A stretch of DNA of 64,000 bases from Heterostelium album PN500 (lineage: Eukaryota; Evosea; Eumycetozoa; Acytosteliales; Acytosteliaceae), in contig NW_008805085.1 in NCBI RefSeq assembly GCF_000004825.1, positions 310,001-374,000 of the forward strand, read 5' to 3'. Both the position numbers and the translations under genes were made by a program. The notes beneath the pieces were generated by a model. That model was given only the letters and a program-made list of their open reading frames with translations, was not told the DNA's origin and made no database searches. Shown piece by piece: positions 1 to 64,000 of the stretch. Numbering within the stretch: position 1 is the stretch's first letter; every line of letters starts with the position of its first letter.

Positions 1-1034
1 GACAACAAGCCAAGCAAGCCAAGATCGACGCCAAGCTCAAGGCACAAGAGGAGAAAGAGAGAGCGGAACTCGAAGAGAAACAACGTCGTGAAGCAGAGGA
101 GAAGCGTTTGAAGGAAGAGGAACTCGAAAAGAAGAACAAAAAGAAAGAGGAAACAAAGATTATCAACCGTGCCAAGAATGGATTCCGTAAGCTTTGCTAC
201 GGTCCACCAGAACCACTCTACATGCCATCGCCACCAACCATCGAGGAAGTCGAGTTCATCTGCGGTGAACTCTCACATTTGGAATTGGTTGAATACACTC
301 AAGAGTTGAGTGCAATGGCCGCTGAAACCGAGAAGAAGAGGCAATCGTTCAAATCGAAATTCGAAGCTCTCCAAAGCGACAAGAAAGAACGTGAGAGAAT
401 CGCCAACGACAGCAAGAAAGCCAAACAAGAGGAGATTCAAAACGATAGGCTGTGGACTGACGATGAGTTGTCACAGTTGGCCAAAGCCATTCAAAAGTTC
501 CCAGCCGGTTGCCAAAACAGATGGGAGAGTATCGCCACTATGGTTCCAACACGTTCTCTCAAGGAGGTCATCAACAAAGCAAAGGAGGCGCAACCCACCA
601 AGGCATTTGCCAAGCCAGCCGTTCAAACTACATCGGCCTACGAGAAGTTCAAATCAAAGGTTGGTGAGAAACCAATTGCTTCGGATCTAACTTCGAGACA
701 AGAGATCGATCCAACTGCGCCAGCTGCCGTTGCACTCAAGGTTGCCAAAGAAGCTGCACCATCAAAGGAATCATCTACAACAACAACAACATCAACAACA
801 GCAACATCAACACCAGCTGCACCATCAAAGGAATCATCCACACCCAAAGAAGATAAGAAGAAGGAAGAGCAATGGAGTGTCGATGAGCAAAAACTACTTG
901 AAGAAGGTTTACAAAAGTTTGACAAATCACTTGGTGATCGTTGGGATCAGATCGCAAAGAATGTTGGAACTAAATCAAAGAAAGAGTGTGTTGCTCGTTA
1001 CAAATATTTAGTTGCTCTCTACAAATCAAAATAA
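1..1034 (+). CDS. DNAJC2/zuotin-like ribosome-associated J-protein, C-terminal part
   Basis: Only the 3' part of the gene is present; the frame is open from base 3 and runs off the left edge. The visible part starts with a charged K/E/R-rich helix, then a segment beginning RAKNGFRKLCYGPPEPL, followed by two SANT/Myb-like domains. Their cores are LWTDDELSQLAKAIQKFPAG and QWSVDEQKLLEEGLQKFDKS, separated by an S/T/P-rich linker. Charged helix plus paired SANT domains is the layout of the DNAJC2 (MPP11/ZRF1, yeast zuotin) family. This family binds ribosomes near the peptide exit, works with Hsp70 partners on nascent chains, and can act on chromatin through its SANT domains. The J domain must lie upstream of the window. 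No intron is needed in the visible part. Confidence 0.88.
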   Translation, partial: QQAKQAKIDAKLKAQEEKERAELEEKQRREAEEKRLKEEELEKKNKKKEETKIINRAKNGFRKLCYGPPEPLYMPSPPTIEEVEFICGELSHLELVEYTQELSAMAAETEKKRQSFKSKFEALQSDKKERERIANDSKKAKQEEIQNDRLWTDDELSQLAKAIQKFPAGCQNRWESIATMVPTRSLKEVINKAKEAQPTKAFAKPAVQTTSAYEKFKSKVGEKPIASDLTSRQEIDPTAPAAVALKVAKEAAPSKESSTTTTTSTTATSTPAAPSKESSTPKEDKKKEEQWSVDEQKLLEEGLQKFDKSLGDRWDQIAKNVGTKSKKECVARYKYLVALYKSK

Positions 1035-1143
1035 AAATAAAACTAATTCATATCGTTCAATGTGAGTCTCATTTAAATTTTTATTTTTCACTGCAAGCAA
1101 AAAAATGCTTATTACTTTTTTTGTTAAAGGTGGGAGCATTGTT

Positions 1144-1169
1144 GCGGGCTGCCTGATTGGTCAGCCCGC
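1144..1169. other. GC-rich hairpin between two genes
   Basis: GCGGGCTG (1144-1151) and CAGCCCGC (1162-1169) form a perfect 8-bp stem with a 10-base loop. It is followed on the plus strand by an A-rich tract. It sits 110 bases after the DNAJC2 stop and stands out in the very AT-rich spacer 1035-1419. It could be a 3'-end signal, a small structured RNA or a repeat fragment. I see nothing else in the spacer. Confidence 0.5.
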
Positions 1170-1419
1170 TCAAAAAAAAAATAAAATAAAAAACATTGCT
1201 TTGCTTTGCAAGAAAAAAAAAATTAATCAATCAAATCAAACAAATTTACGCTTTTTTTATTTTAAATTATCTATATATCTTTTGTTATTATGTATTAGTA
1301 AAATTTTGAAAGTCCAATCTAAATAGTAATTAAATATCTTAACACACATAAAGTTTATTATTATCTAGATAACGATAAACAAATATTTATTACATTTTTT
1401 TCAAAGAAAACAAAAAGAG

Positions 1420-2667
1420 ATGCATGAAGATAAAAATGTTCTGATATCCAATATATTTGTATTGGTATGCTATATATTATCGTTTATAGGTTGTCTGACA
1501 GTGATAGTACATTACTGTTGGATACCAGTACTACGGAAAAGTGTATCAAATATTATATTATGGCCGACTCTTTGTATACTTGTTTCAATTTTAACGACTT
1601 TTCCAACTTTTATTTCACCATCTTTATCTTTGTATATATTAAGTAAGTAGAGTAGTATAAAATAAAATATCTATTATCCACAATTGTCATAAACTTATCA
1701 TACTAACAATCGTTTATAATCCTATAGGAAACACACCACTATGCTTTACACAAGCAGCAATCGTACAATTTACAATTTTAGCTAATTTCTTTTGGACATT
1801 AGCAATTTCTATAAAGTATGTTATGTTAATCACAATTGATTGATTGATTGATGGATGAAACTATGATAACTAACTACTAATGTTATTGTTTTTAGCTTAT
1901 TATTTTTATGTTTTTCACCATCAAAAGATTTAAAAAAGAATAATATATTATATCATATTGGATGTTGGGGCATCTCCATTCTGATAGTTATTTTGACTCG
2001 CACACATTTGGGAGACGATGGCGATCGCTGTAGATATAGGAATCCAAACGATGACGTTCGATTTGTCATTGAAACATTTATACTGGGATCGATCACTCTT
2101 TTCAATGTGATCATCTTCTTTGTTACGATCAAGCAGATCGTCGGTGGCAATCTAATTCCGTACGAATCGACGCGGTCACTACTCTACACCAATGAAAAGA
2201 TGATCAATACGAAGCGTATTGTCTGGCGAATCGTTTACTACCCATCGATTCTCACAGTGTGTTTTCTGATGCTACTGATACTCGACACCTACGAGTTCAT
2301 CTCGATCAAGGTCGATATACACAACAAGCGCATCGAGCCAAACTTCCAAGACATCAACATCTACTATATATACGCACGTGGTATCTTTATGTTACAGGGA
2401 TTCTTCAATGGTATCGTCTATCTACAATCATCGAAACTAAGAAACCAATATAGGAAATATTCTGTTTTCAAAAGAATATTCTGGTCACATGAATATAAAT
2501 ATGAAGCAATTGAACAGAAACAACAACAACAACAACAACAAGATAATAACAACGATAATGAAAACGATAATGAAAACGATCAAAGATATCAAAATGCAAC
2601 ATCATCATCATCATATTCATATTCATCACTGAATAATAATAATAATAAGAATAAGAATAATAAATAA
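1420..2667 (+). CDS. cAMP-receptor-like G-protein-coupled receptor (Dicty_CAR family)
   Basis: Three exons, 1420-1642, 1728-1815 and 1896-2667, join in frame to give 360 residues. The introns are GTAAGT...AG and GTATGT...AG, the first with a TACTAAC branch point. Seven hydrophobic segments fit a 7TM fold: the first near residues 8-32, several in the middle (one containing CWGISILIVIL), and the last holding IYYIYARGIFMLQGFFNGIVY. Cysteines in PLCFTQ and DRCRY could form the extracellular disulfide. The tail after the last segment is Gln-, Asn- and Ser-rich, as in D. discoideum cAR and crl receptors. The overall pattern matches the cAMP-receptor/cAMP-receptor-like family. Whether it binds cAMP cannot be told from sequence. 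It would act at the plasma membrane upstream of G proteins. Confidence 0.75.
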
Positions 2668-2904
2668 TTATTATATCCTTTTTTTTTTAAGTTACCATTA
2701 AAAAATAATTGTGTTTATTCAAAAAAAAAATAATAGTTTATTATTTTTTTAATTGTTACCGTTAAAAGTTTGCAATTTATTTTATTCTAAATTTTTTGTA
2801 TATTATTACTATTTGAATGATTGGTGTGTTTTTTAATGATTATCATCAATCATTGAACATTCTTTAAAGACACTGAGTATAGATAGAGAGTAAATCGTAT
2901 ATAG

Positions 2905-4018
2905 ATGGCTGCAAACTTTTGGGATTCAACTCATTGGAAATCTTGGATATTGGATAAATCAAAGTTAGAATACTCAAATGCAAAAGATAAACAATACATT
3001 ACACATACCGAATTAAAAAGATTAAAGATACATTATTGTAAATGTAAGAAGAGAATATATCTTTATCAATTTATTTATTTATTAATAAATTTCGACTTCT
3101 TAGTGATACATCTTTTAGGATCAACATTGAAAATAAGACAAAGAGCGATTGCAACTGCTATCGTTTATTTTAAGAGATTTTATTTAAAGTGTGTAGATCG
3201 ATTTGAATGAATGGATGAATGAATGAATGATGACAAAGTTGTTCTAACAAAAATACATTGTACAATTGAATGAATTATAGAAATAGCTTTATAGATTGTG
3301 AACCAAGACTGATAGCAACAACATGTCTGTATCTATCGTCAAAAGTAGAGGAATGTATAACACAAGCTAAAAAGTGTGCTATCAAGATGAAAGAGATCGA
3401 TCCTTCCTACAATTTCACTATGAACGATATTTTGGAGTGTGAATTCTACGTACTTGAGGAGTTGAATTTCGAACTCATTATATATCATCCCTATAAGAGT
3501 TTACCTGCGTAACTATCAAATCCTTTAATAGAGATGAAATCATTGACTTTTAATACTTATCAATTCGCAACAACTTACTTATTAGGTATTTACAAAACTG
3601 TGGATTAGATTGTTTAGATTCAGTTTGGGGTATCGTTAATGATTCGTACAAAACTGATGTTTCATTACTTTATCCACCGTATGTAATTGCACTTGGTTGT
3701 ATATATTTAGTTGCCTTTATTAAAAAGAAAGATTTAAAACAATGGTTCTCCGATTTAAATGTAGATATGAAAGAAGTATGTTGTTGTAGTAGTAGAATAA
3801 TAAGAACAAAAGCAGATTAAAAAAAAAGCTAACCAATCATTGTTGTGATAATAATAATTCTATAGATTTGGGATGTAGCAAAAGAATTGTTAGATTATTA
3901 TGAATTTGATAGAGTATTGATAACACCTGCAGAGGCACCAGAGGCAATATACGCAAAACTGCCTATAAGAGTAACCAGCACAACACCACCTGTACCAACA
4001 CCTCCAGCAAGAAAATAA
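2905..4018 (+). CDS. cycC: cyclin C (Mediator CDK8-module cyclin)
   Basis: Five exons (2905-3043, 3104-3188, 3281-3508, 3586-3775, 3866-4018) join in frame to 264 residues. The start [18 protein letters not shown] and the segments [39 protein letters not shown] and [19 protein letters not shown] are diagnostic of cyclin C. Two cyclin-box folds are covered, and the length is close to that of metazoan cyclin C. The exon joins are fixed by phase and by colinearity with the family: for example the second exon supplies IHLLGSTLK in register with the conserved helix. Cyclin C partners CDK8 in the Mediator kinase module in the nucleus. The short Pro/Thr-rich tail is variable in the family. Confidence 0.92.
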
Positions 4019-4173
4019 AAACTAATACAATCAATAAATCATTTCAAACAACCTATTGTTGTATTATAAAATCAATTACTATAAATATTAATAATTGTGT
4101 AAAGAACATTGTTTTTGTTTTTGTTTTTTTTTTATGTTTGTTGAATCGATTTGGTTTGAGGTGTATACAAACT

Positions 4174-4197
4174 ATAAGAGGATCGATTTCCTCTTAT
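4174..4197. other. perfect 9-bp hairpin between convergent genes
   Basis: ATAAGAGGA (4174-4182), loop TCGATT, TCCTCTTAT (4189-4197). It lies in the 471-base spacer between the stop codons of cyclin C (plus) and the countin-like gene (minus), where both transcripts should end. The spacer also holds a TTG/CTG triplet run at about 4355-4395. Role unknown; a shared 3'-end signal is one possibility. Confidence 0.4.
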
Positions 4198-4489
4198 TTG
4201 CTATCACTATCAAACAACAAATAATACTAAATGAAGTGTTTATTTTATACAAAGAATAAGGTAAAAAGCTTTTAACAAAGTAAGTTAATGTTTGGTTAAA
4301 GATGGTATGATAGGTGTTAAAAAATAATACAAATAAATAAATTGTTATGAATTATTGTTGTTGCTGTTGCTGTTGTTGTTGTTGTTGTTGTTGTTGGTTG
4401 TTGATTGGTTTGGTGATGATACGTTGATGATGACTATGCCTATTGCTGATCTCGATCGAAATTAAATAAATGTTATCTAAAATATCGAA

Positions 4490-5517
4490 TTACTCTTGAG
4501 CATAATCTGGTTCATTCTCGTATGGATGTGGTAGAGTAGTTTGAGCCTCACCAAATGAATCTTTAACTAAATATTTCTCGTTGTCTTTCGATGGTTCCTG
4601 TAGATTAAACTCTATCAATGCCGATTGATTCAATGCTACGCTGTATGGTGTATGAGTTCCACATTCAGATGCACACATAACTAGAAAAAAAAAATAAAAA
4701 AAAGAAATAGTTAAAAATAATCTTTTCTTTAGTATTATAACTAAACTCTACTTACATAACTCTACTGGATAACTTCCTAGTGGGAATGATCCATTGTTCT
4801 TTGTTGAGAATGTGAACTGTACAGAGTAATTACCTGGATTATAATTTGCAAAAGTTTGGGTATACACTATTATATAGAATTATCAAAGTGTTAGACAATA
4901 CATTCTCAAACTAAACATAGATAATAATTATACATACAATATTTAGATTGATTTACAATATAGTAGACAACGTAAGCAAATTGACCGGCACCGGTGGCAT
5001 TGACCACAGTAAAGTTGAGTGAAATGGTAAAAGTGGAACCTGGAACTCCGACAGCCGGTAAGATGGCGACACCGTTAAAGTTGGCGGCTGGTGTCTCTGC
5101 TGTGGCGCAACTTGATATCAATTGACATGCATAGATTGGATTGATGTCGTCCAGCAAGAAGATCTTCCAAAACTTCTCGACACCGATGACGTCGCAAAGC
5201 ACAGTGCAAGTGGTGGCTGCAGTGCTGTTTAGTAGCATACTGCAGATCTTTGAGCACGACTCGACCACACCATACTCGGTGACGATCTTTACGATCTCTG
5301 GAAGATAGGTGTCAAAGAACTCGACACAATCCAAACAGGTCTCTGCCGAACTGCTGAAGGGTGCAACCCAACGCTTCCAATCTTGAGTCTGTTGAACTGG
5401 TACTCTCTTTTGTTCGTTGGTCGGTGTCACCAGCGACAATCCATTCACAACTGTTGGTGTTAAATTATAAATACTTAACACCACCAATAAAATATAAAAT
5501 ATTTTATTATTATACAT
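4490..5517 (-). CDS. countin-like secreted protein with saposin-type domain
   Basis: Three exons on the minus strand (5517-4938, 4866-4756, 4680-4490) join in frame to 293 residues. A signal peptide (MYNNKIFYILLVVLSIYNL) is followed by a Cys-rich segment (ETCLDCVEFFDTYLPEIVKI ... SCSKICSMLL ... CTVLCDVIG ... YACQLISSC) with saposin-B-like spacing, then a beta-rich region with N-glycosylation sites and a C-terminal CASECGTHTPYSV motif. This layout matches the D. discoideum countin family, part of the secreted counting factor that limits aggregate size. Assignment to a particular paralog is not possible. It converges on cyclin C. Confidence 0.78.
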
Positions 5518-7395
5518 TATTGTAGTTTTTATATATATATATATTTATTATTATTATTTTTTTATTAATTTTTTTTAATGATTTTATGTCCAAACAGAAT
5601 ATTCTAAACCAAAAAACCTTGGAGATTTATGACTATTATGATTATTATGATGATAGTACTATAAAAATTTGTTGTATTATGAATGTTATTTCAACTTTGT
5701 ATAAACTTTACTTAAAAAATATTGGTATTATTCTTATGTGACATAGAAACTAATAAAAAACAACAATGCACTGAAGAAGATTGTTTTTTTCTCAATAGAA
5801 TTTAAGAGTGAGCCCAATTGCAAAAGGGCTAACACAAATTATTTCGGAGGATGATTTTTCACAAAATTTTTTTTAAATTAAAAAATAAAAATCAGATTTT
5901 GTTTTGTTTTTTTTTTTTTTCAAAAGTTTTTTTTTATTCATATCAATCATTGTTTTACAACAAAGAACAAGTCTATATATTATAAATGCAATTATGTTTG
6001 ATTCATAGATAATATATATAAATAAAAAAAGTTTTTCAAATTTTGTAAAAAAACCATCTTTTAAACTATAATAATAATATGAAATTCATTTTTTGTAGTT
6101 AGGTCATTCTTATTTACTGAATTTCTATTTCAACCATCTCTTCAATCATTGAGAACAATGCACAAATCAGAAAGAAGTAATAATTTTGATTACGACATTG
6201 ATTCAGATAATTCCGTTTTTTAAGGTGATCTTGCACTTTTGATTTTTTTATTTTTAATCTTAGGTTGGATTTACCTTCGCCATTGCACATGCAAAGACGA
6301 GTTGTTCAAGATTTGCGAAAAGGTTTTTTTTTTTTTTTTCCTTTTTTTTCAAAGATCATTACAAAAAAATCAGAACCAACCTTTAGTTCTCTAATTGATA
6401 AGAATAAAAGTGGTATCAGAATTTATCTTTATCTGTATTCCACAAAGAGTAAGTAACATTGATTGAGGAATCGGATTCTTTTAATTTTCACTTTCTTGTT
6501 CATTGGCTTTTTCCAATCCTTTTTCTGAATCTAAACTCATTGAATATGATGGAATATGGTATCAGATTATTTAAATAAAAAAGATCAAGATAATCGATGT
6601 TTAATTAAACAAAAAACCAATGTGCACATAGGTGAAACAAAATGATATGTTTAATAAAAATTTTTCAATAATAAATGTATGGTCGTAATCATTAGAAATA
6701 TCAAATGATTTTTCAAATCAAACTGTTCACACTTGCTCTGTTGTGTGAGTTAAATTAAACTTCGCCAATAATTGATATCATATTAAACGGTTGTTAAATT
6801 AATAAAAAATATCAGCTTTCATTTTTTTTTTTTTTTTATTCTTATGCACATCATATATTAATAAAAACAATCCAATTTGATTGTTGATAATGTTTTTTTG
6901 ATTTTTTGGGTGAAAAACAAAAAAAAACCAAAATATCTGATGCCAATTAACCGGTTCACCTCAAACAATGGCATGAATCATTGAAAATCAAAAAAAATTC
7001 CAAAAAAAAACATCGAAAATAAAAAAACAAACCCCCTAAATGGTATGCTGTATAATCAGAGTGCCTTCTATATTTGTCAATAAATCTGACAATCCACACA
7101 GAATGCCACATGGAAGTTGTGTGAACTTGTTTGTTTTTTTTGTTGGTGTATGATGATGATTTTGACAGTGACAATGGGGTATCCACTTTACCTTGGATTC
7201 TTAAGGTCTATCTACCAAACCTTCAATTCATATTAAAAAATGAGCAAAGAATGATGGGGGTCTATATCCACAAACTTAATAAATTTTAAAAAAAAGAGGA
7301 GTAATTGTTGATATTATATGATTTTTGGAGAGAATTTAATTTAATTTTAATTTTTAAATTTAATTTTTTGTTTTTAGAATGATTTAGATCATCAA
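5518..7395. other. AT-rich spacer; possible small gene relic at 6157-6460
   Basis: No confident gene. A short frame from ATG 6157 (MHKSERSNNFDYDIDSDNSV) ends near a possible donor (AAG|GTGATC, 6223). After an AG at about 6264 comes a second protein-like stretch containing LPSPLHMQRRVVQDLRK. The two do not join cleanly in phase, so this may be a relic or chance. A small hairpin AGCCC...GGGCT lies near 5815. The remainder looks like promoter or UTR sequence for the flanking genes. Confidence 0.2.
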
Positions 7396-7405
7396 TATAT
7401 AAAGG
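7396..7405 (+). promoter_or_regulatory. TATA box of the sedolisin gene
   Basis: TATATAAAGG, about 40 bases before the start codon at 7446. It is a more canonical TATA element than the surrounding AT tracts and is followed by a short A/C-rich leader. It fits the strong codon bias of the gene it serves. Confidence 0.5.
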
Positions 7406-7445
7406 AGCAAGACTGGTTCTTTTATTTCAATTTAAAAATCAAACA

Positions 7446-9324
7446 ATGAGAATAGTATTCCTCTTGGCTGTCATTGCCATTTGCTTGGCTGCACCAGCTC
7501 TTTCTACCTCACCATCATACAGAGATCACTCACTCTGGACTAAAACCACCAGAGCCAACCCACATGAAGTCATCAACTTCCGTGTTGCCTTGAAGCAAAA
7601 CAACATCGATGTCTTGGAATCCGTCCTCCTCGACGTCTCCAACCCAAAATCACACAACTACGGTAAGTCATGATTTTGCAATTCCAATTCCTATTTCATA
7701 GGAATTAATAAATGCTTTTAATTTTTCATCTTATTAATTTTTTATTGATTTTTTTTCTTAATTTATAGGTAAGCACTGGTCTATTGAACGTATCTTGGAC
7801 TTGATTGCCCCAGAAGCTCATTTGTCAACTGAAGTCGTCTTGTTCCTTGAGATGCACGGTGCCTTCAACGTTGAGAACCACCGTGATTACATCAAGGCCT
7901 CAGCCCGTGTTGAGGACATTGAAGCCATCTTCAAGGTTAACATGTTCAACTACAAGCACGTCTCCCGTCCAGACCGTATTGTCCGTTCCGGTGCTGTCTA
8001 CACCATCCCATCTCAATTCCGTGACCTCATCCATATGGTTACCGGTATCTCTGAGTTGCCACACGTCAAGGCTCAACCAGCCCCACGTAAGTTGAAGGTC
8101 GGTGCTGCTGATTCTGGTATTGTTATTCCACAAACCATCCAAAACCTCTACGGTATCCCAACTGGTTACAATAACAACAAGAATACTTCCCTCTGTTTGG
8201 CTGAATTCCAAGATGATCAATCATTCAACAAGAAGGATCTCAACGTCTTTGCCACCAAGACTGCCACCCCACTCATCACCGTCACCAACATTGTTGGTCC
8301 ATACTCTGGTTCTGACCCAGATTTAGAATCAACTCTTGATGTCCAATACGGTGGTGCCATCGCTGAAACCGCCAACGTCTGGTTCTGGACCGTCGAAGGT
8401 TGGATGTACGAGTTCGCCTCTGATTTCTTCGGTACCAAGGTTGTCCCATACGTTGTCTCCATGTCATGGGGATGGCCAGAGACCCTCCAATGCCAATCTG
8501 GTGTCGGTAACTGTCAAAACGGTGAAACCGCTGAACAATACGTTCAACGTGTCAACGCTGAATTCATCAAGATCGGTCTCCGTGGTGTCACTTTGTTGGC
8601 TGCCTCTGGTGATCAAGGTGCCCCAGGAGATGGTGATCCCGAATGTGGAAACAAGAAGAAGCCACTCTCAACCATCTTCCCAGGTGCTTCCCCATACGTC
8701 ACCTCTGTCGGTGCCACTATGTTGCAAGCTCCATCCGCCGCCGATAAGCGTGCTGCCAAGAAGAACGTTGGTGCCAACCCACCAATTTGCACTGGTACCC
8801 CATGTGCTACCTCAACCACTGAAATCGTCTGTACCTACCCAGATGCTTTGATCACTACCGGTGGTGGTTTCTCTGATTACTCACCAGTCCCAGAGTGGCA
8901 ACAAGCTCAAGTCTCTGCTTACTTGTCATCCGGTGTTCCATTACCAGCCTCCCAATACTTCAACTCAACCAACCGTGGTTTCCCAGATGTCTCTGCCCTC
9001 GGTCACAACTACGCTATCATTGCCTCCTCTCAAATTGAACAAGTCGATGGTACCTCATGTTCATCACCAGTCTTTGGTGCTGTTGTTGCCCTCCTCAACT
9101 CATACCGTTTGAACAACAACAAGCCAACCCTCGGTTTCATCAACCCACTCCTCTACTCTGCTCCATCATCTGCTTTCACTGATATCACTGCTGGTGACAA
9201 CAAATGTACCGAATCATGTTGCTCCAAGTTTGGTTTCACCGCCACCAAGGGATGGGATCCAGTCACTGGTCTCGGAACTCCAGTCTTCAAGAACTTGTTG
9301 GCCTACGTCCAAACCTTGAACTAA
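7446..9324 (+). CDS. sedolisin-family serine-carboxyl peptidase (tripeptidyl-peptidase 1-like)
   Basis: Two exons, 7446-7662 and 7769-9324, join in phase to 590 residues. A signal peptide (MRIVFLLAVIAICLAAPALS) leads into a pro-kumamolisin-type prodomain, then the S53 catalytic domain. The catalytic Glu and Asp are in DPDLESTLD (E259, D263), the oxyanion Asp in ASGDQGAPG (D354), and the nucleophile in DGTSCSSP (S502). A C-terminal calcium site is suggested by FTDITAGDN and GWDPVTGLG. In TPP1 this enzyme removes tripeptides from protein N-termini in acidic lysosomes. The usual SGTS appears here as DGTS, as in some sedolisins. Codons are strongly C-ending and glycine is almost always GGT, which suggests high expression. 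It stands alone, with a tRNA gene next downstream. Confidence 0.9.
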
Positions 9325-9728
9325 ATAATTTAATTACTATTATATAATATTTTAGCAATTTATAATAAAACCCTTAAAAAAAAATTAAAATTAAATATCA
9401 TTATTATTTGTATAACCTTTTATATTATTGATTAAATGTTTTTAAACTCCGTTTGTTTCAAGTATGGCAATTAAGAGGGTGATATATAATGTTCTATGAC
9501 GTCTGCTTGTTGCTGAGCTTTTTTTAAAATAATAACAATAATTTTGTTTTAATATGTACTGCTTTTCCTCTTGTGGTTAGCCTCTAACGGTATTGATATA
9601 GCAATAGTGTGTTTGAGTTCATCGATAATATCCATCTATACCTTGTTTTAGCATAATTTCTTAGTAAAAATTGATTTTAGAAAAAAAAATCCGAATGACT
9701 TTAATAAATTAATTGCAAATAAACAAAA

Positions 9729-9811
9729 GACATCTTGGCCGAGTGGTTTTAAGGCGTTTCCCTGCTAAGGAAATCCCTTCGGGGGCGCAGGTTCGAATCC
9801 TGCAGATGTCG
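9729..9811 (+). tRNA. tRNA-Ser, anticodon GCU
   Basis: A full class II cloverleaf: acceptor GACATCT/AGATGTC, D arm GGCCGAGTGG, anticodon stem TTTCC/GGAAA around loop CTGCTAA (anticodon GCT), long variable arm CCC-TTCG-GGG, T arm GCAGGTTCGAATCCTGC, discriminator G. No intron. It reads AGC/AGU serine codons. The first run of four or more T on the coding strand is about 90 bases downstream, which is far for Pol III termination. Confidence 0.96.
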
Positions 9812-9827
9812 AATATCAACCTTTAAT

Positions 9828-9843
9828 AAACCGCATGCGGTTT
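9828..9843. promoter_or_regulatory. 16-bp palindrome downstream of tRNA-Ser
   Basis: AAACCGCATGCGGTTT is a perfect palindrome. Its CCGCATGCGG core starts 19 bases after the tRNA 3' end. Closely similar palindromes follow both tRNA-Gly genes in this window. Role unknown: termination, Pol III factor binding and insulation are all possible. Confidence 0.5.
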
Positions 9844-10039
9844 GAAAGAAAACTTTAAAAAAATCGAGCAAACTTAAGGTTCTGTCAGCACATTGTAACC
9901 TGTTTTAGCACATCTTTTTAAAATGTAAGAGTGTTGTATAGTAACAGTTCTTTATCAAAATCTAACAAAAAATCGAGAGATTCTTTGATTTAAACCATTT
10001 CGAAAGGAAACATTTTTGCATTAAATTGAGCTTTCCTAT

Positions 10040-10400
10040 ACAAACTACTATGTATATTACCCACTTTATTGATGGTGTAGCATTCAATGCTGCGGGTGCT
10101 ATACTGTGTGATGTTTGTTAATTAAAATACAAGATAACATCACATACCCATTAGCTCATGTAGTCAAGAAATCAGTTAACTCTTCCTCTACAGAAAAAGC
10201 TGATCGATATAACTTCATCACTTTTTAAATAGAATAGATTATAAAAATTAAATCAGTGTTGATGAGTTATAGAGTAGAGAAAGAATAAACCCAGTTGTAA
10301 GGATTTATAATTACGTACATCTCATTCAATTTAATCTACTCATCAAAGGGGATGATTATCTCTTGATCAATAGAGTTAGAATCTGATAAAATAAAATAAC
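10040..10400 (+). mobile_element. fossil fragment of a Ty3/gypsy-type LTR retrotransposon (RNase H region)
   Basis: Two short protein-like blocks in this stretch resemble the RNase H end of a gypsy-type pol: FIDGVAFNAAGAILCD, like the D-S/A-GxGAVL strand, and ITYPLAHVVKKSV followed by TEK, like the HPIAYxSKKL...TEKE stretch. The element is broken and only a few hundred bases remain; no LTRs were recognised. It lies about 230 bases downstream of tRNA-Ser, in the same orientation. Several dictyostelid retroelements are known to integrate close to tRNA genes, so the position fits. It looks old. The family assignment rests on motif resemblance only. Confidence 0.5.
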
Positions 10401-10656
10401 ACAAAAATAAAAAATAAAATAATAGTGATCTTTATACATCTCATAACCATTGGTTAAATAAATACAAACTAGCATATATATCAATATCGAAATTTGTAGA
10501 TCAGAAAATCTTGTAAATTTTGGTTTTTAAAAAAAAATAAAAAATAAAAATAGATCATTATTTTTTTAAATACCAGTATACTTATTAAAGTCTAAACAAC
10601 CATTATCAAATCACTATTACTTAATTTTTTAAAGAAAACAATGTATTTCAACAAGA

Positions 10657-12606
10657 ATGACATCTTCAATACTTTTAAAACATAACAGCTCTCATCACAA
10701 TAAAGCTAGAGGAATCACAAATTTATCTTTTGTCATAATCAAAGAGATTCTATCGTTCAACAATAACTTGTCGATCTTGGATTATATATGCTTTAGTTTG
10801 ACATGCAAGCATTTCTTTTACCAGAGAAATCGCTATCTATTATTCAATCCCGATGATCTAGTGATCAGAGATCTCGACACAATACAACAGTTTGCTTTCA
10901 ATTCCTATCGAGAGATCTTCAATCGATCAATGCAACTTCGAACCGATACAATATTGACAATCTACGAAGAATTATTTCCTAGGAAGTATGAGGCGTATTC
11001 CAAAATAGATGAGTCATCTGATTATAATTTAATATTAAATGGTAAATATCTATCTATAATATATATTTATTAATTTTTCTTTAAACATATGTATATATTA
11101 ACTTTACTATATTCATTACCATTATCATGTTTTTTTTTAGATGATATGGTTATACCGTCAACAGTGAAATCATTGAATTTTGATCATTCATATTATACCA
11201 ACATTGAACGAATCAGTGGATTATCGAATTCAAACATTAAACAAATAACACTAAGCAATGACTATAACAAACAAGTTCAACCTGGTGTATTACCACAGAC
11301 ATTGGAATATCTCATGTTTCTAGAAGCTTTCAATCATCCAATAATCCCCGGGTCATTACCTCCGAGCATCAAGCAACTCTTTATCTCTAATGAGTTCACG
11401 CATCCTTTGACACAACCGATGCTACCTCGATATCTAGAGATATTGGATATCGAGAGCTTTGCAAAACCTCTCGTCCCTGGTGTATTCCCGGAATCGCTGA
11501 CGGAACTCTCCATTCGATTATCTGAGGAATCCGAGGATTCCGGATACCTGCTCGTCCAAGGTGTACTGCCAAGCAATCTAAAGTATCTTAGTTTTCAGCA
11601 TTTGCGATGTAATGCCTCCGATCTACCACCCTCTCTGACATATCTGCGATTGAGTGACCAATTTCAAATGACAGTGGAATGCAACTTGAATCATCTGACT
11701 GCATTAACAACACTTCTCTACTTCCCGATCGAATGCTTAGAGTTGGGCATACCAAAGAATGTTACAACACTCAGTTTGACGAAAAAGTCAGCCGATGGCA
11801 GTGGTGGCGATGAATTCCTTTTGAAGAGAGGTGTACTCCCCACAACCATCACTGATCTAAACTTTCTCTTTATAAGATCGTTGAGAATCGAGGAAGGATC
11901 GATTCCATCGAGCGTAAAGAAATTGCATCTCGGCATGTATTTCGATCAACAGTTGAAACCAGGTTGTATTTCAGAGGGCATAGAGTATCTTCATTTAGGA
12001 CAGATCTTTAACTCCAAACTACAACCAGGTGACTTGCCCAACGGCATTAAAACTCTGTTTCTCAGTGACTGCTTCAGTAGTGTACTTGTACCGGATACCA
12101 TACCAAATACCGTAGAGACATTGCATTTTGGCTACTACCTAGTTGCTCTACAACCAAATACACTGCCAAGCTCACTACTCTCACTTTCATTCTGGGAATA
12201 TCGTCATACTTTTACATTTGGTGTGATTCCGCCCAATCTTAAGCGATTGGTAGTCGGCTCAGTTAAATACTCTTGTGATTTCGATAGCAACACCATACCA
12301 TCATCAATTGAATATCTTAAATTTAGAAACATTTCTGGAACTCTCCAACCCGATTGTATTGTACCTACAACATCATCAGCGCAATCAAACAGAATTACTC
12401 TAAATATAAACCTTAGCTATTTTCAAAAGTACCATCCGAAAACCCTACCTCCGACCATACAAACAATCAATTTAAAAATTAACACATTTAAATGCAGATT
12501 GAGAAGATATGGTGATAACATTTTCATTGGTACCAAAGGAATGTTTAGAGGTGGATTCATAACAGGTGATAGATTACAAGAATTATTGATTGATTACAAT
12601 CTATAA
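10657..12606 (+). CDS. F-box/FNIP-repeat protein A
   Basis: Two exons (10657-11041, 11141-12606) join in phase 1 to 616 residues. The N-terminal part (LSFVIIKEILSF...LDYICFSLTCKHFFYQRNRY) is an F-box-like helix set. The remainder is built of FNIP-type repeats of about 22 residues with recurring PGxLPxxLxxLxF patterns, for example QPGVLPQTLEYLMF and IPGSLPPSIKQLFI. FNIP proteins are a large lineage-specific family in dictyostelids; the F-box is thought to bind SKP1 and the repeats to choose substrates, but functions are mostly unknown. The gene shares its exon layout and intron phase with three other FNIP genes at 36-42 kb. The 1.4-kb exon 2 is intact. Confidence 0.85.
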
Positions 12607-12676
12607 ATTTAATAAAAATATAATCTTTTAAAAAGTTAATTTTTCAACAAGTTCTTTGATTAAAAACGATCTCATA

Positions 12677-12737
12677 GCAAAAGTGCAATAAACCTCTGTA
12701 TCTACAACGTGCTGCTGGTTATATGCCACCCTTTTGC
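12677..12737 (+). ncRNA. candidate small structured RNA
   Basis: GCAAAAG (12677-12683) pairs perfectly with CTTTTGC (12731-12737), closing a 47-base interior. In that interior, AACC (12691-12694) can pair with GGTT (12717-12720) and a further A/T extension. A 61-base RNA with paired ends resembles the general shape of dictyostelid class I RNAs, but I do not see the conserved CCTTACAGCAA motif or a DUSE box, so the class is not supported. The strand is uncertain. Confidence 0.25.
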
Positions 12738-12809
12738 AATGTAAATCAAAAGATTTTTTATTTTTATATGATTTGTTTATGATTTTAAAATATTATTTTA
12801 AAATCCAAC

Positions 12810-13013
12810 TATGAATTGATCTACCCAACCAAGGAATCAATAGATACACTCTCTAAATATCATCTCAACAAAGATAGTAACTTGAATCCGATGTTACATC
12901 GTTATGTAAATAGTGATGGTAAAGATTATTGAAACTAGAATCCAAGTTATTGGGACCGTCTTCGAACCTATACACTCCAACTGATGTTCATGAAATACAA
13001 CATAGATAGATCA
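12810..13013 (+). pseudogene. gene relic, family unknown
   Basis: One frame reads like protein: YELIYPTKESIDTLSKYHLN and onward to a TGA at 12930-12932. In the same frame, after a second stop, comes YWDRLRTYTLQLMFMKYNID. Base composition is more coding-like than in the flanks. There is no start codon, splice context or recognisable domain. I read it as a decayed fragment of a host gene between the FNIP gene and the next ORF. The remainder of 12607-13343 is AT-rich spacer. Confidence 0.3.
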
Positions 13014-13343
13014 TAGTATTATTATCATATAATAAACATATAGTTCTTTTTTATCGGTTGAATAGTAAATATGTTTTACATACAAAAATATTCTATCTGG
13101 TATCTATGAGATACATCAACACATATAATTTTAAGAATAATAATGATAAATAAAAATTGTATTCATTTGACTGAACTGCTCCCCTACATGAGAATATGAT
13201 GAACAAAAATGAGGTGGTAAAGAAAATGATAGTCATTGTGTTTTATTTTTTTGTAATTTTTTTTTTTTTTATCTAATCGTTTTTTTTCAATATTTATTGA
13301 ACATCAATATTTATATATATTTATATTGATCTATAATAGATAA

Positions 13344-13943
13344 ATGAATCAATTATTAAAGAGTAGTTCAAATCTATTACTTAATATTACAAGTAATACT
13401 ATTAGATATAATGGATTCAGTAGTGGTGTATCTTTGATGATTCATCAGTCTATCAGAAGCAGAACCTCTGGTTTCTTGATGAATAATAATGGTGCGCTAC
13501 TTTCATCTGGTCGTATGATGATCAAGGTCAATCTGGAGGACGATGACGAATCAGTGGATGATGCCGCAGCAGTGGATCCCAATGCAAAGAAACAATTGAC
13601 ACCAGAGGAATTGGCAAAGAAGAAGGCACAGCGTAACGAAGACAAGAAAGAGCGTGACGCTCAAAAGAAAGAGAATCGTATAAAGATGATCGAACGCTCC
13701 AAAGCACAGCGCGAGAAGCAAGCAGAGAAAGAACAGAAATCAAAAGATAAACTACAGCAACAACAGCGTGAAAAAGAAATGAAAAATAGAAAAGCTTCGG
13801 TATTCGATCCAGATTACGAACCGGATTTCGACTATGAAATCGGAACCGCTGGTTCTGACTCGCTTTTACACAAAAGAGAAAAGAAAGAAAAAGTTAAACC
13901 AAACATCAAGAAACCAAATAACAATAAAAATTTTGTAAGATAA
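13344..13943 (+). CDS. unknown basic coiled-coil protein, possibly mitochondrial
   Basis: A single exon of 199 residues. The first 60 residues are rich in Ser, Asn, Arg and hydrophobic residues with almost no acidic ones (MNQLLKSSSNLLLNITSNTI...), as in a mitochondrial targeting peptide. Then comes a short acidic stretch, a long K/E/R/Q helix (about 85-150) and a tail with DPDYEPDFDYEIG. I recognise no domain. The layout would suit a lineage-specific mitochondrial ribosome or import accessory protein, but that is a guess. The start is the first ATG of the frame. Confidence 0.6.
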   Translation: MNQLLKSSSNLLLNITSNTIRYNGFSSGVSLMIHQSIRSRTSGFLMNNNGALLSSGRMMIKVNLEDDDESVDDAAAVDPNAKKQLTPEELAKKKAQRNEDKKERDAQKKENRIKMIERSKAQREKQAEKEQKSKDKLQQQQREKEMKNRKASVFDPDYEPDFDYEIGTAGSDSLLHKREKKEKVKPNIKKPNNNKNFVR

Positions 13944-15724
13944 TAGCATATAATAAAATTCTCAATAATAATTTAAAATATAAGTCATAACGATAAACTT
14001 CATGAATATATATATATATATCTTATCTTTTTTTTTGCAATATAATATTTTCAATTTGATCAAATTATTATATGAAGTGAATGAAATCATGCAAAGAAGA
14101 TACAGAGACATATTTACTAAATTTAAATTAATTGTTTAAAAATAGATTAAATTAGATTGTTTGTTTGTTTTTGTGTTTTTGTTTTTGTTTTTGATTTTTG
14201 GTCGAGTTTGTGTATGGATTGCAAGACCCGCTCAAACAATGGATTTAGTAAAATGGATAGATTAGATTATGTTATTAGTAGTACTACTCAGTAATTAGTA
14301 ATGTTGTCACAACAGGAAATCGGATGAATTAAAATAGAATTTATAAACCCGTCGACAAGTGTATTGCAGAGTATTTAGTATTTTACCATTTTCGTTTTTC
14401 AATTGATTTTGATTTGCTTTGGGTTTTTGGAGTTTTAAGATAAAACGATGGTATTTAGAATCGATATAACACAAACAACAACTTTATATTATCTTAAAAT
14501 TCATAAGAGTAACACATAAAAAGAGATTCATGTGCAAACCAAAAACTGCAATACGCAGTGTCAATCGCATTAATCATCCATCCATGTGAGCAACACAAAC
14601 AAAACACATGCTATTATCAACAACAACACAAAGATAGTGTGTGTGGATTTAAAAAAAGCAATGTGTACACAAAGTGTGCGTTTTAATAATCCACACAAAA
14701 TTGTGTTTTTGGGGGATGAAAACAAAAAAAACACTTGAAAAAAAAAATTAAAATAAATTCTATTTTATTGGTTGAAATGCATTGCAATTTAATTTATTTT
14801 ATGAATATTGTTTATCTTTATTGTCTAATAAATTAATATAAATAGAACACACAACCTCTTCACTCAAATTTTTAAAATTGTATGTATATATTCACTAAGA
14901 ACACACCACTCCTACTACCACCACCAAACAACCACAAACACAATTTAACACACAACAAAAAAAAAAAAAAAAATAAATAATAAAAGTAATGAATTAACAT
15001 ACATTTTATAAATCTCTCTTTTTGAAGTAATAACAATTAACGAGTGTTATTTATTTCATTTACACCTATTGTATTACTTTGTTTTTAAAGAACACAACCA
15101 CCACACCACCAACTCAACCCCAAATTGGTTACTTAACCAACAAACCAAAATATTCCAAACCAAAACCACAAAATCAACAAACACAACTGTTACTACAAGA
15201 ATTAAAGTGAATACACAAAAATACAGAGTAGCAGTAGTATAAAACATCGAGACACACATCACAACACAAAAATAAGTACAACAAACTAAAAAAGAGTATT
15301 AATTAAACTAACAATCCAAATCATTCATATAATCAATGTTGTTATATAACTTGCTTTACTTTTGTCAAGAACATTTAATAGTACAATAAAACAACTTACC
15401 AGTTCATCATTAGACACCAGCATTCACACTTTTCTTCTACTCAATCCTACACACCCAACACTATACTAACCAGGACATATTCAAATTCCTATTTTAAATC
15501 AATTATAGAAAGCAACAACAACAACACAAATACAAAGATAATTAATATATATATATATTTATCAAATTAATTATACATATATAAATATATATTGAATTCA
15601 AATTTATTAAAATTATATATATATCTTAAATATAAGATCTTAATTAACAGTAATAAATAATTTATATATATTACTATATTTATTTATTATATTCATACAT
15701 AAGCTTATTATATATTATAAAAGA
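13944..15724. other. long intergenic region with an A/C-rich strand
   Basis: No ORF of interest. From about 14870 to 15500 the plus strand is rich in A and C and poor in G (many ACAAC, CCACCA and CAAC stretches), interrupted only by short AT runs. Dictyostelid leaders are often A-rich on the sense strand, so this may be a long 5' leader or promoter of the calcipressin gene at 15725, or an untranslated RNA. The final 250 bases are almost pure A/T. Confidence 0.35.
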
Positions 15725-16428
15725 ATGGATTCAATTGAACAAGAGTTAACAAGTTTGATCTTGGAGGATAATGAAACTATTGACCAACATCAAACTATAA
15801 TGAATCAGATGCGTGAGAAAAAGTTTCAGTTGCTGCAGCGAAGAGAACCAACTCGTGTATTGGTTCTCGAAAACCTCGATGCAGCAGCCAGCGATATGAT
15901 TCTGCAACTAGTTTCCAAATACCAAGAAGACTCTTCAATGTCTTCTCTCGTTTTAACTAGATATATAAATATACTTCAATCACTTATAATGGTTTTCGTA
16001 CATAGAAATGATGCACAACTTTGTAAACTATTAATACAAAGACAATCAATTATAAATATCGACAGTATTATAATTTATTTTGGAAAGGTAAGTTTTAAAG
16101 TTAAAAATGAAAATTAATAATTAATAATATTAACAATTTTATAATAATATGAATACAGGAATTATCAGACGACACAATTAAGAAACATCAATTACTTCCA
16201 CCTTTCCCAGTTAGACAATATTTAATTTCACCACCTCTCTCACCACCAGAGGAATGGAGTGCACCTGGAGATGGAATGGAGCAGGCACCAACCAAAGAAG
16301 CATCATCACCATCATCATCATCACATAACTTTGGCTTCAACCCTGATACACTATCAGAGAAGCTTGTTATCTATCAATCAAAGGCTGACAGTGGGTTCCC
16401 ATCGATCACTCTCGAATTTTGTACATAA
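15725..16428 (+). CDS. calcipressin (regulator of calcineurin, RCAN)
   Basis: Two exons (15725-16087, 16159-16428) join in phase 0 to 210 residues; the second exon lies in a frame without its own ATG. The N-terminal half is RRM-like (TRVLVLENLD ... NIDSIIIYFGK). The C-terminal half has the calcipressin signature LLPPFPVRQYLISPPLSPPEEW, written here in two overlapping parts: the LPP/FPVRQYL lead and the ISPPLSPPEEW phospho-site motif. It ends in a PSITLEFC strand, like the PSIVVHVC end of RCAN proteins. RCAN proteins bind calcineurin and inhibit or tune it; phosphorylation of the SPPxSPP motif controls this. A His/Ser-rich linker lies between the motif and the C-terminal strand. Confidence 0.88.
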
Positions 16429-16841
16429 AAAAACAATAGCACCAACATCAAGATAAATAGTGTATTCAAAACCATATATATATAGATGTATCTTTAGATA
16501 GAACACTCAACATCATTGTATTAATTTTATTTAGAAGTTTAAAAAGTCAATCTTCAACCAACCATTAATATTGATTAACTTACTGTTAATTATAAAACTA
16601 CAAAAATACAAAACCTAAAACAAATTACAACTACAATATCAGAGATCGACACAAAAGAGTTCACTTGACTCTTCTCTTTATACAACAAACAAATAAATAC
16701 TTTTTATTAAAAAATATATAAAAATAAATAAAAAAAAACAATTGAAATTTAATATTGTTTCATAGTTTAAATAAATAAAAATAATAATATTTAATATCAA
16801 TTTTCGTGAGAGATCTTATCAATAAGTTCTTTATTTATTAA

Positions 16842-16978
16842 TTTTTAAATAATAAAGAAATAATATTTTTAATAATAGGTCATAAAATTTCCAATGAATT
16901 CCTTTTATAAACATTAGATATAAAGAATTTTTAAAAAGTTTTTTCAAATAAAAATATTATTTCTTTATTATTTAAAAA
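16842..16978. repeat. 29-bp perfect inverted repeat (long AT hairpin or MITE)
   Basis: The left arm at 16842-16870 and the right arm at 16950-16978 are exact reverse complements over 29 bases (core AAATAATAAAGAAATAATA), one further pair continues inside, and the loop is about 77 bases. It lies in the 763-base spacer between calcipressin and the next gene. It could be a small MITE with terminal inverted repeats or the precursor of small RNAs. AT richness raises the chance rate, but a perfect 29-mer with mixed order is unlikely by accident. Confidence 0.6.
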
Positions 16979-17191
16979 ATAAAAAATAAAAAAAAATCAT
17001 AAATTAATTTAAATTACAAAATAAGATTTTAAATGTAATTGTATTTTTAATATAAAATATTGAATATCTATAGTAAAAGTAAAAGAAAAATATATAAACC
17101 TTTTACTTCCACAAAGTTGAATAATTCTTTCACTCTTTATCACATTTAAATTTTGAATCAAGACTTAAAAAAATAACATACAAATAAAAGA

Positions 17192-17698
17192 ATGGACGGT
17201 CAACCAGAAAATAAACAAGATAATACAAATTCTCAAAACATGAATAACAATCCTTTTGAAAATAACTATTATCAAAACCCTCCACCTACTTACCAACATT
17301 TTCCTCATCAGCAACCATATTACCAACAAGGTAAATAATTTATTTACTTTTTTAAAACTACTCAGTTTGATAATATTCTAAATATTATTTTAATTCTAAT
17401 AGATTATAGGTATCTACCACCAAACCAACAATATGTTGCCTATGCCCCTCAATCTTCACCACCAGGTTATATTCTAGTTAATGAAAAAGAAATTCAAGAG
17501 TGTGAAAAGAGTACTGATGCAACCTTTTCATTGTGTATCTTTATCTTTGGTTTCTTTTTCCCAATTGTGTGGATAGGTGGTTTTATTTATCTCAAATCAC
17601 CAAGTAGAACTGCTAAAATATTATCTATAGCATCAATTACTTTGTTTTTCTTGACAACAATTATACTATTGATTGTATTATTAGTATCAATACATTAA
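17192..17698 (+). CDS. small proline-rich membrane protein with PPxY motif
   Basis: Two exons, 17192-17330 and 17403-17698, join in phase 1 to 144 residues. The acceptor at 17402 is chosen because the later AG in ATTATAG shifts the frame to a stop. Residues 1-75 are rich in Asn, Gln, Pro and Tyr and contain PPPTYQ (a PPxY WW-binding motif). The C-terminal half has two hydrophobic segments, FSLCIFIFGFFFPIVWIGGF and ILSIASITLFFLTTIILLIV. The layout (Pro-rich cytosolic tail plus two membrane spans) is common in small dictyostelid membrane proteins, but I do not recognise an orthologue. A NEDD4-type ligase adaptor role is only inferred from PPxY. It converges closely on the next gene. Confidence 0.7.
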
Positions 17699-17711
17699 AA
17701 AAATAGATTGG

Positions 17712-17728
17712 TTTTGGAGTTACCAAAA
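17712..17728. other. small hairpin between convergent genes
   Basis: TTTTGG, loop AGTTA, CCAAAA. It lies 14 bases after the stop of the small membrane-protein gene and 117 bases before the stop of the convergent ComC-like gene. Possible 3'-end signal; the stem is short. Confidence 0.25.
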
Positions 17729-17844
17729 AAAAAAACAAAACACCAAAAATAGTCAACTTGTATAAAATAAATAATTCTCTATCATTTTTTAAAAAATAAA
17801 TATAATTATCTTATTTTTTTCTATATTTTTTATTATTTATATTT

Positions 17845-20800
17845 CTAATTATTATTAACTGATGAATGTCTTTTTAATTTAGCTTGCATTTTCTTACTAT
17901 CTTTTTTGAATTTTCTCTTTTTAATATAGAAAACTGCAGCTGCAACAGTCGATGCAATTAAAACTACTCCACCAACGACAACACCAGTGATAATCTTCCA
18001 AGTGTTTGAATCTTTCTTACCACAAGTCTTTTCTTTATAGTCAACATTTACCAATGCACTGAAATCTGGATCTACAAGACATTCCATACACTTGGGTACA
18101 TTGATACCAATCAGAACATAGCTTTTATCGGTGTTTGGTTCAATGGTTTCATTGAGAAGCACTACAGAAGAATAAGTTGGTCTACCATCGGATACTGCAA
18201 TATTTGTGAATCTACCAAAGAACTCTACATCACTACTCAATACTCTTATGTATTGAATTGTCATATTGTCTTTATCATGAATAGCAGATATAGGTAGGTT
18301 GGTGCATTGTTCTAGACTCAGTGGAGAGCGATATACTACTCTAAGAGTTGAAAGTGAACTTTGGTAACTCCAACCTGTGACATTGACTGAGATCTTGACG
18401 GAATTCGGTGCCAAGCTAATGGTTTCACCACCAAATCCAATGTCTGTCGAAGTTGTTGTATTGGTAATATAGAGTACAGATTGAACTGAAAGGCTAGGAT
18501 ATGGAATTGCCAAATTGTTTTTATCAAAAGTATAGTATACTGATGAAAGACCATCGACGTTTGTTATTTTATCTATGGTCCAATTACTGGTCATCGGTAT
18601 TTCCTTTACAACATTTGACAATTCATCTATCTCTTGAATCGAAACAATCGAGAATTCAAACTTGAATCCTTTATAATCAATTGATGCTGATGGTGATGTG
18701 TTGTTGATGTTGACAGTAGGTCCAGGTGCAAGTTGTTGATCACATTTGATACCGAACCAACCACTACCAGGAAAGCATACACATTTACCATCTTGATTGC
18801 ATTCTCCATGTCCTGTACAATTGGCATATGTTTTCTTACAGTACTCGAAGTTGTCTTCAGGGTCACCAAGCACAACGACAATAGATTTCGATACAAAATA
18901 AAATCCAGAGTCGGAGACATTCAACAATTGGTAACCAACTAACAACGGACCTTGGATGAAACAAGTTACAAAATGTGTACTATCCATTGTCTTGTTACAA
19001 AATCTACCGTCAATTGATATGGATGTATTTTCTTGACCACTGAACGTTCCACTCAAAGTGATGACACCACCACCCACAGCTAGAGGTGAAGCTGCTGTAA
19101 CTACTGGCCACTCTAAAACAAGATTATACGTTGTATATACTGTGCTGTATGGATCTGTAATTGAAACATTCTTTAGACCACCTTTCGCTGGATTTGGGCA
19201 TGTTATTGAATAATGAACAACACCAGGTACTCCAGTGGGTGGTGCCATAAATGAAGGTAACATAGGATAGCATTCTACTCCATCGATCATAAAATTCAAA
19301 TACTGATTGAAACCAAGTGTCAAATTAAGCTCGGTAGAAATTTCAAGACCACCTGGATATTGAGATATTGATAAATCTAAAATTATAATACTCTCAATCT
19401 CCCAGGTGATATCAATTGCGACATTTGAGGAGTTGGATAGAACGATATGGGGAGATCTATTGGATAAATCAATATTATAAAGGAATTTCTTGTTGTACTC
19501 TAAGACTTTCAGTCTTGGGTCGAAATCATTTTGATATGCCCAACCTAGATTGTTACCAACTATAGTAATAGTAGCAGCATCATATGAAAGATAGTGTTTG
19601 GTATACGTAATAGCTACAAATAAATAAATAAAAATTAATATATTTTAAAATGATACTTTAAAAAATTCCCATTTTTATATACATACGACATTTATATGTT
19701 GATGGGTTGAAACTATTATAAATTGGTGTACCTCTAAAATCAGAGGCTTCATATATTCCTGATGAACCCCAATAACATTTAAAACAGTCTGGAAGATCTG
19801 TAAGTGATGTATCATCTGCCCAGACAGTTCTTATTCCACATGCATCGTTTGGCAAAAAATTAATACCAATATTATCACCAACATTTACAGACTTGAATAT
19901 TGAATGGAAATATTCATTTGGAACTGCACCAGAAAGTTTATTATCGGAGAGAGTTAAATACGAAATCTGTCCAGAAACAGTTCCTTTGATAGTAAAATTA
20001 GGAAACTGAGTTATATTTGAATTTGTATAAGTTCTGGAAAAACAAAAGTATTAATGTAATTGTTTAAAATTTTATAAAAATATGTTTTACATACACTGTA
20101 AATGTATTATTGGGGATTATGCTGTATGGAAATTGGGCAAGTTGTTGATTTCTCATTCCAAAAGTACTAAGTTTTTAGAAAAACATATTAAAATTTTGAT
20201 AAAAAAAATCGATTACATAAATTACTTACGTTAAGTTGTAAATAGAGAGATCATGTGGTAAAAGGTTGAGAGGACCACCTGTATCAATCATACCAAAATC
20301 GGATCCTTTTCCACTCAAAATAATAGTTGGAGCAATGTCTGTAAGAGAAATCTTACTAAAAACTTGACTGGTAACAAAATTATTAGAAAATATAATATAA
20401 ACAACAATGAAATATAAATACTTACAGTGATCTCGAATTGGTAGTATCCAAATAAATAGTTGTATTTTTATTATATAGAGTTAAAATCCTTTTTTTTTTT
20501 TTGTTTAATACTTAATTAATAAAATAGAAAAAATGAATAGAATCAAATTGAAACTTACAATGTTAATGTAAATGTTTTACTTTGTCTAATAATAGATGAA
20601 TTAAAAGTAACAAAAGTATCATTCATACCCAATCCAATATTTCTAAAAATAAAAAGGCATTAATATTATAAAATATATATAATAACAACTACTTACAAAT
20701 AATAAATTGGTGAGTTTTGATTTGGAATGTAATCTAATTGTACAATAGGACTGTCTGGTAAACTATTTAAAATATAACTATTAATATTTTTAAATAGTAA

Positions 20801-21488
20801 AAATTGTTTTCTACTTACTTTAGACTACCTAATCCGTTTGATGGATGAAGTACATATGAAGGTAAAACAGTTAGAGATCTAGAATAGAGATATATTTGTT
20901 GAAGAAATTGAATTTGGAAAATGTGTTGAGGGATAGCTGTAGCATTGTGATCTCTGTGTGAGATATACTGAAGCAATGGAAATCCTGAAGGTTTTATAAA
21001 ATCCAATAAATTTAGAGTTGGATCATAAAGAGAGATCACTTGTTGGTTCATGTAAAATGATTTTAATTTGGGAAAAATTAAAGTATTAATTGTAGCATTT
21101 GGTTGACCATGATCTACTTTAACACCTGCATCATAAAAAGTTCTAAATATAAAAAAATTTAATACTAGTTCATCGATAAACAATTAAATATGAATTTACA
21201 TACATTTCGAAAATGGAACCACCCGAATCACAAGTTAAAGAAACACCACGTTGATTTGTATTACATGCTAATTCACTAATATTATAATCTATTCTATATT
21301 GTTGAACTACCCAAAAGACTGATGAAACTAGAAAAAATAAATAAATAAAAATTAATATTTAAAAAATATAAAAAAATAAATAAATTATATTTCTACTTAC
21401 TTTCATCTTGAGATATTCCGACTGTATTTTTTATATTTAAAATTAAAAAGATAGAAAAAACAAATAAAAAATAGATATTATTTTTCAT
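17845..21488 (-). CDS. ComC-like cell-surface protein: LRRs, TIG domains, EGF, one TM
   Basis: Ten exons on the minus strand: 21488-21401, 21327-21204, 21142-20819, 20762-20697, 20642-20559, 20488-20426, 20355-20230, 20166-20095, 20033-19687 and 19613-17845. All joins are in phase, giving 1020 residues. The order is signal peptide, about 400 residues of irregular leucine-rich repeats, IPT/TIG-like beta domains, one EGF-like module (CKKTYANCTGHGECNQDGKC...GIKC), a ComC-type beta domain, a TM segment (ITGVVVGGVVLIASTVAAAV) and a short basic tail. This matches the ComC family of EGF/TIG surface proteins in D. discoideum, linked to cell communication and adhesion. Seven of the nine introns after the first are phase 2, and the short exons each carry about one LRR. 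A paralog without LRRs lies at 48-53 kb. Confidence 0.82.
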
Positions 21489-21604
21489 TTTAAAGATAAA
21501 ATTTAAACTATCTTCAAATAATTTTTCTGCAAGATTGTTTGTTGATACAAACTGTTTAGAACCGAACAATTATTAATCTAGATATTATTGTTTTTATTTT
21601 TTTA

Positions 21605-21783
21605 GGAACCCAAAAAATTATGGTCAGAAAAAAAAAACCTCCGTTCGTGTTTTTATATAAAAATTGCTTCTCAAGCTTGGAAATTTAATAGCCTCCTTTG
21701 TGATTTACCACTTGAATTTTTTGATAGATTTTGATCAAATTTGCAAAAAAAAAATAAAAATAAGACTTTCGTTTTTGGGTTCC
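21605..21783. repeat. possible 179-bp element with 12-bp terminal inverted repeats
   Basis: GGAACCCAAAAA (21605-21616) is the exact reverse complement of TTTTTGGGTTCC (21772-21783). It lies in the 450-base spacer between the starts and ends of two minus-strand genes. No target duplication is clear. It may be a MITE remnant or chance. Confidence 0.3.
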
Positions 21784-21938
21784 AAATCGATTTTTTGAAA
21801 AAAATAGTAAATTAATTTATTATTTTCGTTTGATTTTTTTTTTTTTTTGATCTTAAGATTTGTACAGGTTTGCAAAAGGTTATAAAAATATAAATATAAA
21901 TTATATAGTGATTGGCAATTCATTGGTAATAAAGAAGC

Positions 21939-24272
21939 TTATTTCTTACTGACAATGCTTGGTCTTGGAATGGCACTCTGTCTTGGTGCTTTTAAACCAC
22001 TGGTGGTTGATTTGGATTCGGTAGTACTGCTTACTGATGAGATTGGTCTTTTCAATAATGATGATGCTGTTGACGAGGTTAAAGTAGATGGTGTACGAGT
22101 TGGGATGGATGTTGAGCTTGAAGCGGTTGGTTTGATTGATGAAACGGTAGATGTAGTTGTAGAAGTGGCACCTCCTATTCTCTTTTCTCTCATTTCGGCC
22201 AATGCTTTTCTTCTTTCTTCCAGAGTCTTTGAACTGGCAGTGGATGATAAAGTTGGTTTTGAAATCTAAGTAAATAATAATTAAATTAGTGTTAAATGTT
22301 TTGTTTTTTTTTTTTGATTGTTTGAATGATTAAATAAATTTACCTTTGATGGTTCATTCACAACCTTTGTGGAGGTGGATGATTGCATTGAGGAGGATGA
22401 GGTGGAGGATGAGAGTGCATCAGCAATGGTTCTCTTTTGCTTGAGCTCACTGCTAGCGGTTGGTGTCATCAATCTCGATGAAATGGTTGGTTTGCCAGAT
22501 GCAGCGCCAGAGGCAACCTTGTTCTTGAGCAAATTGATTCTACTTCTAAGGTCTGGTTTGGCAGCTGGCGAGGCGACGATGACTGGCTCCGACTCGAGTT
22601 GCTCAATGACCAATTCATTGTCATTCAACTTTTCTAATTGGTCGATCTTTTCTTGTTGTTCTTGATCAATGGCAGCGATACGCTCTTGCTCTTCTCTCTC
22701 TTGTGCCAATTGTTCTTGCTCGAGTACTCTCTCCTTCTCTTGTTCGGCAGCGAGGATCTCCATCTCTTCTCTCTCCCTTTCCTTTCTTTCTTTTTCAGCA
22801 AGTTCCTCAGCAGCGATACGTTCTTGCTCGAGCTTCTCGGCAGCGATACGTTCTTGTTCTACTCTCTCTTCAGCGGCAAGTATCTCCATCTCCTCTCTTT
22901 CTCTCTCTAATCTTTGTTCCTCAGCGACAATACGTTCTTGCTCTAATCTGGCATGCTCAGCAGCAATACGTTCTTGTTCGAGCTTCTCGGCAGCGATACG
23001 TTCTTGTTCAAGCTTCTCGGCAGCAATACGTTCCTGTTCAAGTTTCTCTGCAGCGATACGTTCTTGCTCCAACTTTTCGGCAGCGATACGTTCTTGTTCA
23101 AGCTTCTCGGCAGCGATACGCTCTTGCTCCATCTTTTCGGCAGCGATACGTTCTTCGGCGAGTTTCTCTGCAGCGATACGCTCTTCCTCCAACTTTTCGG
23201 CAGCGATACGTTCTTGTTCAAGTTTCTCGGCAGCAATACGTTCTTCTTCGGCGAGTTTCTCTGCAGCAATACGTTCTTGCTCCATCTTTTCGGCAGCGAT
23301 ACGTTCTTGTTCAAGCATCTCGGCAGCAATACGTTCTTCTTCGGCGAGTTTCTCTGCAGCAATACGCTCTTGCTCCAACTTTTCGGCGGCGATACGTTCT
23401 TGTTCAAGTTTCTCGGCAGCAAGTCGCTCTTGTTCATGCTTCTCGGTAGCAATACGTTCTTCTTCAGCCAGCTTCTCTGCAGCGATACGCTCTTGTTCCA
23501 ACTTTTCGGCGGCGATACGTTCTTGCTCTAGTCTTTCATTTTCAATTCTCTCTTGTTCTAATCGTTCTTGTTCGAGTCGTTCCTTTTCAATTCTCTCTTG
23601 TTCTAATCGTTCTTGCTCCAATCTCTCCTTTTCAATTCTCTCTTGCTCCAATCTGACCTTTTCAAGTTTGATTTGTTGTAACTGTGAAAGGTAAGACTTT
23701 CTCTGGATTCTCATTCTAACCAACGATTGGATCTTGATGGCAGCACTTCTCTTGGTGAGGAACTCTGAACGTTGACGATGTGATCTGTAGACGGATTGGA
23801 TGAGAACGGCAGCACTCTTCATCTTGATGAATCTATTTCTAGCGGCACGTGCCTTGACAGCACCAGTTATAATCGAGGCAGCAGTGTCACGAATTTGGCT
23901 ATCTCTCTCGGCTTGGACGACGGCACTCGAGTTTGAGTCACGGATGAACAATGTATTTCTACGCTTACCGAGCTTCTTTACGACGTTGAGCTCTTCCTTG
24001 GTCACCTCGCCAGTAAAGATCTCACACGATGCTTTGGAACCGGCAACACCATTCAAATTGGCCTGTTGATTTAAACGATTGGCATTGTTCTCCTTGAGTG
24101 GAATAGCGATATTGAGTGCCTTTTGAACATAGTTTTTCATTGACTCTTTTGGATCGGTATTGCATCCATCGACCTGATTCTCCTTGTTATTCTCAATCAA
24201 ACGAACATTTGTAACATTTGAAAACTTTACTGATTTCGATGGTGTTTGACTTGGTAATAATATTCTATCCAT
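21939..24272 (-). CDS. IQ-motif protein with long [10 protein letters not shown] coiled-coil repeat
   Basis: Two exons (24272-22344, 22265-21939) join in phase 0 to 751 residues. After a 130-residue N-terminal region with ENNKENQ come three IQ-like motifs in a row ([54 protein letters not shown]) that would bind calmodulin or myosin light chains. A single alpha-helix/coiled coil of about 300 residues follows, made of near-identical ten-residue units (variants of [10 protein letters not shown]). The tail is Ser/Thr/Pro-rich and basic, with [16 protein letters not shown]. The tail composition resembles microtubule-binding regions, but no named orthologue is recognised. Repeat number may vary between strains. 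The strong antisense ORF opposite the repeat is a by-product of its composition. Confidence 0.75.
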
Positions 24273-24784
24273 TATTCTATCTATCTATCTATCTATATAT
24301 ATATAATTAATTTGTACAAACTAACTGATTTACTATTCTTCTTTTTTTAAATATAAATAAATAACATGTAATAATTAAATATTTAATTAATTAATCTTTT
24401 TTTAAAAATAAAAATATATAGTAAAATAAAAATAAATAAGTTAGTATTATTATTATTATTAAGTTGTTTTTTTTTCTAGATAATGATTAATATTAGGTAA
24501 TCAGATGTCAACTCAACTCAATATTTTCAATATTTGTTTATTGAACAACACATTTGATTCGCGCCATTTGAATTTCAAACTGTAAACTTTTGAAAATTTA
24601 AATATTTTGCAACGACCTTTTTTTTTTTGAAATTCGTTTTTTTTTTAAAAATTAAAAATCCATTGAAAATTTTTCGTTTAAAGATATTAACTTAATTATC
24701 TTTTTTTTTTTTTTTTGTTGACAATTATGTGATAAATTTGATATCTTATTATTATAAAAAGAAAATAAATATTTATATCATAAT
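24273..24784. promoter_or_regulatory. divergent promoter region
   Basis: A 512-base AT-rich spacer between the start of the IQ protein (minus) and the Asn-rich zinc protein (plus). It contains long T runs on the plus strand and TTATTATT repeats. No specific element was recognised. Confidence 0.35.
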
Positions 24785-25588
24785 ATGCCATTGTTACATG
24801 ATGATAATAATAATAATAACAACAGTAATAATAGTAATCCATACCTATTTAATTTAAATAATATTGAAGATAATGAATATCTTACCAATATAAATAATAA
24901 TAGTAATAATAATAACATGGATTATGATGATAATAGTAATAACAATAACAATAGTAATGATTTTTTAAAAGATTTAAAACAATTACAAAATAATAATAGT
25001 AGTAATAATAATACAATCGATTTATTTAACAATGATTATGCAACATTAATATTACAAGATCATCAACATAATCAACAACATCTACCAACTTCCAATTCAA
25101 ACTCGATTGATGAAGATATTTTCGCTTCATTCTCCAATAGTAGCAGTAGTAGTAGTATAAACCATCATAGTGATCTATTTGGTGAAAATAATCATTCATC
25201 TTCACCTAATAATCATCATCATCATCATCTTCACCACCATCAACATTTAAATCCATTCGATCATCACTTTCAATCATCAGCATGTACAACATCTTCTTTA
25301 CCATCACCACAGCAACAGCAACAGCAACAACAAAGATTACAAAAATCAACAACATTAACAAATCAAGAACCTGTCGTATTGAACTGCAAGAAATGCTTGA
25401 TACCAATGGCACTCTACCATATCAATTTTGAAGAAAAGATATATTGTTGCACGGAATGCACCTTTCCACTTGACTCTGACGAGAATATCAATGACTATAT
25501 CATTCCGTCCAATCTTTTCAAACCAAAGAACCAAAAACTTACTCAACAACAACAACAGTTTATATCAACATTAACATCATTCCCATAG
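24785..25588 (+). CDS. Asn-rich protein with C-terminal zinc-binding domain (USPL1-like motif)
   Basis: A single exon of 267 residues. The first 200 residues are mostly Asn, His, Ser and Gln runs. The C-terminal part is ordered: NCKKCLIPMALYHINFEEKI, then CCTECTFPLDSDENINDYII. The CxxC...CCxxC spacing with LYxIxFxExI and C-x-FPL resembles the small zinc motif near the N-terminus of the SUMO protease USPL1 and a few related proteins; this is a resemblance by eye. No protease domain is present. Function unknown, possibly nuclear. Confidence 0.55.
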   Translation: MPLLHDDNNNNNNSNNSNPYLFNLNNIEDNEYLTNINNNSNNNNMDYDDNSNNNNNSNDFLKDLKQLQNNNSSNNNTIDLFNNDYATLILQDHQHNQQHLPTSNSNSIDEDIFASFSNSSSSSSINHHSDLFGENNHSSSPNNHHHHHLHHHQHLNPFDHHFQSSACTTSSLPSPQQQQQQQQRLQKSTTLTNQEPVVLNCKKCLIPMALYHINFEEKIYCCTECTFPLDSDENINDYIIPSNLFKPKNQKLTQQQQQFISTLTSFP

Positions 25589-27028
25589 AACCAACTAGTT
25601 TATGTTTATTTATTTATTACACTATATCTCTCTCTGTACACAAACCAACCAAATAACAAATTTTACTTTGCCTATGCTTTGGAAAATTCTTTGCCAATTT
25701 CTTTGGACAAAATTCACAAAAATTCCCAATAACATCAAACTTTTGGAATTCATAAAAATTAATTACAATAAATTAATATATTTTTACTATTGTTTATTGT
25801 TCCTTTTTTTTTTATTTTAACTTTTTTTATACTTATTTCTGAATTCCCTTTATGAGATATTTATTTATAATAAATCTTTGGGCATTTGCAGATTTTATTA
25901 AAATTGAGAGATCTTTTTTTTTAAAAATAGGAAATGGTGTTGCTTCAATTTCCAATGCGTGTTGTGAAGTTACAAAGCAAATCAATTTCGACATTGTCAA
26001 AGGAAAGTTCTTTCAACTAGTTTATTGATTTAAATGGATGGTAATGAGAAAAAACACCACTAACCTTTATCAATTGAGCCTAAGATTATATTTTCTCTTG
26101 CGAGATTTATTTTATGATTTGGGTATTGTTTTTGCTTTGTTTTTTTGTGGGTAATCATTTTAATGGATTTGAATTAATATCAAATAAATTGCGGTCAGCT
26201 GACATCAACAATTACATTAATTATGATAAAAAACACCATCTATTTTTTTTCTCTCCGTCAGAAACAATGTTTGGTTGTGAACCTATCATAAAACTCAAAA
26301 GACACTGATACAATCTTGGTACTTTTTTTTTTTTTTATATTTTGTGGTTGTTTTTAGTTGATATTCATCCAACAACATTCACATCAATATTAAACAGCAA
26401 AAAAAAAAAGAGGTGGATCTAAAGTGTTGTTTGCTGATTCTTGATCTGTCAAGGATTATTTTTTTTTTTGTTTTTTTTTTTCTGAATCCTTTTTCAATTT
26501 CTTTTTCTTTTGATGCCACATTGCAGTGATATGATGAAGCTTGAAAAACAAACAACAAAAAAAAAATTCTTTTGATTTTTCGGCATTTAAAAATGAAAAT
26601 TTCTAAAGAAAAAAAGAAATTTCATTCGGAGCCACCTTCGTCATGTTGGACATGAAAATGAATAAAAAAAAATCAAGTCTTGATAAACTAAAATGGTGGT
26701 TTTGCTTTGAAATCATAAAATATCCAAAATAGCAGCTATTTTGAATAGTTTTAGGCAGTAGTTGGATAGTAGTTTTTCAGTAATTTTTCAAATTTTTGAT
26801 TTGTTGGCAACCTTTTTTTTTTCGCAATTTTTTTTTCAACTGTAAAAGACCCACTTGATGAGAGTTTGGTAGCGCAAATGGCGAAGAAATCAAGATTTTG
26901 ATTTAGTTTTTTCATTTTTTTTTTATTTTTTTTCTTCTCATCCGACGACGATGAATCCTACCTTGTATGAGCCCATCCCATCCCTCTCGTAAACCAACCA
27001 AGTCTCTCACAGCTGTGCTACTGTATGA
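25589..27028. other. AT-rich spacer and promoter of the cysteine protease gene
   Basis: No gene seen. Many T and A homopolymers and GTTG/CAAC stretches. A C-rich patch (CCCATCCCATCCCTCTC, about 26971-26988) lies about 110 bases before the protease start and may be a regulatory element. Confidence 0.35.
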
Positions 27029-27037
27029 TATAAAAAG
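27029..27037 (+). promoter_or_regulatory. TATA box of the cysteine protease gene
   Basis: TATAAAAAG, 63 bases before the ATG at 27101, downstream of a C-rich patch. The spacing fits a highly expressed dictyostelid gene. Confidence 0.5.
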
Positions 27038-27100
27038 CATTGTACAATCTTTTTAAATTCATTCTAATATATATCATCTTTACAGATACAGATAACTAAA

Positions 27101-29021
27101 ATGTTCTCTATTCGTGCTGTAGCTTTAGTTGCAAGCATTGTTTTATTGGCTGTTGCCAGCAATGCTGCCTTCACCGAACGTCAATACCAAGACTCTTTTG
27201 TTGCTTGGATGCAACAACACAACGTTAAGTACTCATCCGCTGAGTTCTCCCAACGTTTCACCATTTTCAAGAAGAACATGGATTTCGTCCAATCATGGAA
27301 TGCCAAGGTAAAGATTAATTGAAAAAAAATAATCAAAATAATCAAATTTCCTCATAATAATAATTTTTTTCAAATATTAATATTGCAATTATTTTTTTTT
27401 TTAGGGGTTCATCAACTGTCCTCGGATTAAACATTTTCGCTGATATCTCCAACGAAGAGTACCAAAAGATCTACTTGGGTACCAAGATTGACGCCTCCTC
27501 ATTGTACAACGCTCGTGCTCACGCCAACTTTGACCGTACTTTCAACCCACTCTCTTTGAACGCTACCGTCGATTGGAGAACCAAGGGTGCCGTAACCCCA
27601 ATCAAGAACCAAGCCCAATGTGGTTCATGTTGGTCATTCTCTACCACCGGTTCCATTGAAGGTGTCCACGAACTTCAGACTGGTAATTTGGTTGCCCTCT
27701 CTGAGCAAAACTTGATCGATTGTTCCGTCGCCGAAGGTAACCAAGGTTGCAACGGTGGTCTCATGCCAAACGCTTTCGAATACGTCATCAAGAACGGTGG
27801 TATCGACACTGAAGCCTCATACCCATACACCGCCACTGGTCCAAACAAGTGCCGTTACAACCCAGCCAACATTGGTGCTACCATCTCCTCATACGTCAAC
27901 GTCACCTCTAAATCCGAGTCTGCTTTGATGGCTGCTGCCAACCTTAACCCAGTTTCCGTTGCCATCGATGCCTCCCACAATTCCTTCCAATTGTACTCAT
28001 ACGGTATCTACTACGAACCAAAGTGCTCCCAAACTCAACTTGATCACGGTGTCCTCGTTGTTGGTTACGGTACTGGTCCACAATCCTCATCCACCACTGC
28101 CACCACCCTCTCTGGTACTGGTTCTGCCACCTCTGGTACTGTCACCTCATCTACCTCTGCCACTGGTTCCCAATCTGCCTCTGCCACCTCTGCCACCTCA
28201 TCTGCCTCATCCTCTGCTTCTGGTACCTCTGCCAGCGGTAGCGGTAGCGGTTCAGCCTCGGGTTCATCATCGGGTTCATCATCTGCCTCTGGTTCTGCCT
28301 CCGGATCTGGATCTGGATCAGGAAACTCAACTGCCACCTCTGCCTCGGGTAGCGGTAGCGGTAGTGGTTCTGGTAGCGGTAGCGGTTCATCTGCCTCTGG
28401 TACCTCTGCTTCAGGTTCTGGTAACTCAACTGCCACCTCTGCCTCTGGTAGCGGTAGTGGTTCTGGTAGCGGTAGCGGTAGTGGTTCTGGTAGCGGTTCA
28501 TCATCTGCTTCCTCATCTGCCTCCGGTTCATCATCTGCCTCCGGTTCATCATCTGCCTCCGGTTCTTCCTCAGCTTCAACTGGCACCACCACCACCACCA
28601 CTTCACCATCTGGTAACGAAAACTACTGGATCGTTAAGAATTCATGGGGTCCAGCCTGGGGTCTCCAAGGTTACATCCTCATGTCCAAGGATAGAAACAA
28701 CAATTGCGGGTATGTATTTTAAAATTTGTAAAAAAAAAAAAAAAAAAAAATACTTGAGGTGAAGAGATGCACACTGTTTTGAGTGAAAATGTATTTGTTT
28801 GTTAAAATTTAAATCAAAAATATTGTTTATATTATAATATGTAGTTTAAAACAATTAAATAGCATATTTTAAATTTGGTTTATTTTTTGCAATTTTCACT
28901 CATTAATTATTTTTTTTTATTTTTTTTTTACAATAATCAATATTTATGTATACATTTACTAATACTATCTTTTTCATTAATCATCAGTATCTCGACTATG
29001 GCTTCATATCCAGTTGCTTAA
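27101..29021 (+). CDS. papain-family cysteine protease with Ser/Gly-rich insert (cprD/cprE-like)
   Basis: Exons about 27101-27307, 27406-28709 and 28988-29021 give about 514 residues. Signal peptide, an I29-type prodomain ([16 protein letters not shown]), then the C1A catalytic domain with [10 protein letters not shown] (Cys near 144), [11 protein letters not shown] (His near 283) and YWIVKNSWG (Asn near 481), ending [12 protein letters not shown]. Between His and Asn sits a 175-residue insert made only of Ser, Gly, Ala and Thr with Asn/Gln. D. discoideum CP4/CP5 carry a similar insert that receives GlcNAc-1-phosphate. Oddity: with donor AAG|GTAAAG and acceptor TTAG|GGG the frame is off by one base; reading resumes correctly only if one G of 27404-27407 is absent. 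Codon use suggests high expression; the enzyme is probably lysosomal. Confidence 0.85.
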
Positions 29022-31640
29022 ATTATATTATTTAAATAAAATAATAAACCAATATTATCTGTTATTCAATTGTATTTACACTTAGCACAAGAGAAAATTT
29101 TTTTATGTCCATGTTTTTCATTTTTTTATTTTTTTTTTCAATGCTTTTCCAGTAAAGTTAAAATAAAAACATGACCAATTAAAAGTATTAATATCTTGTT
29201 TCAATTGTTCAATTGTAAGAAATTAAGTTTAAATCTATGGCGCCAACAGAGAAGTAGAGATAGGATAACCCTGCTTAACTTCCCAATAAATATCGGACGG
29301 AATGGAAATGAATAGCACATAAGCAGAGGAACATCTGCGTTGACATAATTAGTTCTGGAATACCAACATAATTATTATCATATTAAAACAATGCATACCA
29401 ACTATTTAATATCATCAATGCGCTCGGGCGACACCAGTATTATAGATTCACATTCATAATCACCAAACTTGAAAGAAGAACTCTATTAACAATAAGACGT
29501 TCTAAGAGTTATTCTACCAGACAAAGTCACCCGTTGCAACTCAATTTGAATAAGCTACTTGGTTATATATCGATGATGAGAAGATCAAGAGTGACAATAT
29601 ATCCGAAGTTCATCTCGCCATGGCTATCAACATCCTTCAAGTTAACATCTATGCACTCACATTATACTAATAGACATCAATCAACAGCTAAAAGTTTACA
29701 GTGCATTCTCATCTTCATCAACAAATCCACAACAGTCGAATAACTGTTAATGCTTCAATTGAACTAACTAACTAAAATGCATGCATACACATTAAAATAT
29801 TATAAATTGGCCATAACTTTTTATTGTGATTTTTGATAAAATTTGTATATCACCATCACTTTTTATTTTATTTTATTATTTATTTTTGTCATAGTTAATA
29901 TCTTCATTCTTATTGATTATATAAGTCAATAAGTCATAATACTCATTTAATTAGTATAGATGTTATCAATCATTCAATAGTAACAAAAAATAAAAAAAAT
30001 AAAAGTATAAATTTAAACTAAAAAGAAAGCAGATATCCAACCATGTTATACTTCAAATAGTATCAATAGACCATTGTCATCAGTGGGATAAAAAAATATT
30101 TCTTTCATTCTATCATCATCGACACAGCAATCAAACAACAACAACATCAAAAACAATGTAAGTAACTTTGATAAAAATATAATCTTTTTTTTGATTAATG
30201 TTTATTAATATTCAAAATAGCAATCATCTACATTATTGTTTTCCAATGGTGTTAGTGGTCGATAGAATGTCGGCTTCAAGTGGCACTGCTGTCTGAGGAA
30301 CTACACTGTACTAATAGCAGTTAAGTTGGTAGCAGAAGTATTGTAATGAATTCTAGATTCCGGGATCACCCATTCCACCAAGTTGAAAGTAAACTATTTC
30401 GTACAACCAACATCACAAAATTAAATATGTATCACAAATAAGCGAGCACATATATTGTTTGAATCAGTGCCGGTAAAAAGGTATAGACGCATTTTCAAAT
30501 TTAGATGTTAGCATTCACTGGTTAATTATTTATTTATAGGTTTTAAATTTTATTGTAAAGAAAGATCATTGTATGTCAAAAGGACCATTCAGAGCACTCT
30601 TTAAAGATGAAGCTTTGAGAAAGCGTGAACATATGGATTAATTTTAGCAGCATAGGTCCAATCTGTTTGTAGAGACTCTCTCATGAATATCAGTATTCAA
30701 AACATGGTTTGTTCCTACAGGATGTGTGGCAAAGCTTGAAGGTAGCAAATAGATTATCAATTGAGATGCGGTAGTTCTGAGTTCTCTGGCCAGTTTGTAC
30801 GGTAATAGAGCTGCTTGACTTCCCAACATGAACAAACATGTGCTTCCAATATATACAGTCATTCGACACAGAGTGAACGCTTGAGTATGTCGAATCGAAT
30901 AGAATAATGATAGATTCCATGTTGCCGCTGTTTCATTGATCTCCTCAAGAGTATATTATTGTTATATATCAGTCTGCCAGGATGAAGCTGTTCTGGAAAT
31001 CATTGGTGACATGACGTAAGACAGCTGTAAGTCTAGCACTAATCACATTGCTCAAAAGCTTGTAATCTGATAATAATAATTTCATTACTAACTAGTTAAT
31101 TATTTATGTTGTAATTTGATACCAATAGGTTGGCTACCGATACCTCCAAACAATCAACATTGGAGTGAAGAGTTTTCAATCAACAATCAGAACAACACTC
31201 TTAAAGCACGACAGGACTTTAAGACAGCACCACAACAAACAGGAAGCTACATGAAATACTACCTTGAATCAGCTTTTTGGTCAGCTACACATCAAAACGA
31301 TTACCAATACTGTAAAACACTGTTTTAGTAAATCACAAAAAAACCATAAAATATGAAAATATGAGAATCTTGCTGGGGTTCAAAAGTAACTACCTACTTT
31401 TACCATATATAGGCGCTTTATTTTCAATTATTTTTATAAAAATCATGCCAACAAAGTGTGAGATAGGGGTTTAAATCATTTTTTTAGACGTACGAGTCGC
31501 CGAAGTGTATGAAATAAAGAGAATAGTTTTATATATACGTTTTAATGTTCACTATTTTACAAATACATTCCATTGTAAGAAGGTTCATCAGTGTGATGGT
31601 TGTGGAGCAGATCATAATTAGTTAACTTCCCTTTTGGCTA
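29022..31640. other. decayed region; possible old mobile-element pieces
   Basis: No intact gene. GC content is higher than in normal spacers, and short protein-like stretches occur in several frames, for example NISEVHLAMAINILQ near 29600 (plus) and IPPNNQHWSEEFSINNQ near 31135 (plus). A minus-strand stretch at about 30690-30920 has a loose resemblance to the zinc-binding region of a gypsy-type integrase (CIYWKHMFVHV). TGGCGCCAACAGAG at about 29236 looks like a retroelement primer-binding site. If these belong to LTR elements, they are broken and old. Splice-like signals (GTAAGT at 31026, TACTAAC, CAATAG at 31124) suggest a host pseudogene is also possible. Confidence 0.3.
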
Positions 31641-31691
31641 GCGGGAAACCCATTGATTTTTTTTTTTTTTTTTTTTTTTTTGCAAAAAAAG

Positions 31692-31791
31692 ATTTGTTGA
31701 CTCATGATCAATCAACAAATTGCAGGTATTGATATTAACCTGCTAGTTCGTGTTTTATGTTATATTTACATTCTCACACAGGCCGTGAGAA
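31692..31791. ncRNA. three-hairpin structured region, copy 1
   Basis: Hairpin A: ATTTGTTGA (31692-31700) with TCAACAAAT (31712-31720). Hairpin B: GCAGGT (31722-31727), loop ATTGATATTA, ACCTGC (31738-31743). Hairpin C: TTCTCAC (31771-31777), loop ACAGGCC, GTGAGAA (31785-31791). Copy 2 at 47217-47313 has the same B and C loops with different but paired stems, which indicates a selected RNA structure. It lies just before the poly(A) end of the retroposon, so it is probably the element's 3' UTR structure. Confidence 0.6.
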
Positions 31792-31799
31792 ATATAGCC

Positions 31800-31875
31800 A
31801 ATAAAATGTTATTATTATTATTATTATTATTATTATAATTATTAATATTATTATTATTATTATTATTATAAATTA
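31800..31875. repeat. ATT/AAT trinucleotide repeat
   Basis: Two blocks of about ten TTA units each, separated by a short AT stretch, inside the retroposon copy between the ORF fragment and the hairpins. A simple microsatellite. Confidence 0.8.
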
Positions 31876-32236
31876 TTAATTAATAAGTTGAGTAGTATTA
31901 CGATAGAATAGATCTAACAGTAGTTGCGTGTTGATGAACAACAGTATAAAGTGGTGGCACGTAGTTGGAAGGATTAAGATTCCAATCAGATTTAAATTTA
32001 CGCGTTAATGCAGAGCAATCGACAGTGACTCCTTGGGAGATTGAATTAGCGATCGTGAAGTTAAGCTTGTGGTAATTGGCATCGATTAATTTGGTGTAAT
32101 GGGTGACTGCTCTCTTGACGGTATTTTCCAGCTTGTAATGGGTACCATCACCAAACATTTCACAGGACAGCGCCTGCCATAACGAATGTACGATAGCAGC
32201 AGTAAGGTACCCATTGATAATCCATCATCAACACGT

Positions 32237-32249
32237 TACGCATGCGGTA
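32237..32249. promoter_or_regulatory. CCGCATGCG palindrome downstream of tRNA-Gly 1
   Basis: On the tRNA strand it reads ACCGCATGCGTA; the inner CGCATGCG is a perfect palindrome. It starts about 25 bases past the tRNA 3' end. It matches the motif downstream of tRNA-Ser and of tRNA-Gly 2. Confidence 0.45.
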
Positions 32250-32272
32250 TTAATGGGTTTATTGGTTTAAAA

Positions 32273-32343
32273 TGCGTTGTCCGGGAATCGAACCCGGGTC
32301 TCCTGCTTGGTAGGCAAGAATTCTGCCACTAGACCAACAACGC
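32273..32343 (-). tRNA. tRNA-Gly, anticodon ACC (copy 1)
   Basis: A complete 71-base cloverleaf on the minus strand: acceptor GCGTTGT/ACAACGC, D region GTCTAGTGGCAGAA, anticodon stem CTTGC/GCAGG around loop CTACCAA, T arm CCGGGTTCGATTCCCGG, discriminator A. The anticodon (32309-32311) is ACC rather than the usual GCC. TTTT follows directly after the 3' end. It would read GGU, and GGC if A34 becomes inosine. The sequence is identical to the copy at 47410-47480. Confidence 0.95.
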
Positions 32344-32513
32344 TTGATGATGTGTTTTTTTAATCATTACTTTTTTAATTGAATTGTCTTAATTCCTTTA
32401 CCCCTCTTCTCGACCCAAAAACTAGAGTGTCCTCAGGCAAATAATGAACCATCTTGTAAAGACACTTAAGCATTATGATTATCAACAAACATTTGTGATC
32501 ATTGGCTGAATAA

Positions 32514-33044
32514 ATCACACTTGTAAATGGAGAGTCAATGACTGAGCAACTGTACTTGAAAGCTATAGAATGTGATCCATCGAAATCCGGTGAATATAAA
32601 AACCTTTGAGTCACACTTTCAGGTGGTGAATCAATCAGCCTTAGTGATGGACAGTCAATGACAAAACAACAGCTATAGTTGAAAGCAATAGAATGTGATC
32701 CAACCAAATCCAACTATTACTCTAACCTTGCAACGTTGGTTTCAAGTGGTGAATTAATCACACTTAAAGATGGACAATCAATGACTGAGCAGCAACTATA
32801 ATTGAAAGCATTATAATGTGATCCAACTGATTCTAACTATTTCTCTAGGATTGCATAGACACTTTCAAGTCGTAAAACAATCAATGACAAAAGACAACTA
32901 TAGTTGAAATCAATAGAATGTGATCTAACCAATTCCGAACATTACTATGAGCTCGCAATGATTATTCTGGGAGGTGAATCAATCACACTAAACAATGGAC
33001 AATCAATGACAAAACTACAACTATTATTGGAATCACTATTTTAG
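32514..33044 (+). pseudogene. TPR-repeat protein pseudogene
   Basis: Four to five units of 41 (once 34) codons lie in one frame. Each reads like a TPR with a connector: SMTEQ-LYLKAIECDPSKSG, then ITLKDGQSMT. Key anchors (TGTGATC) are at 32571, 32694, 32817 and 32919, all in the same frame. The frame is interrupted by at least six stops, so it cannot make a protein. Three of the stops (TAG, TAA, TAG in units 2, 3 and 4) replace the Tyr codon seen in unit 1 (LYLKA). Dictyostelid genomes contain TPR proteins with this ITLxDGxSMT connector. It starts just upstream of tRNA-Gly 1, on the opposite strand. The remainder, up to 33184, is AT-rich. Confidence 0.6.
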
Positions 33045-33184
33045 AATAAAAGTAATAACAATATTTTTCCAAAAAAAAATTCGATCTATAACTTCATTCT
33101 CTTCTTGCTATCCTTATACGATTTATTAACGAATACACTTATTGCTCAGTGACAAGTTGTAGTTAGAAAGTATGTTTTATTTAT

Positions 33185-34317
33185 TTATTGTGTTTTCTTT
33201 CTATTTGATTTATTTACACCTCTAATGTATGCCTTGGAATAGAATGCTCCAAAGAGGAACAACATTGAGAACATGTAGATGATCATACCGTAGAACATCC
33301 AATGTGGGAATGGGCAATCGTTATACAATACATAGATCGATGAAAATAGATTAATAATAAATTGAATCAATTGTAATTGTGTTAGATAACGCTAGAAGAA
33401 TGATAATTTAAAAAAAAAAAGAAATATTAGAAAATCAATGATAAGTTATATATTTTTAGAATCAATGGTTGAACATACCTTCCACCAAACATCAATCTTC
33501 AAAGCAGCCAATAGATAATAACCGTACATGACTACATGAATGAACGAGTTGATCATTGCAGAGAAATATGCATCACCACCTGGTGTCCAATTTGCACCGA
33601 TCCACCACAAGAAGAAAATCGAGGAGTGGTGATAAACATGAAGGAACTGTTGTTATTAGAAATAGAATACATTAGTCACCAAAGTTATTTGGTATAGATT
33701 GATATGAGTTGTGAATCTACCTACTGATACTTGATCGAACTTCTTTCTTAAAATCATAAATACTGTATCCATCATCTCGATTGATTTCGAGAAAAAGAAT
33801 AACCACAAGACTTTGGCCATCTGAATTTCTAATGATTAGTAATCTTCTTATGATGTTGAAACCAAACTAATCTAATCTCTAGATCCTATACTTACACCAA
33901 TACCTTTATCAGAGTAATCGACAGCATTACACATCAAAGAGTAATCGTTGATGTATGCTTGATAAGCAGTTTCAATTGTGATGTAAATGCTTATCAGGAG
34001 GAGAATGAGATTGTGTAAAATGAGTGGGATTTTCAAATCGAATGGTTTTCTGTTGGCCATGATCTTTTTACCGACGACCACAAACACCAAATAGGCAGCG
34101 ATCAGATAGAGCATCTCATTTGGTCTATTCAAGAATGGCCAATGCATAACTCTTTCATCTAAACAAATAAAAGTAGAGATAGTAGTGTATATTTAGAAAT
34201 TAGATACTATCTCTAAATTGAATCATCCAATGATTTTTACAAACCTCTTCTGGCTAGATAATAATCATATCTTTCAACTAAAAAGTCAACATATTCCTTG
34301 ACATATGTTGTAGCCAT
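33185..34317 (-). CDS. ELO-family very-long-chain fatty acid elongase
   Basis: Five exons on the minus strand (34317-34245, 34158-33896, 33820-33725, 33646-33479, 33391-33185), all joins in phase, 268 residues. Exon 1 uses a GTTTGT donor, required for phase. Conserved ELO features: KxxExxDT as [16 protein letters not shown], the histidine box HVYHH ([15 protein letters not shown]), [14 protein letters not shown], and a C-terminal TQLQLIQF segment. Seven or so hydrophobic segments. The tail ends in basic residues (NKSNRKKTQ), close to a KKxx-type ER signal. The enzyme condenses malonyl-CoA with fatty acyl-CoA in the ER. The start is 558 bases from the divergent ankyrin gene. Confidence 0.92.
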
Positions 34318-34874
34318 TTTTATCTATCTATCTAATTCAATCTTTATTGGGTAATAAAGTTTAATGAAATGATGAATAGAATTATGATTGAGTTGTTATT
34401 AAAATAAAAAAACAAAACATAAAAAAAAACTTAAAGCCTGGTAAAGATAAACAATGAAAAAAAACGAGTTGATCATTTTTTTTTTTCAAAAAAATCTTTT
34501 TTTTATAGACACATAAATCAGAACTTTCCTTTTTCGATCTAAATTGATGATCCAATAACAAAAAACAACAAAAAATTTTATGTTTGGAATTTAAATAATT
34601 CCGATATTATATTATAATATTCAAAAAAAAAATCTTTATTTCAAACAAAGATTTCAAAATAATATATAATTGAATAACTTTTATAAATTCAATCTTTAAG
34701 AAAGAAATAATTTGATTTTGTTTTTTTTTTAAAAAAAAGAAATTTCATTTTAATTATTTTTTATTTTATTTTTTTCTGTTGTGCCACTAAAAAAATATTG
34801 AAAATTTATTCTTTTTTTTCATTATTTTTTCATATATAATTATTAATTTAAAACACACACAATAACAACAAAAG
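34318..34874. promoter_or_regulatory. divergent promoter region
   Basis: A 557-base AT-rich spacer between the starts of the elongase (minus) and the ankyrin mini-protein (plus), with long A and T runs on both strands. No specific element was recognised. Confidence 0.35.
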
Positions 34875-35543
34875 ATGTCAGATGGTCCAAAATTAAGAGA
34901 CGCTGCCAAGTCTGGTGATGAGGAAAACGTTAGAAAGGTACCTAAAAATCTGCAGATACTGCACTTATTTTAATTTGTTTTAGGTGCTAACACTGTCATC
35001 TTAATAGTTAGCTGCAGGTGGTCCAGATGTTGTGAACTACAGAGATAAAGTTGGATACACTCCATTACACATGGCTGCAATGTATGAATCATTTTAAAAC
35101 TATTTATAATCCATTAAAACATTCATACATACTACCATTCGAATATAATCGATCATTTATATTGAATCAACTCTTTAATCGAATCGAAATGGTGGTGATG
35201 AAAGGATGAAAGAAAGAAAGGAATGATAATCAGAGACGATCGATCATATTCTATTATTGTATGGATTTATAGTTCACAAGGTCATTAATCAATCTATTTG
35301 TAATTATAGGTTCGGACACTCAACTATCTGTCAAATTCTATTGGAAAATGGTGCTGATAAAACTATTCTTTCATCCGATAATGAAACCGCTGCTGATGTT
35401 GCAAAGGTAATTCATCTACTTTTTAAACTTAATTGATTCTCATATATTCTTACTAATAATCTTTCTTTTATGATAATATTTATTATATAATTTTATAGGG
35501 TCTCACTATTAGTAATATGATCAACAATTTCAAAAAGAACTAG
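34875..35543 (+). CDS. mini ankyrin-repeat protein
   Basis: Four small exons (34875-34937, 35008-35081, 35310-35406, 35499-35543) join in phase to 92 residues; none is a long ORF. The protein is MSDGPKLRDAAKSGDEENVR..., then ankyrin helices: YRDKVGYTPLHMAAMFGHST, ICQILLENGADKTILSSDNE, TAADVAKGLTISNMI. This is about two and a half ankyrin repeats and nothing else, similar to myotrophin and other single-domain ankyrin proteins. It probably works through protein binding in the cytosol or nucleus. Intron ends are GT-AG; the second exon ends AT|GTATGA. Confidence 0.82.
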
Positions 35544-36324
35544 AGATAATCGATTATTATATTTCATATCAATTAATAACAAACAAAACATCAACAAATA
35601 CACCATGCACTTCGAATGTAAATCGCCGATCACCAATCAAACCAAATCAACAAAACCTAACATAATAAAACTCCTTTATGTTGTACTACTATTATAAAAT
35701 CATTAAAATATATATAAACAAACAATAAAGAATTTTCTCTTTAAAAAGTTTATATTAAAACAACAAAAAGTATACTGTTTGTTATAATAAAATAATGAAT
35801 ATGATTATAAAAAATATTTTAATTAAAAATAGAATAGAAACTTTCATAGTTTATTTATGTTTTGTTTTAAAAAAAAAGAGGTGGATACCACAGCAATCAA
35901 ATTATACCTAGTTGAAAACTGTTTTATGTTAAAGAATAAGATTAGTATAATATAATAAGATTAGATTTTACACATGTGTGTGGAAAGCAAATTAATAGTA
36001 AACAAATTGATGATATGATAATCTAAAGTCAGACATCTCCAGAAGAGAACTTTCAAATCTTATGAAGCTTTGAGTGGAAAAAGGGTTCAACTGATTCCAA
36101 ACAAAGCCTAATAATAAACTGGTTCATCATTTTAGATTAAAACAACATCTTGTTCCACTGTCTATCTACACACATATTACTTAATCTTTACACTTACATT
36201 TTGTTAAAAACTACAATGAACGAAAAACATTGTAATCTTCTTATTTATCAGATCGTCAATCTCTAACTTTTCAGCTGAAAATTAATTTTTTAAAAAAAAA
36301 GGAAAAAATTTTAAAAAATAAATG
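35544..36324. other. spacer between convergent genes
   Basis: No gene seen. TTTTCAGCTGAAAA (36268-36281) is a 14-base palindrome near the end of the FNIP gene. The middle part is slightly less AT-rich but has no ORF. Confidence 0.4.
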
Positions 36325-38014
36325 TTACGTTACTGTTACTCTAAATTGAAGAACTTTTGCGAGTTGTTCAGTCGATTTAATAAAACCCCCAAATTCGTTC
36401 TTTTTGTGAATGACTAACCATCTATCGTCAACATCTATTCTCTTGATCTCAAATTGATCATCTTTATCATTCCTCTGATAGTGAATGATTTTAACGCTTT
36501 TTGGAATAGTTTTGAATTGCTCCAATGTGACACTCTGTGAAATGGTGAGTTGTTCAACACTGTTTGGTAGGAAGCTGAATCGGTGTTTGTAGTTCTTGAG
36601 GTGTATCGACCTGACTGAACGTGGTATGACATACATTGCCAGTGGTGCTGTCTGTAGAGAGATTTTGGTGTTCAGAATCAGAGTGGTCACTCCCTCTGGA
36701 ATCGAACCTTCCTCGAAAGGTATGTTATAAGTATCTGGAAATTTCAACCATCTTATTGTGTTGGGAAGTATTTTTGGATAGAGGTATTGGTTGAATGCGT
36801 ATCCTAGATTGAGTCGTTTCACAGAGTTTGGTATAAAGCCAAGTTCCAATTCTTTGTCGTAGAACCCAAGGTTCAATTTCTTTAGCGTCAAAGGCAGCAG
36901 TAATATCGAAGGTTTGAAGTCGAATCTGAACAGGCAAAGTGATGTTAGGTTCAATGGTATTGTGTAGTGGCAATTCTTCATGTTTTTCACTGGACTGAGA
37001 CTGATATGTTTAATTGTTTTAGGCATTAGCTTATCGTCAATCAATACGGCGAAACCAATAATCTTTTCTATTTTAGGAGGAAGAGTGTCTGGTGTTACGC
37101 CAAAGTGGTAATTCATTATTGTACTTTTTAGCTTTCGAAGGTTGAGTGGAAGTGAACCGACACCAAATCCAACTGTAAAACTCTCTCCAAATGTAATTGA
37201 TTGAAGTGAATCTGGAAGTTGACCGGGACTCAACCAACAGTTAAAACTACTACCAAACACCAGTTGCTCAAGATGTTTTGGTAATGAACCAATCTCCAAA
37301 TTACAATTAAATTTATCGCCAAACGTTATATTTGTAATGTTTGAAGGAATTAAACTTGGTGGCAATCGGCAATTGAAATTCGTTGAGAAAACAAGGTTCG
37401 TGACAGTGGTATCATTACATACTTTCAGAATCTTTTCCATATCAATACCACTACAAAGGTAAAGATTTGTAATTGTTTTTGGGATTGTGATTATTGCTTT
37501 AGAGTTTATTAATGTATCGTCTAAAATAAAAAAAAAGATTGTGTTAAAATAAAATTAATATTTTGCCAATAGAAAAAAACTTTTTTTTTCCTAAAATAGC
37601 TATTTTTTTTGGGATGAAACTTACTAAAAATAACATAATCAAACTTTGAAATATCAATTTGAGACTCTTTACTGTTTTTTTGATAACAAAAAGTTGATTA
37701 CTTTTCAACGGATTGAAGCTGGTGAGTGATGTATGTGTTAGTGATTTTGGAACTCTAGCGTGTACTATCTGTTGGTGAAAGGAATGTAAGTTGAAATCTT
37801 TGAGAAAATTTAAATTATATAGTTTAGGTGTATGATTAAAGTTGCAAAGTAAAAGATAACTATCTTTTTCAGTGAATAACTTTTTATTAATCAATGAGAG
37901 ACATATCCTATCAAGGTCACTCTCAAGATATCCACAAATCTTTTGTAACAGAATATGTGGTAGACAAACCAAATTACTAAAACTATTAATATTGATATGG
38001 TTTAATCCCAACAT
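36325..38014 (-). CDS. F-box/FNIP-repeat protein B (frame broken in exon 1)
   Basis: Exon 1 38014-37625, exon 2 37520-36325. F-box-like start (LPHILLQKICGYLESDLDRI), then FNIP-type repeats in exon 2 such as LPPSLIPSNITNITFGDKFN and LPKHLEQLVFGSSFNC. In the other three FNIP genes of the window the intron is in phase 1. Here the frame from the ATG reaches the donor in phase 0, and exon 2 needs phase 1. A one-base difference in the T7 run at 37675-37681 (A7 on the coding strand) accounts for it: the alternative frame beyond the run reads KESQIDISKFDYVIF, similar to the other members. Either an assembly error or a recent frameshift. About 530 residues if intact. Confidence 0.75.
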
Positions 38015-38788
38015 TTTTTATAGTAAAAAATGGTTGAGCGAATGATGTAACATAAATACAATGAAAATTCTTCATTGTGAAGAAGAGGAAGATAAAAAAA
38101 TATGAAAACACCATATTTATACATTTTTAATTAACTTGGATTAAATTTATCAATTGTTAATGAGAAAAAAAAAATCACCTGCTACAAAGATTTAAAATAT
38201 GAGTGTATTTTTAGTTCATATTGAAGGTGAAACACTTTCTTTCAGTTAATAAGAGTCAATTCACTTTAAAAATTTTAAACAAAAACAAAATAATAGTAAA
38301 TTTTAAATGATCATTTTTTTGTTTTTGATTTGTGGTGTTTTTGTTGATTGAAAAAAAAAAAAGAAAGAAAAAAACAGATAATTTTTCATCTTGATGTGGT
38401 TAAATTTGTGTTAATACCCCCAAAAAAATAATACTTTTTTCAATTTTTTTTTACTTTTTTCAACTATCAATTGATGAACCACTTGATCAAAAAAATAGAT
38501 AGTTGATTGAATAATATTAATATCTTATCAATTTGGTAACCCTAGAAAAACAGTAATTTAGGACAAGTAAAATGGAACAATATAAATATTGGAATTGGAA
38601 ACAACATAATTAGTAATCAAACACAATCAATTAATTATCCATCATCAATTTATCTATCTTGATTTGGTGTGTAAAATCATTCTATATATTTTATGCTTAT
38701 TTATATTGTTTTTAGAATTTAAAATGTATTAATAACAATATCTAAAAACAATTAATCTAAAAAATAGTTTATTATAATTTAAACAAAA
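38015..38788. promoter_or_regulatory. divergent promoter region of two FNIP genes
   Basis: A 774-base AT-rich spacer between the starts of FNIP genes B (minus) and C (plus). A and T homopolymers, no clear element, no ORF. Confidence 0.35.
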
Positions 38789-40539
38789 ATGTTATTTAAT
38801 ATTAATAATAGTAATTTTAATCATAGATTAGTCCAATTTCCCCATATTCTTTTATCTAAAATAATCAATTTTATCGACTGTGACTTGGATCGTATTTGTT
38901 TTTCATTTGTTTGTAGAAAATGGTTTAATGATAGAGATCATTACTTGGTTTTTAAAGATCATAAGCCAAATTCAACACCAAAACTTCAATCTGTCGAATC
39001 TATATGGGAGTTTCATTTTTATTCCTTTAAAACTCAATTTAAATATTCCAGAAACATAAAGGAAGGTTCAAGTATTATTAACACTCTAAATGGTGCATCA
39101 TTATATATTGTTGATCAAAATACTCCTTTAATTGATGATAGATATTTAAATGATTATTTTTTAAATTATGGTAAGAATAATTAATAATTATAAGATAATT
39201 TTAATTTCTTTAATAGTAAATCCTAAATTTTTTATTTTAATTTATTTATTTTTTAGAAACTATTTCAAAATCAAAAAATAATATATATATTCCAAAATCA
39301 GTTACAACTTTATATATTTATATAGATATTAATTTTTTAAAATCTATATACAATGCAATTTCAGAATCAAATGTAACATCTATAAAATTTTGTAATTTCA
39401 CTCAAACCATTGTACCAGGATCAATACCTTCAAATATCAAATCAATTCATTTTGAAAACTATTTCAATTCTTTTGAAAAAAATGCACTTCCTCCATTCCT
39501 AGAGTCTCTGACATTAGCCAAAACCTACAGAGGATCTCTTAGACCAGGAGTTCTTCCACCTACACTTACCTATCTCAATGCTGGTGGTTTTAATAGAGAC
39601 CTTGAAATTGGATCACTACCTCCAAAATTAAAGACTCTAATCCTTTCCAAGAAGTATAGAAGAGAGATAGCAAGAGATTTCCTACCCGATACTCTAGAGA
39701 ATATCGTAAATTTCCCAATTCTCTATATCAGTCAACTACCAAATTCAGTGAAAACCATTTCATTGAAAACAACATCCAAGTCTGATTATCTTCACCATGG
39801 AGATATTCCAACAAGCATCACATCATTGACTTTTGGTAGATATCCCAAACATCTTGACCTGGCTATTGTACCACCATCTGTAAAATACCTAAAGCTAGGT
39901 GAAGTTTCCAAAGATCCTCGCTTTCTCAATCTTCCACCAACTGTTGAAGAACTTGATTTAGGTCAAACTAAATTTCGAAAACTAAAAGTTCAAGCATTAT
40001 CTTCAATTAAAAAGATTACCCTATCGAATGTCAACGACCCATCTTTAGTTTGCAAACACAAGTATCCACCCGGGGTTGAGTCAATGACAATCAAATCCAT
40101 TCGTAAAATACCATTTTCAACATCGTTTGTACCATTCACAGTTAAATACCTAGATATGAAGGATTTGGAGCCAGGAGCCATTGTCAATTCATCATCTATC
40201 CCAAGTTCAGTTGAAGAACTCACCATTTCAAACAACTTTTTCAAAAACTACACCAATAGAATAGAGTTGATTCCAACAACTGTGAAAACTATTAGAATGA
40301 TATTAAAGAGATCAGAAAAGACACCGATTGTTTACGAAATCAGAAGGTTGAGTGATGATCAATTTATAATTCTTGCCGACTCGACATCTATTCATGGTGG
40401 TATTGCATCGCCGGAAACCATCAATTTCTTCTTTTTCACGGAATGTAACATTTTCAATCACTTTGATCTAGTCTTGAACAGTGTATTTATTAAATCCAAA
40501 AACAAATTATTTATGCACCAACTTTTTGGAAGAAGTTAA
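38789..40539 (+). CDS. F-box/FNIP-repeat protein C
   Basis: Two exons (38789-39170, 39257-40539), phase 1 intron, 554 residues. The F-box-like N-terminus is LPHILLSKIINFIDCDLDRI (written without its FP start) followed by CFSFVCRKWFNDRDHYLVF. Exon 2 is open throughout and carries FNIP-type repeats: VPGSIPSNIKSIHF, RPGVLPPTLTYLNAGGF, EIGSLPPKLKTLIL. It diverges from gene B and converges on gene D. The product is probably a substrate adaptor of an SCF-type ubiquitin ligase, inferred from the F-box only. Confidence 0.85.
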
Positions 40540-40625
40540 CCTAACTTTATTATAACAACATTATTATTTTGTAACACCACCAATTATTTGTAACACCTAT
40601 TATTATTTTGTAACATTAATTAAAT

Positions 40626-40649
40626 TTCCAAACACATTAATGTTTGGAA
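40626..40649. other. perfect 9-bp hairpin between convergent FNIP genes
   Basis: TTCCAAACA, loop CATTAA, TGTTTGGAA. It is preceded by three direct copies of TTTGTAACA (about 40569-40617). It has the same size (9-bp stem, 6-base loop) as the hairpin at 4174-4197, which also lies between convergent genes. Possible 3'-end signal. Confidence 0.35.
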
Positions 40650-40684
40650 TTATAAATAAATAAATATTAATATTTTATTTAATC

Positions 40685-42372
40685 TTAATCTTTTATATTT
40701 ATATATTTATAAATATTATGAAAGAATGAAGAATTTACAAAGCCTCCTTGTATGGTTGTTGAATCTCCAAGTATCAAGTATTGTAGATTACCACCACCAT
40801 TATGAGCAACACGCTTGATATCATAAAACTGATAGTCACATATCAATCGAATTGTCTTGACAGAGTCAGAGATTATGTCAATGGAGTTGTTTTTAAAGAA
40901 ATCCATCGAGATTGTGAGTACCTCTACTGTATCTGGTATGACATTTGGTTGCAGCTTGTGTACGAAATTTGGGATTTCAAGTGACTTTACACCGGATGGT
41001 ACTACACTCTCCGAGAGGTCATAGTATTCACCCTTGAAAATCAACTCTTTCACAGTGGGTGGAATGATTCCAGGTGTAAGGTTTTCATTGAAACAGTAGT
41101 TGAACCTTAGCGACTCGACGCCATCTGGAATACTAGATGGTTCGAGTTTCTTGTTGAAATTATAAGAAAATCCAAGTGTTTTGATAGACTTTGGTAGGGT
41201 GTTTGGTTCGATCGTATTATTGTAAATTTCACCAAGTTCCAGCGATTCCACCGACTCTGGGATATGATCACTCTTTATTGGATAGTGATAGAAATTACCG
41301 AGGTTAAGTTCTTTGACAGAGCTTGGAATTACACCTGGCTCCAACGGTTGCCCGTAGTATCCGAGGTTAAGTGAAGTGATTGTATCGGGAATATCGCCCT
41401 CCGATAGAGCAGCGGGTGTCGGCGGTCGCGAGAAACTGACGGTTCTAACGGATGCCGGTAGCTGATCGAGATAGTTTATCGGATAGTTTCGAATGGTTTT
41501 AACATTCTTTGGTAGTATATCGCCTGTCAGTTTCATTTGATAGTCTCGACCAAACTCGATAATCTTTAGATTGGGAGGCAGCGAACCGACAACCAGTTGC
41601 TGATTGAAATGCCATCCAAAGCTAATGAGTTCCAGAGTAGATGGGAGGATACCTGGTGTTAACGGGTGATTAAAGTTTCTTCTGAAAAACAACTTCTCCA
41701 ACTGTGATGGAAGACTCTTGTATTCCAAAGGTCGATTATAGTTTAACCCAAACCTTATTGTCTTTACAGATTCCGGAATGGTTCCTGGTTCGATCGGTTG
41801 ATTATAGTCATCACCAAAGCAAATATAGGTTACATTTGATTGTGCCAATGCTTTTGCCAATATATCGATTCTCCTATTGAAACTATCGGAAAAATAGATG
41901 TTGGTAACCGATTTAGGTATAATTAAATTATTAGCAGTACCTAATTCATCTAAAATTAAATTAAAGAGTAAGTATTATTATTTTTGCTAATCATTAATTA
42001 TTATTTACCATAGTTTAAAAAATAATCATTTAAATCAAATAGATTTCCAATGTTTAGATTATCCAACTCTTCACGATTACCAAAAAGTAGTGAACAATCA
42101 GCTTTACTATCTCTCGAGTATTCTATTTGTTTACGAAAAGAGTTTAATTTGAAATCTTTGAGATCATTAAGCGATACACTCTTTAATAGGTAGCTACTTT
42201 GAAATAAAAGATAATGATCTCTTTCAAAATAGAATCGCCTACATATCAAACTAAAACAAATCCTATCAATATTATCTTCTAAATTATTAATTATCTTTGT
42301 TAATAATATATGTGGTAGTTTTATAAAAAGATTATTATTATTGTTATTATTATTATTGTTGTTGTTTATCAT
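40685..42372 (-). CDS. F-box/FNIP-repeat protein D
   Basis: Two exons (42372-42009, 41949-40685), phase 1 intron, 542 residues. Poly-Asn start, then the F-box-like segment LPHILLTKIINNLEDNIDRI and CFSLICRRFYFERDHYLLF. Exon 2 has very regular FNIP repeats of 22 residues, for example IEPGTIPESVKTIRFGLNYN followed by RPLEYKSLPSQLEKLFFRRN. It is the most regular of the four FNIP genes here, so it is probably the least decayed. Its start lies 275 bases from that of FANCI on the other strand. Confidence 0.87.
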
Positions 42373-42647
42373 TTTTGTAATAAAAATAAACTATTAATTA
42401 TTTAACAAAAAATTAATAATGTACAATATTTGTCTTTATACATTCTTTTGAAATTCTCAAAAAGTGCACTAAATAATATAAAAAAATTTTAAAAATGTAA
42501 AATTAAGATCTTAATGTTTTGAAATTCTTAGAAAAAATATGTTTTTTTTTTAAATTGTCTTCAAATGAATGAATGAAAACCAAAATAATTAATAGAATTA
42601 AATTAATTTATAGTTTAGATATTATTCTTTTTTTTAAATAAATTGAA

Positions 42648-45600
42648 ATGAATATATTGGATGATGATTTCGATGAAAAGTTAATTAGAGCATGTAGATC
42701 ATCAGCATATCAACCATCATTCTCACAGTTATTGGCGGTGCCCGCTCAACATCAGACACTTTCACAGAGTACATTATCACAGTTGACCTCTGTCAATAAT
42801 ATAAATAGTAATAATAATCATAATAGTAATGAACAACTAGATGATCTACTTAAAGATGTTGATCAAAGTGCAATAGATGATTTCTTAATGAAAAGAATTG
42901 AATTATCAAAACCGATATTCGATTACTTGAAATCAATATTAAAAGCATATCAACAACATCAACAAATTATATTACAACAACAAAATCAGGACAATGAAGA
43001 CAATGACGATGATCAACCTTCGAATAGTTCGTCATCTTTGAAATTCACAAGAGCCAACATTATATGTAACTTTTTACAAGTCATCATTGAATCTAATCAT
43101 TCAAATCATATCAATGAAAAAGATTTAATACAATGTATAGATCTTATACTTTCAGAGGTAAAAACCACTATTTTTATAAAAGATAACAAACTTCAAAAAA
43201 AACTAATTCTTTTTTTTTTCTATTTAAATATATTAAGTGTGACTCTTTAGAAGTAAGAGAATTACAAGATATTATTAGTTTAATAACAAAGCATGTTGAA
43301 ACTAATACAAAGTCACCAATCTATCTATTGTTGGCGAAATGTATGATGCTACGTGGTCAGTTAAAGTCAAACGATTCTTCAAACAATGAAGAACATATGG
43401 AGTATCAAACGAATACAATAACAAGTATAGTTTCTTCCAACTGGCCAAAACAAACATTTATTACAATCATTGAATCACTCAATGATCTTCCACTCTCAAA
43501 GAAACATTTAGAAGATATTATAAACAAAATTAAAGAGTATGTTTAATTTATAAAAATAATGATTAATATGTATTAAACAAATTACTAATCAAATCGATCT
43601 ATATTATTATTTTTAATTTTCTTTTTTTTTTTAGTGATTTACCATCAATTGGATATCCAGATTTACCAAGTGTTTCACATCAATTATTATTATTATCATC
43701 ACAAGGTTTGAAGGGAATGATTCTCAAAGTGATATGCGATCATTTCGTACAGGAAGAGACAACCAAGAATCCAGGCAATGAACAGCTTATGATGATAGAA
43801 TCAACTGTTATTTTACAGATCAGCTTTGCTATTAAACAGGATATGGATATTGGAAAAGAGTATATCAAGATGAACCAAACACTATCACCATTTAACATTG
43901 CACTGCTTCTCACCATCTCAAAGATACCTAGATTCAAAGTACAGGTATTGAATACACTTAAATCACTACTGATGAATCATTATAAGTATGACCCGATGTT
44001 GGCAGAGCAGATATTGACTTCGACCGTTGCCAACACCTCTGTCAGTTGGCAACTCATAGTTGAACCACTAGTTTGGTTTGCAGTCTTTTTGATGGATTCC
44101 AATGCACTGGTTATCAACGATCAGATTCGAGGTATCAGAAGACTCGGTACGGAAATATTGTTCCAGCTGTTCACTATACATGAGAATGTAAGTGAGCGGG
44201 TAATCGATGAGATTATCGGTAGAATTCAGATGAAAGCTGACAACTTGCAGTGTTGGTTCAATTTGCTCAACAAGATCTGTACTCGTAGTCCACATGCCCT
44301 GATCAAGTCGGTACCAAAACTCAAAGAGTCGTTCGAGTACATTCAGTATTTCTCAACAAACACAGTGCAACAGCTGATCATGTCGTTCGATCTTTTGTTA
44401 CCTTTGGTTCCGTCTTTTCTCGACTCTATCATTCTCACACTAAAGAAATCGATGTTCAAGCGTGAGTTGGAAGCGAGATCCAGTGCCATCGGTGGATTCC
44501 TACAGCTACTAAAGAACATCTCAAACAACAGACCACTCGATACTCTTGGTATTGAGATTCTCGGTATTATCAAGCGTGGACTGAACCAACAAGGTCCGAT
44601 TCGTGCGCAGCTATACACTGGACTGAAGGATCTAGTTCAGGCACGTCCACATATCGGCGAGTATGTTTGTGATTTGCTTTTGTTACAGTTCTCCAATTAC
44701 TTTGATGCCAACAACAAGACAACTCCACCTATATCTCTTGGAAGCTGCATAGAGTTGGGACAAGACAGTTGGACCATTGCAGAGCCAATCGACAAGCTTG
44801 TACATTGTATTCAACTGTGTCTCAGAGTAACACGTACCACCAGTCGACAAGCTGGCGAAAGTAGTCAACGATCTCAAGCTGCACTATCTTCCTCCTCGTC
44901 ATTGGCACCGGTTAACAAGCACTCTTTTGAATTACTACGTGATGTATTCAACAAGTTTGCAAAGGAAATGATATCAACAGAGTTTAGCGAATATAGGGAG
45001 ATATCTTCCAAGTCTGAAACTTCGAAAACCTGTGCTGGATTACTGATGGGTGTTATCGAGTCATTGATAGAGTATGCAGTCACCAAAGTATCGCTTACCA
45101 ATACCAATGACAAGTTTGTAACGATTCTCAAATTGTTTGCTGTTTACACTCATGCCAAGTCTGAAGTAAACAGCGATGCAAACCAAACAAAGTCTGGTAA
45201 GGGTGGAAAGAAAGGAGGTGGTAGTAAAAAGAGAAAGATTGACGAGGATGAAGATGAATTCGATCCAGATGAAGAGATGAAGGATGTTGGAGCTAGTAAA
45301 CCCAAATCAAAGAGTGGAGCAAGTAAAGGATCGAGTGCAAATTCAAAGGAATTGCTTAAAAGTACGCTGTCATCGGAATGTATAAAGGAACTTTTCAACT
45401 TTATGAAATCGATCGACACCTCTCAGATGAAATTACAAGAGCACGACAAATACGACAGTTTCTCACATTTCATTTATCAATCATGTTTGGAGTATCTCAC
45501 AAAGATGTTTGTTGAATCAAAGCAATATTTGGATACCCACATTGAGTCTGCAAATCCAAGTGAGAACATTGTCAAACAGAATCTCAACTTTTGTCGTGCA

Positions 45601-47118
45601 GTTCTACCTCATTTGAACCATGGACTTAATAAAGGTGGATGGGAGGAACCAAAGTTAAACTCAAAGATAATACCTACTCATACATTAATATTATCTTGTT
45701 TAGATTTAATTGTAAGTCTATAGAAACAAATATAGATTAGAAATTAGTTTAGTTTATTAACTTTTTTAATTTATTAGTTTAAATTTATTAAAGATTTTGG
45801 AACTGAAAAGAATTTGGGTACATGTTTAACCAATGATCCATTACCAAAACCAAAACAAATAGAAGATGCTATCAAGAGTGAGATCAAACGTTTAGAGGAT
45901 GTTTGTCAAGATACAGCAATTGCTCATGCATTCTGGGGTGATGCCGATATCATTATTGCAATCCTCTCAAAACTGTATCCCTATTTACCGGAACGTGATA
46001 TTCCACAGCACCACCAGTTCATTCAAAGTCTCTATCAGATTGAAATGAAAGTAACTTCACCTACTTTTGCAGCAACTGTTGTCAGAACACTACTGGAACT
46101 CAGTAATATAGACAATGACACTATGAACATTGTCAACGATATTGCAAATCATCTGATACACAGTGAAGCTGATCAAGAAGAAGATATCGATGTCGATGAC
46201 GATGATAACCTGGAGCCAAGAATATTGAACAGGAAAACTCATATTCAGGTGGAAGCAGAGTTTTTCAAACATATCAATAGTGAGATTGACAAGTCGAGAG
46301 ATCTTATCGTTCAACTCAAGAAGGATTGGACACCCAATCTCACAGAGAATGCAGAGATCAAGTTGAATCGTATGAGGAATCGTATCTATGATTCGCTGTG
46401 TCTCTCTTGTCAAGCTATGGACAAACTGGCTAGAGATGTCACTCCCTATCAATTCTCTCCTCAGAGCTCTGATAAATTGTTAAAGACACTCAAGAAGCTC
46501 TTCACCATATTGACAACATTGGTATCTGCAATGACCACATTGAACTGTCATCCCAACGACAAACTGAAAACGCTAATCGAGAGCAGCTCTGAACTCTACA
46601 CCAATGTACACAAGTCGATTACACAGTTTGACAATATCAACAAGAAAGACGGTTTGTCTCGATCAGAAAAAGCTAGGATTTACAGAGAAGCAAAGTTCTT
46701 ACCACTTTTGGCATTCACCTTGGAGAAATACGAAGCAACCGTTATTCGCTATGAAAAGAAACTGAACATCAAAGAAAGACTGGGTCAACACTTTAAGAAA
46801 GCTGAAATCAGAGATTTCAAAATCGACAAGGAACAACTCAGACGTTTAGAAGAGAATGCAGAAGACGAAGAGGAAAAACAGAAGCCAAAGAAGAAAAAGT
46901 CAGCTCCCAAACCAAAGGCAACAGTTGTAAAGAAGAAAACACAAACTAAAAAGAAACCCACGGCACCAAAAGGAAGATTAACTTCAAAGAGAGGTGGTAG
47001 TAGAGGTGGTGCAACTAGAAGAAGAGGACGTAATGATGAAGATGAAGAGGGAGAAGATGAAGATCAATACAATAATGATGATGATGAAGATGATGATAAC
47101 AATAACTATGATGATTAA
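42648..47118 (+). CDS. fanci: Fanconi anemia group I protein (FANCI)
   Basis: Four exons (42648-43157, 43238-43536, 43635-45711, 45778-47118) join in phase to 1408 residues, close to human FANCI (about 1330). It is a long helical solenoid. Family-like stretches are VSHQLLLLSSQGLKGMI near the start of exon 3, RRLGTEILFQLFTIHENVSE and RELEARSSAIGGFLQLLKNI in the middle, and near the end REAKFLPLLAFTLEKYEATV with RDFKIDKEQLRRLEENAEDE, which parallels the [20 protein letters not shown]...RDFKI end of FANCI. A basic, then acidic low-complexity tail follows, containing RGG-like residues. FANCI pairs with FANCD2 as a DNA clamp in interstrand-crosslink repair. A KKGGGSKKRK stretch inside could be a nuclear signal. 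Confidence 0.88.
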
Positions 47119-47197
47119 TACAATTTAAATAAATTAAAAAATTGATTTGACATGTAAGAGATTTTAAAAATGTAAGAAAGTTCATCTTTAGGATTTG

Positions 47198-47342
47198 TTT
47201 TTTTTTTTTAAGTATACTTGTACTACCATTACTGATAGTCAAGGTGTAGAGATTGATATTACCCTACATTTAGTGTTTATTTGTTGGAGCAGTTCAGCCA
47301 CAGGCCGGCTGAAATTGCCTTAATTTTTGGATAAGGGATGTT
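47198..47342 (-). repeat. second copy of the tRNA-linked structured repeat, with poly(A)
   Basis: On the minus strand: hairpin C' TTCAGCC (47293-47299), loop ACAGGCC, GGCTGAA (47307-47313); hairpin B' around loop ATTGATATTA (47252-47261), stem 47245-47251 with 47262-47268 and one A-C mismatch; hairpin A' TTG-ACTA (47218-47225, one bulge) with TAGTCAA (47236-47242); then 12 A (47198-47209). The order, loops and spacing to poly(A) match copy 1 at 31657-31791, but almost all stem sequence differs. It ends 68-70 bases from tRNA-Gly 2 beside CCCATTGA, the same flank as in copy 1. No ORF piece and no clear target duplication. Confidence 0.55.
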
Positions 47343-47373
47343 CCCATTGACTTGGCAGACGGAGTTTAAGTAG

Positions 47374-47385
47374 TCCGCATGCGGA
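47374..47385. promoter_or_regulatory. 12-bp palindrome downstream of tRNA-Gly 2
   Basis: TCCGCATGCGGA, a perfect palindrome, 25 bases past the tRNA 3' end. It shares the CCGCATGCGG core with the sites after tRNA-Ser and tRNA-Gly 1. Confidence 0.5.
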
Positions 47386-47409
47386 ACCAACATGTTTAAA
47401 AGTTTAAGA

Positions 47410-47480
47410 TGCGTTGTCCGGGAATCGAACCCGGGTCTCCTGCTTGGTAGGCAAGAATTCTGCCACTAGACCAACAACGC
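47410..47480 (-). tRNA. tRNA-Gly, anticodon ACC (copy 2)
   Basis: 71 bases, identical to the copy at 32273-32343, including loop CTACCAA with anticodon ACC at 47446-47448. All stems pair. The first T run on its strand is TTTT about 10 bases past the 3' end. The flanks differ from copy 1 except for the palindrome and a CCCATTGA block, so this is an old duplication or separate insertion, not a recent segmental copy. Confidence 0.95.
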
Positions 47481-47983
47481 TTTGATTTTTAATGAATCAA
47501 AATTTTATTTATTTAAATGTCTCTGGTTTTTATTTCTAAACTTTTTTAGTTATTGAAAACCCACAAAATAATTAAAAAAAGATAATTAATAAATTGAATC
47601 TCATTAGGAATAAAATTGAATATCTCACTTCTCCCTTTTCAAATGCTATTGTCGATAATATAATTTAAATTATCTCTAAGTTTGGATGCAAATTTACAAA
47701 ACCAGTTTTTAGTTGATCAAGTTGTCTCTAATTAAGTTTAAAACTATATTATACAAATTGACAATGTAGTCTATCCTTTATTTTATTTTTCTTATGAAAA
47801 ATGTTTTCAATTTGCTAAAAAGTTAAGAATTATTTAATAATTTTAAAAAAGTTGTATTATTTTATGTAGCCAATTTAACCATAAAATAAAAAGAAGTTTT
47901 GGAATTTTATAAAAGAAAAAATTCTACATAATTTAATATACAAGAAAAAAAAAACAAATCATATAATAAAAAAGCTAAAATAA

Positions 47984-48127
47984 CTAGTCGTTGCTACAAA
48001 TTTTACAAAAATACACTAGAGTTTTCGCTATCAAGTTTTGAGCTTGCTCAGAAGAACTCTTACTTCGTGTAATAATCTCCTGAGGAAGATCACTTAGTTG
48101 TATTGATATTGCTTTGGAAATCACTGG
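47984..48127 (-). pseudogene. orphan protein-like fragment, possible terminal exon
   Basis: A minus-strand frame reads PVISKAISIQLSDLPQEIIT, then RSKSSSEQAQNLIAKTLVYF and CKICSND before TAG. The composition is protein-like, and an acceptor-like AACCAG precedes it. The LPxxIIxRSK pattern loosely recalls the C-terminal end of MutS proteins. It lies past the stop of the ComC-like gene, which already has a full TM tail, so it is not obviously part of it. Probably a gene relic. The remainder of 47481-48284 is AT-rich with no features. Confidence 0.3.
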
Positions 48128-48284
48128 TTACCAAAGTTTATCAATCAACAAAACAAAAACAATTTTAAAGAAAATAAAAAATTAGTGGACAGTCTAATTT
48201 AATGTTTAAATTTTTTAAATTAATTTGTTTATCTTTTAAAATTTATATTTAATTTTTATTATATCGATTTGATATTAAATTGGA

Positions 48285-51200
48285 TTATCTTGATTTCTCA
48301 TTATCTAATTTCATTTCTAAGCTTCTATTCTCATTATTGAATTTTCTTTTTTTGATAATGACAACTGCAGCTGTTCCTACTATAGCAACTCCCACTACAC
48401 AACTAGCGACAATGATACCTATTTTAGCACTTTTTGACAATCCACCTGGTGAAGATTTACATGCTGATTTGGCATTCTCAGCATCATTCTCCAAGAGAAC
48501 AGAAAAATCTGGATCTATTACCACCGACTGACTGTAGAATGGAATACCCATACCAACATAGGTATTGACTGTTTGGTTTTCTCTAGGGATTTCAAGTGAG
48601 GAGCCATCGAGAATTACGTTGGAAACCTGTGAGATACGGCCGTCAACGATTCCGACTGATAGGAAACGTCCATACAAACTCTTGTCGTTGATTTTAAGCT
48701 TGATCCATTGCAAGGTATTAGAGTTATCTTTGGAGTAACCATATTCGTTCATAGAGCAAGAGTTGTTTTCTGAAGATGCAGCAGTTGCTGTCATGACCAT
48801 CTCTAGGGTATTCAAAATATTATCAAATTTATAGGGGGAGAGAGAAATCGAATACTTAATGGTGCCTGGCATCATTGTTGTATTTTGTCCAGCAAAAGAA
48901 AAATCGGTCATATTTTGGAAGAATTGTACGAATACTCTTACAACGGTGGTTTGATTGCCTCCAATTGGTGAACTGTATTGATATTGATAGTTGTCAACGT
49001 CAGAAAGATTTGTGAATGTCCAGTTTGAGAATTTGTATTCTTGGAAAATTGATTGGTCGGGTGTCTTCTCTCTGAGTGAAGCAATCGATACCACACTTGT
49101 AAAGATACCGGTAGAAGGATCATTGATAGTGCTATTTGTGGTTGGGGTATCATTTGGATCCAATGGATTGGGAACATTGATAGACTTGGAGTTGCAAGAT
49201 TCTCCATACCATGGTAGTCTACAAACACAACCGTTGGCAGTGCAATCTCCATTACCAAAACATTTTGGTGTTCCTGGGCACGGATAGATTGGTTTTTGAG
49301 TTGGTGGTGGTGTTGGGCGTGGATATGGTTGTGGATTATATGGTTGAATAGTAAGTTCATTAGAAGGCACACCATTATTATAGTCAATTACAGTGATATT
49401 ACTGTTGAATGCTTTGAGCTTAAGAGTAACAACTACATTGGTCGAGAAATCTGGGATGATAGTCTCATATCCTTTACCATAGTTGACCTTCCAGACAGAT
49501 GAGGTAATATTTCCCATCTTATAACCACGAATGATTGCTCTGCCTCCAGAAGGTGGAACATTAGAGCACGACACTAGATAGGGTTGAACAAGATTGAACG
49601 ATGTGTTTACATAATAAGGAAAACCAAGTGATTTCAAATCAACAGTACTGTAACCCATTACATTCTTGAAATTATCAGTAATACCATAGATATTGACCAC
49701 CATCTTTCCAAAAATAATTCCATATCCAAATGGAAGTTGTTCATCTATTTTAAAAGTATAATTTGAACCAACCTGCCCAACAAACTTGGATCTTATTTGG
49801 TGGAAATACATAGTACCAGATACTAAATACAACACAGGTGAATTGTTTGGATATTTAGATATTCCAGAACCATATGGATTGTCTTCTACAACAATAGTTG
49901 CTTGGAATCTTCTATTAAGAGATCCAACATCTAATTCTCTGGTAAAATCAAGAGATACCAAATTTGGATTTATAACATCCTCAGGTGCTATAAATATTTG
50001 AAATATAAAAAATTAATTTTTAATTCTAATAGAAAGAATTTGATATAACCGATATATATAATTACCTTGACAAATAACATCAATTGTTAATAATGATTCT
50101 TTTGGAGTTCCGTTAATGTAGATAAAAGGTGAAGTAGATGGTGCATATTCTTTAAAGAAAGTAGTTGCCTTGTTATCATTGTAATCATATAAAATTAAAT
50201 CTAATGTATATTCATCAGATCTACATTGACCATTGATAGGGAATGCAATTCTATAGGTACCAGAAAATTCATTTCCACTGATGGCATCAAATACACTAAA
50301 TGAAATATTCAGTGGAGATTTGTCATATTTTGATGTAATAACAGCAACACCACTGCGGAATCCACTTGGTCTATCATCGATTACAATATTCCATCCAATG
50401 GTTGTATTCATACCTCTCTCCATTAAAATTTTCTTTTTAAATGGTTGAACATCAACGACAATTGGACCAAATTCATCAGCATCTAAATATAAAATAAAAT
50501 TATTAATCATTAGTGTATTTTAAAATTATAAACACTACTTACATGAACAAGTAACATTTAAATATGCATTATCACCAACAAAAGATGAAATGAATCCACT
50601 TTCAAGTAATTTGTTACCAAACAAATAATAGGATAATCTTCTTGTGAATAGTAATGATTTAATTGTAATTGGAATCTTATACATTTTCAAATTTGGATCG
50701 TATTGACCAGTAAAGATTAATGTTTCATCGATAGTATCAGCAGGTGTAATTGGTGTTGGGAAATAAATTTGTGGTAAACCATTGACATCAACGTTAGATA
50801 TATTGAAATGAAGTTCAGTATATCCAGGTCCATTTGAAACATCAACGGTATTTGGGAAGAATTTAAAAAATGTAATATCTTCTGCTGAAAAGTTCACTTA
50901 TAAAAATAATTATAAATAATCAATGTATAAAGCTATTAATAAATTATAAACTTACTCTTAAAACCTGGTGGTACTAGTGGTAATACTTCTAAATTGGCAT
51001 TGATCATGGTTGTATCATAAAAGTAGGTAGATAAACTACCCAAAGAATTGGTAACAAAGAATATTGGTTGTGTGGTGACAGCACTTGAAGGCAATACATA
51101 GGAGAATTCACATTCATATACTGAAGTATTGTTGTCGGTTTCTACCATATTGACTAATGTCATATCTTTATTGTACAGGTTCCAAACATTGAAAATACCA

Positions 51201-52706
51201 TTGTTTTGAATACGTGTACGAATAACAAATGAATAGGAAGAGAATACTAAATACTCGATACTGATGATTGACTCTTGCTTTGGCGTTGGTAGTACTGGAC
51301 TTGGTGATTGTACAGAGACTGAACCAAGTAGATTTTCAATGGATATTAAAATTATATAAAAATCGGTATATTTAGTACTGATAAAAGAATAACTATAGTT
51401 AAAACCACCATTGGTATTGTCAGTAATGTATCCCAAAGGGAAATCCATCTTGATCGATCTTCTAAGATAAACAGTATGGACATCGGAAAGATGATAGTTC
51501 ATTTGTGATATTAGCTCCCCTACTTCAGAGTCGACCTCTGAATTTGCTTTAATGGAAAAAGTTGGATTTTGTTGGATTCCAAAAGTGAAATCGGTAATAT
51601 GAGTGGAGTTTAAATCATTGCAATACAAACTAAATGTTGATGATGTACTAAATTCAATAGTGAAATACATATTGTATAATCCATTGTCATAACTACCAAG
51701 AAGTGGAATAAATTGTGAAACTGGAACAGTAGAACTATTTGAATAGATAATCAATCTTGAATTCACCTCGATAGCACTAACGATTGAATTTACAGATTGA
51801 CTGTAAAACACACCAGTTTCCATAATTGTATTATTCTTTGGGAACGGATAAATATTTAAAATATTGGTTGTTCTAACGACTGTTAAAAAAAATTAAAAAA
51901 TTAATTATAATTAATAATTTAAGATGTAATATATTTTCTTACAATTATCTGGATATGGGAAAGGTATACTAATGGTTTTTCTTAAAGTTGTATTTGTACT
52001 ACCCATGATACCAATTGTAATGAATATTCCATCGGTGGATTGATAGTTTGGACGAGGTAAAAGCTCCATTCTATAGTAATCTTTAGAGTATTTGGCCAAC
52101 TCATATGCTTGGATAGAATTGTTTGGATTTCTAATAATGATGAATTTTGCATTGGGCTGAGGGTTTGTAATACGCAGAAAAACACGACCAGGATACTTTG
52201 TGCCAAAATCGTTGATCCAAAAGAATGGTGTGATAGAATCGACTGCGGGTGGCTCCGTAACTGGCGAACATTTATAGGTATCTAAATAGACGGTGTACAT
52301 GGCATTGTTGTCATCGGTGACATTCAAATACAGCGGGAAAGTACCTGGTTGAAATGAACTGAATTGGATTTGAACCGATTGGTATGGCATATTCACCAGA
52401 ATTGACTTTGGTGATATATTAAACGGTTTCGATTGAAGTTTGTAAAAACTAATCGATACGTTATGATTGAACATAACATTATAATTTACAGTCGTACAAA
52501 TGGTATCACTAACATAGTCGGGACCAATTAAAATAAATTTTTCAATAGTTAATCCATTTACCAAAACTAGAAAAAACAATATAAAATAAAAATTATTAAT
52601 GATTAGAAATAAATTATCTAACAGTTATTAATTATTAATAAATTAATTTACCATTATTGAGATATAGAGAAAAAAATAACAATGATAGTAAATAATAAAT
52701 TTTCAT
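48285..52706 (-). CDS. ComC-like cell-surface protein: tandem beta/TIG domains, EGF, one TM
   Basis: Six exons on the minus strand (52706-52652, 52566-51943, 51879-50956, 50896-50543, 50482-50066, 49987-48285) join in phase to 1358 residues. Signal peptide (MKIYYLLSLLFFSLYLNNG), then about 950 residues of beta-sandwich repeats with many N-glycosylation sites, then a TIG-like region, a Pro-rich linker, an EGF-like module (CPGTPKCFGNGDCTANGCVC), a ComC-type domain, a TM segment (GIIVASCVVGVAIVGTAAVV) and a charged tail. The EGF, ComC domain and tail match the gene at 17.8-21.5 kb; the LRR part is absent here. All five introns are in phase 1, so the inner exons are symmetrical. Probably a plasma-membrane adhesion or signalling receptor. 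Confidence 0.82.
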
Positions 52707-53725
52707 TTTTTAAAATTAAATAAAATAAAGAATGAACAAATAATCTTTTATCAATTATTTGAAATATTATTTAGATTTATGAATTAGAAAAGTGAAATGA
52801 AATATTTTGTCTTTCTGGATTGGATCAGACCATTAGTTCTAATAATGTCAAAAAAAATAGTGGTTGATTTTTCGATAGAACCCTTTTGATAGATATTTTG
52901 AATAAAAAAACTAGTGAGGAGGTGGATTGGTATGGATGGAGAAGAAAAAATATCAAAAGTCGGAATTTTTGATTTTTTTTTTTGATTGTTCCTCAAAAAG
53001 AGTGGAAATTATGGTTGGTGGGCCTAAAATAAAATCGAGAAATCTGAGGGATCTCATCTTACCATGGTCGTATTGCAAGTGTCAGGCAGTATCGAATAAA
53101 ACCAATCTTATCAGACGCTGATACCAACTAATACGACTATTACTAGACACATTCTTTTTTGATCTTGCATGTAGAAAAAAAAAAAGACCTTATTTAATCG
53201 ATAGTGATTGCGTTGCAAAAATAACAATAAAATTTTAACTTGAATTAAATAATATCTTTTCAATTTGAACTCGAAAAAAAAAGAAAAAGAAAATAAGTTT
53301 GTTTTTTATAGGTCGATTTTCTAATTTAATAGTTAATAGATAATAATGTTAGAATAATAATGGAAAAAAAAAAAAAAGAAAAAAAAAAGAAAAAAAAAAC
53401 AAAACATAACATAACAAAATACCTCTTTTTTTTTCTCAAGAGGAGAAACTATTTTGAATATAACAAATATGAAGTTGTTGATAATTGATTATACTATAGA
53501 TGATAATTTAATTAGTGATAACATTGTTTGCAAACAATGATTTATTCTTATGTGGTTTTCGCCAAAAAAAACGTGGTACCACCTCTTGCAAACAAAGATT
53601 AAGAAAAAAATGAAAAAAAAAAAATTTTATTTTCTATTTAGGCTTTTCGAAAAGTTGCTTTTAAAGTGTTTTTTATTTGAATATATTTATCTATTAATAA
53701 ATTATATAATATTACAATCAATAAC
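52707..53725. promoter_or_regulatory. divergent spacer with purine tracts
   Basis: About 1 kb between two gene starts. It contains A/G-rich tracts (53370-53400) and GTGGTACCAC, a 10-base palindrome at 53572-53581. No gene seen. Confidence 0.35.
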
Positions 53726-55136
53726 ATGTTAAGATTAGAAAATTTTTGGGAAGATGAATGTCAACAACCATTGTTGCGTTTGGATCGTGGTTTCATCAAA
53801 GAAGAAGGTGTCGATAAGGTAATAATAATAATAATATCATAAATAGATAAATAATAGTTAGTTAGTTACTAGTTAGTTAGTTAGAGAGAGGTTGGTGAAA
53901 TGATGAGAGTTGGTTATTTATTGTTTTTGAGAGTATATAGTTTTAATTTAACTCTATTTCTTTCTATCTAATTAGTAGTAGCAAAGTATTCAATAATATT
54001 AATAATAATAATAATAATACAATCTAGATTATAGAGAGAATGGGAAAATGGAGAGAACTCATTGGAATTAAAGACAGTGAAATTACACCAGTTGTCTATG
54101 GAACTGAAGAACCACAACGTATCTTTGTTCTCGATGCCGAAAGAACATTCCAAAACATTGATAGTAAAGCAAAATTAGTTAGAATCTTAAACTATTTAAA
54201 TAAACAGTAAGTTAGTTATATAGTTATATAGAGAGATAAAGTTAAAAAGATTGATAAAAAGTATTGTTTGACTAACAAATACCATTTTCTTTCTATTTTT
54301 TTATTTTAAAAAGATTTGGAGATTATCAACAAGGTCTTTCATATGTAGCTAGCTTTTTGATGCTGGGTATGGACGAGCATCAAGCAATTGTAACACTTGA
54401 AGAGATCAATAAAATGTTGCCAGGCTATTGGAAGCATGAAGCAACCAATTTCGGTATTGAAGCATTTACATTCTATCATATATTGGGTGATTTCCATCCA
54501 GAGGTGAAGGCACATCTCACCAAGCACTTGATTGACCCAGCAACTTTTTGTCAACGTTGGTTCTCGGGATTGTGTGTCCACTGTCTGCCATTCCGTCAAT
54601 TGTTCCGTTTCTACGACCAGTTCTTTGAGAACGGTCGTGAGTTCTTGTTGCGCTTCGGTATCTCGCTGATGGGTGTCTTCTCGAAACAGCTCTTGGCAGC
54701 AAACAGTTACAATCAGTTGTACAGTCTCTTGGTGTTGGACTACAAGGTTGTAGAGATCAGCGAGGACCAATACAACGCTATTTTCGACGAAGCATCAAAC
54801 TATGACATCTCCAAGTACGATCTACCAACCATTCGCCAGGAGCAGTTTGATAAACACTTGAAAGCACGTTTCGAATCATCGGCAAAGGCACTTCAAGAGG
54901 TTGAAGCGATCGACGACTGTCAATGGTGTCTCGACAACCTTCCAGAACTCTATTGTATCGATTGTGCTGTTGTCATCTGCCAAGACTGTGTAGACGACGG
55001 TAAAGGTGACGAACACAATCACACAGACGAACATAAAGTCATCACACTCGAAGAATATGAAGATCGTCAAGCAGAACTCAAAAAGAAAAAGACCGACGAT
55101 GATATCACAGCTAAATTGTCAAACTTATCAATTTAA
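53726..55136 (+). CDS. TBC-domain Rab GTPase-activating protein with C-terminal B-box-like zinc finger
   Basis: Three exons (53726-53818, 54028-54206, 54314-55136) join in phase to 364 residues. Both catalytic fingers of TBC GAPs are present: IFVLDAERTF (IxxDxxR, Arg about 70) and GDYQQGLSYV (YxQG, Gln about 97). The rest of the TBC fold follows (CQRWFSGLCVHCLPFRQLFR). After residue 290 comes a Cys/His cluster, CQWCLDNLPELYCIDCAVVI then CQDC and HNHTDEHK, like a B-box zinc finger. TBC proteins switch off Rab GTPases in membrane traffic. TBC plus B-box is an uncommon pairing, and the fusion seems genuine because both parts are in one exon. Confidence 0.87.
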
Positions 55137-55240
55137 AGAAATATAAAATTAAAATAAAAATAAATAAATAATAATAATACAATATATAATAATATCAAAT
55201 ATATAGATAAATTCATATATATATATAAGCAAATTTATGT

Positions 55241-57378
55241 TTATTTATTTAAAATATTCTTATTCTTATTCTTTCTCTTCTTCTTTAATCCTTCATTTTC
55301 AACATTACCAGATTCATTTATCTTATTATTATTGTTATTAAATTTGTTATTATTATTAGAATTGTTATTTGATTTGTTATTGGTTGTTGTTGTTGTTGAT
55401 GTTGTTGATTTCTTATTGTCGGGTTTAGAAGCGAATCCAGATTTGGTGGGTTTGTTCTTGCCAGCCTTTGGAACAAAAGTCTTTTCTGACCAGGTATGAT
55501 ATTTGGATGCATGTGCAAATTGACGTTTGTGTTTGGTACCATCGGATTGACCACCAAACATTTGGTTGATGTATGGTGCCATCTTTTGGAGTGGAACCAT
55601 TCTCTCAAGTTCTTTATCATCTTTCATCAGAATGTCATCCAATGACATACCGTAATCATCGGCATCAACTTTAGTATATTTAAATCTAACTGGTGTATCA
55701 TCAATCTATAATAATAAATAATCATATCATTAATAAATATTATAATGAAAATAAATATTTAAATTAAAAGTTTACATACCATTTCTTGATAATCCATTCC
55801 ATAGTAATTATCCAACATTGATTCCAATTCTTTCTTTTCACGCTGTATTCTTTCTTCATCCCAATCCTCTTCACCTTCATCGTCTTCATCATCGAAAATA
55901 CCACTTTCAATAAGTTGATTTATACTGAATTGATTGTCACCACCTTCCTCATCGTTGTAGTTGTAGTCACCACCATCCTCTTCATTGTAATCACCTTCAT
56001 CTTCATAATACTCTTGATCTTCATCATCATCATATTGTTGTTGTTGTTCCACTTTTTGTTTCTTTGATGACTTTATTTCCTTCATTAATACGGATGGATC
56101 CATCTTCTTGAGGTCAGCATCTGACATGTTGAATGCAGTAGATCCAGTGATTTCGTTGATCTCTTTCAATTTCTCGAGGATCTCTTTCTTCTTTTCGTTC
56201 TTGTACTTCTTTAGTTTCTCTTCGTTCTGTGTTTGCTCTTGCTCTTGACGTTCACGCTTCTTGGCACGCTTCTCTGCACGCTTCGAGGTGGTACGACGCA
56301 TCGAGTCATCGACTTGACGTGGATTCGATACGATCACTGTAGAACCGGCCTCTTCGAAACGGAAATTGAATGACTTTTCATAGAGTGCCTGCTTGTCCAA
56401 GTCTTTCTCGTCCTGTTCCATCTCATCGACAATCTCCTCGTAGGTCGGCAACTTGGTCTTGTCGGTCATCCACTTTTGACTGAGAATGTAGTCACGAAGG
56501 AATTTCTCATCGTCATCGACCTTCTTGCTACGCCAGTAGTCATCGACAGCTTCGGTATCGACATATCCCTTCTCTGAAATTCTCTTTTTAAACTCTTCAA
56601 ACTCCTCATTCTCTTTCTCTTCCTCTTGTTCGGTTCTCTTTTCTCTTTACGAGAAGTCCGTCGTCGCTGTCATCACTATCAGCATCATCACTATCCTCAT
56701 CTTCATCGGCCAACTTGAAAGCATTCTTTAAATGTTCTTGTTTTCTATTGTATGACATCTCTTCGAAATCTTCTTCTTCTTCTTCTTCTTCCTCTTGTTC
56801 TTGATAGTTTCCTTCATCTTCCTCTTCTTCCTCTTCTTCATCATCCTCTTCATATTGATCTTTATCCATTGTTGATAAAATCTTATCTCTATTAATTTGT
56901 TGAAGAGTTATCTTTTGCTTTTGATTGTCTTTGTTGGCATCGGATGGATCTGCAATTGGACGGTCTTTCTCATCAAAGAATCTGAGTTCTTTGTTGTATA
57001 ATGATTTATCCTTGTTCTTCAACATTGGCAACAGAGTCATAAAGTCATCATTCCATGTTTTCGAATCGAATTTAGCATCTTCATCTTCACTTTCTACTTC
57101 TGAATCAGTTTCATCTTCATATCCTATAGAGTTGTTATAATTTTAATTATAACAATAAGTTAGTTTAGTAACTAAACAAACGCATTATTTTTTTTCAAAA
57201 CTTACTTTTTTGTTTTCTTTTATTTTTTTTAATTAGTATTCTTATTCTTTTTATCTTTATTTATTACATTCTTTTTTTGTTGGTTATCAGATTCTGATGA
57301 GACTTCTGATGATTCTGATGATTCCGATTCTGAAGATGAAATATCTTCTTTTTCTACTTTTTTATTTTTAGATGACAT
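55241..57378 (-). CDS. kri1: KRI1, small-subunit ribosome biogenesis factor (one frame break)
   Basis: Exon 1 about 57378-57268 (acidic Ser-rich, uncertain end), exon 2 57123-55780, exon 3 55705-55241. Kri1 landmarks: acidic stretches, KFLRDYILSQKWMTDKTKLP, TYEEIVDEMEQDEKDLDKQ, KSFNFRFEEAGSTVIVSNPR, and a C-terminal Kri1 domain (VRFKYTKVDADDYGMSLDDI, MAPYINQMFGGQSDG). Kri1 works with Krr1 in the nucleolus on 40S maturation. Oddity: the frame breaks near 56639-56648, beside an A4 run on the coding strand; the reading before (DGLLVKRK) and after (EEFEEFKKRISEKGYVDTEA) is convincing in two frames. Exon 1 also does not meet exon 2 in phase with any donor I can find. Both may be assembly faults. 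Confidence 0.8.
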
Positions 57379-57705
57379 TTATTATTATTATCTTTTGATA
57401 AACTTCAAATTAGTAATAAATAAATAGAGGAAGTAATATAAAAAAAAAAAAAAAGAAACAATCGTTTTTTTTTTTTATAAAAAAAAAATTAAAAAAATTA
57501 AAAATAAATATTTTTTTAAAAAAGCGAATGTTTTGTTTTTTTGACGAAAGATAAAGTTATGTTTAGCTTCATAAATTTGATCTATTAATTAAATTAGTTG
57601 TTCTATTTTTTTTCTATTTATTTTATTTTTTAATTTGTTTATAAAAAATAGATATCAAAGATAAATAAATAAATAAATTAGATAAAAAAAACCAACCAAA
57701 AAACA
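57379..57705. promoter_or_regulatory. short divergent promoter of KRI1 and NOL10
   Basis: 327 bases between two start codons, almost pure A/T with T10-T12 runs. A GCGAATG patch (about 57523) and GACGAAAG (about 57542) are the only GC-containing words. Both genes serve the nucleolar 90S/40S pathway, so joint control is plausible. Confidence 0.5.
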
Positions 57706-60066
57706 ATGAATTTATTAACTACCAATGGTGTAAAGATATTCAATGTCTCTGCTGGTAAATCATTACCTGAATGGTTATCAGAGAAGAAACGTGATGAATT
57801 AAGAAAGAATCAAGGTAATTTCAATATTTTATAAAATATAATCATTAATTTCAATTAATTAAAATAATGAATCAAACAAACAGAGTTTAGACAAAGAATA
57901 GAATTGATTCAAGATTTCTCATTTGAAACATCATCAAGAAGAGTAAAGATTACACCAGATGGACAATATCTTATGGCAACAGGAATCTATCCACCACAGA
58001 TGAAAATCTTTGAGTTATCACAATTATCATCAAAGGTCACTCGTACAATGGATGCTCATGTTGTTCAATTCGAAGTGAGTATACATAGGTTTTATCTATT
58101 AATACATTGACTTGATTAATATACTTATCATATCTTATTATATTTATTTATAGATATTATCTGAGGATTATTCAAAACCAGTATTTTTAAGAGATGATAG
58201 ATATATTGAATTTCATGCTAAATTCGGTACCTACTTCCAAACTAGAATTCCAAAGTTAGGTAGAGATATGACATATCATAAGCCGAGTTGTGATCTCTAT
58301 GTTGGTGGTGCCGGCAATGAGGTGTACAGATTGAATTTGGAGGACGGTCGTTTCGTTGCACCGATGGTCACCGACTTGCCAGCGGTCAATGTCATCGCAC
58401 AGAATCCAGTGCATCAGCTGATGATGTTTGGTGGTGAGAACGGTGTCATCGAGTGTTGGGATCCAAGACAACGTGAGAAGGTAGCCGCCATCAATGCCGG
58501 TGCAGCCGCTCCCAACTCTGAGTACGACGTCGAGATCAGTGCCGGTCGATTCGGTCCGGACGGTCTGTCGCTCGGTCTCGGAACGTCGACAGGCAGTGTC
58601 ATTCTCTACGATATCCGTTCGCCCACTCCGCTGATGGTGAAACATCATCAATACCAACTCCCGATCAACTCTATCAATTTCCATACCTATGGAGGTGTGA
58701 CACGTCTGTTGTCGGCAGACTCCAAGATCTTGAAGGTTTTCGACAAAGACACTGGAAAGATCTTTATGGTTCTCGAGCCAAAGAGTCCAATCAACGATGT
58801 AACAATCATCGATGGAACAGGTCTACTCTTGATGCCTGGAGAAACACAAAAGATTCAATCATACTACGTACCATCGCTTGGACCTGCACCCAAATGGTGT
58901 TCATTCCTTGACAATCTCACTGAAGAACTAGAAGAAGATAAACAACTAGTATATGAAGATTATAAGTTTATTACAAGAGATGAAGTTGAAAAGTAAGTAA
59001 TAATAAGTTTGATTTTAATATATATATATTTATGTATACTAATGAATTTATTTGTAGGTTGAATATATCACATTTGATTGGTACAGGATTCTTAAAGGCA
59101 TATATGCATGGATTCTTTATACATATTAAGTTGTATAATAAGTTCAAGTCATTGGTTGAGGTAGATGGTTATCAAGAGCATAGACAGAACAAGATTAAGG
59201 AAGAGTTGAACAATAAGATCGTATCGAGAGTATCGGTGCAAAAGAAGGAGACACTGGCCAAACCAATGGTTAATAGCAAGTTGGCAAACAGATTGCAAGC
59301 TATCAAGTTTACACATAGAGGTGACGAGATGGAGAGAAAGGTGGAAGAGAAAGAAGCACCTACAAAGGCATTGTCTGATACTAGATTCGGAAAGTTGTGG
59401 ACAGACAAGGCATTCGAAGTCGACGATGAATCAACAGAGTTTAGAAGACATAATCCACGTGATAAACTAAAGAAATTAGATACTGCTATCGCCGATTATT
59501 TCGAAGCCGTAGATGAAGATGATTATGATGATGATGATGAAGAAGAACAACAAGTTAATATTAAACCAACAACAACAGCTAATAATAATAATAGAAAAGA
59601 ATTGGATGAAATAGATGAAATTATGGGTGATGGTGAAGAAGAGGATGATAATGATTATGATGATGGAGAAGATATGTATATTGATACCAATAAATCGAAA
59701 AATAATAGAAATAATAATAATAGTAGTAATAGTAATAAGAATAAAGTTAATATGTTTGAAATTCAACAAGGTCATTCAATATCATCACTTTCCAACAAGA
59801 GTAAGAATAGTCAGATATTAAAGAATGCACCATTTTCGATTAGAGTGGATCGTGACGAAGGTAATGGAAAGTCTGGTTCACTAAGAGATGCTCAAGTAGT
59901 AACAAAAGATAGTGGTGATTTAGAAATATCTTTTGTTCCATCCAAGAAATCGGGTGGTGGTCGTGGTGGACGTGGTGGTAGCCGTGGAGGAAGTAGAGGT
60001 GGTAGTCGTGGAGGAAGTCGAGGTGGTAGCCGTGGTGGAAGTCGTGGTCGTGGTGGAAGGAAATAA
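57706..60066 (+). CDS. nol10: NOL10/Enp2, WD-repeat ribosome biogenesis factor
   Basis: Four exons (57706-57814, 57884-58074, 58154-58992, 59058-60066) join in phase to 715 residues. The start is NGVKIFNVSAGKSLPEWLSE, followed by VKITPDGQYLMATGIYPPQM and the beta-propeller (FGGENGVIECWDPRQREKVA). Then the NUC153-type segment LIGTGFLKAYMHGFFIHIKL, charged helices, acidic and Asn-rich stretches, and an RGG tail (GGRGGRGGSRGGSRGG...). NOL10/Enp2 is a nucleolar SSU-processome protein required for 18S rRNA maturation. The RGG tail would bind RNA and be a target for arginine methylation. It converges on the WDR77-like gene. Confidence 0.93.
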
Positions 60067-60148
60067 GTAATAAAATTAAAAGATAGATAATAAAATAAAA
60101 TAAAATAAAAATCATATATTTAAATTATAACATGTTTATTTATTTAAT

Positions 60149-61192
60149 TTATAGTTTATTAATTGTAATTATACCATTATTTGAACCTGTAATGAATTGA
60201 TTCTCAATCGATTTATTCCAATCTATTGATTTAATATAGTTTGGTTGATTGATATTTGATTCGATTGTTGATGTAACTGTTTGTTTTGTTGATAAATTGT
60301 AGATCTTATAGGTACGATCATCGGATACAGTTGATAACTGATCATTGTTGAATGGATTGAATTTAATTTGATTGATCGTTGCTCTATGATGTTGTTTAAT
60401 TGTCGATTGTGTATAACAGTTGTTTCTAGTGTCTATCGATAGCAAGTCACCATTGTCCATTCCACACCAAACGATATTATCGGTGTTCCAATTGATTGAT
60501 CTAACTGGTATATCTGCATGACGATGATTCGTCAGCTTCACTGTGGTAAACGATGACTTTGAACGGCTATCAGAGAGAACTACTCTGCCAGTTGACGAAG
60601 ACACAAAGAGATCGGCATCTTTAGGGGACCATTGAATTGCATTCACCTCACTCGTATGCACATTGAATTGCATCGATTTACATCGATTTTCAATATCCCA
60701 CAACTTTATAGTTCTATCATTGCTCGCAGTCAATAATCTATTAGAGTCATGATGATTTACATCGATACTACTGATTATATTATCATGTGCACAATTTAAT
60801 AATATTTCAATAATATTATCTCTTCTTTTTTTTGGTACAGGTGGTTTATTTTTATTATTACTATCATTATCATTACTACTATTAGTTGTTGTTGTTGTTG
60901 ATAGATAATTCAATATTTGTAGTGATGTATCATCGATTTTTAAAAGTGAAATAGCACCACTATCAGATGAGAATATTAAAGAATCATCAGATAACCATCT
61001 TAGACAAGTGTTACCAGAGTTGGTGTTGTATTCTAATGAAGATGACAGTGGTGTCTCTGTATTTAATATTGTGATTTGACCATTCCAATATGATCCTGTC
61101 AAGTTTGATAATGCAACACCTATATATCTATCACTTGGAGAATATGAGATAAAATCAACTGATTGATTTTTTATTATTTGATTATTTGTCAT
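60149..61192 (-). CDS. WD40 protein, probably WDR77/MEP50 (methylosome)
   Basis: A single exon of 347 residues, with about six WD-type blades: LRWLSDDSLIFSSDSGAISL, LLTASNDRTIKLWDI, VNAIQWSPKDADLFVSSSTG, QIKFNPFNNDQLSTVSDDRT, SIDWNKSIENQFITGSNNGI. An Asn/Ser-rich loop interrupts it near residue 105. The order and spacing, with LASDSGAxxLWxL-like and WSPxxxxLLTT-like blades, recall WDR77, the partner of arginine methyltransferase PRMT5. That call is by eye; other small WD proteins are possible. If right, it is next to a gene whose RGG tail would be a PRMT5-type substrate, though that is probably coincidence. Confidence 0.6.
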   Translation of the reverse strand: MTNNQIIKNQSVDFISYSPSDRYIGVALSNLTGSYWNGQITILNTETPLSSSLEYNTNSGNTCLRWLSDDSLIFSSDSGAISLLKIDDTSLQILNYLSTTTTTNSSNDNDSNNKNKPPVPKKRRDNIIEILLNCAHDNIISSIDVNHHDSNRLLTASNDRTIKLWDIENRCKSMQFNVHTSEVNAIQWSPKDADLFVSSSTGRVVLSDSRSKSSFTTVKLTNHRHADIPVRSINWNTDNIVWCGMDNGDLLSIDTRNNCYTQSTIKQHHRATINQIKFNPFNNDQLSTVSDDRTYKIYNLSTKQTVTSTIESNINQPNYIKSIDWNKSIENQFITGSNNGIITINKL

Positions 61193-61554
61193 TGTAAAAC
61201 TAACTCTTTTACTATAAAATTACAATGATCATCTGCAAAATCAAACAAATGTTTATTTTTACAAAAAAAAAAAAATTCTTAAAATAACCATTTTTTTTGT
61301 TAACATCATTAAAATTCTTTTAAAAAGACAAAACATAAATTTGATCACAAATAAAGATAGAAATAAAATATCAAATTCAGACTATTTTTGTGAAGGTTTA
61401 AATTATGTGGGTTTACAAATTAATCATTTTTTTTCATTAAAACTGTCAGATATTTGTTAAATTTAATTAAGTGGTGTGTGATGAAATTTTTTTTTTTAAT
61501 TAATTTTTTGCAACATTGGAATTAAAAATAATATAGATAGAAATTGTTATAACA
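61193..61554. promoter_or_regulatory. divergent promoter region
   Basis: 362 bases of AT-rich DNA between the WD40 gene (minus) and alpha-mannosidase (plus). No specific element recognised. Confidence 0.35.
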
Positions 61555-64000
61555 ATGAAAGGTGGTTTTAATATACAACAATTAATTACACCTTTTTTTG
61601 TTTTAATTCTAATTTTAACAATTTATAATAATGATGTTGGTGTTTATGGAAAGGTTTCATCTACCAAATCAACAGGTTCATCATCATCATCATCATCAAA
61701 GACAATCAATGCATTCTTGATACCTCATAGTCATTGTGGTATGTTATTTACAAAGAAATACAATAAAAAAATTAAAAAAACACAATAAACAAAATTTTAA
61801 TTTTATTCTTAAAAAAATAAAATAAAAAGATGTTGGATGGGTACAAACCTATGAACAATATTTCACAGAGAATGTTACTGTAATACTTAATAATGTTGTA
61901 AATGCATTATTAAAAGATCCATCAAAGAAATTTAATTGGGCTGAAATGTAAAGAAAGAAAGATTTAGTAATGTCAAACATTTTTATTAATATATATATAT
62001 ATTATTAATTTTAGTATCTATTTTAAAAGATGGTGGGATGAACAAACAGATTTCACACAATCGCAAGTACGTCAGTTGGTACAGAATAAGCAATTAGAGT
62101 TTGTTGGTGGTGGTTGGGCACAAAACGATGAAGCGGTAACTCATTATCAAGCTGTGCTAAACCAGATGACAATTGGACATCAATTCCTCTTGGGAACATT
62201 TGGTGTGGTTCCGGAATGTGGTTGGCAAATCGATCCGTTCGGTCCGTCCACTATCACTGCGATGCTCTTCAAGCTGATGGGTTTCAAATATCACATTATC
62301 AATCGTGTGGACGAGCGTATCAAGTACGTATTCAACACTACACCCGATATCGAGGGTTCGGGTTCGCTGATTACCGATCGTTCCTTTGAGTTTATGTGGT
62401 ATCCTTCCCCCAGCTACGGAAAATCACTTTCGCTATTCACCCATATTCTCGATGACCACTACAATTCACCGCAGATCTGCTATCCCAATGCTACCAACCC
62501 GAATATTACTATCTGTACGGGTTTCGATTTCGAATCGGATCCATCGTCGAATCCACCAATCAACTCGAGCAACATTGCCGAACGTGCAGAGATCCTGGTT
62601 GGTATCATCAAGGAGCGTGTACTCTACTACCGTCACAACAACATGTTGCTTCCGTTCGGTAATGATTTCCGTTTCCAAGATTCAAATCTAGAGTTTGACA
62701 ATATGGATCAGTTGATAGAGTATATCAACGCCAATAGTTCATTCAATGTAAATATCCGATATGCAACACTCAGTGAATACTTTGAAGCCGTAGAGGCAGA
62801 GACACAACCGACCGACTTTCCCGATATCAATGGTGAAGATTACTATACCTATACTATGTGTTTGGGTGTTGACTACCAAAATTTCAATACCTGTGTAAAC
62901 TATTGGTCTGGTTATTTCAGTAGCTATCCACTGCTTAAGCAGACCATTAGAAACTCAGACACCTATCTCAGACACATCGAGACACTCTATTCATTGGCGA
63001 GTGCAACACCAAGTTCTAAATTCACTTTCAATAGTCAGGCGATATTCCAAGCACTTGCACTCCACCGAAATGTTAGTGGAATCCTTACACATCACGATGC
63101 AGTCACTGGAACAGCCAAAGAATATGTTCGTAACGATTATTTCAATATGTTGTGGAGTGCTCAAAATGCATCACTCGATGTTATTCCATCGATGATCTCA
63201 TATCTATTGGCCAATGAATCGATAGAGTATGGATTCGACTATCAAGATGCTCTACTAAAGGGAATGACCATAGGACAAGTAGTTGTTGTATCACTGAGTA
63301 ACAGTGTCGCATGGAATAGAGTAGAGTATGTGCACTTCCCAGTTGGTGTTCAAAACTATGCTGTCTATGATTTCAACCAACAGCCGATTACCTCCCAAAT
63401 CATTCAACGATTCGACAAGGACAATGAATGGGAATTATATTTCGAAGCTACAGTGCCAGCCTTGGGTATCTCTACCTATTTTATCATGTGTATCGGTAAT
63501 AGTAATGACCAACAATATAACTATGTACCAAACTCCAATGACTTGGAGTATCCAATTCCATCATATGTATCGAAACCAATTGAAATTAGACCGACCGAGG
63601 ATCTTGATGTAGTGATTGGAAACACTCAATTTGAATTACATTTCCAACCGAATCCAGATAATAATTATCTTTTAGAGTTGAAATACTATGTTGATTTGAA
63701 TCACAATGGCAATCGTATTGAACTAAATCAACAACTAGTAGAATACGACTCGATGACCGACGATTGCTATAAGTTTAGAACACATGGATACGCTCATCCT
63801 TTGGATGCAACTGCTGCCCAATTCTATCTTACCGAAGGACCAATTGCATCGATGGTAACCGTTATCTACCGTAACAATGTTACACAACTCTTTACCGTCT
63901 ACAATACAACTTCAATGCAATCGGGATCGGGTGCACAGGAAGATCAATACTTTGAAATTGAAAACGTTGTCAGCGTTGGATTTGACCATGAAATATCGAT
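61555..64000 (+). CDS. GH38 alpha-mannosidase, lysosomal type, N-terminal part
   Basis: Exons 61555-61738, 61830-61947 and 62015 to beyond the window; about 762 residues are visible. A hydrophobic signal anchor, a Ser/Thr linker, then the GH38 domain: HSHCDVGWVQTYEQYF (zinc-binding His and Asp), GGGWAQNDEA, ECGWQIDPFGPS with the catalytic nucleophile Asp (about 174), and GILTHHDAVTGTAKEYV. The usual lysosomal form has IDPFGHS; here it reads GPS. Then come the beta-sandwich domains typical of class II mannosidases. The enzyme trims alpha-mannose from glycoproteins in acidic compartments; in D. discoideum it is a secreted/lysosomal developmental marker (manA). The frame is open to the last base. 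Confidence 0.93.

Follow-up and report, generated by a model that had tools for sequence, protein, structure and literature searches.

LINEs that need their own 3′ stem-loop are termed stringent. In the zebrafish elements ZfL2-1 and ZfL2-2, the ORF2 protein is described as recognizing the stem of the tail generally and its loop specifically (PMC4176376). In plants, the SINEs of maize and sorghum share their 3′ end with the L1-clade element LINE1-1_ZM, with a hairpin in the maize pair whose stem changes compensate each other around an invariant loop, and the Chlamydomonas pair SINEX-3_CR/L1-1_CR is listed with a common, poly(A)-terminated 3′ end (PMC3747384). Among Amoebozoa, the section of the LINE/SINE pair table considered here from the same paper has entries for Entamoeba alone, whose non-autonomous SINE-like elements share a LINE tail. 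The dictyostelid TRE3 elements Pp_TRE3-A and Pp_TRE3-B are non-LTR retrotransposons with APE and RT domains and a poly(A) end, which lie ~100 bp downstream of tRNA genes (PMC5006619); the terms SINE, hairpin, stem-loop, and secondary structure do not occur in the main text of that paper. RepeatMasker at default settings has counted 88 ‘SINEs’ in Dictyostelium discoideum and 57 in D. purpureum, with no family described in the portion of the source that bears on them (PMC4683709).

Here we compare with these systems two three-hairpin structures from a 64,000-nt window of the Heterostelium album PN500 genome (NW_008805085.1, positions 310,001–374,000), which had been noticed from the sequence and read as two copies of one structured RNA. 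The collected data give good support to the conclusion that the hairpins form the last ~110 nt before the poly(A) in two retroelement families located downstream of tRNA genes. TRE3-type LINEs are already known in dictyostelids, and the tail is a further case of a 3′ end common to a LINE and a SINE; what is unusual here is the combination of three hairpins, a poly(A) end, and a putatively tRNA-derived SINE whose insertion sites lie next to tRNA genes. No description of a dictyostelid SINE family or of a three-hairpin tail was found in the literature searched, a body that lies largely outside subscription papers.

The two window copies and the strand of their RNA

Direct reading of both copies placed the three hairpins at 47217–47313 and 31692–31791, as had been claimed. 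In plus-strand letters, hairpin C reads TTCAGCC/ACAGGCC/GGCTGAA in the 47-kb copy and TTCTCAC/ACAGGCC/GTGAGAA in the 31-kb copy, so that the loop ACAGGCC is the same in both while the stem has three double changes. Hairpin B likewise keeps its loop, ATTGATATTA, with two double changes, and hairpin A is preserved between the copies in shape only. As isolated words, the loops are not rare in the window, with three matches to ACAGGCC against 1.80 expected and three to ATTGATATTA against 0.94 expected.

The RNA is the reverse complement of the strand on which the hairpins had originally been read, because one pair of hairpin B fits the minus strand only, being G–U in one family and G–C in the other where the plus strand would give A·C, and because the minus strand folds more stably. 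Against shuffled sequences, the 47-kb copy folded with z-scores of −3.87 on the minus and −1.39 on the plus strand; the corresponding values of the 31-kb copy were −4.86 and −2.38. The minus strand also carries the poly(A), the LINE coding sequence, and the tRNA-like head of the SINE. The parts of the two window copies described next, with their neighbouring tRNA-Gly genes, lie on this strand.

The 47-kb copy belongs to a 5′-truncated SINE with its poly(A) (47194–47370), which blastn aligned to a complete copy at 80.7% identity. Its first base corresponds to base 241 of the 443-nt complete copy and lies 39 bp after an upstream tRNA-Gly (ACC) gene (47410–47480). In the transcript sense, it comprises hairpin C (47293–47313, loop GGCCUGU), hairpin B (47246–47267, loop UAAUAUCAAU), and hairpin A (47217–47244), which adjoins the poly(A), visible as a T run on the plus strand (47198–47209). 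A target-site duplication was looked for at the ends of this SINE, and no clear one was found.

The 31-kb copy is the tail of a 5′-truncated LINE (31659–32208), in which the C-terminal end of ORF2, present as an open protein-coding stretch, is followed by the three-hairpin tail and then by poly(A) (31658–31681, a T run on the plus strand). Hairpins C (31771–31791), B (31722–31743), and A (31692–31720) were each located by direct reading, alignment, and folding. The insertion is flanked by a 10-bp target-site duplication, ATCAATGGGT, at 32209–32218 on the 5′ side and at 31648–31657 on the 3′ side, and 64 bp separate it from an upstream tRNA-Gly (ACC) gene (32273–32343). An Rfam scan of the window returned three tRNAs alone above the gathering thresholds and no family for the hairpins. 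A lenient scan of 46900–47600 likewise gave nothing but tRNAs above these thresholds, and a U4atac candidate (E = 0.87, 18.8 bits against a cut-off of 53) was set aside.

A LINE family and a SINE family with a common tail

The longest relative of the 31-kb copy among the loci examined, L071, matches it at 98.2% identity over 553 columns. Two distinct open stretches of L071 encode an endonuclease (PF03372, E = 3.7e-07) and a reverse transcriptase (RVT_1, PF00078, E = 2.5e-20). L071 is damaged, with a stop inside the RT and a frame change ahead of it. Copies of this family share their 3′ end but differ widely in where they begin, and this variable 5′ truncation fits target-primed reverse transcription, as expected. 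An apparently fixed LINE 5′ end proved to be an artefact of a query limited to the window copy; a longer query gave varying 5′ ends. The family thus combines an endonuclease and an RT in one element with 5′ truncation, poly(A), and target-site duplications, and is a non-LTR retrotransposon. It resembles TRE3 in this, in its APE and RT domains, and in its position downstream of tRNA genes (PMC5006619).

A 653-aa C-terminal piece of ORF2 gave at least 80 matches (from the best 68 of 243 candidates scored). Neither an undamaged ORF2 copy of the 31-kb family among the scored matches nor another copy spanning the whole piece among the matches listed was found, and the ORFs beside three copies contained no retroelement domain. 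Eight of the listed matches, at 37–42% identity, represent two further LINE families in this genome, which are 54% identical to each other and 37–38% identical to the 31-kb LINE. These families have long open frames, of 1107–1114 aa in five copies and 1133 aa in two, and near their poly(A) they carry a different hairpin (GATGG-TAAAT-CCATC and GATGG-TTTACA-CCATC; L072:2050-2150 and L074 complement 2700-2780). Pp_TRE3-A and Pp_TRE3-B are listed with four and two intact copies, respectively (PMC5006619, Table 1). The two other families appear to fit these counts better than the 31-kb LINE does, and the latter may therefore be a third TRE3-type family.

Complete copies of the SINE are ~440 nt long. 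Their 5′ end is fixed, 11 of 18 head matches beginning at base 1–3 of the query, and two copies are identical across 439 nt, which points to recent spread of the SINE. The head contains TGGCCAAGTTG and, 46 nt further, GATCGATCC, which match the consensus words of the A and B boxes of pol III genes; a box pair of this kind no more than 40 nt from the 5′ end arose 27 times among 200,000 random sequences matched in first-order composition. When the head was compared with 24 distinct tRNAs from the examined loci, the best score was 52, to tRNA-Phe, whereas 500 random heads reached a mean of 29.7 and a maximum of 47. The head was not recognized by the Rfam tRNA model. It is doubtful that pol III transcribes the SINE over its full length, because a conserved T5 lies ~10 nt past the B box in all six copies inspected, whereas most tRNA genes are followed by shorter T runs (longest run ≤4 within the first 15 nt of the 3′ flank in 29 of 32). 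Short, multicopy, and fixed at its 5′ end, with a 3′ end shared with a LINE and with duplications around several complete copies, the 47-kb family has the properties of a SINE. It differs from the Entamoeba elements, whose 5′ part is given as being of unknown origin, in having a tRNA-like one, and its partner is an APE-type LINE rather than R4-1_ED, EhLINE1, or EhLINE2 (PMC3747384).

Alignment of one complete SINE with L071 yielded a single match, the last ~105 nt (74% identity, E = 6.9e-09), the next best having an E value of 0.079. In both families, the tail runs in the transcript sense from hairpin C (GGCCUGU) through the linker AAACACGAACU to hairpin B (UAAUAUCAA), hairpin A, and poly(A), and loop C, the linker, and loop B are kept between LINE and SINE. 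The two thus share stem-loops with compensatory changes and fixed loops, as in stringent tails. The earlier description of two copies of one RNA is therefore only partly right: the RNA is multicopy with a common structure, but one of the two window copies comes from a LINE family and the other from a SINE family. A 3′ end common to SINE and LINE is also what characterizes the maize/sorghum and Chlamydomonas pairs; the plant elements have one hairpin region of ~50 nt, whereas the amoeba tail comprises three hairpins in ~110 nt and lies beside tRNA genes (PMC3747384).

Copies in the genome, pairing, and placement beside tRNA genes

Searches covered the source genome of the window, 32.9 Mb in 39 contigs. 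The 47-kb copy had 37 matches and the 31-kb copy at least 71 (from the best 40 of 105 candidates scored); the latter comprised 40 long matches at 92–100% identity, four shorter ones, and 27 weak ones that represent a hairpin arm matching on the other strand. Genome-wide counts of the tail were obtained with DNA patterns and reversed controls: the conserved linker with the hairpin B loop occurred at 80 sites and at none when reversed, and the hairpin C loop with the linker at 75 sites against six. A covariance model trained on 26 copies gave 61 matches at E ≤ 1 in 48 loci, a number that includes many of the training copies and some overlapping loci and is not an independent test of the model. 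Further copies with paired stems, rather than none or copies with unpaired stems, thus exist within this genome.

Pairing was analyzed in an alignment of 26 copies picked among 33 distinct tails (465 pair cells). Standard pairs filled 92.5% of the cells, compared with 78.0% in shuffles and 32–48% in slid registers; the covariation score was 0.380, compared with 0.157 and 0.027–0.059, respectively; and 69 cells were altered on both sides, compared with 28.1 in shuffles. Two of the five measures failed to exceed shuffles: the number of pairs showing a double change (8 against 7.5, a level reached by 259 of 500 shuffles) and further pair types (13 against 15.9, reached by 500 of 500). The eighth of the double-change pairs (columns 10/31) is weak, being unpaired in 14 of the 26 copies, which leaves seven clean double changes, in which stem pairs are altered on both sides and still paired beside unchanged loops. 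Because the copies fall into two clusters, the covariation is essentially one comparison, between two families. The proposal of selection on RNA structure with sequence-specific loops, in a multicopy family, is supported.

The sequence-only reading had pointed to tRNA genes and poly(A) as landmarks, and both links were borne out. Tails end directly at poly(A). For the tRNA link, the best 63 of 1,916 tRNA candidates were set against 105 distinct tails, hand-pooled from the matches to both copies and both patterns; two rows from the pattern of hairpin C loop plus linker (C10, C15) were left out as not element-like. Seventeen of the 63 tRNA genes have tails within 3 kb, 19 in total, against an expectation of ~1.2 for the two sides combined. 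All 19 lie downstream of the tRNA gene, as in TRE3, and 18 are on the same strand; the single tail in the opposite orientation is G000:C3:607206-607229, near the tRNA at C3:607324-607397. A survey of the 5′ side of 60 element copies (25 LINE, 35 SINE) located a tRNA gene within 2.5 kb for 36, in every case on the same strand, and at 39–130 bp for 20 of these 36. For the other 24 copies, no tRNA was found in the 5′ flank examined, which was shorter than 500 bp for 14 and longer than 1 kb for ten, including L071. Of 19 copies inspected for target-site duplications, 11 had one, although A runs make a few of these duplications weak.

Proposed recognition of the tail, its alternatives, and the tRNA flanks

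Based on these data, we propose, with a probability of roughly 80%, that the hairpins serve as a 3′ recognition tail both for a TRE3-like LINE that targets tRNA genes and for a separate, dependent, tRNA-derived SINE. That the LINE protein recognizes this tail appears to be the best-supported explanation, because the pair has the published signature of LINE/SINE tails, here with three hairpins. The ORF2 protein of the LINE would bind the tail in the transcript, reading the stems by their shape and the loops of hairpins C and B by their sequence, and target-primed reverse transcription would then begin in the poly(A), at a nick ~40–130 bp 3′ of a tRNA gene. A SINE that retains the same shapes and loops would be copied by the same protein to the same kind of site. 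Fixed loops on altered stems fit the recognition mode of ZfL2-1 and ZfL2-2 (PMC4176376), which also have a 3′ tail stem-loop; the amoeba tail differs in its three hairpins with poly(A).

On slightly better than even odds, a tRNA-derived SINE would ride the tRNA-targeting LINE by imitating its three-hairpin tail, with almost every letter of the loops and linker retained and stems rewritten but still paired, and would thereby inherit a ‘safe’ target adjacent to tRNA genes. Since other LINEs of the genome have a different tail hairpin, the tail, alongside the poly(A), would decide which element is copied.

The hairpins might instead act in the element RNA in some other way, in stability, export, polyadenylation, or packaging with the ORF1 protein, and be shared by the SINE for that reason. 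The position of the tail directly ahead of the poly(A) would suit such a role, and the identity of a binding protein cannot be told from sequence alone. We nevertheless regard this as unlikely, given that a SINE unrelated to the LINE elsewhere keeps exactly this tail, which is described as the usual sign of sharing the copying machinery of a LINE (PMC3747384). Far less probable is a reading at the DNA level, in which the conserved words are sites for a host or element protein and the inverted repeats are protein-binding palindromes. There is a precedent in TRE5-A, whose C-module is bound as DNA by a host protein. This module is carried at the 3′ end of the D. discoideum element (PMC5911963), but at the loci studied here the G–U pair fits a minus-strand RNA alone, and the loops stay fixed while the stems change. 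The free-standing small RNA that the sequence-only reading had implied is the least credible alternative: a structured gene family akin to the dictyostelid Class I RNAs (PMC7919456), short, stem-closed RNAs that carry a conserved motif and have a promoter element upstream, could likewise be multicopy, have conserved loops, and lie near tRNA genes, but the hairpins lack an Rfam match and are the 3′-terminal tail of poly(A)-tailed minus-strand retroelements, with target-site duplications, continuity with LINE coding sequence, and variable 5′ truncation.

How a LINE protein chooses its RNA could be tested directly with this pair, in a lineage whose elements end in poly(A). The pair is a natural one in which evolution has separated stem shape from loop sequence, in social amoebae, whose tRNA-targeting retroelements are under experimental study, and it would show how a non-autonomous element can inherit safe, site-directed integration.

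The flanks of tRNA genes showed two further features. Stacked and nested LINE and SINE insertions accumulate there (L046, L056, L062, L068, and others), and at L056 one SINE has apparently inserted within another SINE copy. In addition, short palindromes occur 15–34 bp 3′ of tRNA genes, in the window at 9831–9840, 32238–32247, and 47375–47384, and no description of such a palindrome was found in the literature searched. In a sample of 32 distinct tRNA genes, biased in that the flanks had been picked for having retroelements, CCGCnnGCGG (21) or TGCGCGCA (8) was present with at most one mismatch downstream of 29 and upstream of none. Across the genome, CCGCATGCGG occurs at 63 places against one for the reversed control, and ATGCGCGCAT at 37 against three. 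Among 50 listed sites of CCGCATGCGG, those within 500 bp of a tRNA gene belong to nine of the 63 genes and all lie 16–34 bp downstream; the palindrome is possibly a pol III or targeting signal.
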